A DNA stretch of 64,000 nucleotides, from positions 124,001 through 188,000 of the forward strand of contig CAMXCT020000255.1 of NCBI GenBank assembly GCA_947184155.2, written 5' to 3'. Each line of letters begins with the position of its first letter. Positions within the stretch are counted from its first letter, which is position 1. The notes below the pieces were generated by a model. The model worked only from the letters and a program-made list of their open reading frames with translations, did not search any database and was not told where the DNA came from. This stretch comes from Cladocopium goreaui. Taxonomy: Eukaryota > Sar > Dinophyceae > Suessiales > Symbiodiniaceae. Position numbers and translations under genes: made by a program. Shown here piece by piece: positions 1 through 64,000 of the stretch.

Positions 1-169
1 ACAGCTGAGGGAGCATCCCTAGGAATGGTACAATAAGGGATACCGTTATATATATATATTCTTATGATATACTTATTATAGATGGTTTTTCTAGATGGTT
101 TACCGTTCTTAATAGCATGGTGATTTAACCCGTTTCGCTAACTGTTAGTCATAACCAGAGGGTAATTAT

Positions 170-290
170 TACCCTCTGGTTATTAAACATAGCCATGGTA
201 TAGATGGCCCATAGAAATAGATGGTTTACCTGGGTTTACCGTTCTGAAAAATGGTGATTTTCCATGGCTATGTTAAATAACCAGATGGTA
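170..290. mobile_element. Hairpin MITE, TACCCTCTGGT family, copy 1
   Basis: The ends are TACCCTCTGGT and ACCAGATGGTA, which are near-perfect inverted repeats. Inside them lie the family's second inverted pair, ACATAGCCATGG and CCATGGCTATGT. The element is non-coding and could fold into one long hairpin. A more degenerate copy seems to end just upstream with ACCAGAGGGTA near 155-165, so two copies may be nested or adjacent. Confidence 0.7.
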
Positions 291-1137
291 AATAATGATG
301 GGGATATACCTAGAAAAAGATTTAACCATCAAGTTCGGAATATGGGAAAGCAGAAAAAGGTTCGGTTTCAATTCTCCTTAATCAATAGGATTTTGATGGT
401 ACCATTTACAATAGGGATGATCATCAATAGGACAATGGTGGTGAATCATCAACAAACGTGGCTGGCTGCACCTGCCGTGGGAGGCGAGCCTTGCCCCAAG
501 GCTGCTGGCAAAGCCTCTGGCTCCTGAGGCTCCTGAGAAGCCACACAACCAGAGGATTTTTAGTGATTCAATGGTAACCTGGCTGAATGAAAATCATTCA
601 TTGACCTGAAAATAACTGACATAAGTTTCCCCTGCTTATTACTAACCATATCGAGATCTATAGTAGTTCAAGGGACCGAATCTCATGAAATATGATGTTG
701 CTTCGATTCCCTTTTTTGTAGAAGTATGGCCAACCACCTCGGCTTGCCCGCGCCTGTTGGCCCGCCTTCTTCGTATGAGCTGAAAACATGGTGAAAATGA
801 GGTATTTTAGCATTATGGTTGGAAGTACCATCTGGTCATCAAACGTTGCAATGGATCTTCCATTTCTAGTTGATTTTCCAACAGATAAAGCTCCATTGAT
901 GTGGGATTTCCAACTAGTCATGTTTGACTATAGCAAAGGGATCAAAGGGTAACCAATGTGAATCCCCATGGGAAAACCCGGTTGACATGGTGAAACTATT
1001 GAATTGAGCAGGGCATGGCTGGACCTTAGATGCATATCAGATATATAACCTAACAAATATGCATTGATATGGATTTATAATGACTTAAGTAGATAGAGTT
1101 CGTATACATGCATTATATCAAAACATATCAAAATATA

Positions 1138-1275
1138 ACCGACATATACATTTCATTACATTACATTACAATACATTACATTATATTACATTACATTGCA
1201 TTGCATTGCATTGCATTACATTACACTACATTACATACATACATACATATACATATACATATATATATATATCAT
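1138..1275. repeat. CATTA/CATTG and ATACAT microsatellite
   Basis: A run of CATTACATTA and GCATTGCATT pentamers is followed by ATACAT and AT dinucleotide repeats. The 72-codon open frame across it is a by-product of the repeat. Confidence 0.9.
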
Positions 1276-1445
1276 TTACATATTTATAGCGTATGGAGTC
1301 GGCAGTTCTCGACCCTTCGGCGTTGAAATGTTGCCCCGTTTCTCTCTGTGAGTGTCCTCGTCGGTCGGTTCCGTGGCAGCGGCTGGAGATGTTTCGGCCA
1401 TGGTCGGCGTTTTTGGGCTTAGACGATGGTCTTTTCGTGGTTGGT

Positions 1446-1560
1446 TACCCTCTGGTAAACTGACATAGCTATGGTATAGATGGCCCTAATCGAAACAGAT
1501 GGTGTACATATGAAAAATGGTGATTTTCTAGTTCGCAAACTGTGAAATTACCAGAGGGTA
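1446..1560. mobile_element. Hairpin MITE, TACCCTCTGGT family, copy 2
   Basis: TACCCTCTGGTAA at the left and TTACCAGAGGGTA at the right are exact inverted repeats. The internal ACATAGCTATGG and the block 'ATGGTGATTTTC' match copy 1. No coding capacity. Confidence 0.8.
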
Positions 1561-1927
1561 ATGTTGGTTAATGTTGGCTAATGTTGGTTAATACATAATG
1601 ATATCCAAATAAAAAATCATTGAAACCATCTGAACATGTGTGCGTTTGTAGTCGGTTATAGAAGTTTATAGCTCATCTGGTAGCTTGTTATTGTGAAATA
1701 TCATGAATGTGTATCTCTTTTTTGGGTTATTTCACCGAAGAAAAACCGAAGAAAAACCGCTTGGATTCACCGGTGTCCTGTTGTTTGGACAGCTCGGCTT
1801 TTTCAAAGCTTCATGGGTCGGGGAATGATCTGACACCGATGTCATGATAGTCATCATGTTTCCATCTCGAAAAAATCTGGCCAAAATGAATAGGGCCTCA
1901 GACATTCCACCAAAGGCTTCTAACAGG

Positions 1928-2033
1928 TATTTGCTGGTAATTTAACATAGCCATGGAAAATCACCATTTTTAGTTGGAAAACTCACTATAAATGGCCATT
2001 TTCAATAGCTATGTAACAAATTACCAGAGGGTA
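1928..2033. mobile_element. Hairpin MITE, TACCCTCTGGT family, copy 3
   Basis: The right end TTACCAGAGGGTA is intact. The left end is eroded to CTGGTAATTTAACATAG. The internal stretch around 'ACTCACTATAAATGG' is shared with the copies at 3258 and 45192. Confidence 0.75.
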
Positions 2034-3257
2034 TTTGCTGGGGATTTCTTTTTTTTTGGCGGATTGGATTCGAAGAAACCAACTCGTCGACATAAAAAAA
2101 CAGACTCGACGACTCGCGTCACTTGAAACGTGCGCCTTTTTTTGGGGACGATCCTTGAGGTCCATAGGTCTTCGTCGCTTTTGGGATCTGAAAGCATCAC
2201 TTGGGGCCAACCAGTTCACGTTTTTGGGCCGAAAACCAATGGTCTATGATCCATCCACAGCAACTTGATGTTTTTTGGGTGGCTTTCCCCATCGATGACA
2301 GTTCCATTGCATTACCAGAGGGTACTAACTGTTGCGAACTTCAATATTAGCCATTAGTTATTCTAAATAATCACCATAACCATTAGTAATAACCTATTAA
2401 CCATTCATAATAAGCATGAGTTAAGCATTATATCGCCATTATCAACCATCATATCGCCATTAGTCGCATCATCTGTGACCTCCACAAAACCTTTTTGTCG
2501 AAAGCGAGTCGCTGCAGGTGCTGCCAATTTTGGCTCCTCAGGCAAAAAGACATCGGGGCGATCCAAAGTGATTCCAGGCATGAGTCAACTCGCTGGCTTC
2601 ATTTATCTTCATTCCCAGATGCTCCATGTATGGAATATTTACCTACATTCTACATTTACCGCAAAAATTGCCCAAATGTAGGTAAATATTACATGGGATT
2701 TATACATGGCTTAGAACACGTTGCCAGCTACAATCTGTGGCATCAACCAAGGTCCAACCACGTCATGCTGTCAGCAACCCACCCGTTTTTTGAATCAAAA
2801 CGCTACAATTACATCCCCATAAAATGAAGCCCGCCAAAAAAAAAGTGTCCAGTCATGATTTGTTTGTTTCTAAAGGGGGCACCCAAGAACAAAAACCAGT
2901 CTGAGCGACAGAACCTGGGAACCTGGGAAATCATTGGGAGGACATGACACGACTCAGTTGATTGAAAGGGATTCCGGATTCCAAACTCATGGATTGTGAT
3001 CAAGTTAATAACCTCCGATATGATCATGATCCAACCAACTGAGTTTCCTGAAACTCAAAAGCAGCGCTGCCAAGCACCCACCATTTTCACACGCTGATTT
3101 TGCTACATCCACCACGGCAAAAATCCCTGGGCCAAACATGGCCAAACCAAAATCAGGGGTCAAATTATAGGGGAACAAAAAAACGAACTTCAACCTGTCA
3201 GCCATATGGCATGGGCCTAACTTCCGCTTTGACCCCTAGGAATGGATGGGTAAATAA
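2034..3257. other. Non-coding stretch without a supported gene
   Basis: Open frames here are short, lie on both strands over the same bases and show no recognisable domain. A stray TIR half (ACCAGAGGGTA, near 2315-2325) is the only repeat signal. Imperfect CCATTA-rich words fill 2340-2470. Confidence 0.5.
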
Positions 3258-3363
3258 TACCCTCTGGTAAACGTTTACATAACTATGGAAAATCACCATT
3301 TTTAATGGGAAAACTCACTATAAATGGCAATGTTCAATAGCTATGTCAAATTACCAAAGGGTA
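3258..3363. mobile_element. Hairpin MITE, TACCCTCTGGT family, copy 4
   Basis: The left TIR TACCCTCTGGTAA is intact and the right TIR is TTACCAAAGGGTA with one mismatch. The length of 106 bp and the internal sequence match the copy at 45192-45295. Confidence 0.8.
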
Positions 3364-3819
3364 TTATCTAACTATAATGGTAAATACCAAACCAAGACCC
3401 TGATGAAAAATGGGTCCATTTGCCTGTCCGGGAGGCGTGGATCTGGGCTGTCTACCCTCCACCGACCAAAAGCAAGACTTGGCTGCGCAATGTCTTGCTT
3501 TTGATCACGTGAAGCAGCCCCACAATGACGATTCTTTCTGGAGCATATCATGTTCTAAAGTTTCGAACACTGGGTTTTTAGGGTTCTAAAAGTTCTGCCC
3601 ATATTTTCAGAAAGAACCACAGCATTTTGCAGAGTTACTTCAAGACGCCCCCACTTATGCTTGTTGGTTTATAGACCCCATTAAGTAGTTCGGATATACC
3701 TACCATAAAACCAATCGTGAAATATGAATCCATTTCCACCAACTTGGCTATCATAGACCTCGCAAAAACACCAACTTGTGTTCACCACCTAAGAAAAGCC
3801 AGCGATCCCCCTGCGGATG

Positions 3820-6750
3820 CTATCGATGCATCACCTTCGCCAGCATGGCAGCTGCTTCCGTGCTGCAGCTTCGCAGCAGCTTCGCTGCCTCTTGGCACAG
3901 CTGCGCCTTCTGCGAGGCATTCACGGCAGCATCCAGCGTCGCCACAGTCCTCCAATGGGGGCTCTGAGATCTCGCGATCCGGGGTCCAAAATCGAAGATG
4001 GGGACGTAATGAGGACCAAAATTTGCATGGGGATTTGCCCTGTGTATGTATAGTATTGTATAGTCACTTTATGGTAGGTTGGTTTCTAACTAGATCAACT
4101 GGAGCTTGTAATATGTCACGTCATAAAAAACAGTTGGACGTGTTTAAAATCACCCAAAATTTGCAGGTTTCTCATCTTCAAATTCACGGCAAAGACGTAA
4201 CCATCTTCCCAGAAAATACTCCCCAAACGACGTTCCCTCAGCAATGGGAATTCAAGTGGAAATCACAAGAGAAAAACCTCATCAAAACTCAGCAACTCCA
4301 GGGCTCAACTGCGTCAACTGCTGTCTCTTAGATGTCTCAAGGAGACGAAAGACTTGCTGCCACTGACCGCCCTTCTCGCACGCACGCACGGCCGCATGGC
4401 AGCTGACAGGCGACACTGTCGTGGCTGTGGGGCATTCCAGCACTCCGGAGAAAAGGATCAAAGCCCGTTGCCATTGACCTGCAAAAATGGGGGAGACACT
4501 GGGATGGGCTCCGGATTTTGGCTTGGAACATATGGGGAAAGTATGGGAAAGTGATGATCAACTGGTAGATTTGAGGTGTTTTCACCATGGAACTCACATG
4601 ATTTGGACAGATTCCGCCTCCCTTCTCACACGCACTGATGGAAGCGTTGTAGCTGATGCTATCAGGTTTTACTGCTTCCCAAAGCATTGCGCCAAACACG
4701 CTCAGGGCTTGCTGCCATTGACCGCAAGATTCGCAGGCACTGATTACAGCGTTGTATGTTATTAGCTCTGGATCCAACGTCTCCCTCAGCATTGCCAAAA
4801 ACAGCCCCAGCCCTTGCTGCCATTGACCTCCCTTTTCAGAGGCACTGATAGATGCATTGTAGCTGATAGTGTCAGGCTGCACCTTTTCTCGAAGCATTTC
4901 ACCAAAAACACTCAGTGCTTGCTGCCATTGACCTCCCTTCTCGCAGGCACTGATTGCTGCATTGTAGCTGATAAGCGTAGGTTGAAGGCTCAATTCTGCT
5001 ATAGCCCGGAAAGCAGCCATTGCCTGCTCCCATCGACTTGCCTTTTCGCAAGCACTGATGGCTGCGCTAAAGCTAATGACGTTTGGCTGCACTGTTGCAT
5101 CCAATGCCGCCTCGAAAAGGTTCAACGCGTGCTCCCATTGACCTCCCTTCTCGCAAGCACTGATTGCAGCATTCAAACTGATGACATTGATTTGCACTTT
5201 CGACTCAAACAGTCCCCCAAACAGGCTTAGAGCGCATTGCCATTGACCTCCCTTTTCAGAGGCACTGATAGATGCATTGTAGCTGATAGTGTCAGGCTGC
5301 ACCTTTTCTCGAAGCATTTCACCAAAAACACTCAGTGCTTGCTGCCATTGACCTCCCTTCTCGCAGGCACTGATTGCTGCATTGTAGCTGATAAGCGTAG
5401 GTTGAAGGCTCAATTCTGCTATAGCCCGGAAAGCAGCCATTGCCTGCTCCCATCGACTTGCCTTTTCGCAAGCACTGATGGCTGCGCTAAAGCTAATGAC
5501 GTTTGGCTGCACTGTTGCATCCAATGCCGCCTCGAAAAGGTTCAACGCGTGCTCCCATTGACCTCCCTTCTCGCAAGCACTGATTGCAGCATTCAAACAA
5601 ATAACATTTATTTGCACTTTCGACTCAAACAGTCCCCCAAACAGGCTTAGAGCGCATTGCCATTGACCTCCCTTTTCAGAGGCACTGATGGCGGCACTCA
5701 CGCTAATCACATTCGGACGCACCGCTTTTGTTGGCATTGCCGCTAGACAAATCAGCGCCAGCAGCCACTGATGCCCCTTCTCGGAGGCGCTGAGAAGTGA
5801 ACTGAAGGAATAGACGTTTTGCTGCACTTGTGCCTGCGGCATTCCATCCAAGATGCCTCAGTTGTGGTTTCAGTTAGAGAAAAATGCCAGTTTCGGTGGT
5901 GATCTCACCATTCATCCAATGTAGGTGGCTTCACCATTTCTGGAAATCATTTTCGCCTGGCAATGGCCGGTCCGCATTGCCACATTCATTGACTCATGTG
6001 TTGTTGACCAGATGCCCCATGTCAATGCTGGCGATCCATCTAAGATATACTTGGTGTTTGTGATTTTCAGTATGAACAATCCCAAACCATAGCTATCGCT
6101 GGCTTCACATACAAGATATATACTGAGTGCAAATCTGTTGTTGGCAAAAAAACACGTTTTTTTTGATTGCAAAATGTGCTATGTTTAAACAACAAAAAAC
6201 AGTTGTTGCTGCTTCATCCACAAGTTCAGTGTTAGCTGAGTATATGTGTGCTCTCTTCATGGGTAAAAAATTGTTCATTAACTACAGCCAATGAAGGGGG
6301 GGTACCCGTTGGTGGTTGAGACCCATGCAGGACATCTTGCACAATCCGCCTTTGTTTCCGGTATCTCATCCAAATCCAAGATGATCATCTCCGATTGGAA
6401 AAAAAGTCTCACCAACGCCTCGCGTGGAAGTGAGAAAACCACTGATAAGTAGATATGTTTCACGATAGTCACCCCTAATATCCCAACAAACCTGAGTTTT
6501 CACGATATTGATCTTCCATGGTCAAACAATCCATATTTTTTGCCACCATGGCCCAGATACCAAGCGCCACCTTCCACTGCTTCCCCTTTTCACAGGCACT
6601 GACTGCGGCGCTGTCCCCGAAGACGTTCCGCCGCAGCCGCCGCAGCTGCATGCCGTGCAGGGCCTGGCAGGCGCCCTGCCAGGACTGGGCACCGGCCAGG
6701 GACGACAGCTGCCGGGTACAGGCGCGCTCCATGCAGGCGTCATGGCGCAT
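3820..6750 (-). CDS. Multi-exon pentatricopeptide repeat (PPR) protein
   Basis: About fourteen 35-residue PPR units are visible, each with the phrase IS[AS][CS]EKGGQW. PPR arrays bind RNA base by base, usually in plastids or mitochondria. No targeting peptide could be assigned here. Proposed model on the minus strand: first exon about 6520-6750 (one PPR; ATG near 6750); main exon 4618-5856; exon 4354-4478; last exon 3820-3963 ending in TAG. The intron 4479-4617 fits a GC-AG intron: joining G|GT restores KGGQW exactly. Intron 3964-4353 is GT-AG and joins in phase 0. If that last intron is not used, the third exon runs to a TGA at 4282-4284 instead. The final exon encodes a repeat-free, amphipathic tail. 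The first exon's 3' border is uncertain, since several donors give different insert lengths. The main exon holds a 420-bp tandem duplication. No ATG is needed at 5851, where the frame simply continues from the acceptor at 5857. Confidence 0.85.
4817..5656 (-). repeat. Near-identical 420-bp tandem duplication inside the PPR gene
   Basis: Two head-to-tail units, 4817-5236 and 5237-5656, each encode exactly four PPR motifs (4 x 105 nt), so the reading frame is kept. The first roughly 360 bases of each unit look identical. A small cluster of differences sits at the CAAACTGATGACATTGA versus CAAACAAATAACATTTA site near the unit end. This points to a very recent duplication or gene conversion that lengthened the array by four repeats. 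Confidence 0.95.
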
Positions 6751-6770
6751 GGCAATTGGGGGGAATTGTC

Positions 6771-8039
6771 CATGTCATACCAAAATCAACCCATTTTCTA
6801 TGGAATATTTGTATATGGAGTATCAAATACTATGGAGTATCCTATCCATATGTTGGTAATTTTTGTATGACATTGTATTTTACTCAATCCCACTATAAAT
6901 ATATATATATACACATAATTGTATATGGAGTATCAAATACTGTTCATCAGTTACCATTTTCCTGGCATATCCAAGTGGGGACAGAGTGTTGGGAAGAACG
7001 CTTCGTTTCGTCAAAAATGTCGTTGCCTTTATCGCCGCAGGGGCAACTGAGCCAGGGACCAACTGAGCCAGCGTGGATCAGCCAGCCGTGGTGGGGCAGC
7101 GAAAAGGCATGTTTTTTCTCCATGTGTTTATCAACAAATATGGTGATTTCAGATGATTTCAGTAGGCCTAGTAGGTGGGTGGAGAACAAACATATCAAAC
7201 ATGAGTTTTGACCAAGAAGAACAAGGCCTTCAAATAGATAGCTGCAGATTCAACCAGTGAACAGTCAAGGTGGGGATTCAATTTGCCCAAAACTAAATCC
7301 ATTAGGTTAAGTATACACAAAAGCGAGAAGGAACCAGCATGCAACTAATTCCTTCTCCCTATTACTAAAACTCGCCTAAATAGTAAAAACAGCCCCAGAT
7401 TATTTGTTTTAGGAGATTTCAAATTGGTCAATTTGACTTTTAATTGATCCTCTTTACAAAACAATTTAAAAATCAAGGTCCATTTGAAGGTTCTAGGGGC
7501 AAGCTTCTCTCCCGAATACTAAACACCTCTTCATAATGAAAAACTACCCTAGGTTTTATTATTTGGGGGACGTTTAATATAAGGGTGAAGGGCTCATGTG
7601 TAAGTCCCAACCTAAATTATAGTCTCCTGGGGGGGGGATTGGGGGGTGTATTAGGAGGACGGGGAGTACCTAAATTCAATCTATCCCGTCCGCCAACTCC
7701 CCCGAGACCCAGAATTGGGCCTCCACTGCAGAAAGTCAGGCCCTGGCACCACTAACGTCTAAGTAACCAAACATGACTGGGGGTAATTTTAGCCCATACC
7801 AACCAAATGGTGAAACCCAATGCCATAAAGCCCATTGGGGATGCACTCTTGTTAGGTTTGCAGGATTACTCGTTTGTGATACTTTCTGGAATGCAGTATC
7901 CAGATGCAATCTGTACTCATAATCCCTATATATCTAGTGACTATCATCTCCATACATGATCATACATGTATATTACATATGTATATATATATATATTCAT
8001 TTATCTATCTATCTATTTATTTATTTATATTACATATAT
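6771..8039. other. Intergenic region without a supported gene
   Basis: Short overlapping open frames only. It contains ATATAT runs (6897-6915, 7980-8055) and a G-rich tract near 7628-7675. No splice-consistent coding signal or domain was found. Confidence 0.5.
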
Positions 8040-8400
8040 ATATATATATATATATGGTCACCCCCCCTACGGCCCCCCGACATGCTGTTTGTACTGTGAT
8101 TTACAATATAACATGTTCATTTTTTATGTTCACATTTTGCGGTTATTTGTACATATTCATACGTACATCTTCATACAAACAAAAACACAACAATATTCTG
8201 ATACTCTTTGGGGAGGATCCCTGGCAGAGAATTAAAAAAATCATTGAACCAACCAAAAAAAATTTGGAGACTCTTTGGGAGAAAACCAAAAAAAAACAAA
8301 ACAAAAAAAACAAAGAAACCAAACCCATTGGAGATCCTGCAATCCCCATGGTTCTGTTTTTTTGTTTTTTTTTGTGTTGTTTTTTTTGGGGGAGGTTTTT
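8040..8400 (+). repeat. Dispersed repeat R1, plus-oriented copy
   Basis: The segment from 'ACATGCTGTTTGTACTGTG' through 'CTTTGGGGAGGATCCCTGGC' to 'CCCATTGGAGATCCTGCA' is found again in inverted orientation at about 20625-20960. Both copies contain long CAAAA/GTTTT low-complexity stretches, as retroposed elements often do. No reverse transcriptase is present, so the class is unknown. Confidence 0.75.
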
Positions 8401-9784
8401 TGTTTTTTTATTATTTTGGTTTTGTTTAGCCATTGCAGAAAAACCAAGCAAAAATTGTCAATGGCTGCAAGGCAGTGAGAGAACCATGGCACATGTGCAG
8501 CGTCAGTGGTTGCAGAATGCAGTGAAAAACCGCACTCCCAGGGTGCCCCCTTCTGGACACGTTTTTATTGTTTTTCAAAACTGTAATCACATTAAAGTTT
8601 AAACTACAAATGAAGCTGTGTTCATGTCCACTAGAGAGCATGTATTGCTTGAAGAAATGTCCAGGTGTTCACTCTACCTTAGATAAATGCTACTACATTG
8701 CCCCTTCAACAAAACACAATTTCTGCAGAATATGCTAGATGACATCAACATAATTACAACATCCCCATACCTGCCAACAAATGCAGTATTCAAAACAAAC
8801 ATATCCTTCTGAAAAAGAGTAATCTTCCTTTGGAGCAGTGCAGTGTGTTTTTGCAGGGACAATATCCAAACAAAATATGAAGTATTCCTTGAAAAGTTGC
8901 ACCATGCCCTTTGAAGGAGTGCAGTGTGCATTTCCAGATGTTTAACCCTCCTTTCAAAGGAGCAGTGACCCTTTTCAAAAAATCAATATTTTTGCATGAT
9001 ATATGCAGTATTATTGACATAGGGCATCACTTTCAAAAGCGCAATATGTTTGAAACTGTGAGCACTACCATATGTTCAAACCATGTTTGATTGTCGTAAG
9101 ATTTAAAGATGCACATTTAGAATGTCAATATCAAAATCAGTTCTACACATTCATTGGCTGCCCATGTTTTTGCATTTATTCAACACCGTTTTTAAAGATC
9201 ACATAAACAAACAAAATTGCCTAGTTTGTGTCCCAAACCCCCCAAGTTTCCTCCAGTGATACCTGCATTTTGCCATAGTTTTTACATTGTTTTCTAATGG
9301 TACCACAGGCCCAAAGCAAATAATAAAATCAACCAAAAGCAAGTTTGCAACCCCTAAAGTGGGAGAACTGGCAAAGAGTTGGGTCTAGGTCCTTAGCCCT
9401 TCAAAAAACCAACAACGAACCAGAAAACAAGAAACCAAAAAACCAAAAAAACAAAAAAAACAAAAAACAAGATTGCACACCCCAAGGGGGGGGAGTAGTG
9501 GCAGAGAGTTGGGTCTTGTCATTTTGGTTTTCCACAAACTCAAGGACCTGGACCTGGAAATCTTGTAGTGTAGGCCTGGGGGGGGGGCCGGGGGGGCTGA
9601 GCATATATATATGTGTGAAAGTTGGATCGTATCCAATGATTGGTGCAAAACAGGCACTATCGTCAAACATGAAATTCAGCCATTGTCTGGGCTTGCAGAA
9701 AAATAGGCGGACTTTCATTAGCAATACAATGTGGCTCTGTCCAAAAAATAGGGATATCAAATCTATCTCAAGGAAAACGATGAT
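8401..9784. other. Low-complexity intergenic DNA
   Basis: It holds CAAAA-rich tracts (9420-9475), poly-G runs (9485-9492, 9580-9597) and a block 'GACCTGGAAATCTTGTAGTG' with poly-G. That block recurs inverted near 19480-19520 at the edge of an AT-rich foreign-looking insert. The region 8640-9040 has imperfect GCAGTGTG-type words. No gene is supported. Confidence 0.5.
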
Positions 9785-10204
9785 TCAATACTTGGATACT
9801 ATTGGATTTAGGAGATCCCATTGGACTATTTGGCTTGTGACTTGGGAATTTGGATGATCATACCGTCCAAGTCTTCTTGGTATTCCTAGTTTTGCCACAT
9901 GCACATAGCCACCAGCAATTTGAGGATTTCGATTGTAATTGGACATTGAACCAACAAAGATAGGGATTTCATAGATGAGCAATCTAGTCCTTTTCGGGAT
10001 CTGAGTACGAGCCCATTGACAGGTTGTAGAAGCCTAGGGAATGCCCCATTGTGGATGGTTATATATATTATCAAAGGAAGTTGGGAAGCAATACTTCCGA
10101 GTTACGAATGACTTTTACTTGATGCAATTGACTATGATGAAGGGTGGTAGATCACAGAACAATACATCATCTAACAATACATAACAAAAGAATAAGAAGC
10201 TATG

Positions 10205-10775
10205 CCACAGGGTGGTGACGAAGGGAAGTGGTGAGGAAGGGAAGTGGTGAGGAAGGGAAGTGGTGACGAAGGGAAGTGGGGAGGAAGGGAAGTGGTGAGG
10301 AAGGGAAGTGGTGACGATGGGAAGTGGTGAGGAAGGGAAGTGGTGAAGAAGGGAAGTGATGATGAAGGGGGGTGGTGAGGAAGGGAAGTGGTGAGGAAGG
10401 GAGGCGGTGACGATGGGAAGTGGTGAGGGGGAAGTGGCGAAGAAGGGAAATGATGATGAAGGGGAGTGGTGACGAAGGGAAGTGGTGAGGGAGAGAAGTG
10501 GTGAGGAAGGGAAGTGGTGACGAAGGGAAGTGGTGAGAAAGGGAAGTGGTGAGGAAGGGAAGTGGTGACGATGCGAAGTGGTGAGGAAGGGAAGTGGTAA
10601 GAAGGGAAGCGATGATGAAGGGGAGTGGTGAGGAAGGGAACTGGTGAGGAAGGGAAGCGGCGACGATGGGAAGTGGTGAGGAAGGGAAGTGGTGAAGAAG
10701 GGAAGTGACGATGAAGGGGAGTGGTGAGGAGGGGTAGTGGTGAGGAAGGGAAGCGGTGACGAAAGCAAGTGGTGA
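10205..10775. repeat. GGAAGTGGTGAGGAAG minisatellite
   Basis: About 35 imperfect 15-16-bp units of the type GAAGGGAAGTGGTGAG, strongly purine-rich on the plus strand. The long Ser/Pro/His/Leu open frames on the minus strand (over 200 codons in more than one frame) arise from the repeat and have no start or domain support. Confidence 0.95.
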
Positions 10776-10778
10776 GTT

Positions 10779-11890
10779 GGGGAGGAAGCCGGAGCACGAA
10801 ACCTTGTGTTTTTCCGTGTAAAGTGGCTGCAGCCGGCGATGGAAGGTACCTCGTGTGTGCGGCGGTTGCGGCTGGGGTCGTTTGGTTTCTTCTATGTGTT
10901 TTGTTTGCAACAATGGTTGTTCCTGTGTGCGTAGTTCTTTGCGTTTCTTGAAGCTGTGGTGCCAGATCGCATTGGAATGGCTGCATGAATGTTGCATGCT
11001 GTGTGCTGTGGGGAGGAAGCCGGAGCACGAAACCTTGTGTTTTTCCGCGTAAAGTGGCTGCAGCCGGCGATGAAAGGTACCTCGTGTGTGCGGCGGTTGC
11101 GGCTGGGGTCGTTTGGTTCCTTCTATGTGTTTTGCAACAATGGTTGTTCCTGTGTGCGTAGTTCTTTGCGTTTCTTGAAGCTGTGGTGCCAGATCGCATT
11201 GGAATGGCTGCATGAATGTTGCATGCTGTGTGTTGTGGGGAGGAAGCCGAAGCACGAAACCTTATGTTTTTCCGTGTAAAGTGGCTGCAGCCGGCGATGA
11301 AAGGTACCTCGTGTGTGCGGCGGTTGCGGCTGGGGTCGTTTGGTTCCTTCTATGTGTTTTGCAACAATGGTTGTTCCTGTGTGCGTAGTTCTTTGCGTTT
11401 CTTGAAGCTGTGGTTGCAGATCGCATTGGAATGGCTGCATGAATGTTGCATGGGCTTTGTTTTGGGGAGGAAGCCGGAGCACGAAACCTTGCGTTTTTCC
11501 GCGTAAAGTGGCTGCAGCCGGCGATGAAAGGTACCTCGTGTGTGCGGCCGTTGTGGCTGCGGTCGTTTGGCTCCTTCTATGTGTTTTGCAACAATGGTTG
11601 TTCCTGTGTGCGTAGTTCTTTGCGTTTCTTGAAGCTGTGGTGCCAGATCGCATTGGAATGGCTGCATGAATGTTGCATGGGCTTTGTTTTGGGGAGGAAG
11701 CCGGAGCACGAAACCTCGTGTTTTTCCGTGTGAAGTGGCTGCAGCCGGCGATGGAAGGTACCTCGTGTGTGCGGCGGTTGCGGCTGCGGTCGCTTGGTTC
11801 CTTCTATGTGTTTTGCAACAATGGTTGTTCCTGTGTGCGTAGTTCTATGCGTTTCTTTTGAAGCCGTGGTTGCAGATCGCATTGGAATGG
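10779..11890. repeat. 227-bp tandem repeat, five units
   Basis: Units begin with GGGGAGGAAGCCGGAGCACG at 10779, 11010, 11237, 11464 and 11691, giving periods of 231, 227, 227 and 227 bp. The last unit decays after about 11890. The units stay open in several frames on both strands, which makes coding claims unsafe. No known domain is seen in the translations. Confidence 0.93.
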
Positions 11891-12410
11891 CTGCGTTAAG
11901 GTTGCTTGATGCCGCGGCTGCATGCGTAATACGATCGTCTTTTGCAGCTGAAGATTGTTAATCGTATTGGGGTGGCTGCATCCAGGCTGCGATAGTGATT
12001 TGTCAGCAAATTTTCGCAATTTTGGCGCTCCTTTTAAAAATTATTTTAAAAAGTGCTTCAAAATCTTTTTTTTCTGCTTTGGCGTCGACATCCGGTTTTG
12101 GAGCTGCAATTTCCGACACCGTTGCAGGCAGTTCTATTGTGTTTTGCAACTCAGTCTCTGCAGATCGCATTGTCGTGGCTGCGTCAAGGTTGCTCGGTGC
12201 CACGGCTGCATGCGTAATGCTATTTTTTTTTGCAGCTGAAGATCGTAAATCGTATTGGAGTGGCTGCATCCAAGCTGCGATAGTGATGCGTCAGTAATTT
12301 TCGCAATTTTGGCGCTAGCAATTTTCTTTACCAGTGGCATGGCTGGATTTTGTAAATAGTATTGGAGTGGCTGCATCAAGGCTGCGACAGTGATTTGGCA
12401 GCAGATTTTC
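11891..12410. repeat. Degenerate GGCTGCATC-type repeats
   Basis: The phrase GTATTGG(G/A)GTGGCTGCATC followed by CTGCGA(T/C)AGTGAT occurs near 11963, 12252 and 12362. It is linked to TTTTCGCAATTTTGGCGCT in the first two. This is a second, older repeat family related to the end of the 227-bp units (GATCGCATTG...GGCTGC). Confidence 0.7.
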
Positions 12411-12417
12411 AACTGGG

Positions 12418-12995
12418 ACGTGCTTTGTGCAAGCTTTGTAGTACAAAGTAATACTGGAACGTGCTTTGTGCAAGCTTTGAAGTACAAAGTAATACTGGAA
12501 CGTGCTTTGTGCAAGATTTGTAGTACAAAGTAATACTGGAACGTGCTTTGTGCAAGCTTTGAAGTACAAAGTAGTACTGGGACCAGCTTTGTAGTACAAA
12601 GTAGTACTGGGAAGTGCTTTGCAAGCTTTGTAGTACAAAGTAGTACTGGGAAGTGCTTTGTGCAAGCTTTGTAGTACAAAGTAGTACTGGGAAGTGCTTT
12701 CTGCAAGCTTTGTAGTGCAAAGTAGTACTGGGAAGTGTTTTCTGCAAGCTTTGTAGTACAAAGTAGTGCTGGGAAGTGCTTTGCGCAAGCTTTGTAGTAC
12801 AAAGTAGTACTGGGAAGTAGTGTGTGCAAGCTTTGTAGTACAAAGTAGTACTGCGAAGTAGTTTGTGCAAGCTTTTGTACTAGACATCAGTACTGGGAAG
12901 TAGTTTGTGCAAGCTTTGTAGTACAAAGTAGTATTGGGAAATACTTTGTGCAAGCTTTGTAGTACAAAGTAGTACTGGAACGTGTTTTGTGCAAG
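12418..12995. repeat. 41-bp tandem array with a perfect hairpin per unit
   Basis: Roughly fourteen units of TGCTTTGTGCAAGC... with a 41-bp period; some are shortened. Each unit carries CTTTGTAGTACAAAG, a 6-bp stem with a 3-nt loop, next to AGTAGTACT. The Tyr/Leu/Ala-rich minus-strand open frames across it are repeat artefacts. Confidence 0.92.
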
Positions 12996-13009
12996 ACATG
13001 GAATGAGAT

Positions 13010-13625
13010 GAGAAGAGCCCAAATGAGATGAGTTGAGATGAAGTGCAAGTGTGAAGTGCAAGTGTGAAGTGTGAAGAGTGCAGTGTGAAGTGTGAGGAAA
13101 GTGTTTGCTTGGCGTTGCATTGCGCCGGGGTCGTGTGCAGGTCATGTTCTCTTGGACAACAACACTGCAACAGCTTCGCACAAAGCACGCACGCACGGGC
13201 CTGGCTGGCGCACGGCGCATGCATGTTCCTTAGTAATAGTACTGGGAAGTGATTCATGAAAGCTTAGATGACATATGAAAAGAGATGAGATGAGAAGAGA
13301 TTAGCTGGGATGAGGTGAGAAGAGCTCAGATGAGATGAAGAGTGCAGTGTGAAGTGTGGGGCGTGAAGGGTGCAGTGTGAAGTGTGGAGTGTGAAGTGTG
13401 AAGTGTGGAGTGTGAAGAAAGCAGTGAGAAGTGAGAAGTGTGAAGTGTGGACTGTGAAGTGTGAAGTGTGGAGTGTGAAGTCAGGGGTCTTAAGAGTGCA
13501 GTGTGAAGTGCAGTGTGGAGTGCGAAGAGTGCAGTGCGAAGTGTGAAGTGGGGAGTGTGAAGCGTGAAGTGTGGAGTGTGAAGAGTGCAGTGAGAAATGT
13601 GAAGTGCGAAGTGGAGCTTCAAATG
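13010..13625. repeat. GTGAAGTGTG minisatellite with an embedded dispersed word
   Basis: Blocks 13020-13110 and 13265-13625 are 10-bp-type repeats of GTGAAGTGTGGA. They alternate with a longer word containing GCACGCACGCACGGGC and CTGGCGCACGG, found at about 13170-13235 and again at 13657-13710. This suggests a higher-order unit of about 470-490 bp. Confidence 0.85.
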
Positions 13626-15478
13626 TGACATGAGAAACAGGACACCACTTTCGCAGAATGCACGCACGCACGGGCTTGGCTGGCGCACGGCACATGCAAG
13701 TTCCATAGATGAGAAAGGTTTTATATATATATCTTTAAGGCAACTTCCGCCCCGCCTCGTGCGGGTACTACTGGTAAATATGTATAATCCCTATAAGCCA
13801 CATGAGCATACCGCGATTGTTGCTGTTCCGGGCGCCATATGACAACCCCCAAATGATTCCATTCTTTGGGTCAAGACGCCGGTTCTGTGGCGTATTCATG
13901 GCTTCAGCAAAAAACCAAGGAAAGGTATCCACTAAGATAGGAACGGCCCACGGAAAAGGGGTTTTCCGCCGAGTTCTGAGGCTCCCTGGGTCCCAAATGT
14001 TGACCGACTGAGGCTCTGACGCTGACTCGTCTTCGTGATCCGGGCAACAGGGGGGCGGACTCCGGATGGGCAGCCCCCGGTCGTAGAAAAAATCCTGAAC
14101 CGTATGGAAACTATGTGGAAAAACATCATCGAACTGACCTGAAAGATGTAGAAAAGCACATGTTTCATCATCTTTTTGTGGGCGCTGTGCTATGTTTCAC
14201 AGACAAGCCAAGTGGCTGTTCACAGATAAACAAATTGTGAAGCCAAAAAACCCATGCCATAAAAAGGCCTACCAAACTTGGGGATGATCTCAGTCCCACG
14301 CCTTCATGGCAAGCAAGTCACCAAGGGCCGGGAATGGTGTGCACTCCAAGGATTGGGTCCACCACATTTGCTTTTTTATGCTGGCAGAAAAAAAATGGGC
14401 ACCCCAAATCCCATGCTTCATCATTGCTTAATTGCTTACCCCTCCATTTCGGGACGCCAGATGTTTGTCAAGTTCGACAGCTGTCCTTGGTCGCGTCCTG
14501 TTGGGAAAACAGAATTCCTGAATCCAAAATGATTGGCGAATGCCCCCACAAACTGTCGTAATAAAATTTAGTTGGTTGATCCTCGTTTCTGTTGGTAAAT
14601 TCCCTATGTTTCATCATTTTTGCTGGTGAACACAAATGTGTGATTACTAAAACGGAGCCGCATGAAGATCCAACGCTTGAAGAGACACGTTGGCTGTTAG
14701 AATACGGACAAGGTCTGGCCAAGACAAAATGGAAGGATTTGCGGGTCATCAAGCCAAGCACGCACGGAGCCCGAGCAGGAAGTAGGGTGCATGTTTCACT
14801 CACACAACCATTGGGTTGAAAATGAATGTATGAGGAAGAAGTGTGAAATTTGGCCACAAAGATGCCATCGCGGAACCAGTCCGATTTATTTGCTGCCAGT
14901 AACGTAAGATGATCGCTAGACAACCAGCAACTCTGAGGGCAAGGATTACGCTGGTCTGAAGCGGCAGTCATCGAAACGATTTGCTCGCTTGAGAAAACGT
15001 TTGGTGCTGAAACCCATCAAACGCACCACCTCATGCATCACATCCTGCCAGGAAATGCCAAGGTACCCATTGTTAGCTGGTTGCATCTCAGTCAAATCCC
15101 AACTGTTCATCATGTTTTTGCCTCAAATCCCAATGTTTGATCATTCGTGCCCGTCAAATCTCCATATAGTTAATGATTGTTGCATTTTTGTTGCTTATGC
15201 CCATCATCATGTTTGCTGCTAAAAACCCCAACTGTTCATCTTGTTCGCTGCTTAAAAAACCCAATGCTTCCAGTTTCTTACTGCCTAAATCCCTAGTGTT
15301 CATCTTTTTCTCGGTCAAATCCACATTGTTCTCCTACAATGAAATATGATATATCCCAGTCTAACCCATGAAAACCCCCAAAAAAACAACGGTCGGACGG
15401 CCTGTTCACGCGCGGTCGACTTGGTTTGTCATCTTTGCTGAGTCAGAAGTTTGGCTAGTTGAACAAGAAGTCAGCTAA

Positions 15479-15855
15479 CATCCCCCCCACCCCAGCGTGG
15501 CGTAGCATCAACAACGTGAGCAAGTTACATGGAACGTTAACATCCCCCCCACCCCAGTGTGGCGTAGCATCAACAACGTGAGAAAGTTACATGGAACGTT
15601 TACATCTCCCCCACCACAGCGTCGCGTAGCATCAACAACGTGAGCAAGTTACATGGAACGTTAACATCCCCCCACCCCAGCGTGGCGTAGCATCAACAAC
15701 GTGAGCAAGTTACATGGAACGTTAACATCCCCCCACCCCAGCGTGGCGTAGCATCAACAACGTGAGCAAGTTACATGGAACGTTAACATCCCCCCCACCC
15801 CAGCGTGGCGTAGCATCAACAACGTGAGCAAGTTACATGGAACGTTAACATCCCC
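15479..15855. repeat. 61-62-bp tandem repeat, six units
   Basis: Units of the type CATCCCCCCCACCCCAGCG followed by a stretch ending GTTACATGGAACGTTAA repeat about six times with only one to three differences. This array abuts the hydrophobic-leader exon copy at 15855-16092. Confidence 0.95.
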
Positions 15856-16092
15856 CCCTGTCGTCAAACCGCTCAAGACAAAAACTTTGTCAAAGGATTC
15901 ATGGGCTGGTGGCACTTGTTTGTGTCTCCTAGAGCCTCCTATCCTGAGGTGGTTGAAAAAACGCACCCTCAGCCAGCGGAGTTCTTCTTCCAAAGCAGCA
16001 ACTCGGCTTTCCAAAATGCGGAACTGCTCGTTCTCTTTACCTGGTCCAACAGCGAAAAATGCGCATGACACCAGAAACATTGGTAAAGACAT
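15855..16092 (-). CDS. Exon-like frame: hydrophobic leader plus coiled coil, copy 1
   Basis: On the minus strand a frame opens with a hydrophobic leader (MFLVSCAFFAVG) and continues into a heptad-like helix (ENEQFRILESRVAALEEELR). This would suit a signal peptide followed by a short coiled coil. A second copy with the same frame is at 17290-17533. The exon probably ends near the AG in the CTGAGG context after WLR. The family is not recognised. It may belong to the duplicated gene of this region or be a mobile exon. Confidence 0.45.
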
Positions 16093-16099
16093 GTACCAT

Positions 16100-16152
16100 C
16101 AGTTACATCAGTTGTTCCTGCCCCCCCCCCCCCCTCCCCCCCCCCAGGGCAG
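16100..16152. repeat. Poly-C tract
   Basis: An almost pure C run of about 26 bases broken by one T, preceded by GTTCCTG. No function can be assigned. Confidence 0.85.
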
Positions 16153-16529
16153 CATTGTAGAGAAGCAGAAAACACTGTAAAAAAACAGTACAAAATGCAC
16201 ATTCAGCAGTGTGTTTGCGCGTGAACACCCCGTCGGAGGGAAAAACAAACTATGAAATCACATTCAAAATCTCATGAAATCCCAATAAATCACAACTAAT
16301 TTCATAAAAAATCGGTTGGTTGGTGAATCCATGTGAATCCCATCGCTCCACCCTGGCTCTGGCGCCTCTGGCGCCTCTGGCACCGTGGCCAGGGGAGCCG
16401 GCGTCGACGCCGGCATCTGCCTCGGTGTCTGCTTGAAGCTTTGCTTCATTCATGTTTTTTTGACATAAATAATTTGTGTATGTAATGTATGTAACGTAAT
16501 TTAACGTAACGTAACTTATCACAATGTAT

Positions 16530-16700
16530 GTAGGCATGCATGCATGCATTTATGCATGTATCTATGTACGTATGTATGTATGTATGTATGTATGTATGTA
16601 TGCATGTAAGTATGTATGTATGTATTTATGTATGTATGCATGCATGTATGTATGTATGTATGTGTATATGTGAATATATATTATATTATATTATATATAG
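16530..16700. repeat. TATG/GTAT microsatellite
   Basis: Tetranucleotide TATG repeats with GCATGCATG variants, passing into ATATTATATT. Confidence 0.93.
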
Positions 16701-17289
16701 CGTTCCAGTAGATCGAAACTCGCGTTTTCTGCGAGTCCCACTTGCATAGTACTACTATGAATAATCACCTCCAGCGGAGGTACAAAATCTCTCAGTCGAG
16801 CGGAGCATCGCCCACGAAATGACTTTTTTTCAAACATGTTGACTAGCTGATTGACATTATTCCCCCCAAAATTGGTAAGAATTGGTAATGATTTTGACCC
16901 ATCCCGTTGCCCATCCCATCCCAGCGGCTCAAATCTTGGGACATCACTGGGTCGAGTGCTGCTCTGCTGCGTGGATGAGCCGAATCATCGCATCCTAGTG
17001 ACCAAGTGATGGAGCCTGTGTTCTTCGCAAAATCCTTGGTAAATGGTCTGAAAATAGTTGGTACCCATTTGGTACCCCTAAAATCCTATAGGTCAGGAAA
17101 CCGCGGTTCCTCTTTCAATGTCTTTTTTTAAATGGCAGTATTCCGGGAAACCCCAGTTTGGGACAAACCCTGTGACATTCGTTCCCCCACCAATTTTTTA
17201 TGGAGGACAAGAAACTGATTGATCGGTCGGGCCCGGATCAGAGCCCATCAATTTGACAAAGTTGGCAGGTAGAATCCCCATGTTTCTTC

Positions 17290-17533
17290 AAAGTTTTTCT
17301 CTCTGTCCGTCAAACCGCTCAAGACAAAACTTTGTCAAAGGATTCATGGGCTGGTGGCACTTATTTGTGTCTCCTAGAGCCTCCTATCCTGAGGTGGTTG
17401 GAAAAACTGCGCCCTCAGCCAGCGGAATTCTTCTTCCAAAGCAGCAACTCGGCTTTCCAAAATACGGAACTGCTCGTTCTCTTTACCTGGTCCAACAGCG
17501 AAAAATGCGCATGACACCAGAAACGTTGGTAAA
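17290..17533 (-). pseudogene. Second copy of the hydrophobic-leader/coiled-coil exon, start codon lost
   Basis: It is nearly identical to 15855-16092 over about 240 bp. The ATG that could open copy 1 (CCAATGTTTCTGG) is ACG here (CCAACGTTTCTGG). The leader and ENEQFRILESRVAALEEE helix are otherwise kept, and a TAG follows shortly after the helix. If both are internal exons, the missing ATG would not matter. Confidence 0.45.
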
Positions 17534-18413
17534 GACACAAGCAAGGGGTTAAATGATCAATGCAGAATGACTGGTTGGTATAATGATGGTAGATGGTATC
17601 ATGCTGGTAAATGTGATTACTTAACGGCAGGATGATGGCAAATGGTTGTACTTGGCTACATGATGGAAAAGGATTTTCTCATGAAATGATGACTATAAAG
17701 TGGATCGTTATGCCTGGGAAAACGTCCTCTTTTTCTGGATCTTCCCAATAAAAATTGCCATGACGGGGTGTAGACCCCATTTTCATCTCTATCATCTCTG
17801 ATGCCAGTAGAAGACGGTTAACTTGGGCCGCTACTCACCACCAATGCACCAATTCATTTTCCGCCAAGACATCATCAGTTGCCCAGTGTTGCAGTAAACC
17901 CGCTCATTTTCGTCACAAACATGCGGAATTGACCACAAAAAAAGTGCCGCCAAAAGAAGCAACGATACTGGCATACTGGGGTCCATTTGGATAGTAAACC
18001 TGACATAAGTTTGGGCTGCCACTAGCCATGGCCCTGGACCCTAGAGATTTACCTCAAAAATCCCCATCCAATCAGGGACACGTTCCCATCCCATCACTCG
18101 TGCTGTCCGTGGCGTCCACTTAGCTCCGTCACAAAATCTTGGCTGGGCTGGGCAACTTATTCTAAGCATAGGAACTTCCAAAACGATAGAAGGTATTCTA
18201 CGTCTACTTACTTTAGATACTTTAGATCCAGTAACTCGCCATAAATCTTCACATCTGAAGTGGCCCCAACGGATTCTTCCGATTCTTCCGCGCCTCAAAA
18301 TCTGCCAGGATCCCTCTCCATTGCTCGCGAAGATCTTCCTAGCCGCAGCTTGCACGGTCCGTATCCGCTGATTCTCCCACCACATTGAGTCATCAATTGC
18401 AAGGCGACTCCGG

Positions 18414-19110
18414 GCCCCCTGGCGCGACATGCTACGCAGAGATGGAGATATGCTGATGTAGATGGATATTAGATACAGATAGAGATATGTGATATGTGAT
18501 ACATATCTATATATATATGTATATGTGCAGATATAGATATATCATATAGATTGATATTTACGTACATGTACATACGCGTTCGCATATGCATGCTATCAAT
18601 GATATCGCATCGTATTTATTTGTATGCATGCATGTATACACAGTTATATCAGATCTATAGCGTATCATGTTTTTGCCGGAAAGTTTGCTGCTTCGAGCCA
18701 GATCTCAATATGTTCGAATCAGTGCATCTGCAAAACGATGCCAACCGAGTGCATCACAATATGTTGAGGGATACAGTACGATGTACCAGCTGCGTGTCTT
18801 TTTGCATGCATTGTTTTTCACTGTTTTTCATGTATTGAATTGTAACAAAAAAAGAGAAATATGAAGCGGAACTCCTGCTCTTAGGCTGTGAACAACATGC
18901 ACTCTGCCAATGTGCTATGTCTAGTTTCGACTAAATGGTGTGGCACTATTTGGGGTTTGTTGGAAATGGCTGTTGCCATCCTGAATTGTCCTTCATACAG
19001 TCCTAGTTCGATGCCCCATAACGACTGATTTCATACAGAGACATGAATAGCACCTGGCAATCAAAGAATCCAAAAAATGGACCGTTTACAGATGATTTTC
19101 ATATTAAAAC
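18414..19110. repeat. Dispersed repeat R2, long copy
   Basis: It shares long, nearly identical blocks with 40555-41120: the GCGACATGCTACGCA start, an AT-dinucleotide region, CGTACATGTAC, TTTTTGCCGGAAAG, and the tail CATACAGAGACATGAATAGC. This copy keeps about 145 bp (around 18750-18893) that the other lacks. No open frame is conserved. Confidence 0.85.
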
Positions 19111-19517
19111 CTACATCTATGCTTCACCAAACATCAGTTGGGGAGCTTTTTGGCTGGTAGTCGCAAAGAATGATAGTGTTGGGAATCTTTGCTCACTCTT
19201 TGGACTTAGGAATCTATCAGTTGTGATCGTGTTCTTGCAATTCTAAATGATGTTTTAAGACTCGCATTCCAAGATGTAGTTTCAAATTCCTGCGGCAAAA
19301 CATGGCAGGTCTTCAACCCCAATCAGTAAGCTAAGGCAGATCAGCGCTCCTGGCGCTGGGTGGGAAGATGAAATGACATTGACGGAAGATCATGGAAGAC
19401 TCCATGGTGTCGTAGGAAAATTACCTCTATAATACATGTATATATATATATATACATATAAATATATGTATGCTCAGCCCCCCCCCACCGACCCCCCCCA
19501 ACACTACAAGATTTCCA

Positions 19518-20395
19518 GGTCCCTTTATATCCTTTTTTCTTTGTCAAATACAGAATATGGTTCATAAATAATTTTACTTTAATAGGAAGTTTAATAAATT
19601 GTTTTGCTAAATTGTTTTCTTTTATAGATTCTTCATTATCACTAGTAAATAGATAAATAATTAGTCTTTTAATATATTCATGTATACGTTTTATCATATT
19701 AGACTTAATTTCATTAAATTTTACATTATATAAAGCTATGATTATAAACATACCTAGATAATTAGTTTATGTTTTACATTATATAAAGCTATGATTATAA
19801 ACATACCTAGATATGATAAATTAAGAAATAATTCAGCTATATCTTTTGATGACATGATTCTAGATACTGAATTAAGAAAGAAAAAGTATCAAAAGATGCA
19901 AATATAAAATTACCTGCGGGTACTAATTTTGTAATATATATATATATGCTAATTTAGATGAAAACATCACAAGTATCATATACAATAGTAACACATGTGT
20001 TGAATTTAGCAATTATATATATATATCAAAAGTAGGTAAAGGACCTAGTACATATATGTTAGTACACTGGCATATTTAATTATGACTATTAAAAACATGC
20101 CAGTAGATATCTAAAAAATATCTCAAAACTGCTAGAATTACTCATATAACCTAACTCTTAATAGCAAAATTAAACTTTTAATTAATTATATAATGTATTG
20201 AAAAAATATTCAAATAAACAATTAATATATTGTACTCAAAATGGATTAGATCAATTCAAATGAATGTATAGATTGTTTAAAAGAATGAAGATTAAGAACA
20301 AAATATTCCAATCATCCTGTTAAAGGAGTATGTTTTATGGGACAATATGCTACTCAAGTTTATGAAAAAATAATGAAACATGGTTTTAAAAAAAA
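19518..20395. other. AT-rich foreign-looking insert with fragmentary open frames
   Basis: Base composition jumps to strongly AT-rich with sharp borders. Minus strand: a frame of about 75 codons from ATG at 19751 (DNEESIKENNLAKQFIKLPI). Plus strand: MIINIPRYDKLRNNSAISF beginning near 19789 and running about 38 codons. Another plus frame near 20306-20408 contains CFMGQYATQVYEKIMKHGF. A 40-bp direct repeat (TTTTACATTATATAAAGC...) occurs at about 19719 and 19772. Codon style resembles viral or organellar DNA rather than the host. No family recognised; probably a decayed insertion. Confidence 0.5.
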
Positions 20396-20609
20396 ACTTC
20401 ATAGAAGGTGATGGATCAACGTTGGTGGTTTCAACCCAAGCACACCTATATACATTACCTACAAGGTGGGCCCCCAGTGATGTTTGTTGGTTTCTAAAGC
20501 CCAAGTTGCAAGTACAAAAGCAGAAGACGTATTTACAGTGCAGTGCCACCATGAATGCAGACAGCAGAGCAGCCAACAGACATGATGCATAGTAGAATTT
20601 TTGGGATGA

Positions 20610-20995
20610 AACAAAAAACAACAGAACCATGGGGATTACAGGATCTCCAATGGGTTTGGTTTCTTTGGTTTTTTTGTTTTGCTTTGTTTGTTTTTTGTGT
20701 TTTTTTGGTGTTCTCCAAGGGGCCCTCCCCAAAGAGTCTCCAAAGATTTTTTGGTTGGTTCAATGATTTTTGTTAATTCTCTGCCAGGGATCCTCCCCAA
20801 AGAGTATCAGAATATTGTTGTGTTTTTGTTTGTATGAAGATGTACGTATGAATATGTACAAATAGCCGCAAAATGTGAGCATAAAAAATGAGCATGCTAT
20901 ATTGTAAATCACAGTACAAACAGCATGTCGGAGGGTCGTGGGGGGGATATATATATATATATATATGTACGTATATGTATATATATATATACATA
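20610..20995 (-). repeat. Dispersed repeat R1, inverted copy
   Basis: This is the reverse complement of 8040-8400, including GATCTCCAATGGG, CAGGGATCCTCCCCAAAG and CACAGTACAAACAGCATGT. It ends in a (TA)n/GTAC tract at 20945-20995, as copy 1 begins with one. Confidence 0.75.
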
Positions 20996-21129
20996 GTATA
21001 ATTGTATTAAGGTTTCCACTACCAAGTTAACACTTCCGATTGTCAGGTTTGACTAGCTGAGGCTTCTGGTGTGTGACAACCGCCAGTGAGCTTATTTCAA
21101 TGATGTGACTCTTTCTCTCACTATTGACT

Positions 21130-24100
21130 GATTTCAGGGTTGCTGGTCATAGTACTCGGATGATTTCACCTTATGACTCAGGAATTTGGATGATCATACG
21201 ATTCTTCTTGGTATTCCTAGTTTTGCCACAGGTGCCAACATAGCCACCAGCAAGTTGAGGATATGGATTGGTCGGCATTGAATCAAGAAATATGGGAATC
21301 TCAGCACAGATGAGCCATCCAGTCCTTTTCAGGATCTGAATCTGGATCTATTTTCAGGCGATCGAAAGCTCGGGAATGCAACAAATCCCCATTGTTGATG
21401 CTTATATAATCCATAAGCCCGCTGTTGCGGACGCCCTGATACTGGCAAATTCAGCTGCAAAATATTGGACAATCCCGAACTCTTTCAGACGGTAACCAAC
21501 CAAGATAGGAACTGCCCCTGGTAAATGGGGACCGCCTAGTCCTTGAGATGATATCTGTATACAATACAAGTGGTTTATTTATGTTTATGTTACTATGAGC
21601 GTTCACTGAATTGATGAGTGTCACAATTGGGTTGCACATGGAAGACTGATACTAAAACATGACCAGGGTCCTAAATTGTGGTTCATACCCAAATGAATGG
21701 TAAAGTTGTTTCATGATCCAGTCTAAGAGTCTACAAGACTGCAAATACTTGGTGATGTGCTGATGCCCTGAACGGCTCTTGGTTTCCATGTAGAGAGCAG
21801 GCATTCAGATCCGACTAAACAACACACCGTCTGGTTTCTCAGGCTCTGACTCTTCACTTTCCTGACGGATCCCAGGGCAAGATCAGGGGTCGGATTACCG
21901 AGAAGGCAGCCCCCGTCATAGATAGAAAAAGTTGGAACCCTGGAAACTATGGGAAGACATCATCGAACTGACCTGGAAAACATGTTCGACATCTTTTTGG
22001 GGGACCCCATCATATGAAATCGACAAGTCAGGTGGCTGTTCACCAATAAAAAAGATGTCACCCCTCACCAGATGCTAGTCCTACCCTTTGGGGACAATAC
22101 GCATTCATGGCAAGCAGGGCATTGGGCCATTGTGTTTACCACATTGCCTGACACAAACGGACCCCCAACAGCTGGAAACGCTTGGGATTGTCTGCAGCAA
22201 ACACATCAAAACACTGGCGGATGTTCCAAGGAGGTAACCTTGGACCCTCAAATTTTGAATTTTGGGTCTGAAAATAGGCTACCCCAAAGTCCCATGCTTC
22301 ATCATCGCTTCCCCCATTAAAATTGATCAATTTTGAGGTGTTTTCATATCCATGTCTGGACCCAAAGTTCATCAAGTTCGTCAGCTGTACTTGGAGGTGC
22401 CATGGCCAGTTGACCCAGTCATTTCGATGCTACCTTTGGTGCGTTAAGGGTTGTGAATGGTGTCTGGGAAAATCAACTTGGTGGATCCAAAATCGACTTT
22501 GTGAAGTTCCCCTGTCGCAATTCTTGCTGAAACTATATTAGTTGATCAAGAATCCCCATTTTTGCTGCCAAACTCTTGTGTTTCAACGTGTTACATGGTT
22601 TGCTGATGAAATACACATGGATTGCTCAAGCCCATGGTTAACTGACTGAATCCCATTGAAAACATCCGCCAAATACCAACCGTAAAAAATCACTTTGGTT
22701 GCTCAGCTCCCCATGTAAAACATGGTCGGCCAACTGGTCCCCAACTGGCAATGAAGCAACATTGGAGCACTTGGCCATTGAAAAACAATATATATATATA
22801 TATAACCCATTCTATGCCATGAATTTCCACTGAATCCCATTCAATCCAATCATACTTCCATCAAGATCCCATGAAATCCTATCAAAATCACATTCAATCC
22901 AATTATAATCCCATGAAATCCCAAAATCTCATGAAATCTCATGAAATCTCATTCAGTGAATCCCTTCAACCGCTCTGGCAGGGAGCTCACCCTCGCCTCC
23001 GCAATGCTTGGGAGCCCCATGACTGGCACGTCAGGCTCCGGCGCCGGAGCCTCCACGTGCCTCGGTCCAAAGAAGTGGACGTCGAACTTCCGTTCGATCG
23101 GTTTTCTGGAAATTCTTGAAAGAACGTATTTTCCCAATAAATCTTTATCCCAATAATAATCAATAATAATCTTTATCCCAATAAATAACGATATTCTTGA
23201 AATATAATAATATTTTATCCCAATAAATCAAATGTCACGTTTTCAACGAGTCCCAATTGAACAGTTTTACTTCTCGGATTTTTTCAGTGGAGGTGCTAAA
23301 TCCCAGTGGTTTAAATCGCCAGTGTCTCTTTTCGAATTGCCATTCATTGAGGGACAATCTTCCCATTTCCAGACAAACTGCAATGATCATCACCCAAAAC
23401 GCTTGTGAGAAATGCGTGCCACCCCTCCGTTCATCACCAGTGCGACTTTGAGAGTCCTGCCGAATAAACCGTTCAACTGCTTCCTGAAGCAGTTGAAACC
23501 CGAGTGGATCGGTACATGTTGGTACCCCCAAAATCCAATGGGTTTTGAAACCGGTGTTCCTGTTCAAATGGGCAGTGGGAAAACCATACAAATTTTAGGA
23601 CAAATCCAAAAAATTGTGGACATACATACCCCCCATCAACCGATGGTCATCGAGAATGACCTAGACCCCATTTTCATCTCTGATGTCAGCAGAAGATGGG
23701 AACTTATGGTGACTGGAAATAGCTCCAACGTGCACAACTTGGGCCACCAGTCACCACCAGTTGCCCAGGTCTTGCAGGAAACTCACTCATTTTCGTGTCC
23801 GAAAAATCCCAGCCGTCTTTTAGTTATTGACCACTTAGATCACTTAGATCACTTAGTCGCTGCCACCAAAAGGAACCTGGATGAACCTGGCAATACTGGG
23901 GTCAATTTTCATCGTGAACCTGCAGGACGGGGCCCCCAAGATAGCGTTCAGTTGGTTTATAAGTGGCTTAACAATGGTTTATGGTAGATATAACTATAGT
24001 TTTCATGGGGATTATAATGGTTTATAAACCAATTTATATCTGGGGGGCCCCATCCTGTGACATAAGATGACCATAAGTTTGGTCTACCACTCGCCGCTAC

Positions 24101-24500
24101 TGTAGGTCCATCATGGCACCGCCACAAAACCCGACGTTTCTTCATATGGGCCATGGTCAATATCTGGTAGCTCCAAGTCATCACTTCTTTGGGCCACTCT
24201 CCATTAACCAACATTTTGGCTGTTTGTTCATATCCTAAAATAGCTGGGATTGATGGAGATGCCCCACCAAGATATGGCTAGATTTTCACCAATCACCTCA
24301 ACGCATCACTCGTGCTTTTCCTGGCGTTCAGTTCCACTGCCAAGTATCTACCCAACAAAAAACTCCAAGCAGTTGGGGTCAAGCAGTTGGGGTCACCAGT
24401 AACTCGCCACCAACCTTAAGCCATCAATCTTCTCCCAACTGATGCGGAAGCGCACTTCAAATTCGCGGAGTAGGCCCGTCATGCGGGCCGCCAGCTGAGC
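21130..24500 (-). pseudogene. Copy B of the duplicated, unrecognised multi-exon gene
   Basis: It is colinear with 9.8-18.4 kb. Near 21190-21420 a frame with NNGDLLHSRAFDRLKIDPDS leads toward EIPIFLDSMPTNPYPQLAGG, but a one-base shift at TGTGCTGAGATT separates them. Near 21840-22000 the counterpart of the open exon 13768-14138 meets a TAG soon after DDVFP. A frame at 22136-22375 (about 79 codons, WDFGVAYFQTQ) and one at 22949-23137 (PRHVEAPAPEPDVPVMG) are exon-like. These lesions suggest pseudogenisation. The ancestral product is unknown. Confidence 0.5.
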
Positions 24501-24879
24501 TTCCTCGCCGGTGCTTTGTGCGGTCCGGTGAGGGTCTGAAAGCTTGACCTCTTTGAGGTTTTGAAAAAAGTGACACCAAAAGAATCCTGTAATGAAATGA
24601 TTCCATGTGATTCGTGGATGCTTAAATTACTTAAATTACTTAAATTCGTCTTAAGGTGAATTTCCAGTTGGAGCATCTAGTTTTTGGTGTGAATGAAATC
24701 ATAAACCGTGATCCGATGATTCCTTGCCAGCAATCCGCATCTATGGCTAGGTCGACGTCCCAAATTTTCGGGAGCTAATGTGATAATCCAATGGTTCTAA
24801 TGTGAGAAACCCAATCAACCATCCCTCTATTGAGAGGTGGATGAAGTTGGAAGATGATCATCGGATCAAGATCTATTAG

Positions 24880-25112
24880 TAATTGCCATTGATGGAGAAA
24901 AGGAACATCCGAACCTGGAAATTGGCGCCAAATTCTGCGTTCAAAAGGTTGATCAGAAACTCTCCAAGGAAATCATACTGCGTACCATCGTAATCTGGCT
25001 GGGTGTCTGAAATCTTAAGCCAGTCCCAACCCAAACAACAAAACTGTGCGCCATCGGCTTCGATCCATAGCTCCACAGAGAGCACTGAAGCTGGTGAACT
25101 ACGATTCATCGG
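24880..25112 (-). CDS. Exon-like open frame, unknown product
   Basis: A minus-strand frame of about 75 codons with balanced composition includes VELWIEADGAQFCCLGWDWL and QYDFLGEFLINLLNAEFG. It lacks repeats and looks like a real exon, but neither splice site nor family was established. It lies just 5' of copy B of the duplicated gene and could be one of its upstream exons. Confidence 0.3.
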
Positions 25113-25936
25113 TGCGTTTTCCCCCGTAATTACCCAAGAAATGGAATATCGTGTAAGTCAAAAAAAACGAAAGTCATTTACAACTATTATATATTATAGT
25201 ATATATATATATGTGTGTGTGTCAATATGGCTTGGCTGTTCTATCATGTTGATTCAACTTTTCTATCATTTCGATTCTTTTTGGAGGGTGCTGAGGTTGC
25301 TGGTATAAACAGAGGAATTGGGGATTTGTGCTTACTGATTTGCCAGTCGGCTGATGCATGGATTCTTTGAAGCTTATTACGGTACTAGGGGTGGGATTTG
25401 TTTTGACTACAGCAACAAGCTAGTTACTATACTAACTCCCAAAAAGATAAAGAAAAGTCACACATAATCACTATTTTAGGAGGCTGTATCTTTTCTATCT
25501 TTTTGGCGCTTGCTATACATATTAGGTTTTTATATTACCGCTAGGGTATCTCCACCTATTGTAACAGCCGACTAAGGGAAGGAAAAACCAAGACAAACCC
25601 CAGAAACAGCAAAAACGGTACAAGCTAAGTTGGTTTACAACTCCAATAACTCTGGTTTATGATACTTACAACTGTAGTATTCATATTATGTATTCATGGG
25701 GGTTAGAAACCAACAAACATAAGTGGGGGGCCCCACATTATACAGCACAGTATGATGTCAAATATATCAACGTAATCAGGTTGAAACTCTGTCCAGCCAC
25801 GAACTTTCTGCTTCGTCGCGGACTGCTAATATAAGGCATCAACACTGCACGTGGCACGCATGGCACACATGCCATACAATACATGGAAAAATGATGAAAA
25901 ATGGCAATAAACTTGGAACCCACTGGAAGTTCGCCT

Positions 25937-26051
25937 TACCCTCCAGTAATATAACAGTTTGCTATGGATGCCATTGCCCATTTTGTTCGATGATTTACCG
26001 TTCTCAGAAATAGTGATTTTCCACAGCAAACAGCTAAATTACCAAAAGGTA
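25937..26051. mobile_element. Hairpin MITE, TACCCTCTGGT family, diverged copy
   Basis: Left end TACCCTCCAGTAA, right end TTACCAAAAGGTA, with the internal pair TTTGCTATGG and CCACAGCAAA. It sits about 28 bp from the next copy. Confidence 0.6.
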
Positions 26052-26078
26052 TCATAATCACAAGCCAATAGCCTTTGG

Positions 26079-26180
26079 ACCCTCTGGTAATTTAACATAG
26101 CTATAGAAAATCACTATCTTTAATGGGTAAACCATCTATAAATGAGCCATTTTCCATAGCTATGTTAGTTTACCAGAGAC
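26079..26180. mobile_element. Hairpin MITE, TACCCTCTGGT family
   Basis: ACCCTCTGGTAATTTAACATAG at the left; AGCTATGTTAGTTTACCAGAG at the right with a damaged tip. The central AATGGGTAAACC(A/T)TCTATAAATG matches family members. Confidence 0.75.
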
Positions 26181-26388
26181 TATATCATTTCCCCAATAAT
26201 GTCCCCGATGATCATCGCCAGCGGGCACAGCCCTCGGATGGTCAGCAAAGTGGGAAGTGGAAAAGTCCCCGATCATATCCCGCTTTAACCCATGACCCAT
26301 CTGCACCTCAGTGGCTGCGGTTCGCGACCTTCATGCAGTCACCAATGGCTGTGGCACAACGGCTGTGACATAAAGAAATTGTAGATGT

Positions 26389-26473
26389 TACCCTCTGGTA
26401 AACTAACATAACTGTGGAAAATCACCATTTTTATGGGCCATATTCAATAGCTATGTTAGCTTACCGGAGGGTA
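26389..26473. mobile_element. Hairpin MITE, TACCCTCTGGT family, 85-bp short form
   Basis: TACCCTCTGGTAA and TTACCGGAGGGTA bound an internally deleted copy that lacks the ACTCACTATAAA block. Confidence 0.8.
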
Positions 26474-27119
26474 TTTGAATTCATGGGTTTCATCATGAGT
26501 GGGCTCAATGTGATATTAACAGTTCGATGGATCTACCAAAAAATGTTGATATATCACTTCTGAACCAACTTAGCTATCGTCTATTTGGCTCATCACTAAG
26601 TTTGTGCAGCACCTGTCAAAACCACACACCACCAGGGCCCCCCGGCGACAGCGCGGCAACGACCCCATCCAGTGGCGCACAATCTGTTGGGCAGATTTGG
26701 GGAAAAATCTGAACGAAACCCCAGTGCTTGGTGAGACGACATACTTTCACCTGCAGATGTGTTCTCCGACATCCACAAAAAGGTGGCCTAAATTCCTAAA
26801 TGCAGAAACTCGATGGTTGCAAGTTGCAAGCTATGTCAGCAGGGGAAGGAGAGTCAACAACACCTGAACAGCTCAGCCTTCAGACAATCTAGGTCGACTT
26901 CCCTGTTTGTCACCGTCCATCTGTTCACTGAGGTTTTCATATTCCCCGAGGTGGTGAATCATCCAAGGTTGATTTTAGATCAGCCTTTTTGAGCATAGTG
27001 TCGCCAGATTTCTTCAACCCCAACTTTGCCAACCCCTCCTCCCACAAAAAAAAAAAAAACATCCTCAAGAAATGGCTAAATGGAAAAAAATAGACACCCA
27101 ACAAAAATTGTGCTTATGA

Positions 27120-27257
27120 TACCCTCTGGTGTTCAGTCACATGGCTTGATGGACATCTTCCCAGCTCTAATTGGATGATTTTCCCAGCTCTAAACCCCTT
27201 TGAAAAAACTCACTTTCATGGATGTTCCAGCTCGCAACATTTGATGACCAGAGGGTT
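27120..27257. mobile_element. Diverged hairpin element with TACCCTCTGGT ends
   Basis: ACCCTCTGGTGTTCA and TGATGACCAGAGGGT face each other over about 138 bp, but the interior differs from other copies apart from CATGG/CCATG words. Confidence 0.45.
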
Positions 27258-30178
27258 TTTTGTATCACCACCATAGTAAAACATAGTTGGTAGATGTTGG
27301 TGGTATCCTAATAATGTGGTATCCCGATTAGTGTGGGGATACTGTATTGTGTCAAGTTTTCCCAAAATAATTCTGACCCAGTGTACTTGTTGAACGGGGT
27401 GGGTCGGTATTGTGTCAGGTTTTTTCTGAGGCATTTTTTCATTTGTTCACTAGTTTTGGAGTTTTTTCATTTTATTGAAAATAATTAAGTCATTATTTCT
27501 TTAATGAATACGTGCAACATGTTTTTGAACATACAAAAAGTAATTTTAAACCAAAAAAAATAGCAAGCTCCTCATTAAAAAAAACACCATTAAAACCAAA
27601 ACCAGCACCCAAACAATTTTTCAAGGGGGTAGCCCATGAGCAACCTTGATCGTCAATAGTATGTTTGTTTTGGGGTCCTCTATTGTGTCCAGTTTTTTTC
27701 TGAAGTGATTTTTTTCCAAAATCATGTTCTCCTTTCCTTTGCTGCTCTTGTCTCTTACTTAGTTCAATTCTCCTGGCATCCTCTCCTTGATTTCTATGGT
27801 GTTCTATGGGCTTTCTATAAAGTTTCTATGGAAATGATATGGAATTTCTATGGTGTTTCCATGATATTCTATGGTGTTTCTAAAGGTGTGTCTATGGTAG
27901 TTCGGATTCCTCTAGAATTGATATATAAATTTTATATATACAGATATTCTACTTTCTAGATATCATATATTTTTTTAAACGTACCTAGTCACGTTTAGGC
28001 ACAAACTCTTGGACGTTCCCTAAGGTCCAAGCCAGTCGAGCCAATATTCATCGACCTGGCGCGGGTCCAGGGGGAAAAGATGGTTCAATCAATGGAAGAT
28101 CAGTGGAAGACTTCACATGAAAACCACATTTTTTTAATGACCATGTTCCATCATTTTTTGCCCAAAAAAAAAACACATGGTTGAAGCATAGTCTATCCAC
28201 ATTGAAATAGATCTTTTCCCATCGGTGTCCCTGATGGTTTCCGATATCCGTTCCCTTGACACCATATTTCATAGGAAAATTCCATTGTTTCTGGTGAAGA
28301 TTTTCCCTTAAACCAACCCATTGAGATGTGGATGACAACGAATGATAATATGAATGTATGGCATCTATGTCATCCAACTATAAATGGCCCAGTAACTTAT
28401 AAATGATATCATCCAATGATATATTCATATATCATCCAAAAACTGTGGCAATGGATCGGGATCTATTGGATGATGTATGATAACAAAATGGCACAAAATG
28501 ATGATCAATAGATGAATGCATAATCATAGAATCAAAGAATATTATAGATATCATGGATAATAATACGTCAATATGGGCAATGGATGATGATAATATTATC
28601 CAGATATTATCCAAAAAATGTCCAATATTGATGACAATATATCCTCCAAATGGCATGAATCTGAATAAATCTCAGTATGGAATGGAATATGTCTATATAG
28701 ATACTGCTGATATGGATGACAAATGGCAATGGATGGGGGTATCCTTGGAGATCTATGATCTATGTCAACCAAAGTCTTTCAATGTTGTGTTGGAGATAAA
28801 ACAAATATAGAATCGATTCCATAAAGATATCTGACGACATTTTTCTCCATTCTGACAGCCATATTGTATGATGTTGATAGACAGCACTCACGGAGAAAAC
28901 TGGGCGTAGATCAGGTGGATTTGTCTCAAAATGATGGGACACCCATATCCAATGGACTGCCCATTAAAAAATTGCCATGTTGAATGGATACCACACTGTC
29001 TGACACATCAATCTACTCAGACAAGAGTTTGCCAAGGGATCCAAGACAAACCGTGCACAAAGTCATGATCAAATTTCATGATCACACCCATCACGGATAA
29101 GTTTTGGCTGGTCTGTAAACTCTATACATATGAGTATAAATATATACACACACAAACACATGGTCACATACCATGCTTATCCATACTAAGCTGGTTACAT
29201 ACCCAAATGCCACTTGATGGATGCAGGCTAAGACACTCTGGTGATCGCTGGAGTGGGTCAGCCAAACTGCAGTTCTCTTGCCTTGCCAGGGTGGTAGCTG
29301 CTAGCTGTGTTTCTGGCTCCAATAACCTAGGTTTTTAAATGGAAACAAATAGAGTAAACTTGGTAAATAGAGGTTTCCTACAAAAAAGGGTGGTACCCAA
29401 TTAGGTATTGAAACCCATGGTGACTTGGGGATCCACCATTTTAAGAAACCCCCAGATGATGAAAGACATATCACAACTAAACTTATCCAGTGTCCCTGGT
29501 TCCACATCCCCAAGCGAAACCTTGACCAAAATTCATCCCCGATAGCGGTGCGTGCTGAGAGATTCAAAAAATGATGCAGCGGATGGAAGGGCTCAAGCCA
29601 GAAATGATGTTTATACGCTGGGTCCTTGATTTTTGGAAACACACACAGTTTTCGCTCTTCAAAGTTACTCTAAGACTGCAACTGTTTCATCTCCTGACCT
29701 CTGATGTCTGGCTGCATCCACGCAAGCTTTGTTGCCACAAACAAATTTGTTTCAGTCCATCACGTACTCTTCGGCTGATAGGTGTTTCCATCTTGGCAAA
29801 TTGACTACATCAATGTTCATCCTCATTAAATTCGATGATAATTATACATTGCAATACTATAGGAGATCTATAGTACTCCCCAGATATTCCCTCCCACCCA
29901 GGTATCTCCAGATGTCCCCAATTCAGCAGTGTTCAAAAATCATCTGTCATTCCATTGAATCCTGGTTGGTTAAGAACATTCGAATGGATTATGGCGTCAT
30001 CCCCAATCTATAAAGGATAGAAAAAAATCCCCCAACTAATCATCAACCAACAGGGGTGGATCGCAGCCACTACTCAATTGGTACCTCAACCCCCCAATCT
30101 TCCCCAGTCCTCGCAGCTGGCGATGCCAGGGTCCTCGGACCAACGTTGGACCGACGTTGGTCCATCTATCCCAGTGGA
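27258..30178. other. Non-coding stretch without a confident gene
   Basis: It contains TTCTATGGTGTTTC-type imperfect repeats (27795-27905) and ATGATAT-rich sequence (28400-28660). A minus-strand open frame at 29301-29642 (113 codons, PPFFVGNLYLPSLLYLF) shows no domain. Nothing else could be supported. Confidence 0.45.
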
Positions 30179-30282
30179 TACCCTCTGGTCAACTAACATG
30201 ACTATGGAATTCGCCATTTTTAATGGGTAAATCACCTATTTCTATGGCTATGTTCAATAACTATGTTGGTTTACCAGTGGAT
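30179..30282. mobile_element. Hairpin MITE, TACCCTCTGGT family
   Basis: ATACCCTCTGGTCAACTAACATG at the left and CTATGTTGGTTTACCAGTGG at the right, with the shared centre TTTTAATGGGTAAATCACC. Confidence 0.75.
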
Positions 30283-33200
30283 AATTCATCATGGGAGCAA
30301 CTCCGTGGGTATCAAAAAAAAAATGCATGTCCCAATTCCCAGTCATGGGAAAAAGACTGAATAGTCATCGGTCACAATCATCATAAGTTGCTGATGATTT
30401 GGATAAGTCGCCATGATCATGGGGAAAAGTCATAATAATCATCATCGGGAATGAAGAGTAATAGTAACAATATGAAAAATATAATTAGAGTAATAATGAT
30501 ATCATAGTAATAGTGATAAAGAGCGATTCGGGTTGCAGCAATGGAACATCTCTCATTTCGTTCGTGGATTTTCCAAAAACCTCCATGGCTAGGCCGCCTG
30601 GATTGCGGCCCGCCAGGTTTGATGACACCGGAGGGGGAACCAATTTGGACCCATACCCAAATAGTTGGGCATTGTTTGGGGGAAAAAACATTTGGTTGAT
30701 TTTTGGTCTCAAGCTATCCAATTGGTTTTTTGGGGGGCCGTGAACGTTGGGAACAGTAATTCAGTTTCTAGTTTTATGGCCATTCACAAGGAAACGGCTG
30801 ATGATTCACCTTTTTGCATTTGACAAAATCAATGTTTTTCTTAGCCACATCCATGAAGACGCACGACCCCTTGGAGGATGAAAAAACATCTGAAAATGGG
30901 ACATGGTCTCAAAGCGGGTCCATGAACATCAGGTGTTTTGGTCCGCAGACGATATTTAAATTGAGATATCTTGGGCAAATCGCCTGGTTGAAGAATCGGA
31001 TCAAAATCCACTGGTCCAAAGCCTCATTGGAAATCTCACGTCGGACCATTGGGATAAAAATTTCCAAAGGAAGTGTAGCGTTGCAGCGCTTCGGCGCTTG
31101 AACGATGTTGAATTTGTCCAGTTGCAATATCTGTAATCAATGGCCATGACTCAGGAACCGATTCATTGGAGCTACCTGGAGCTACCGATTCCATATATTT
31201 TAGGCCTATTTTTGAGGCCTAATTTCAGGGAATATCCCCACAAAATATGGCCAAAAATATGGTACTAACGTACCTCCATTTTAGGATCCTGGAGATCTCC
31301 CATTGATGTAACATTCTGTAACTACATCAAACACCATTCATGGGCTTATTCTTGGCCTGATCCCCCAGTGGTCTCCGTTCGATGGCGTGCCTTGTGAAGT
31401 GCTGTAGCGAATCGGGGCCTGAGACAGGAAGCGCGGGGTGAAAACCCTGGATTCGTTTGACCTGAAATCTGGATCATGTAAAAGTCGGAGACATAGGATA
31501 TTCTGGGGATGTTTCAATGGAAAATCTGGAGCGCTTTGCTTTTTTAATGGAAAATGAATTCAAATTTCTGTATTTGTGCCCTACAATTTTGCGAATTACT
31601 AGATAACTATATAGAGTCTTCAGTTTTGAGAGGTGGCAGGCTTGACCTTGAGCACCGCGCATCTGGGCATTTCATCTGGCAAACCAAACTGGAAGAAACC
31701 ATGGGTACGGTTTATTTGTGAAGAATGTTGTAGATAATCTAGGATAAACAGTAGTAGCAACAAATGACAACATATGGCAGTGTGTCAAAACCTTGTACCC
31801 CTTCTGCTCACATCAAAATAGCTGGTAAATGGATGTTCATCCCCCTAAAAATGGTATTAATAGGTATTCATCCATAGCCATATGACAATGGCATCCAATG
31901 GCTAGGGTTTTCCATGACCACATTCCAACCATGACACCCTGCCTGCCGAAATGCGATCCGTGGACACGCTGCCGGTACTGCCGGTGCAGGTGTCCTTGGA
32001 TCCCTCTTTGGGGCGCGGGATCGAAAAACACGGCCAGATCAACAGGTATTGTTAATTATTGTTATCTGGATGATTTTTTTATCCGATAATCCATATTCTT
32101 GTTGTATAATTATTGGATTATAACATATTATAACACTGCCATGATAACATTAATCCATTCTTGGATTCGATATGGATTGAACAACAATCATGTGTCAAGA
32201 TTATATGTCATTATCAGTGAAAAACACTCCCAATCTTGGATTGGATATGTGAATATCATATCCTCAATATATGCTAGATTTCTATTTAAAATTGCAAAAA
32301 CATCTATTGGGTTGTATGTCTGAAAATGCAGTACCCCAATATAATATGGCCATTTAAAAATTGGAAAATACTGATATAAACCGGTGGATGGAATAGGGTA
32401 GCCTATTTTCAGACAAAGCCATATTCTGGTGAGTCTGCAACTCCCAAGTAGCTCGGGGCAACTGGAAGTCGAGTGGGATTACGAGGCTGCCATACCGCTG
32501 CTTGCTGACGTGATATGCTCATGGACTTGGACCGAGCAAAAATGCTGCCCTCTTTGTGCCGCTGGGATTGCTGGTCAACCCACCAACCTCGATATCAAAT
32601 CCACAAAACTCCATAGGTCCCATAGGTTATTTGGGTATGGCCCATATCGACTTCAAAATGAAGAAACAAATACGTCCAATCCGCTGGCTCATCAGCTACC
32701 CGTTCATGCCTCTGTCAAACCACAGCCACTAAGTGCCCCAGCCGGTACACAATCCGCACTGGCCTGGGCGCGTCCACCACACTTGGGTGATCGGCTTGGA
32801 TAGCAACTCTTCCAGTTGAGTGGAATTGGGGAAAGAACCTGGCCATGACTGCCAGTTCGCAGAACAAACCAAAGCCCCAAAGGAACAAAAAAAAACGGCC
32901 TGTGTTTCTTCTACGAACCATCCGATTTTCGGGGCACATGACCTTGCGAGTACCATCGCCAGGTCCCCGGCGGGTGAACGATCTGAGCCCTTGGCAGGGG
33001 CAAAATCGCCGCAATCTGCTGCAGAGTTGATGTTATATGGAGTAATGTGGCAATGAGCCGCAGTCCCAAATATGTTGTTGGAGCAAGGATTTTGTTGGCC
33101 ATTGGCATTGCCAACAAAATCCTAAGACTTACATAGACTTACAACAGTTGCCGCCCACATGCTCATGGGAATTGCCTGAAAAAAATCAGCTGCAACCTGC

Positions 33201-34465
33201 AACTTTGAATCAAAGCAGCAGAGGGAGGAAAAAAGATGGCCTGTAGATCAGGCATTGGATAACGCCGGGCCCACAGCAACTTCGTGTTTGTTGGTATTTA
33301 ACCATCACACACTATCACAACATGGTGCTATCAATCGGCGTATAGTTTGAGCCGTTGCGACATCCTAAACTGGTGATGGTTCAACCTTCTCTCGTCCTAC
33401 TGGGTGTCACCTGCGAAGTCAAGGACCTACAGACCCCAATAGCCAGCAGAAGACTCCAAGACAGCGTCATTCTTCATGTTGATTTTAGGTTTGAAGTTTG
33501 AACTGTCCGCATTTCTTTTGGCTTGGTGTGGAAATCCACGTCAGTGAAGAATTTAAGGCCGGGTTGTTGATGTTTACCGGAGCTTTGTGAATCAGGGAAA
33601 ATTCAAAAATCGTTAAAGTATTTGGGCATGGATCAACAAGTCGAAGGGCTTCGAAAACAACACCCCCAAACGAAACACTGGTTTTATGGAGGGACAACTA
33701 ACATGAACTGGAGATGGGATTACTAATTATCCAACTATTAACAACTAGCTGTGTTATCCACTATTCATGGATATGGTATTCACATATACATATATATATA
33801 TAAATAAATAAATAGATATAGATATATTCACCATACTAGGGCAATGGGATGAATTGTCTCCACTGTCCCTTCACTGGCGGGTCCCCCCAATGGTCCCCGG
33901 GCGGATAGATGATGTGCTGAGGCCTGGGCCACCAAAAAAAAATGTGGAAAAGCCAGGGGAACCTGCGGAAAATGATCTACATTCGTGCTGGGCCTTCCAT
34001 ATTTTGTATGTTGGAGGGATTGGAGGGTACATGCAGTTGCTGAGCAGTCGTCTTCGATTCCGGCTACGCCACCATGTCTGGTGAAAACTACGCAGTCCCA
34101 AAGAGTGGTTGGATGACGATATACCGACGATACCCCACAATACCCCACAATGATCCCATTTCGTCCCCATGATCTAGCAATCAGAAAGGGTCCCAAAAGT
34201 CCTTGGAATTAAATCCCAAATGTCGTGCGACTTTTTTTGTTGGCCAAATCGAAACCAGAATTCTGAGGTTAACCGGTTAACCCTAATCTTTGACGGAAAA
34301 ACCCATGGTAAAAACCACAAAACTCTCCGGTTTCGATGTTCCCTTTACTGCAACCCGGGGCCACCTGCAACTCCCGTGCGCCTTGAGATTGTGGACATGG
34401 CCGGTGCTTGGACATTGCCAGCTCCTGAACCTTGGTGTTGCGGCTCAGTGGACTTGGAAGTGGAT
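30283..34465. other. Non-coding stretch with one weak exon candidate
   Basis: The minus-strand frame 30909-31127 (LEIFIPMVRREISNEALDQW) is the only stretch that looks protein-like. Its splice sites were not found. Frames at 32429-32803 and 32715-33014 overlap on opposite strands and neither is convincing. Confidence 0.4.
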
Positions 34466-34562
34466 TAAGCCTCCAGGAAACTAACACTTTGCTATGGAAA
34501 ACCACCATTTTGATAGGTGAATCACAATTTTCATAGCAAACTGTTAGTTTACCGGAGGGTAA
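34466..34562. mobile_element. Hairpin MITE, TACCCTCTGGT family, diverged
   Basis: Right end GTTTACCGGAGGGTAA; left end CCTCCAGGAAACTAACA. Internal pair TTTGCTATGGAAA and TTTTCATAGCAAA. Confidence 0.65.
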
Positions 34563-34984
34563 CCCTACTCTAGTCCCTCTTGTAACCAGGGATATAATCT
34601 ACTAAGTGGAATGAGCCACCAAGTAGAGTTCTCGGCATTGCTGAAACCCCCGATGCCGCTACAGAATGCGAAGTTGCTCGGCAATCAAACGAATCAAAGT
34701 ATAGATTGATATATATATATATATACCATACACCCAACCATGAAAATACTTATTTCCACCGCCTGGAAAGCTAAGGTTTTTATGTGCATCACAGCGTTAA
34801 AACATAGAAACTGGAATGCATTGGATCTATTCACATATTGCTGTAACTTCTTCCAGGGAGATGTAATGACATCTTTAAACAATGGCCATGCAACAGGAAC
34901 CAATTCATTGGAGGTACCTCACAGTTAACATATATAAGGCCTATCTATTTTTGAGGCCTATGTAAAGGAAATTCCCATTGATCT

Positions 34985-35263
34985 TTAAACAATAGACTGA
35001 AGTCCTGCTCTGGCAAGGGTCCAGGGTGTCCATCGTTTTTTTTTGGTTTTGCCAAGCACCAAGATCAAAGAGAAATCAAGATTGCCACCGTAGTTCGGCA
35101 AAGAAAGTATCCGAACATCACGGAATTGGAAAGTTGTTGAGTCAATAATGTGGTAAATCCTATGCCATAAGCCTCCAATTTTGTAGGGTTTGTACCACCC
35201 ATTTCTGGTGAACAAGCCGAAGGCATCATGGTCAGTTGCCCACAAATCGGCTGGGGTCGGCAC
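34985..35263 (-). CDS. Exon-like open frame, unknown product
   Basis: A minus-strand frame follows an AG acceptor near 35264 and reads VPTPADLWATDHDAFGLF and then LWHRIYHIIDSTTFQFRDVR. It is rich in aromatic residues and not repetitive. No family was recognised and no partner exon could be joined with confidence. Confidence 0.35.
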   Translation of the reverse strand: MPTPADLWATDHDAFGLFTRNGWYKPYKIGGLWHRIYHIIDSTTFQFRDVRILSLPNYGGNLDFSLILVLGKTKKKRWTPWTLARAGLQSIV

Positions 35264-35660
35264 CTGCAATCTTGACCTGAGAAGTCAGAGATAGCAGTTG
35301 ACAATGACGCAGCTAAAACCAAATAAGAGGATAGAAGAAAACATCTCCTGAAAATCCTGTGGAACTTGGAAGATTTTTCTTGTAGATGGATGGATGGTCC
35401 CGTATTCTACAATTCAGTTAATGTGGGTACAGTGCCATAAACCATCCCTCAGTCATCACCACTTTTATAGGTGGTATATATTAACCATTCCCAGTCATGG
35501 CTGGTTACCCTGGCATTGTTTTACCCGCATTCGTACAGATGATCTTCCCAAACAACAGCCAATGGTTATTAATGATTATTAATGGCGTCTACAAGTCATT
35601 AATAGTCTACTTCTTATAACCAATGATTATATTATTAACGGTTATAACCAATGATTATTA

Positions 35661-35767
35661 ATACTCTCTGGTAAACTAACATAGCTATTGAAAATTGCCA
35701 TTTATAGTGAGTTTTCCCGTTAAAAATGCTGATGTTCCATAGTTTTTTGTATGTTTACCAGAGGGTA
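35661..35767. mobile_element. Hairpin MITE, TACCCTCTGGT family
   Basis: TACTCTCTGGTAAACTAACATAG at the left and TGTTTACCAGAGGGTA at the right. The interior TTTATAGTGAGTTTTCCC is the reverse complement of the interior of the copies at 3258 and 45192, so it is inserted in the other orientation. Confidence 0.8.
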
Positions 35768-37243
35768 ATGATCATATCCCCAAATCTATATCAGTTATAT
35801 CCGTTATATCCCCCTGCATTATATCGCCATCGCCAAGTCCTCACCCCAAATCGCTAGCTACATGACTATAACACATGGGGATGGGTCAATAGCTACATGT
35901 AATCATCTACATCCTTTTCTGAATGATGTTCGCATCCAGAAATCTAAGCGATGTTCAGCTTCGCCAGGGTGACCCCCATAAATCACCCAATTCCCCTCCG
36001 GCAATCAGTCCTGTGGCTGGAAAATCTCTCAGTTCTAGTTGGGTAACCCGGCAACAAATCCTGCCAATTTTTTGGAGATATATCCCCATCAAACTCCCAC
36101 ACAAAAAAAATAGGGGGCTTATTTAGATGCAAAATAAAAGTACATTTTTTGGAGATCTCTCCCCATAGTCAAAAGCCAAAAATCTTATTTGGGAATCGTA
36201 ATACAGTAGACATATATGTAGACATATCATGGGATTCAAAATCCAAAACTGGGCCATGATTATAACAGACATTCAATAAGTACTAACTATAGAGAAAGAG
36301 ATGTCTATTATGTCTATCTTATCATCACATTGAAGGTTGCTATGATTTTGACATATATCCCCATAAAACTCCAATTGAACCACATCAAATAGACAAAAAT
36401 CTGAGGGAACAGTACATAAATAATTAGAAGTAGACAGTAGACACATTCCATGGGATTCCCACTCCACTTGGCCATTCTATCCATTATAGATATTATAATG
36501 GATAGCCATAAATCGTTACCTTTCTTCCCTGACGCTCCGAAAAACTTTGACACCGCACTGCTTTGCGTGGCCTGGCCGCAGAAAAGTGGATTTCCGACGA
36601 ATTTCTGACTATGTGCTTATCAAGATGCCTTACATCTACTTATTTTACTTATAGTTCTACTTAAAAAAGTACTTGATTGATTTTGATGGCTTATCCAGGT
36701 TTTTAACTATTAGTGGTTATCAACGTAAATAACCGTAATAGTGGTTTGATTAATTTAAATCACCCGGTTTTTCAGTGTGAGTGGGTTACTTGATTTTCTG
36801 ACAATTAAGCCAGAAATTGATCTAATACAAGCATGTGTGATAATTCTAGTATTAACTATCACCATTAAAGTTAATCAAGTATTGCCGTAAAACTAGTAAA
36901 AGTTAGGATGTGCGAGTTAATAACCGTAATAATACCATATGGTTCATATATATGTATATATGGTTATACTTATTAATCTTGTCACTATAGTTGATAATCA
37001 CAGTTGTACTACAATAGTACTATAATAGATGCTAACTATCAATACAATTGTTATAGTTCATTAATAACATTAATAATAGCATTAAACCATTAAACCATAT
37101 ACTATATTGAAGCATAAATTGGTGATAGTTCATCATCGCTTTAATGGTTTAATGGTTTGTCAGGTTACTATAAGAATGATTCAGGACTTCATAACTGTTG
37201 ATAATTGCTATTAAATTACTATTAATGGTTATTTTAATGGGAA
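35768..37243. other. AT-rich non-coding stretch
   Basis: Short imperfect inverted words around TTAATAACC/GGTTATTAA and TATATATG fill 36650-37230. No gene is supported. Confidence 0.5.
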
Positions 37244-37374
37244 TACCCTCTGATTATTTGGTTGCGAAATGGACAATCCGCTTGCGAACGGGAATCTTTT
37301 TCATGGGCCAATAAAATGTAAATCGTCGAGCCAAATGGGACAGGTTCAATAGCTATGTTAAATTGCCAAAGGGT
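37244..37374. mobile_element. Hairpin MITE, TACCCTCTGGT family, diverged
   Basis: Left tip TACCCTCTGATTAT, right end CAATAGCTATGTTAAATTGCCAAAGGGT. The interior is unrelated to the core family, perhaps a replaced centre. Confidence 0.55.
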
Positions 37375-40300
37375 GATATATACATACATATATATTACAT
37401 TATGATACATTATGTGTATGTGTACATACATTGCATTTTCCATACATAGCTAGATAACCTGTTCAAATCGCTATAGGTTTTATCAGCTAAATCCCCATGG
37501 GAAGCCCCGGGAGATACCACGTTTGGGGCTGACGATCAGTAAATCCCAAGCTATTTGAGGAGCACCAGGACGCTATCCACCATACCTTGGTTCAACCCAT
37601 TCCAGGAAAAAGATCGCTCAAATTGGTTTCATCATCCAAAAAAGAAAATAAGACAAAATATGATAAATTAGTAGAAACTACCAACAAACAGGACCCCCTG
37701 GTTATAAGTTGTTTTTCAAAGCCATGAACGGCAGGAATATCCACCATAACTGTTACATCATCATGGACCGGAACCGTACTACTTGTAAATCTTATTCATA
37801 TGAAATAGAGACAGAAAGAGAGAGAGAGAGAGAGATTGTGAAATTGTGAAACTAATTACAAATATTAGCTCAAAAGCTGTTATATTATATCATGACAGTA
37901 TGAATTATTCTTCTATAAAATAGTTGCCTTGCTTTTAATTGTCATACTACCCTCCAGTACATTATGTAAATTAACAGTTCGACCCTGAAAATACATCATT
38001 TTTAGTGGAAGCTAATCTTCTAACTCCCAACTCATGGCAGCTGGGAAGATGGTAGTCATCAGTTCTAAACTACCTTGAATCAGAACGTATAACTACAATC
38101 CTCCAAAACAGTTATAAACTTACTAGTGTGTATGTATATATATATATACATGCAACAATGTATGTATGTCTAAAATGTGGTTGGGTCCCACTCAATTCCT
38201 AGCTCCAACTGGCTTCCCGCTTTCAGTTGAGAAGGCTTGATACCCATAGCTCCATTCACAGCTCCCTCCATTCACCTCCATATTGTCAGATCATTAGAAC
38301 CACAGAGAATTGTGATAATTGGATACCCCGCAATCATCATCAAAAAGTCACAAAATTCAAAAAAAACAAAATTCAACATGGATCAAATATCAAAAATCAT
38401 TTGAGCCATTCGTATAACAAGAACTATCTTTAACCAACATTAGATCAACATTAGATCCACGCGCCTGCGACGCGGCCCCTGCCACCGGGAAATTTTTTGA
38501 ACCCGGAACCCGTTGGAAAATGATCGACATTTTCCGGTAAATCATCTATGAATGGACCATTGAATCATCCGTGTTCATCCATGTTCTATTTTCCAATGGT
38601 AATTATATTAGTGTTCATCCATGTTATTGTGAATCATCCAGGAAAATGAAACGAACTTCTTCACAATCATATTTTCCTGGAGAATCTGGATGCCGCCCAC
38701 CTGAAGGACGTCTTTGAATAAATGAATGAAACCAGTGAGTTGGGGATGGACATTCGGAGTTGGGGCCTGTCTCCACATGGGGGATATCCTAAACTTGCAA
38801 TCTCCATGCGGAGAATGTTAATGAATCATGGCATTTGGGACGCCAATGCTGTGGATACAAAAAACATGAACCAGAACTTGCCATTTTTGTCTACAAACAA
38901 AGGATATTCACCACGGCGATTGGGCATGAACCAACCGGGGACCCAACAACACTGCAGACAGGTCTTTAGGGCGCGGCTTGGGGTTGAAGCCATGAAGCCA
39001 AAAAAAAATGGTGATGTAGCTCGGAAGCGATCGTTGTTTCAAAACTATCATTAACACCACGGGTTGGGCAAGATCTGGGTGAGAATCATTTTTTCAACAA
39101 TTTAAAGTTGTTTCCCAAAATTGTTGGTGATACATTTATTCCAATTGTATATACACTATCCGTATCCCAATGATATCCCAAATTCTAAGTACCATATAGT
39201 ACCATCATCCATTTCTGAATTTCTGAACATCTCAGTTGCATCCGTTCACTTCCTGTCAATCGTTTCCCACAGTTTCTGCACCTTTTCGCAGCCTAAGTTC
39301 ACGCAGGTCACCCGTGAATCGTGAGGAAATCAACCCCCTTGATGATGGGTAGGTACCCTAACCCCACCATTCCATTGTATATCATGGAATTACATGGAAT
39401 TACCACCTTTTTTTCTTTCTACAATCGATTCTTTCTTTCCCAGCAAACCAGTTGAAAGGTTTCCTACAAAAATCTCATCCTTTCGAAGACGAAGCGAGCT
39501 GTGGAGCTGTGCCCCGGAGAATCCACAGGAGTTTCATCCGCCTGGGAATGATGACAAAACAATCGATACAATACATGTGAATCTCTCTCTATGTTCATTA
39601 TACCTTGATATTTCATGATTAAACATATAGATACAATATGATATAAACATGTGTTTGTTTGTTTTCGATGCAGTCTATTAATATATATCTTTATATGTGT
39701 GTGTGTGACCATATGCATGTCTTTGCTTTCATCCACACCCCTCTCAACTCCCATCCTTCTTCTTGTTTTGTCCATGATGTGTTGCAGGTTTCCCATGCGC
39801 AGGTTAACATCCAAGTCGCAGCTTAGCAAGCGGGACAAGGAGGTCATGGTACCTGGGTGTTGGGTGGAAAGGGGCTCGGAGTCAGAGCGACCGCGCACAG
39901 ACGCTGTTTGATCTTTAGGTTGTGAAATGGGGGAGTGTGGCAAACCCATTGGGGCGCCTTAAGCGTCACAAACGGTGGTTTTGCTATCGGTTTTACCCCA
40001 CTAACTCTCTTCGCCTGTTTCTAATCAGGATAACCTACCTGCTGGATTGACCCACGGGGTAGAAGCACATGGATATGCGATGATATGCGTCATGTTTGCA
40101 ACTGATTCTCCCCGGAGGACAAATCCGGATCAGTGCAACCTGGAAATACGGCTGCTATCTACCAGCAATGACCCAAATCTGTGGTCCAACGGGTCTCAAA
40201 CCAGCGCCCTAGTAGACATCATGGAGCTCCCGTCAACATGTGGCAACGTGCCAAGGGGGTGCGTTTACTTCTAAATTGTGCAATTCTTGGCATGGAGTTA

Positions 40301-40554
40301 TCGCATTAGCAACCCTTGACAACCGATTAACAAACCACTGTGTTGAAGGACTTTCGGGGGTTCACCCTCTGCGGAGTGCACAAGATTCCCCATCAGGAGC
40401 GCTTCAAATCTTCAAATATGATTTAATCAACGGACATCCGGATGTCAACGGGCTAAGCGTGAGTAAAGCAAACCTTTGATTTGTGCAATAGAAAATTAGA
40501 TTCAGCGGTAATGTCTGAATGCAGCTAACAAAGCGGAAGCTGTTGAGTCATCAC
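37375..40554. other. Non-coding stretch without a confident gene
   Basis: Short AT and GA microsatellites (37815-37835, 38125-38150). The plus-strand 110-codon frame at 38722-39054 and overlapping frames at 39394-39949 on both strands show no domain or splice support. Confidence 0.45.
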
Positions 40555-41120
40555 CTCCAAGGCGACTCCCGGGCGCCCTGGCGCGACATGCTACGCAAAA
40601 ACGGAGATATACTGATGTAGACTAGATGTATATTAGATACAGATAGTGATATATCATATATGATACATATATATATATATATGTACAGATATAGATTGAT
40701 ATTTACGTACATGTACGTACGCGTTCGCATGTGCATGCTATCAATGATATCGCATCGTATTTATTTTATGCATGCAATGTATACACAGTTACATCATATC
40801 TATAGCGTATCATGTTTTTGCCGGAAAGTCTGCTGCTTTGAGCCAGATCTCAATAGGTTCGAATCAGTGCATCTGCAAAACGATCCCAACCGAGTGAGTG
40901 AACAACATGCACTCTGCCAATGCATTATGTCTAGTTTCGACTAAATGGCGTGGCATATTTTGGGTTTGTTGGAAATGGCGGTTGCCACCCTGAATTGTCC
41001 TTCACATAGTCCTAGTTCGATGCCCCATAATGACTGATTTCATACAGAGACATGAATAGCACCTGGTAATCAAACAATCCAAAAAATGAACCGTTTATAG
41101 ATGATTTTCCTATTAAAACC
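40555..41120. repeat. Dispersed repeat R2, short copy
   Basis: Same order of blocks as 18414-19110 at high identity, but without the 145-bp internal segment. Same orientation, 22 kb away. Confidence 0.85.
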
Positions 41121-41411
41121 TGCATCTATGGCTTCGGAATAATGCATATTTTGATCCTTCTGGCATCTTACAACTTACGACTCATGTTCTCAATTTGAAG
41201 TTGGCAAAAATAACTTATAACCCCCATTTTTCCTGCAGATATACCTACCATGAACCCAACACAACTCTTGGAGTTGTGGCCACTACAGCATCCCCAAAAG
41301 ATCTTCGTTCCCCAGATCCGATTATTGCTTGATAGTATCCTCATATGACTCTAAATTAATACTGGTTACTAACTAGCATTACATTTTTTCCCCACCTGCC
41401 AGGTGAGGGTT

Positions 41412-42200
41412 GTTAGATTTTATCTAAGTTGCCTGGTCCTCCTCCTCCTCTCCTCTCCTCCTCCTCTCCTCTCCTCCTCCTCGTCGTCCTCCTCCTCGTC
41501 GTCCTCCTCCTCGTCGTCCTCCTCGTCCTCCTCGTCCTCCTCGTCCAACTGCGACCCGCGATCCACAGTGTTCTCTGTCGGACCTCAACCACGACCATCC
41601 ATGCTCAGTGTTCCCTGCCGGACCTCAACCACGACCATCCACGTCAGTGTGCCCTGCCGGACCTCAACCACGACCAGCCGGACCCCAACCACGACCATCC
41701 ACGCCCAGTGTTCCCTGCCGGACCTCAACCACGACCATCCACGCCCAGTGTTCCCTGCCGGACCTCAACCGCGAGTATCCACGCCAAGTGTTCCCTGCCG
41801 GACCTCGTGTAGGAAGATAAAATGTCAGATAGAGTGCCAGAAGATTTGCCAGGTAGAATGCCAGAAAATATGCCAGAAGATATGCCAGATAGATATGCCA
41901 GAAGATATTTCAGAAGATATGCCAGATAGAATGCCAGATAGAATGCCAGATAGAATGCCAGATAGAATGCCAGAAGATATGTCAGAATATATGCCAGAAG
42001 ATATGCCAGATAGAATGCCAGATAGAATGCCAGAAGATATGTCAGATAGAATGCCAGAAGATATGCCAGATAGAATGCCAGAAGATTTGCCAGATAGAAT
42101 GCCAGAAGATATGCCAGAAGATATGCCAGATAGAATGCCAAATAGAATGTCAGAAGATATGTCAGATAGAATGCCAGAAGATATGCCAGTAAGAACATGT
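41412..42200. repeat. Three adjacent minisatellites
   Basis: CTCCTCCTC repeats (about 41430-41545) are followed by 36-42-bp units containing CCCTGCCGGACCTCAACCAC (41570-41810), then 12/15-bp units of GATAGAATGCCAGAA (41820-42190). A 276-codon plus-strand frame crosses all three, but its Ser-run, then Pro/Thr, then Met-Pro-Asp/Glu blocks follow the repeats. The minus strand is also open, so I do not call a gene. Confidence 0.9.
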
Positions 42201-42599
42201 ATAAATGTCATGGTGGGGATCACAAAAAAGTAAAGTAATTTACATAAACCCGCAGACCCCCAGTGTATCCAATGTTTTTCAAAATGGCTCACCTGGCTGC
42301 ATCTTGTGCGCAGCACTAATGGCATCTTCCAGTGCCGCTGGAAGTCGGCAATGGATCACATCCACTGCGCCAGTGCAAAAAACCAGGGAAGTCATCGGGA
42401 AAACTAGGCAGCTGAACACCCTGAATTAGATCAAAAGGCTGCAGTCCAGCCCACCAGCAAATGGCAATCTGGATCTGCCGGACTTGTCGACAAGCCACTC
42501 AGGACGGAACTGAAGGATGAAGGATGATCTTCGCGCAGCCTGCCAATGCTATTCAACGAAACAGCCCGCCGTACTGCTATTTTGCACCTGAAATGTGGG

Positions 42600-42815
42600 A
42601 ATATGTATATAATTGAATACATATTATATATATATTATATAATATAATATAATATAATATAATATAATATAATATAATTATAATTATAATATAATATAAT
42701 ATAATATGTATTCAATTATATATCATATATGATAATATAATATGTATTCAATTATATATCATATATGATAATATAATATGAATTCAATTATATATCATAT
42801 ATGATAATATAATCA
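42600..42815. repeat. AT-rich repeats with palindromic units
   Basis: ATAAT repeats are followed by three copies of a unit containing TATTCAATTATATATCATA and ATGATAATATAATATG. Confidence 0.9.
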
Positions 42816-43467
42816 CTGTCAATGGTGATGGACCTGTACACCATGGAAAACCTACTGCGGATTGATTCTTCTGGTCAACACGGAAAACTAGCCATGGCCT
42901 CGAGGCTTCAAGCTCAGGGTCCTCAGGATTGGGCATGGGTCCGTTGCCCCTGATATGAAATACCCCGTAAGGAGCCCTGGTTTAGTATGGCATCTGTTCA
43001 GGAATTTTGGGGCGAGGAGATTTCACATTTTGGGATAGGGGTAATAGTCAACTATCAACTGAGTCAATGAATAAAATCATCAACTATCAGCTATATTCAG
43101 CTACCAATGGATAATAATGGATCATGGTCCATTTGCAATTTATAACGGGCATTCATGATTTACCTGTCAGTTACCCAACAAAAACACGACTTGGCCGGTT
43201 GCGACCGCAGTTCGCCTTTTTGACCTCTGCATGGCTGTCAGCAAATGAGTATCATTAGATATCATTAGCTGTTTGAACACTTTTCGTGCACCGACCTGGC
43301 CTCATTCGAGGTAAACAGCTTGGCGCAAAAATCGATATGTTGAATGCCGCATAACACATAAGACATGGAAATGTATCATCATTTTCCCAGATTTCCAACA
43401 TTCAAATGGGATCAAATGGGCATGACTTGGGCAAAATACAGTATATACTCAGTAATTCGTCAGAAAA

Positions 43468-46400
43468 TCAGAACATGCCCATGGCGGCCCACTTCTCCGT
43501 TTGACTGAGGTCGTCTCGCATCGCGATCTCCGCCCTGGCTTCATCATACTTCCTAGTACCCTTCAGATCCTGCAAAGGATCGGCCTCCCTAGCCTCATTC
43601 GCCGCCGCCCTGGCTTGAAGCTCTTCCCTGGCTTTCAAACGACATGCCTCCATCTCGGCCAGAATGGCCGCCCTCTGTTCGTCAGTCGGACCCGAAAAGG
43701 GCTCAGGAACTTCAGCCTGCAAGGGGAGCTCCGCCTGCAAGGCGCGGACAGCACCCAGGCCACTGCCTGCCGCAGTGGGAGATGCTGGACCAGCCGCAAA
43801 GACTTCATCTGGAGGCAATGATTTGCAGCATGCCTTCCTTGGTGGTTGAAGGTGATCCTCTGCACAGTTGGTTTACTAAGTTTACTATTGACAATTTTTA
43901 GTGGGATCAAATGCCAACAATCGAAGTGAGCAATGTTCGAGACCCGACATATCATTCTATTGGTTGGTTGAGAGGACTTCCCAAACCCTGGATTATACAA
44001 CACACCCCCAAGAAAATTCGGGGAGGTTCTACAACCCCCCCCCCACTCATCAACCAGGGGGGTTAAACGCAGCCACTATCATTCCAGCTTCATCCACTGC
44101 GGTGGGCTCTCTGGTTTACTCTGCTGCTTCTTCCGCTCGGCCAGGACACGTTCCATCTTCGGAGGCAGCGGGGTCCGGGCGTGTTCCGCAAAGTCCTTGG
44201 CGTTGTTCTCGGGAATGCCCCACAAGTCCATATAGGCCTTGGTGACCAGATCGAAGAGCTCAGGGTCTTCGAAGACGCGAATGCCCGGTTCCTTTCCTCG
44301 GTGTTTTCGGCTTAGAAGAACTGCTCCCATGCTGAAAGTTGGCTTCAAATTTTAGTGGGATCTATGATGATGTATGGTAAATCCATCGAACCGGCCCCCC
44401 CCATTAAAAAATATATATAGATCTGTATGGCCATTATCCATCCAGATACCACCTCTCCAACTTTCTGCCTCATCTGTGTACCATCCGCCGTTGTCATGGA
44501 TCTCCTTTCTGATTCGCACAGCTTTCTCCCGCGCAGCTTTCACCCTCGCCGCACGCTCTTCTTCATAGGGCATATCTGCAGCCCGCGAGCCCGGTTGACT
44601 CTTCTTCAGCACCTGCACCAGGGTGAAGTAGGTGCAGAAATCTTGGATGGTCATCCAAAAGATCCCATCCACACGAGGCTTGAAGTTCACCTCTTTGGCC
44701 ACCTCCGGATATTCTGTCCACTTCTCAGAGGCATCGCACCAGTCCCCAGAGTACTCCTGCTTCTTGCCCCAAGGGTTCCTGACCCTCACCAGTTGGACCC
44801 CATGCCCTTGGTAGGCGGACAAAACACCGTACGCATGTTTTGTCACTAAGCCGTTCTGCAAGTTGCCCTCGGATTCCTCCACATCGACATGCTTCAGGTT
44901 GGGATTCTTCTTGGCAATGATACCTGCACAGATGAGGTACTTGTTAGAGTCCCACTCCTCCACGTATTTAAAGAACTCTTCCGCTGTGAGTGGACCAGAT
45001 GCATGGTCTGGATTCTTGTAGGATTTGCTTTTCTCATCCCACTGAACATCCAGATTTTGGAGGTCGAACGGCATCTTCCTCTTCCCCCACCCCGCTTCGC
45101 TGATTTCCTTGCGGAAAATTCTATCGGTGTGGGCCACGTGGATCTAGCTATAATTCATCCAGTCCAGAATGGTTGGTGGAAAAACATCATTTACCCTCTG
45201 GTAATTTAACATAGCTATGGAAAATCACGATTTTTAATGGGAAAACTCACTATAAATGGTCATTTTCAATAGCTATGTTAAATTACCAGAGGGTATATGA
45301 TGCCCCCAAACCCCAAAACCGTGTTAAGCACTTCATGGTTAAACCCTATGGGTATAGGATGGTGTAGACAACAAAGAGGGCTACAGTACCTCTAGACCAA
45401 GTTACTTTTCAGGACCATATCATCCATTTTGGGGGCTTGATCAATTCATTGAATCGCATTGCTATAAATCCCCTTCTGAAACCCTATCTATTAACCCCCT
45501 GTTGATTCTCATTACCATGAATCCAAAAAAAATACCCTATGCCATTTAACCCCATGGAAAATCCAACTATTGTCCAATTAAACCCAGCTACAATCCCATT
45601 AAATCTAACTATATTCTCATAAAACCTCATGATTCCATTGAACCCCACTATAATCCCATGAAACCGTTAAAAAGAAACTATCACTTCATCCAGCTTCCCA
45701 GTTCTCGATGTCTGTGTCGCTGGCGCCACACATGATCTTCCAGCCGTCCGAAACCAGACCGCCGTTCAACTGCTGGTAATTCCCTTGGATCTTGGCGATG
45801 GCCTTCTCCAAAATACACATCCAAACCTGGTTCCGTCACCGTCGGATAGGTTTTTTTTTTTGTAAAACGGCAGGCCCATGGTGGAAAGACAAAGACACCC
45901 AGCCCCTTGAAAAGATGCATGAAATTAAAATTTCTCGTGAATTGTCCGTTGGAATCTGACTTCTGGCTATTTTCTGGCAGCAAAACATGATTTGAATGAT
46001 GTAACCAATCCTTGGAATCCCAAATGCTAGTTGTTGAGCTCCCTGAAAAATTTGAGTCATGAGTCAAATGAATTGAATTTAATCTATGTGTGATTCTTAA
46101 TAGCAAATATGTATCTATTATAAGATATCTATATCATCATCCCATCAAAATATATAAAGTAGTTGAAATAATCGTTGAAACCAGCCATCAGAAACCGACT
46201 CATCCGTTGGATTCACATAGACGCAAGACTTCCTTGGATTTAAGCGAGCCAGAAAAAAATGAAAAAATATAATGTGGGTGTCTCTGAAATTTCAAGAGAT
46301 AAAATGATGATCAAGAAATGGACTTAGGGATAGCTACACTATGTTCAGACAAAACCATCTAAAATAATCAAGATCTCACCAAAGATTCACCATGTTTGGT

Positions 46401-49190
46401 GTATTAACCACTGAGAAAACATTTAAAAAAAGAAACATCATAGACTCACATTGACTCAATCCAGGCTTCCCTTCATATGCAGCACCTCCATTCAAGTCGA
46501 TGGGCACAAAGGAATCCACTTTGACATGAATCCACTCTTGATAATATTCACACCACAAGCGCAGGACATATTGTCCAATTTCCTGAAGCACGTTGTGGAA
46601 AAATCTGATTCAGCTTTCCAAAAGTCACCAAAAAAACAAAGGGGTGCTGTAGATTCCCCCATGTTTGTTCGATGATGTAACCTAACAAAGGGGGAAGAAA
46701 AAGACATCACATTTCAAATCACTCAGCTTATCTCAGTTTTTAGTTCATCCAGGTGTCATTGTGCTCCTTGGTGACAAAGAGATTCTTCACCGCTTCGGGG
46801 TACTCCGCCATGGTCGAGATCGCCGTAATCAGCCAGCAGTCACCTAAGGCGCCCTGCATCAGGTCCGCTGGGTCGATGCCGTCTTTGGGAAGCAGCGGCT
46901 TTTTGGGATGGATGTAGGAAATCGGACACCAGGCATGGTCCAAAAGTCGCCCGGCCACGCTCATCGCTTTATCCTTCTCGATCCCCACAGAGCGGTAATC
47001 CAGGGGGAAATCCGGGTCGACCCAGAGTTTCTCCAAGAAATCCTGCGGCTCTGATGAAAACCCAGGCTTGGATCCCCGGAAAATCCCAGAAATGTGTGTA
47101 TATATATATATACACTATATATACTATATATACTATATATATACTATATATACTACATATACTATATATACTATATATACTATATATACTATATATACTA
47201 TATATACTATATGTACTATATATATACTATATATATACTATATATACTATATATACTATATATACTATATATACTATATATACTATACATATACTATACA
47301 TATACTATATATACTATATATACTATATATACACTATATATATACTATATATACTATATATACTATATATACTATATATACTATATATACTATATATACT
47401 ATATATACTATATATACTATATATACTATATATACTATATACTATATATACTATATATACTATATATACTATATATACTATATATACTATATATACTATA
47501 TATACTATATATACTATATATACTATATATACTATATATACTATATATACTATATATACTATATATATATATATCTATATATATACTATATATATACTAT
47601 ATATATATACTATATATATATACTATATATCTATATATCTATATATCTATATATATACTATATATCTATATATCTATATATATATCTATATATCTATATA
47701 TCTATATATCTATATATCTATATATCTATATATCTATATATCTATATATCTATATATATATCTATATCTATCTATCTATCTATCTATCTATACAAATCTA
47801 TCTATACAAATCTATATATATATATATCTATATATCTCTATATATCTATATATCTATATATACCTATATATCTATATATCTATATATCTATATATCTATA
47901 TATCTATATATCTATATCTATATATACTATATATCTATATCTATATATCTATATCTATATATATATACATACTATATATATACTATATATCTATATATTT
48001 ATATATTTATATATCTATATATCTATATATCGATATATCTATATAAACTATATATCTATATATCTATATATCTATATATCTATATATACTATATATACTA
48101 TATATATACTATATATATATACTATGTATATACTATGTATATATACTATATATATACTATATATATACTATATATATATACTATGTATATACTATGTATA
48201 TATACTATATATATACTATATATATACTATATATATACTATATATATACTATATATACTATATATACTATATATACCATATATACTATATATACTATATA
48301 TACCATATATATCTATATATCTAAATATATCTATATATATATCTATATATCTATATATCTATATATCTATATATATATCTATATACATCTATATATATCT
48401 ATATATATCTATATATATCTATATATATCTATATATATCTATATATATCTATATATATCTATATATCTATATATATATATCTATATATATACATACTATA
48501 TATCTATATATTTATATATCTATATATCTATATATCTTTATATCGATATATCCATAAAAACTATATCTATATATCTATATATCTATATATCTATATATCT
48601 ATATATCTATATATCTATATATCTATATATCTATATATCGATATATACTACATATACTACATATACTATATAAACTATATATACTATATATACTATATAT
48701 ACTATATATATTATATATATCTATACATATATCTATATATCTATAGATCTATATCTATATATATATACATTATTTTCATTATTATTATCGTTATTATTAT
48801 TACTACTACTTATACATATATATATATACCATATATATATATATTATATATCTATACATATATCTATATATCTATAGATATATATATATATACACATTAT
48901 TTTCATTGTTATTATCGTTATTATTATTACTACTACTTATACACATACATATATATATATATACACATATAGATACAGATATGTGTGTAGAATTGTGTAG
49001 CTTTTGAACTCCCCTTTTTTTTCATGTGGTTTTCCCCAAACCCACGGGTTTTCCTGAGGAATGTTGATCCCAAGTTTCACCGCATCTCCAATGCCTGGCT
49101 GCGTCAGATCCACTTCAAACTTCTCAGCCATGGCGCCAGGACGAGCTGACTGGCGCTGAGTCACTGGGCCGAAACCATCCGAAACCTCGG
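43468..49190 (-). CDS. Calpain-like cysteine protease (multi-exon)
   Basis: A papain-fold calpain core is spread over at least seven exons. 49030-49190: N-terminal part, [18 protein letters not shown] from the ATG at 49131. About 46741-47052: [14 protein letters not shown] with the catalytic Cys. 46440-46582: [15 protein letters not shown]. About 45686-45826: [18 protein letters not shown]. About 44453-45144: catalytic His in [11 protein letters not shown] and catalytic Asn in [16 protein letters not shown]. About 44080-44346: calpain C-terminal/beta-sandwich-type segment. 43468-43822: charged helical tail, then TGA. All three catalytic residues are present, so an active, calcium-regulated protease is plausible. 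No EF-hands were seen in the window. Acceptors at 45827, 46583 and 45145 fit AG. Several donors are unresolved and may be non-GT. The intron between the first two exons holds a 1.9-kb microsatellite. A MITE lies just upstream of the 45144 exon. Confidence 0.88.
45192..45295. mobile_element. Hairpin MITE, TACCCTCTGGT family, best-preserved copy
   Basis: 104 bp. TACCCTCTGGTAATTTAACA and its exact reverse complement form both ends, and AGCTATGG/AATAGCT continue the stem. The TA at each tip could be a TA target duplication, as in Tc1/mariner-type MITEs. It sits inside an intron of the calpain gene. Confidence 0.88.
47085..48985. repeat. 1.9-kb TATATAC/TATATC microsatellite in the calpain intron
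   Basis: Units of ACTATATAT, CTATATAT and longer AT dinucleotide runs change gradually along the array. A duplicated unit near 48765-48815 and 48895-48940 contains ATTATTTTCATT and ACTACTACTTATAC. Open frames of up to 487 codons (Tyr/Ile/Leu/Ser only) arise because the repeats avoid stop codons. Confidence 0.97.
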
Positions 49191-49199
49191 AGTTGGATG

Positions 49200-51440
49200 G
49201 AAAAAATGGATTAAATAGCGATTAAATAGTGATTAAATAGCGATTAAATAGCGATGAAATGGTGAAACCTCCAACGATCGAGATTCGAAAATCGAGCCCC
49301 GTATGATTAAATAGAGCCCGTAAAACCATTTGGTCTACCTCCTCTTGGTTCCCTGAATTTTCAGCACTTGTTTCGGTCAAGTTCTCCTGTAACCCGGTTG
49401 AAGATTGGACATACCAAACATCTCATTGGGGATAACGTAAGATCGTAGTGGGATGGCAAGTCTCGTGTGGCCACTTTGTTCACCCCAGTCCACCCCCAAA
49501 CCAGTCCTTGTTTACCTTCACCCCTCAAGTTTGAAGAACAACCAGACCAACCAGCCTTGCAGTCATGCTGAAACCACTGTGGTATATCCAAAAATCGCCT
49601 TTTTCATGAGGAATGCAAAGACCAAGCACGGGCTTTTTTAATGGATTTTAGGTGATATTTCACCCGAACCTCAACTTTTGTTCGGTGTCATTTTTTCGAT
49701 CAACTCCATACCGCACTCATAGATGACGGCGCTTTCAAGGTACAATGGCAGCGGCAAAGAAACGGCTCTGTCTTCCATATAATCGGCCACTTATTTTGAA
49801 TTCACCAGTGGTTCACTGGAATCAATGATAGGATCGAAACAAGTCGTGGACAACAATCAAACCAATTGACAGCCCAACCTGGGGGCCGCGCCTGAAGATT
49901 GCAAGAACTGAAGTGCCACACAATGGCCTTGGCACATTGGATGAGGCAACTCCACTGAGCAAATCTGAATGTTATCCGGAACAGCGCTATGAACAGGGCG
50001 CTTCGGTATGGATACTTCTCTGGCTGATCACCAGTTTTGACAGGTTTTTTGTTGGCGCTCTCAAACGATGGTGTTCTTGTCAAAAACCCATTGTCTTGGA
50101 AAATTGTTCCTCGAAGTTGCCACAAAAAAGGTCTGATCCAAGGGCTGGACTGTGGAAATCCACTCGGCAGCCTGGTCAAGGAAACAAAATCCAGAAATTC
50201 CCCTGATCTGTGTGGCCTATTATTCCTTAAACAATGCGTTCACAACTGTTCTAAGGCAATGGTGAAGGCTGTGTTGATCGCAGGTTCGCGCATCCGCCTG
50301 GCTAATTTGGCGAAAGGTGTCGCTGGGGACGTCCCTTGCGAAGGTGCGTTGCTACGTGCTGTGTCCGTTTTTTGAGTTCGTGAATTATTAGTGGCAGGCG
50401 CAGGAGATTCGTCACCTTTGCAGGGTCAGAAGCTCGTTTTGTGTTGCAGTATGTAGGGCACACTTGTTCATCCACGTGGCAGGCACAATACTTCGTGCAC
50501 GTTAGTTACAGTAAACTAAATGTTGGCAGGCGCGAGTCGGATGAGAAGTGCTGCTGTCATGTTTCGTGGCAGGCGCCATATTTGGTGAACTTTGACGCGT
50601 TTTTGCAAGGCTCGCACCGCTCGTCTTGTGAGACTGCCGTCCTTTTTCTCTTGGCCATGTTCAGATCATTTTGCGTGGCAGATCTCCTGGGAAGATGTTG
50701 TAAAGATACTGGCGAAACCCTCTGAGAGGTCCTTCCATGAATATCTTGAAATTTCGTGAAAATATTGTGTTCGAGGTGATTGTATGCAAGCTCTATAGGG
50801 GGTTCTTGTTTAAAGACCTTGCAAGATGCTTTACAAGGTCCTTCTTTCCAATCTTGCGAGAGCGTTTTGGAGCTGTTGGATGACGATCTTGCGACGATCT
50901 TGTAAGGTTCTTGTCCTGAGTTTTGCCAGCAGATGTTTCTCGCTAACACTGGGGGCATCTTACCGGGATAATTTCTATATCCCCATTCCCCATCGCCGTA
51001 ATTTCGGGAATGTTGGCATCAACCTTGGAGCATGAAGCCTCTTGCCCAGTGATTGACTATGATGGTTAGGTCGATTTTGACCATTGACACCACACAGGGC
51101 CACTCCTCTGCGCCACAGAGCCCACCTCAAGGTGCACCATGGTGTCAGAGGTTGCCAGGCAATCATATGAGGGACAATACTTACAAGACTTGTAACTTGC
51201 AACTTGCACCGACTTCAGAAGTGCCCAGTTCACATCGTGCCTCGCAGCACCTGTTGAGAAACAAGCTCTTTTTCACCGAGGGCTTGTATTATACAGCAAG
51301 GAAATCATCCAAACCAACCGCTTATGGGAAGGTGCTCAAGGGAAAGAACTGCCCCTGACACGTGCGAGTATATCATATGGTAAATCGCACACGTCGTGCG
51401 AGTAAATCATATGGTAAATCCGCACGTCCCAGTATTCATC
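49200..51440. other. Intergenic stretch between the calpain and secreted-protein genes
   Basis: Repeated words GTGGCAGGCGC occur near 50390, 50478, 50522 and 50568, and GATCTTGCGA/TCTTGCAAG words near 50810-50910. A minus-strand frame of 133 codons at 50557-50958 crosses those repeats and has no domain. No gene is supported. Confidence 0.45.
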
Positions 51441-53042
51441 CTAATCAGCTTTGGTCGCAGCGAGAAGCTCTGCAGCAAGTTCTGCTTGCATCTCGCCAGC
51501 GCCATGGCAAATATCAAAAATGCAATCTTCAAAGAAAGGCGTGCCATGCGCCTCCCCCAAGTGCTTGGAACAAGCCTCTTTCGCCAAGCCTTTTTGAGCA
51601 TCACTGCAGCCTTGCGATTGCAAAAAGGATGTTTGATGTGTGTCAACGAGCTGAAAGTACGAGGCTGCTTGTTCACTTCCACCGAGCTCTTGCCACTTGC
51701 TGTCCACTCTGAAGTCAGAGTCGGTCGACGTCTGCAGCGTAGACAGCGACTTGCGTGCGACCTTCAACTCGCCATCCACAAACTGCTGGTCGCTCTGGCG
51801 TTTCATTGAGATTTGGAGATTCATGTTGTGGCTTGGCCTGCAACTGAGACTCATGACTGCTATGTCCGACTTGCCGTTCTTGGTGTACATGTTGAAGCGA
51901 ACACGGTTGGGAAAGCCATGGCCATGACCACGAGGACCCACGGAGCTGAGGTCGAAGCCTGTCACGTAGTCGTTACCATCTGTGATGGAGAGGTTTGCGT
52001 TGTCGACCACTTTCCAGTCTCCGTTTCCTTTCCGTGCTTTCCACTTGCAGTCCTGCGAAGTGATCTCAAGCACTTGTCGGATGAATCCTCCTGACTTGTC
52101 GATGAGAAGCAAGCCCTTCGTAAAGGACTGGTGCCCCGAATAGTGCACGTAGATTTGCCAATCGATTGGGAGTTTTTTGGTGCCATTCTCTGACGTCTCC
52201 AGGCCTGAGAAGCGCCATAGGGAGGTGCCTTGGCTGAGAAAAGTGTAATGTTTGCCATCCAAAGTAGTGATGTGCGGCCAAGTGCTGAGGCAGCATATTT
52301 GTACAGAATCCATGGGGTATTAATCGAATGAGTTTCATCCACATTATCCGGGGTTGTACTACGTACAAGGGGTCGGACCGAGAATTTAGCCGGCTAAATT
52401 TCTATGAGGGCGGGGTTCATGGGCTTTTTTCCCAGGCTAAATCCCCTGGCCCAAGCCCCTTTGGGACAAAGACCCGAAAATTTAGCCAAACACAATTTTA
52501 AGTCAACAGTGTCACAACTTGCCGGGCTAAATTTCTTGGAACCTAGGTTCAGCTCCAAACATGCAAACATATGCAAACCACAGGTCAAAACAAACAAGAA
52601 ACTCTGAAAAACACACAAGTGAACATGGGTCAACAATTTCTTGGGTAATGATGGTTCCTGATATTCTCATGGTAAACACCAATACATTGGACTCCAGTGG
52701 GCTCCGGGGGGGATAATCCAGCTCATCACACGTGGGATCCGCGTTGTTGCAGCACCGGCAAACATGCCATGGAAGCTCACTATAAATGAATCCTGAATAG
52801 TTCGTGCAACTGGCTGCACAATCAGCAAGATTCGTGTCTCCCGTGGGCTGGGTAACAAGTTCGCAGCAGCAGCACTCTTCTTGAGGCAAAGGATCACATA
52901 CTCGTAGTTGCTCCTTGACCAAAAGCTGTTGCTCCTTGGTCTGCAACAAGCAGCCATCCTCGAGCTCGAGTTCAGCTGCGAGGCTCACACTCACCAAGAG
53001 CAAGAGTGGAACGATGGCCGACATGGCCGACATGGGCAACAT
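51441..53042 (-). CDS. Secreted cysteine-rich protein with a von Willebrand type D-like region
   Basis: The ATG at 53040-53042 opens a clear signal peptide (MLPMSAMSAIVPLLLLVSVS, then LAAE). A Cys-rich segment follows (EECCCCEL, HVCRCCNNADPTC) to about 52650. The second exon, about 51441-52313, begins with CLSTWPHITTLDGKHYTFLS, which resembles the start of VWD domains (GDPH..TFDG..Y.F). It continues with beta-rich sequence and ends in a helical segment with spaced cysteines (CSDAQKGLAKEACSKHLGEA, CIFDICHGAGEMQAELAAE), like the C8 module after VWD. Two exons account for about 420 residues. The intron is about 52314-52650, with exact sites unresolved. Likely extracellular or cell-surface. Confidence 0.7.
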
Positions 53043-53399
53043 TACGAGATGTGTGAAATCAACGAGTGCGTCGAATCGACTTGGTGTTTGGGCAGAATGT
53101 CTTGAGCCAATGGCGATAAAGGGGCAACCAGTGCCAGCTTTCCGACGCGCAAACTTGCGTACAACTTTGTGGCAGCACTTCCAATCGCTTGGGCGAGAGA
53201 TAACATCCTGGAAAGGCCCACACCGACTCAGGGACGGGCGTTTCCAAAGGATCAACTGATCAACCTGCACCTGGAATGCATGCAGGCCAAGTATGCTGTG
53301 GTTGACCCAATATGTATTTATATCCATATATCATATGTGTATATATATATATATATATATCAGCAAGAGAAGCACAAGCCTCCGTTCAATACATCCCAC

Positions 53400-53523
53400 C
53401 CGCCCGCCCAAATCATAGAAAAATATTTTTCCAAAAAAATATGTCTCAAAAAAAAATATATTTTCGAAAAAATAGTTCTCAAAAAAAATAATATTTTGAT
53501 AAAAAAAACATTTCATCAAAATA
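53400..53523. other. AT-rich left edge of the viral element
   Basis: Runs such as AAAAAAATATATTTTCG and CAAAATATCATTTC. The host-like composition ends just before this, near the CCCGCCCGCCC motif at 53399-53409. This is probably the integration border, though no repeat marks it. Confidence 0.5.
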
Positions 53524-53828
53524 TCATTTCATATTTTCCAGATGCCTTTGACTTTTCAAATGTCTTGCCCATCCACTTAATTTTATTTTACATCCACACA
53601 CTTCGCATTCTCTTTCTCTTTGGTTGTATTCTTGTCTGTATGCCTTCCTTTCTTCAAAATGTTCAGCATTATATTTTTTATTATATTCTTTTATCCTCTC
53701 AGGATTTTTTCTCTGTATCTTTTTCCAGCAGTTCTGCATACTTCACAACAGGTATTTTCACCAATAAATTTGTCAGGAGTTTTTTTACAATTACAGGACG
53801 TGCATTTTTTCTTTTCAACTTCTTCCAT
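53524..53828 (-). pseudogene. Two-zinc-module protein of the viral element (frameshifted)
   Basis: Starting at ATG 53826-53828, the first frame reads MEEVEKKKCTSCNCKKTPDK with CxxC pairs (CTSC, CEVC). The C-terminal part from 53739 downward is in another frame and carries NPERIKEYNKKYN and a C2H2-like finger (CEVCGC...RHLKSQRHLE). An A6 run at 53705-53710 would need seven A's to join them, so one base appears deleted. Known family: small viral proteins with an N-terminal CxxC/CxxC module, a basic helix and a C-terminal C2H2 finger occur in algal giant viruses and PLVs and are presumed DNA-binding. A CTTAAAGAG promoter motif lies 23 nt upstream. Confidence 0.65.
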
Positions 53829-53850
53829 CTCTACTTCTTATACACCTCTA

Positions 53851-53860
53851 CTCTTTAAGT
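53851..53860 (-). promoter_or_regulatory. CTTAAAGA promoter motif, zinc-module gene
   Basis: On the minus strand ACTTAAAGAG lies about 23 nt upstream of the ATG at 53828. Similar motifs precede three other genes of the element. Confidence 0.55.
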
Positions 53861-53879
53861 CAATTTCCAAAATTTATAT

Positions 53880-54240
53880 CTCAAAAATCTAAAAATTATA
53901 TTTTTACAAAATCTTAAAATTATATTTTTACAATTTTTTAAAAAAATATTTTTCAAAAATCTAAAATTTATATTTTACAAAATCTTAAAATTATATTTTT
54001 ACAAATTTTCAAAATTTATATTTCAGAAAATTTTCAAAATTATATTTTACAAAATTTTCGAAATTTATATTTTTTCAAATTTCCAAAATTATATTTCAGA
54101 AAATTTTCAAAATTTATATTTCCGAAAATTTCTAAAATTTATATTTTTCAAAAATCTAAATTTTATTTTTCAAAAAAAATATTTTCAAAATTTTCATCAC
54201 AATTTGTTTCACAAAAAAATATTCCAAAAAAAACATAAGT
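53880..54240. repeat. Degenerate AT-rich repeats, TTTTCAAAATTTATATT type
   Basis: About ten imperfect 24-30-bp words of the form AAAATTTTCAAAATTTATATTT. Non-coding. They lie between the zinc-module gene and the integrase end. Confidence 0.75.
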
Positions 54241-54332
54241 CTTAAAAATAAAATTTACTTGTAAGACTTATGGATTAGTCCTCATTATATTAAGGTAACT
54301 TTTCTTTAAGTGTTTTTGGGTTAAAAGCTAAA

Positions 54333-55247
54333 TCATACTTTTAACAACTCGTGACGAAGGTAGCCACGATTTCGATTTTCTAAATAGTAATATTTTTGAT
54401 TTAGTTTTTCTTCAATCTTTTTGACGGTAAAGATTTCTTTTAACCAGTGTGAGGTTTGTTGTTTTTCTGTTATTCCTTTTTTCCTTGCTAATTTGACTTC
54501 ATCTCCAATTTCTATATCGGGATAAGTCCTATTTCTAACAGCCTTAGTTGATATGTTCATCTTCACTTTGAATTCATTTTCTTTTTTCCTTGCTTCGTTC
54601 GGTGTCATCCCTATTGTTGAGTGCTTCATCTTATTATTATACGTGAGCAAAATTTCAAATATATAGTCAGACCAATCGATGTTTTTCTTTCCTTTCTTCT
54701 CATCGGCTTCCACTCTTTTATACAATTGAAGTTTGAATGTTTTAATTGCAACTTCTGCAAATGGTGCATGACCTCTTGTGATGTAGTGGTGTATGCCTTC
54801 ATCTTTGAAATACTTTTCTAAGTAGCTTGTAGAAAAACTTGTCTCGTCGTCGGTGTAAATAAATTTTGGAACTTTACCCATTTTCTTAATGCCTTCAATA
54901 AATCCACTTGCTACATCTTCACCGTCTTTTGAAGGAAGCGGAAGAACTACCATATACTTACTGAATATGTCTATTAGAAGTAAAGCTGTTGTAGTTTTTT
55001 GTTTTTCTAAATCTTTGATAAAGAATAAGTCGGCTTGGTATTGCCAAAAGGCATGTGGTGGAACAAATTAATTTTCGCCTCTTGGACGGCGTTTCTCTTC
55101 TACGTGGTCTTTAAAAAACTTATCTACATCCTCCTTTTTGATTGATTTATCTTTTTTCCTTGCATCGGCTAAGGTTACTTGTTTAGAGCCATAGCCACTT
55201 TTATCGTAATATATATCACTAATTATTTTCTGTTTATTATCACTCAT
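54333..55247 (-). pseudogene. Retroviral-type (rve) integrase, interrupted by one stop codon
   Basis: A Polinton-type DDE integrase joins linear element DNA to the host chromosome. From ATG 55245-55247 the frame gives MSDNKQKIISDIYYDKSGYG and a basic linker. It is broken by TAA at 55068-55070 and then continues without shift through the catalytic core: first Asp in QYQADLFFIKD, second in YTDDETSF, Glu in HAPFAEVAIKTFK. The C-terminus is an SH3-like barrel ending YYYLENRNRGYLRHELLKV and TGA. The length of 305 codons is near the family norm; no chromodomain is seen. TAA ends other genes of the element, so it is unlikely to be read as sense. The upstream region has TATATTATAGC rather than the TTAAAG motif. 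Confidence 0.88.
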
Positions 55248-55310
55248 ATGCTATAATATAGAATAATATTTATTTTCAAAAAAAAAACTTTCAAAATAAA
55301 TATTGAAACT

Positions 55311-58300
55311 CTAATGAGCGCTCTTATTACAGTAATCACACCAGCTCTCACAGTTATTCACATGGTGGCTTATCTCGTTATCACAACGTTGTGCGGTGAA
55401 GTTGCTTGACATTTTTGTATTTTTGGTATCCAAATTAAATTTAACTCCACAGTGTCCGCAACAACCATGAAATCTTTCAAGACACCAATGTTCATCTATG
55501 TATTGTTCTTCATCTATTTCTCTCTTGGCTTTCTTATCTTGAAACTTATAATGTTCTACTTTCTTTTTGAAATAGTTCAGTAATAAGTTTCTAAACATCT
55601 CATCTTCTCCATCTTTGTTTTCATAAAAATATACTTTATTGAAGTCCTTACAGCATGTAATCGCGCAGTATAACCATTCTTTACTCATCAATTCAGTTCT
55701 GTTGAGTTCATGAATAATGATGTTTCCATCTATTGATGCTCCTTGCCTTGAATGCACTGTCGCACAATAGGCATAACGAAAATGTCTTTCAATAACATCT
55801 TTATCATATGTTCTGACATTATCTTTATCTTTGATGTCTTGTATTTTAATTTTTCTACCTTCTACATTTACAATATTCCACCTTGCCTTATATTCACATT
55901 CAGTTTTCCTTGCTCATCCATTTTATACAACCTACATATTAATGTCTCACCGACATTATATTCTCCTACTTTGCCTAATTTTTTTCTTATCTCATTGCTC
56001 ACTGCTTGACATCTGATGTTTGTATATGCGAGATTTTCACCCATTGTGATGTCCTTTGTAAATTTAAAATGCTTCCTTGCCCATTCTTTGATTGGCATAT
56101 CATGAAGCCATAAGTCATTATAGATTTGATTTAATTTTTCTCGGTTTCTTTCTCCATGTTCTGTATCCTTACCACCTACTCTTTTACAAATTGTTAAAAA
56201 GATGTTATACTTAAAAATTATATCAATGCATCCATCCACATAATGCTCAACATTTCTGACATTAGTAAATGGTTCTATGCTTGGTAGTTGTTTGACATCA
56301 CCTGCCCCTATGATAATTAGATTTGGATTATTGATAACGAACTGCCTAATTCTGTTCAATATATATGGACTTGCCATGTATATTTCATCAAAAAATATCA
56401 CATCAAAACCGCTATAATCAAACCATGGTAATTTATCTCCCTTATGAACGGGAACACTGAAAAAGGTATTCAATGTTACTGCATCACATTCAGTTTCTTG
56501 TTTTAACATGTTCTGTGGAACTACTGCCAAAACATTATAGCCCATTTTTTGAAGATGTTTGCCTATATGAGACTTACCCCCACCAGCAAATTTACTTCTA
56601 ATCATTACTTGTTTCTTTTCAATGATTTGTTTGGCAATTGCCTCAGTATCCCATTCATCGGGTGTTTCTATCCTTTCAGTTTTATATACCGGTATTTTTG
56701 GAATATCATTATTTTGCCAATGGTAGATGTTCTCAACTTGTTTCACATTGTCCTTTTCAAATCTCCAGTCGCCAATTTCACTACCAAATTTCAAAATCCT
56801 TTTAGCTTTCTTGAAGTCAGCGTATGCAATATGAAAAGCATCAGTTTTAATAGCATACACTTCGATGTTTTTAGCCTTCAGCCTTTCATAAGCATCATAC
56901 ATTTCAAAATTATGATTCTGTAAAAGTAATTCTTTCAGATACCTAAATCCGTTCATCATTTGTCTCTGACCGCTTACACTCACAATATAGTATTTGCTTT
57001 CTCTTGTCTTCTCTTTGCATTTCAATGTTTCGGGATTTCTTAAGCACTTGTATAATTTACGGTTTTCATGTTTAAAATCAAAATCATCGTCCCAAAATGG
57101 GTTATCATCATCAACTTCTCTCCACTCTTGGTATGTCTCCATCTCAACCTCATCTAATACATAAATTCTTCCATCATACTTTCTCTGATGAGCCAAAGCT
57201 TCCTTCAAATTGTTGAAAATCCTACTCACAGTTTTTTTGTTGTAACTCTTCTCCCATAATCCAAAAGCAATGTTTGCAATGGTCTTGTGAATTTTGTTAT
57301 TCTCAGTTTCATCATCACTGATTTTACTTTTGTAAAGTTCTTCTAATGCTTTGTTAAACTTAACTTTGTGTATGAAGGATGGCTTTTTAAATGCAATGAT
57401 TTTCATAGCGACACCTCTTTTAATCAATTCTTTCAGATGCTTGCCATACACCAGATTAAACTTTTTGTTGAAAAACACATTGGCTTGACATACTTTGACT
57501 AAATATAATGTATAATTGCCGTTCCTATGAACATCACATTTTGAATAGTCATAATGTTGCCACACATCAAATTCTTTGAACACCGGAACTTTTGAAATCA
57601 TTTTGGCTTGATATGAGTATGCCTTTCTCCTATCGATGCTACACTTCCTAACCTCATCAAAAATATCTCTTCCATAAAATCGTCCATTTGGAACTATTGT
57701 CCTACATTCATCCAATATCTTAACATCGGTTTCGTTATAATATGATTTAAAATTGTCATTGAAAAGTTGCTTGTGAAACTTGAACATTTCCGCACTGACT
57801 TTGTTATGTTTCTCTTCTGTATTTACCGCTATGTCTTCATCTATTTTATCCTCATTCAATGACTGTGTTTCAATTGTATATTTTACAGTTTTAAATTTCT
57901 TCTCAGCAATTTTGTGAGTGAGTTCTATGACAATTTGAGTTGTCCTATGTGCATTGTATTTCACTTGCGGTGTGTATCCAGATACTTTTAAGTCATGCAG
58001 TGCCTTGTTCAAACAATTGTTTTCCAAAATGATTTTGTATTCATCTTCTTCTTTCAGTTGCAGTAGGTCATCAATTGTTTTAATCATTTTGTATTTCAAT
58101 GGTTCTTTCTTATCATTTACGTAGTAGTTGTTACTTATTCCTCTTACATCTTTAGTGTAATCATCTCCATCCTTTCTTTGTTTGATTGATTGTAGGTCAT
58201 GGTTTAAAGTGTAGATATGGCTATTTGCAACTAAGCCATTGAAAGTAATGAATGTTTTACTGTTGTAGTTTTCGGGGTCATGCTTGTAAATTAAATTACT

Positions 58301-59299
58301 GTCAATGTCATAAAGTCTTGCTTTAATTTTAAATTCTTTGAAGACTTTTTCCATGTCATTTATTGATGCTCCATTCTGTTTAAACTCATCATCAGTCTTA
58401 CCGATACATTCCAATATTTTTTCTCTACACATGTTTCTTGCTAAGCTTCCCCTTTTGTGTTTAAACAATGTCTCTGAATAATGGTCTAATAGTGTATTCA
58501 TCCAACATTCATTATCCACATGTCCTTTTTTCTTGATTGCCTCTTTGAATTTTAAACAGTCTGGGTTAAGTTCTGTTTGCACATATCTATTGAAAATACT
58601 GACGTTATATTTTGCGTCAGTGAGTTCATCAGCAAAAATGTCATAGTCCTCAGCACTCTCATCGATTAGTTCAGCCTTCATGATTTTGATTGCATCAATG
58701 TAATGGTAAAGTTCGCCTTGGACAATGTCTTCAAAATCTTTGTCGGTTCTCATGATAATCATTAATTTTGCAAAATCCTTTTCTGTGTCACGGTCACCCT
58801 TGAAAATTCTTTCCCCTACCTTTTCTTCAATCCATTTTTGACTTTTGACACTTCCCGTTCTCTCCATGGGGTTCATTAAAAGTGGGTAGTATCTATTACC
58901 TTTATGGACAAAGCTTTTATTTTTGTTTGTTGTCCCTCTTTGAATTGAAAAAAGCATATACTTAACTGAATATAATTTCCCTTTTCTTTTCACTGTTGCT
59001 TTTTTTCTTCCTTCATTTGCTTTTTGAACTGCAAGTCTTACATTAATTCTTTCTCCGATTGGCTCAGCGTCTTGATATTTTGCAACCGCTTTTTCATATG
59101 CTTTCATTCCCTTTTCCTTTCCTTCCACTAATCCATTCAAAAGATTTTCTGCGGTTGCCATTTGTGAAATCTTTCTGTCCTGATAAAGTTCAATAACATT
59201 GTTGATTTTTTCAAGGGTTGTTGCATTAACCCTTCTCCTCTTTCTATCCCTCATGCTCCTCAAAATATCAAGATTTCTTACTATAGATTTTTTAGTCAT
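55311..59299 (-). pseudogene. Giant replication protein: family-B polymerase-like + SF1 helicase + HNH-like zinc module (one frameshift)
   Basis: The first frame, 55868-59299, is 1143 codons from ATG. Residues 1-500 are unassigned, with a Cys265/His361 pair (NECWMNTL, HIYTLNHD). Motif A is SIDRRKAYSYQAK (Asp556), a motif-B-like HKTIANIAFGLW is near 671-682, and motif C-like YAIKTDAFHI has Asp820. An SF1 (Pif1/RecD-type) helicase follows: Walker A AGGGKSHI (905-912), Walker B VIFFDEIY (967-974), motif III GDVKQLP (1000-1006). Another frame from about 55900 down to 55311 carries the helicase end (HSRQGASIDG, WLYCAIT) and an HNH-like module: CGHCG, QRCDNEISHHVNN, CDYCN. The shift lies near the A4 run at about 55905. 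The intact product would be about 1,330 residues. A CTTAAAGAAA motif is 31 nt upstream. The polymerase call rests on motifs only; no exonuclease motifs were found. Confidence 0.8.
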
Positions 59300-59330
59300 A
59301 AATTAGTCTATATAAAAATTATAGTTATCA

Positions 59331-59340
59331 TTTCTTTAAG
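59331..59340 (-). promoter_or_regulatory. CTTAAAGAAA promoter motif, replication gene
   Basis: An exact CTTAAAGAAA on the minus strand, 31 nt before the ATG at 59299. It is divergent from the matching motif at 59386-59395. Confidence 0.65.
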
Positions 59341-59385
59341 TAGTTTTACCTTAAATGATAGTCTTGATTTTTTCAATGAAATTGA

Positions 59386-59395
59386 CTTAAAGAAA
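59386..59395 (+). promoter_or_regulatory. CTTAAAGAAA promoter motif, small basic gene
   Basis: The same 10-mer on the plus strand, 25 nt before the ATG at 59421. With its divergent partner it forms a two-way promoter of about 120 bp. Confidence 0.65.
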
Positions 59396-59420
59396 TATTA
59401 CCTATGTATATTAATCAACT

Positions 59421-59681
59421 ATGACAGAAAAAGTGCCAAAAAAACTTGAAGACTTGACATTAGATGAAATCAAAGCTCAACTGGCGATATATCACAACCT
59501 TTACCAAAAAAGAAGAAAGAAAGAAGACCCCGTATATCTTGAAAAGGCAAGGGAAAGAGGAAAACAGAAATATTACAGAAAGAAAGAAAGAGAACAAGCC
59601 AAAAATCCGAAACCAGAACCAAAAGTTGGCAACAGAAAATACAACTATTCTGATGTTCTTTTAGTGGATGTTGTAAAGTAA
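59421..59681 (+). CDS. Small basic protein of the viral element
   Basis: 86 codons, intact, ATG to TAA. A helical N-terminus (LEDLTLDEIKAQLAIYHNLY) leads to a Lys/Arg-rich region (KRRKKE, KYYRKKEREQ) and a Pro/Lys linker. There is no enzyme motif. Charge suggests nucleic-acid binding, for example a regulator or DNA-packing protein, but this is inference. It is transcribed away from the replication gene and shares its promoter motif. Confidence 0.7.
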   Translation: MTEKVPKKLEDLTLDEIKAQLAIYHNLYQKRRKKEDPVYLEKARERGKQKYYRKKEREQAKNPKPEPKVGNRKYNYSDVLLVDVVK

Positions 59682-59756
59682 AATATTTTTATCATTCTCA
59701 AAAATGATAAAATTATTTTGTTATTTTTCTTTTTTGTTGTGCTATGATGATATTTT

Positions 59757-60240
59757 CGTCATATGACCATGAGCCATTAGTCATATGATGTTTTTATCAT
59801 TTCACAGTTAGACCAGAAAAGATTTAAAATGACCAAAACATCATGACCTTCATATCATGACCTTGGTATCATATGACGCGACCATCATTATCATATGACG
59901 CGACCATCATTATCATATGACCAAACCATCATCATCATATGATGCGACCATCATCATCATTGTATCATCATATGGTTCATTTTATCATCAGGGATGAGGC
60001 GTTTTATCATCAGGGATGAGCCGTTTTATCATCAGGGATGATGCATTTTATCATCAGGGATGAGGCGTTTTATCATCAGGGATGAGCCGTTTTATCATCA
60101 GGGATGATGCATTTTATCATCAGGGATGATGCATTTTATCATCAGATATGACCCCGTCTCATACCCAACTATGACCCCGTCTCATACCCCCCTATGAGAC
60201 CGTCTCATACTACCCAATGAGGTGGGGTCATACCAAAACG
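59757..60240. repeat. Iterated palindromic and 22-bp direct repeats in the viral intergenic region
   Basis: Several TCATATGA(C) palindromes lie in about 24-bp units (TCATATGACGCGACCATCAT) from 59757 to 59945. Seven 22-bp units of TTTATCATCAGGGATGA(G/T)(G/C)C run from 59981 to about 60141. CCCGTCTCATACC repeats run to 60215. No gene lies here. Iterons in the only long gap of the element suggest an origin or a control region. Confidence 0.8.
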
Positions 60241-60634
60241 TGTATTTTTCCTTTCCGCGGAGGCTTTTCCACATTTTTCGGAAACAGTTTTCCAATTTCC
60301 TTGGAAAATGCAATGTTAAAGCAAAAATCCTTTATTTAGGTGGTGTTTCCGGATTTTCCGGAAACCGTTTTCCGGATTTTTCGGAAACCTTTTACCGGAT
60401 TTTTCGGAATTGGTTTAGCGATTTTTTTGGAAACCGGTTTGAATTTCCCCAAAAAGCACTTTAATTTTGTGATTGGCTCTCCAAATTTTGTGATTGGTTC
60501 TCTAAAATTTGTGATTGGTTCTCTAAAATTTGTGATTGGTTCTCTAAAATTTGTGATTGGTTCTCTAAATTTTGTGATTAGCACACAAATTGTAAATAGG
60601 ATAGAAAATATTGTATGTATTTTCTACCTTATTC
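60241..60634. repeat. TTTTCCGGAAACC words and 21-bp repeat
   Basis: 60280-60440 carries TTTTCCGGAAAC/TTTTTCGGAAACC inverted-type words. 60470-60580 has five 21-bp units TCTCTAAAATTTGTGATTGGT. On the minus strand the latter reads as NFREPIT heptapeptides within an 82-codon frame, but this is more likely a repeat artefact. Confidence 0.75.
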
Positions 60635-61591
60635 TTACACATCTTCATCATAGAAAAGATGGTGTACTTCAACTAACTCATGATTTTCATAATTAAGTAT
60701 TCTGTCTATATGTTTATCAATTGACTTTTCCAATACTTCCATTCTTGTATTAAACATTGGATTTTTGGATTTACCATATTTATCTATAAATTTATCAGGA
60801 TTATATCTTATGAAAATATACTTTCCAGAAAAGTCCATAAACAAATCATCATATCTAATTTCTTCATTTTGTTTGATGTAGTTTTTGTGTTGGTTCTCAT
60901 CCACTTCAATGCAAAGCATAGTATTATTAATGAGTTTTCTCAAATCTATTCTCCTTTTGGTTGCGCAACATCCTCCCTCTAAATCTACGTAAAAGGGTTT
61001 ATCATGTTTAAATCCATCATATTTAGAAAATACATAAGTCATTACTTGGATTTCTTTTGATTTCTTTCTAACTGTTAAGGCTCTGGGGTCTTCTGGAAAT
61101 AGATCAACAAAACAGTGACTACAAAAACCACTGAGTTTTCTGTTGCCTCTTTGTCTACATCCTGTGTAGTAAGGTTCTCTTCTGGATTTGCATATCTGGC
61201 TTCCATCACAATCTGGACATTGACTTCTTTGTTTGTTGTGCGTACATATTTCTGTCCCACCGCATTGTTTGCACGTGCTTCTCCTTTTCTGATGTTCGCA
61301 TATTTCACCACCATTGCATTCTACACAGGCGCTTCTTCTTTTTTGATGTTCGCATATTAAACTACCTTTGCATTCTACACATTTGTATTTGACTTTATTA
61401 TGTTGACATATCTCACTTCCTTTGCATTCTACGCATTGTTTTCTTCTCCTATTGTGTTGGCATATCTCACTTCCTTTGCATTCTACACAGATGTATTTGA
61501 CTTTATTATGTTGACATATCGCACTTCCTTTGCATTCTACACATCTGTATTTATATTTATTATGTTCACATTTCTTTCGTGAAACTACCAT
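60635..61591 (-). CDS. Zinc-repeat protein with PD-(D/E)XK-like nuclease domain
   Basis: 318 codons, intact, ATG to TAA. Residues 8-132 are seven tandem 18-residue units of the pattern IC.HN..K..C.EC.G.., each with a Cys-His and a Cys-x-x-Cys pair that could bind zinc. Residues 145-165 carry another Cys cluster (GFCSHCFVDLFPEDPRAL). The C-terminal half has RRIDLRK (Asp216) and MLCIEVDENQH (Glu229, Asp231), then IRYNPDKF. That pattern matches a PD-(D/E)XK restriction-type nuclease core. Similar zinc-repeat/nuclease proteins are known in algal giant viruses and protists, by recollection. Likely DNA-targeting in replication, recombination or competition. A TTTAAAGAAA motif lies 26 nt upstream. 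Confidence 0.75.
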   Translation of the reverse strand: MVVSRKKCEHNKYKYRCVECKGSAICQHNKVKYICVECKGSEICQHNRRRKQCVECKGSEICQHNKVKYKCVECKGSLICEHQKRRSACVECNGGEICEHQKRRSTCKQCGGTEICTHNKQRSQCPDCDGSQICKSRREPYYTGCRQRGNRKLSGFCSHCFVDLFPEDPRALTVRKKSKEIQVMTYVFSKYDGFKHDKPFYVDLEGGCCATKRRIDLRKLINNTMLCIEVDENQHKNYIKQNEEIRYDDLFMDFSGKYIFIRYNPDKFIDKYGKSKNPMFNTRMEVLEKSIDKHIDRILNYENHELVEVHHLFYDEDV

Positions 61592-61616
61592 ACTAACCTA
61601 CTATTTAACATTCATA

Positions 61617-61626
61617 TTTCTTTAAA
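61617..61626 (-). promoter_or_regulatory. TTTAAAGAAA promoter motif, zinc-repeat nuclease gene
   Basis: On the minus strand TTTAAAGAAA sits 26 nt before the ATG at 61591, one base different from the two exact copies near 59.3 kb. It lies just after the end of the neighbouring gene. Confidence 0.6.
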
Positions 61627-61631
61627 CCATT

Positions 61632-61966
61632 TCAACTTAATAGTTCATATGCATCAGTTTCGGGATTTTTTTGAATTTGATAATACTCTAATGTCATTTG
61701 CTTGGGGTTCTTTATCTTCCCATCGGTCAGCATTTTAAAATATTGTTGACGCTTATCTGAGTGGCTTCCAACCGGACGGCCCAAATTTTTGCGTTGGAAC
61801 GTTTGCTCACTTCTTCTTTGACTTCGTCTTGTGTCTTGTCATCTTTCTTGTCAAGTTTTTCCATGTTTTTTTGCAGTGTGTCCGCAATTCCCTTGGTCTG
61901 TTTGTTCAACTTGTTCAGTTTGGTTATCATGTCAATGGTTTTGTCAGAATTATCTACGTCAGACAT
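61632..61966 (-). pseudogene. Coiled-coil / GRPVGS-motif protein (frameshifted)
   Basis: From ATG at 61966 a frame reads MSDVDNSDKTIDMITKLNKL and a Lys/Glu/Asp-rich coiled coil, and ends at TGA 61727. A different frame over 61632-61800 is open and protein-like: LGRPVGSHSDKRQQYFK, then KNPKQMTLEYYQIQKNPE, TGA at 61632-61634. A one-base event near 61780-61805 most simply joins them, giving about 110 residues. GRP-type cores recall AT-hooks or DNA-binding tails, but no firm family was recognised. The upstream region is TATATATAAA-rich and lacks the TTAAAG motif. Confidence 0.55.
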
Positions 61967-62072
61967 TTTTATATATAAAATAATTTATATATTTATTTTT
62001 CAAAAACTAAATATTTTATTAAATATTTATTTACAAAAAGTGATTTGGACAAAATCTACTCTTTAGATGTGT

Positions 62073-62519
62073 TTAATCCATGTCGTTTATCTTCATGTCT
62101 CTATTCCTTGGAGTTCCCATGACATCACTTATCATTTTATTAGTGCTTTCTGCTTTCCTATCTTCTGGGGTAACTTGGCGGTTAAAAGAAAAACTGATAC
62201 TATGGTCTTCACTTTCTAAAACTATTTCACCGTTATCATCTCTACTCACATGCATAGTCTTATCGTTTTTACTGATTTTGAAGCTACATGGATTGCATTT
62301 ACATTTTATACCTTTTGGGTTGATTTCAATTTCATTTCTCAGTTGCAACTTTCCTTGACATAAAGGACAGTCAAAGGTAATGAATTTGCTTGAAAGTTTC
62401 TGTTCCTTATTTAGATTTATTGTTGCGGGTTCATCATCTGAAAGTTCAAAATCTTCGGGGATTGGTTGCTTTTTGAATTTACTTTTTGGTTTCTGTTTTT
62501 GTTTCGGTTTTGGTGACAT
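62073..62519 (-). CDS. Zinc-ribbon protein of the viral element
   Basis: 148 codons, intact. A basic N-terminus (SPKPKQKQKPKSKFKKQP) is followed by a Cys-rich middle (CPLCQGKLQLRNEIEINPKG, then CKCNPCSF) that could form a zinc ribbon, and a hydrophilic tail. It lies on the same strand as the GRPVGS gene with about 105 bp between. Function unknown; zinc ribbons of this sort are often transcription- or DNA-linked. Confidence 0.65.
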   Translation of the reverse strand: MSPKPKQKQKPKSKFKKQPIPEDFELSDDEPATINLNKEQKLSSKFITFDCPLCQGKLQLRNEIEINPKGIKCKCNPCSFKISKNDKTMHVSRDDNGEIVLESEDHSISFSFNRQVTPEDRKAESTNKMISDVMGTPRNRDMKINDMD

Positions 62520-62624
62520 TTCTATCTATAGAATATTTTATATAATAAATTGCTACTTTTATAAATTCAAAAAGTATCATGAGCCATATTATTATTAGAT
62601 AATATTTTTGCTATAATCTAATAA

Positions 62625-62755
62625 TGACACATGGGGAGGGAGCTTCAAAAGCATGCACCGAGCGTCGTGCAGGGTGGGAACATATGAATTAGCTTCTTAT
62701 GAGGGTAAATGACAACCTGTCCTGTTTTTCGCGACCCCAAGTCAGCAAAATGATA
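62625..62755. other. GC-richer short insert inside the viral element
   Basis: About 130 bp between the zinc-ribbon and ATPase genes have host-like composition (GGGGAGGGAGCTTC, ACCGAGCGTCGTGCAGGGTG). The edges AATGACACAT and ATATGTCATAATT are loosely inverted. This may be a short transposon inserted after capture, or the divergent control region. Confidence 0.4.
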
Positions 62756-62815
62756 TGTCATAATTATTACAATATATATTACAAATTTATTTTCTAAATA
62801 TATTATTATATTATT

Positions 62816-63312
62816 ATGCAAAAATTGGATGTTCCAAAAATTGAACCTATTGATGAAAAGGTGTTTACATTCAATCAGTCAAAGTATGATATGGCGCCGA
62901 AACTTCCATTTAGAACTCTTGTGGTTGGGGCATCTGCCGGGGGAAAAACAGTGCTAATCAGCAACTTATTATTGAATATATATCGCAATTCATTTGAGCG
63001 TATTTTTGTATTCTCACCCAGTATTTTGATAGACCAGAATTGGGAAGCAGTGAGAAAATACATTAAGAAAGATATGAAAGTAGATACTGACAAAGAAAAA
63101 GTGTTTTTTGAGGAGTATGACCCAGAAGCACTACAAAACATCATCCATACTCAACACAAGGTCATTGAGCATGAAAAGAAAAACAAATTTAGAAAATTAC
63201 ATTCAATATGTATTATCATTGATGATATGGCAGAAAATCAAAAATTTATGAAATATTCAACTATATTAAATGGATTATATACTCGTTCAAGACATCAAGC
63301 AATATCAGTAAT
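62816..63312 (+). pseudogene. A32-like (FtsK/HerA superfamily) DNA-packaging ATPase, 3' truncated
   Basis: From ATG 62816 the protein reads FRTLVVGASAGGKTVLIS with Walker A at residues 38-45, ERIFVFSPSI, and Walker B ICIIIDDMAE around residues 133-138. It then reaches LNGLYTRSRHQAIS. Family members continue about 70-100 residues beyond this point with a sensor/arginine-finger region. Here viral sequence stops at about 63312, and a GC-rich repeat supplies only a short unrelated tail. The ATPase pumps genome DNA into capsids in PLVs, virophages and NCLDVs. It is transcribed away from the zinc-ribbon gene. Confidence 0.85.
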
Positions 63313-64000
63313 CCGCCGACCCCTGCCGTCAGCAGGGGGAGCGCGTCAGAGGAGGCCTTACTAGCAACAAGATGCCAGAAGGGGCGAAGAGTTTGTGCAG
63401 AACGAAAGCCGGCTCCAGAAGGACACGAGCAGGGTGGCAGTTGGCAATGTAGAAACGCAGGAAAAGTCAAGGTTTGGAGCTAGTTTCTAGTCGGTTCAGA
63501 AAGTGACGTTTGGCAGTCTGGGATACGGGCCGCGGGCCCAATCCGTCCTTCACTGCCATGGTGTTTTAGCCCTGCGACACGGTCCTTGGACGCCAGCTTG
63601 GACCGAAGCGGTGCAGAACGAAAGCCGGCTCCAGGAGGACACGAGCAGGGTGGCAGTTGGCAGTGCAGAAACGCAGGAAAAGTCAAGGTTTGGAGCTTAT
63701 TTCTAGTTGGTTCAGAAAGTGACGTTTGGCAGTCTGGGATACGGGCCGCAGGCCCAATCCGTCCTCACTGCCATGGTGTTTTAGCCCTGCGACACGGTCC
63801 TTGGACTCCAGCTTGGACCGAAGCGGTGCAGAACGAAGGCCAGCTCCAGGAGGACACGAGCAGGGTGGCAGTTGGCAGTGCAGAAACGCAGGAAAAGTCA
63901 AGGTTTGGAGCTAGTTTCTAGTCGGTTCAGAAAGTGACGTTTGGCAGTCTGGGATACGGGCCGCGGGCCCAATCCGTCCTTCACTGCCATGGTGTTTTAG
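63313..64000. repeat. 216-bp GC-rich tandem repeat (satellite), continuing past the window
   Basis: After a lead segment (CCGCCGACCCCTGCCGTCAG, 63316-63390) units start with GTGCAGAACGAAGGCC-type sequence at 63395, 63611 and 63826, spaced about 216 bp, with GGACACGAGCAGGGTGGCAG in each. The short frames in it overlap on both strands and are not genes. Confidence 0.92.

What the first reader, a model, noticed from the sequence alone, without database searches (positions are those of the whole stretch)
55311..59299. Polymerase-like, SF1 helicase and HNH-like modules in one viral protein
One gene (split by a single frameshift) carries family-B polymerase-like motifs A/B/C (Asp556, Asp820), then a full SF1 Pif1/RecD-type helicase (Walker A AGGGKSHI, DEIY, GDVKQLP, late motifs HSRQGASIDG and WLYCAIT), then a CxxC...RxDN...H...N...CxxCN HNH-like zinc module. 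About 500 N-terminal residues are unassigned. Polinton-like elements normally have a stand-alone protein-primed PolB. A triple fusion would put priming/synthesis, unwinding and DNA cutting in one replicase. I do not know a described protein with this exact order.
Basis: partly seen in the sequence, partly recalled or inferred. Interest (0 to 1): 0.92.

Follow-up and report, generated by a model that had tools for sequence, protein, structure and literature searches.

The report
Viral polymerase-helicase fusion, known kind
A decayed virus-like element in a large (probably dinoflagellate) genome carries one giant replication protein that joins a protease-like part, a DNA polymerase, a DNA-unwinding motor and a zinc module; this kind of fusion is already described, and the one odd point is that the zinc 'DNA-cutting' module has lost a probable catalytic residue yet seems to be kept by selection.

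The parts
58985..59299 (-). N-terminal helical region (residues 1-105), function unknown
   Evidence: AF2 model of residues 1-500: helices, pLDDT 75-89 for residues 1-80, 55-62 for 81-105
58664..58984 (-). alpha/beta domain (residues 106-212) at the place of the terminal-protein-like domain of Tlr1-like helicases
   Evidence: strands 108-118, 130-139, 147-153, 203-211 and helices 173-194 in the model; assignment by position only
58181..58522 (-). vOTU-like cysteine protease domain (residues 260-373), Cys265 and His361
57830..58108 (-). alpha/beta linker between vOTU and palm (residues 398-490); remnant exonuclease domain considered, not established
   Evidence: model; structural alignment to phi29 polymerase starts near here in the relative; profile tests not significant
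56714..57802 (-). family-B (protein-primed type) polymerase palm (residues 500-862): motif A Asp556, motif B 672-680, motif C Lys818-Thr-Asp820
55868..56650 (-). SF1B helicase, part in the first frame (Walker A, DEIY, GDVKQLP)
55590..55913 (-). SF1 helicase, late motifs in the second frame (HSRQGAS, WLYCAIT)
   Evidence: UvrD_C_2 E 0.0014 below cut-off; PHROG exonuclease V / Dda-like helicase E<1e-3
55311..55560 (-). linker YKxQDxKAxRxI... and HNH-like zinc module CxxC...QRxDN...H...N...CxxCN
   Evidence: relative L001 matches PHROG endonuclease VII E 3e-7; Gln for Asp in 132 of 132 complete modules
54333..55067 (-). retrovirus-type (rve) integrase, C-terminal part; a stretch like the start of the relatives' integrases lies in another frame (55068-55250)
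   Evidence: Pfam rve E 1.4e-7, 0.4 bit under cut-off; homologues near the fused gene in the same genome, rve E 4.8e-5 and 1.9e-6, also below cut-off
62816..63364 (+). A32-type packaging ATPase, cut off near the 215-bp repeat
   Evidence: Pfam Pox_A32 38.5 bits, over cut-off; repeat

Best explanation
It is the replication protein of an endogenous polinton-like virus: a Tlr1-like helicase, i.e. a protein-primed-type PolB palm without a recognisable proofreading exonuclease, fused to an SF1B (Pif1/RecD/Dda-like) helicase, with a vOTU-like protease upstream and an HNH-derived zinc module downstream. Likely working (inferred): the polymerase starts on a protein primer at the element's ends, the vOTU frees the priming or N-terminal part, the fused helicase opens the duplex ahead of the palm, and the C-terminal zinc module holds DNA rather than cutting it. 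This copy is broken into two frames and its element is truncated, so it is a fossil among many copies, some of them with an open frame. Shown: fusion, fold matches, conserved residues, copies. Inferred: priming, protease activity, DNA holding.
For: In-frame homologues: 119 of 164 with seven core motifs, 109 of 164 with all nine. Own genome: 17 listed places open over at least 1,335 codons without a stop. By alignment of all 164, motif A Asp and motif B Asn in 164, second motif C Asp in 161 with 3 gaps. AF2 model of P0018, pLDDT 79, pTM 0.69: Pif1/RecD2/Dda and phi29 polymerase among the PDB matches; viral library: H6WBE3 E 3.7e-34 over 1030 columns, mavirus polymerase E 4e-10. vOTU fold and conserved Cys/His. 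Loss of the first Asp of motif C is the trait named for Tlr1-like helicases. An rve-type integrase gene lies beside the fused gene in this window and in one relative, and one ORF away in another. A32 ATPase in the window element.
Confidence: 0.87

Rival explanations
1. The palm-like region is catalytically dead, and the protein is a helicase with an inert polymerase scaffold (the 2016 reading in its title, 'inactivated DNA polymerase').
For: The first Asp of motif C is replaced in the whole family: Lys in 160, Arg in 1, gap in 3 of 164.
Against: Motif A Asp and motif B Asn are kept in 164 of 164. The 2024 paper notes that active polymerases of mavirus, pipolins and others also lack this Asp.
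Confidence: 0.25
2. The C-terminal module is an active HNH homing or nicking nuclease, as the literature calls such domains.
For: Relatives: IMG/VR copy L001 and two phage proteins match endonuclease VII families; 'homing endonuclease' is the published label. Arg, His and the first Asn are kept in 132 of 132 complete modules and the last Asn in 130 of 132.
Against: The Asp of DRxDN is Gln in 132 of 132 and in the 24 own-genome copies with the module (26 read). The module was found in each of the diverged groups sampled, at a mean identity (0.54) like that of the palm (0.51), which does not suggest a scattered homing gene; the distance test for this is weak.
Confidence: 0.25
3. Two neighbouring genes in overlapping frames, or a programmed frameshift, rather than one broken gene.
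For: Both frames are open and overlap in this copy.
Against: Relatives carry the same motifs in one frame (119 of 164; 17 own-genome places with long open frames), and the integrase beside it also looks broken.
Confidence: 0.04

Closest known systems
Tlr1-like helicases / pPolB-S1H fusions of polinton-like viruses and transpovirons (Krupovic, Yutin and Koonin 2016, seen only in reference lists and through the preprint's account; Krupovic et al. 2024 preprint, PMC11071308, section 10 read, other passages)
   Same: Order N-terminal variable and TP-like domains, vOTU, palm without exonuclease, SF1 helicase, C-terminal HNH or GIY-YIG; first Asp of motif C lost; rve integrase in the Tlr1 element
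   Different: Here the HNH-derived module has Gln for the Asp; that paper's HNH sequences were not seen, so whether they share this is unknown
Symbiodinium and cryptophyte PLV HNH-helicase fusions (PMC12220804, section 11 read, other passages)
   Same: HNH fused to helicase in Symbiodinium PLVs (n = 12); such a helicase gene directly upstream of rve integrase in cluster C1 of R. lacustris
   Different: HNH said to be N-terminal there; C-terminal here; the palm and vOTU parts are not mentioned for it in what I read
OmPLV Helicase SF1-pPolB of Oxyrrhis marina (PMC12721341, abstract, section 14, passages)
   Same: SF1 helicase and pPolB in one large protein of a dinoflagellate PLV, often fragmented
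   Different: Helicase at the N-terminus, complete exonuclease, vOTU not found, no HNH mentioned on it: reverse order, called independent of the Tlr fusions by its authors
phi29 DNA polymerase (PDB 2pyj)
   Different: No helicase fusion; annotated exonuclease; DTD in motif C
PacI / endonuclease VII-type HNH nucleases
   Same: DRxDN-like core and CxxCN end in the relatives
   Different: Gln replaces Asp in this clade

Membership tests
Tlr1-like helicase (pPolB-S1H) | family-B palm with motifs A, B, C | tested here: met
   motif A Asp and B Asn in 164, second C Asp in 161 (3 gaps) of 164; fold match to phi29 polymerase; profile comparison not significant
Tlr1-like helicase (pPolB-S1H) | TPR1 and TPR2 subdomains (protein-primed type) | tested here: inconclusive
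   the polymerase listed is protein-primed phi29 and the alignment spans 200-638, but the subdomains were not inspected
Tlr1-like helicase (pPolB-S1H) | first Asp of motif C DTD replaced | tested here: met
   Lys 160, Arg 1, gap 3 of 164
Tlr1-like helicase (pPolB-S1H) | exonuclease domain lacking | tested here: inconclusive
   only about 125 residues between vOTU and palm; profile tests for a remnant were negative or borderline, the structural range is suggestive
Tlr1-like helicase (pPolB-S1H) | vOTU with catalytic Cys and His before the palm | tested here: met
Tlr1-like helicase (pPolB-S1H) | C-terminal SF1 helicase | tested here: met
Tlr1-like helicase (pPolB-S1H) | protein-primed initiation | not testable with these tools
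   needs biochemistry
active HNH nuclease of the DRxDN / endonuclease VII / PacI type | two CxxC pairs and terminal Asn | tested here: met
   complete module in 132 of 164; last Asn 130 of 132
active HNH nuclease of the DRxDN / endonuclease VII / PacI type | Asp before Arg in the core (metal ligand; role recalled, not from a call) | tested here: not met
   Gln in 132 of 132; Asp in L001, L003, L004 and PacI
OmPLV-type SF1-pPolB | helicase N-terminal to a complete exonuclease-polymerase | tested here: not met
   helicase follows the palm; order in OmPLV
polinton-like virus element | major capsid protein | tested here: inconclusive
   none recognised in the truncated window element; 522-aa candidate in a relative unverified
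polinton-like virus element | A32-type packaging ATPase and integrase | tested here: met
   Pox_A32 over cut-off; rve E 1.4e-7, just below cut-off

The most novel reading that the evidence does not exclude
The C-terminal module is a former endonuclease VII/PacI-type HNH nuclease that lost its metal-binding Asp before this family split and has since been kept by selection as a working part of the replicase, for instance to grip the fork, the element ends or the integrase encoded nearby: a domesticated pseudo-nuclease, not a selfish homing endonuclease.
Probability: 0.4. Interest if true: 0.5.

Novelty: new member of a known kind. Interest (0 to 1): 0.36.

Why it matters
The protein belongs to a pPolB-S1H replicase family present in many copies in this genome, which standard domain searches nearly miss: in the window's pieces Pfam sees only fragments under its cut-offs. 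That may explain some protist EVEs reported without a detectable polymerase but with a helicase 'fused to an unknown domain' (PMC10120064, passage). The fixed Asp-to-Gln change in a module under apparent purifying selection turns the published 'homing endonuclease' label into a testable question.

Tried and rejected
Exonuclease remnant: by eye and from the structural range, residues 398-490 could be a shortened exonuclease domain. Segment-to-segment hhalign gave the expected register, but 16 of 200 column shuffles scored as high, and against the whole polymerase profile the best match lay elsewhere. Not claimed.

Palm by sequence profile: not significant; 1 of 100 shuffles reached the score of the motif-C stretch.

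HNH mobility by distance correlation (27 non-redundant of 43 rows kept of 49): HNH-palm rho 0.51, HNH-helicase 0.31 and 0.25, but palm-helicase is itself only 0.30, so the test is weak.

Viral collections: IMG/VR gave a single relative contig; phage records gave none for the window's long ORF. PDB by sequence: one chance-level hit for the single protein; weak RecD/TraI rows with the profile (E 0.06-0.7). Rfam and tRNA scans of the window found nothing at their thresholds. Folds not listed for other parts of the models are not taken as absent.

Counting errors mended: a first count of the HNH core residue failed through a pattern error; a second showed 12 'D', which traced to an unrelated stretch near residue 687; the pattern, which allows any residue there, shows Q in 132 of 132. 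The motif C patterns could not have matched an Asp, so I recounted by alignment.

Full report
What is there. On the minus strand the window holds a 1143-aa ORF (59299-55868) and a second open frame (55913-55311) in a different frame that overlaps its end. The surrounding stretch, about 53.4-63.4 kb, is mostly 30-34% GC, while most of the rest of the window is 38-52%. It contains what looks like a broken rve-type integrase (54333-55067 plus an out-of-frame start; Pfam rve E 1.4e-7, just under cut-off), a zinc-repeat protein (60635-61591) and an A32-type packaging ATPase (62816-63364) that ends close to a 215-bp tandem repeat. I read it as a truncated endogenous element.

The host. The window lies in a 1.17-Gb assembly of 6,202 contigs. 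Near homologues include gene models named Skav; I read that name from memory as Symbiodinium (Fugacium) kawagutii. A Symbiodiniaceae-like dinoflagellate host is likely but not shown by a call.

The fusion is real. The first search gave 237 homologues at E<=1e-3 (120 listed), a second from a distant member 234 (120 listed); 164 distinct family proteins were retrieved. Of these, 119 hold motifs A, B and C, Walker A, GDxKQ, HSxQG and the C-terminal zinc module in one chain by pattern, and 109 hold these plus the vOTU Cys motif and the FDE helicase motif. Of the 45 that lack one or more, 18 are under 1200 aa, 11 are 1200-1289 aa and 16 are 1290 aa or longer. In the window's own genome the search gave 57 matches (40 of 604 candidates scored, so a lower bound). 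Seventeen of the listed places lie in a frame of 1,335 codons or more with no stop inside. A relative in IMG/VR (36% identity, spread over several frames) has the same order and an rve integrase nearby.

The zinc module. The C-terminus of L001 matches PHROG 'endonuclease VII' (E 3e-7) and that of P0114 weakly (0.013). Two phage proteins found by tblastn share it, and one of them aligns to PacI (E 0.004). In L001, both phage proteins and PacI the core reads Asp-Arg; in this family it reads Gln-Arg in 132 of 132 complete modules (164 proteins examined, 32 without a complete module by the pattern). In the window's own genome, 26 copies were read at this place, chosen from the places, not all of them: 24 with the module, all Gln-Arg, and 2 (L029, L030) whose frame ends earlier. 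These copies range from the window's close kin to a clade at 38% identity, so the change is old. That this Asp binds the metal is recalled from PacI and T4 endonuclease VII work, not taken from a call. Pairwise dN/dS for linker plus module was 0.07-0.49, median 0.24 over 55 pairs, against 0.08-0.60, median 0.18 over 63 pairs for the helicase tail. Sixteen of 22 loci entered, six being dropped because the script's linker pattern missed them; only pairs with intermediate synonymous difference were counted, and pairs are not independent. The module thus seems to be kept, though probably not as a canonical nuclease.

How it most likely works. A protein-primed polymerase and a helicase in one chain would copy the element's linear DNA by strand displacement. 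vOTU cleavage to release the primer is the 2024 authors' proposal. The role of the zinc module is my inference.

Known or new. The 2024 preprint (section 10 read) describes the same architecture, predicts polymerase activity despite the lost first Asp of motif C, and names HNH and GIY-YIG C-termini. The 2016 paper that introduced the fusion is not held; I know it from its title in reference lists and from the preprint's account. HNH-helicase fusions in Symbiodinium PLVs are in print, with the HNH said to be N-terminal. OmPLV of Oxyrrhis has the opposite order. The searches, and the passages I read, showed me no report of the Asp-to-Gln change; no search was made for that change in so many words, so this is not proof of absence. 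Hence: new member of a known kind, with one detail worth testing.

Noticed in passing
window 53852, 54303, 59333 (-), 59385 (+): The 9-mer ACTTAAAGA occurs 4 times in the window, all inside the element (expected 0.63, 0 of 100 shuffles reach 4); the pair at 59333/59385 lies between the fused gene and a divergent 86-aa ORF and looks like a viral promoter motif. The 8-mer CTTAAAGA sits at the same distance from the start codon in 3 of the 4 close copies (window included) whose start the script found, of 7 loci tried.
   Followed up: partly
window 60635-61591 (-): Protein of tandem Cys/His zinc-type repeats followed by a stretch that resembles, from memory, nuclease tails of large DNA viruses; Pfam finds nothing.
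   Followed up: no
window 47099-48892: About 1.8 kb of degenerate TA-type repeat with only about 15% GC and strong C over G skew.
   Followed up: no
window 59867-60580: Several short tandem arrays (21-23 bp units) packed together upstream of the fused gene, inside the element.
   Followed up: no
L046, L047, L051: The same genome also holds DNA_pol_B_2 polymerases over the Pfam cut-off (6 matches); the open frames printed show exonuclease- and palm-like motifs and no helicase by eye, so both replicase types seem to coexist.
   Followed up: partly
L022:4105-5670, L024:4418-5956: Similar-sized proteins (522 and 513 aa) near the fused gene in two relatives; a capsid protein is suspected by eye for the first, not confirmed.
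   Followed up: partly
L022:3226-3816, L024:6012-6926: Stand-alone GIY-YIG genes close to the HNH-bearing replicase gene in two relatives.
   Followed up: no
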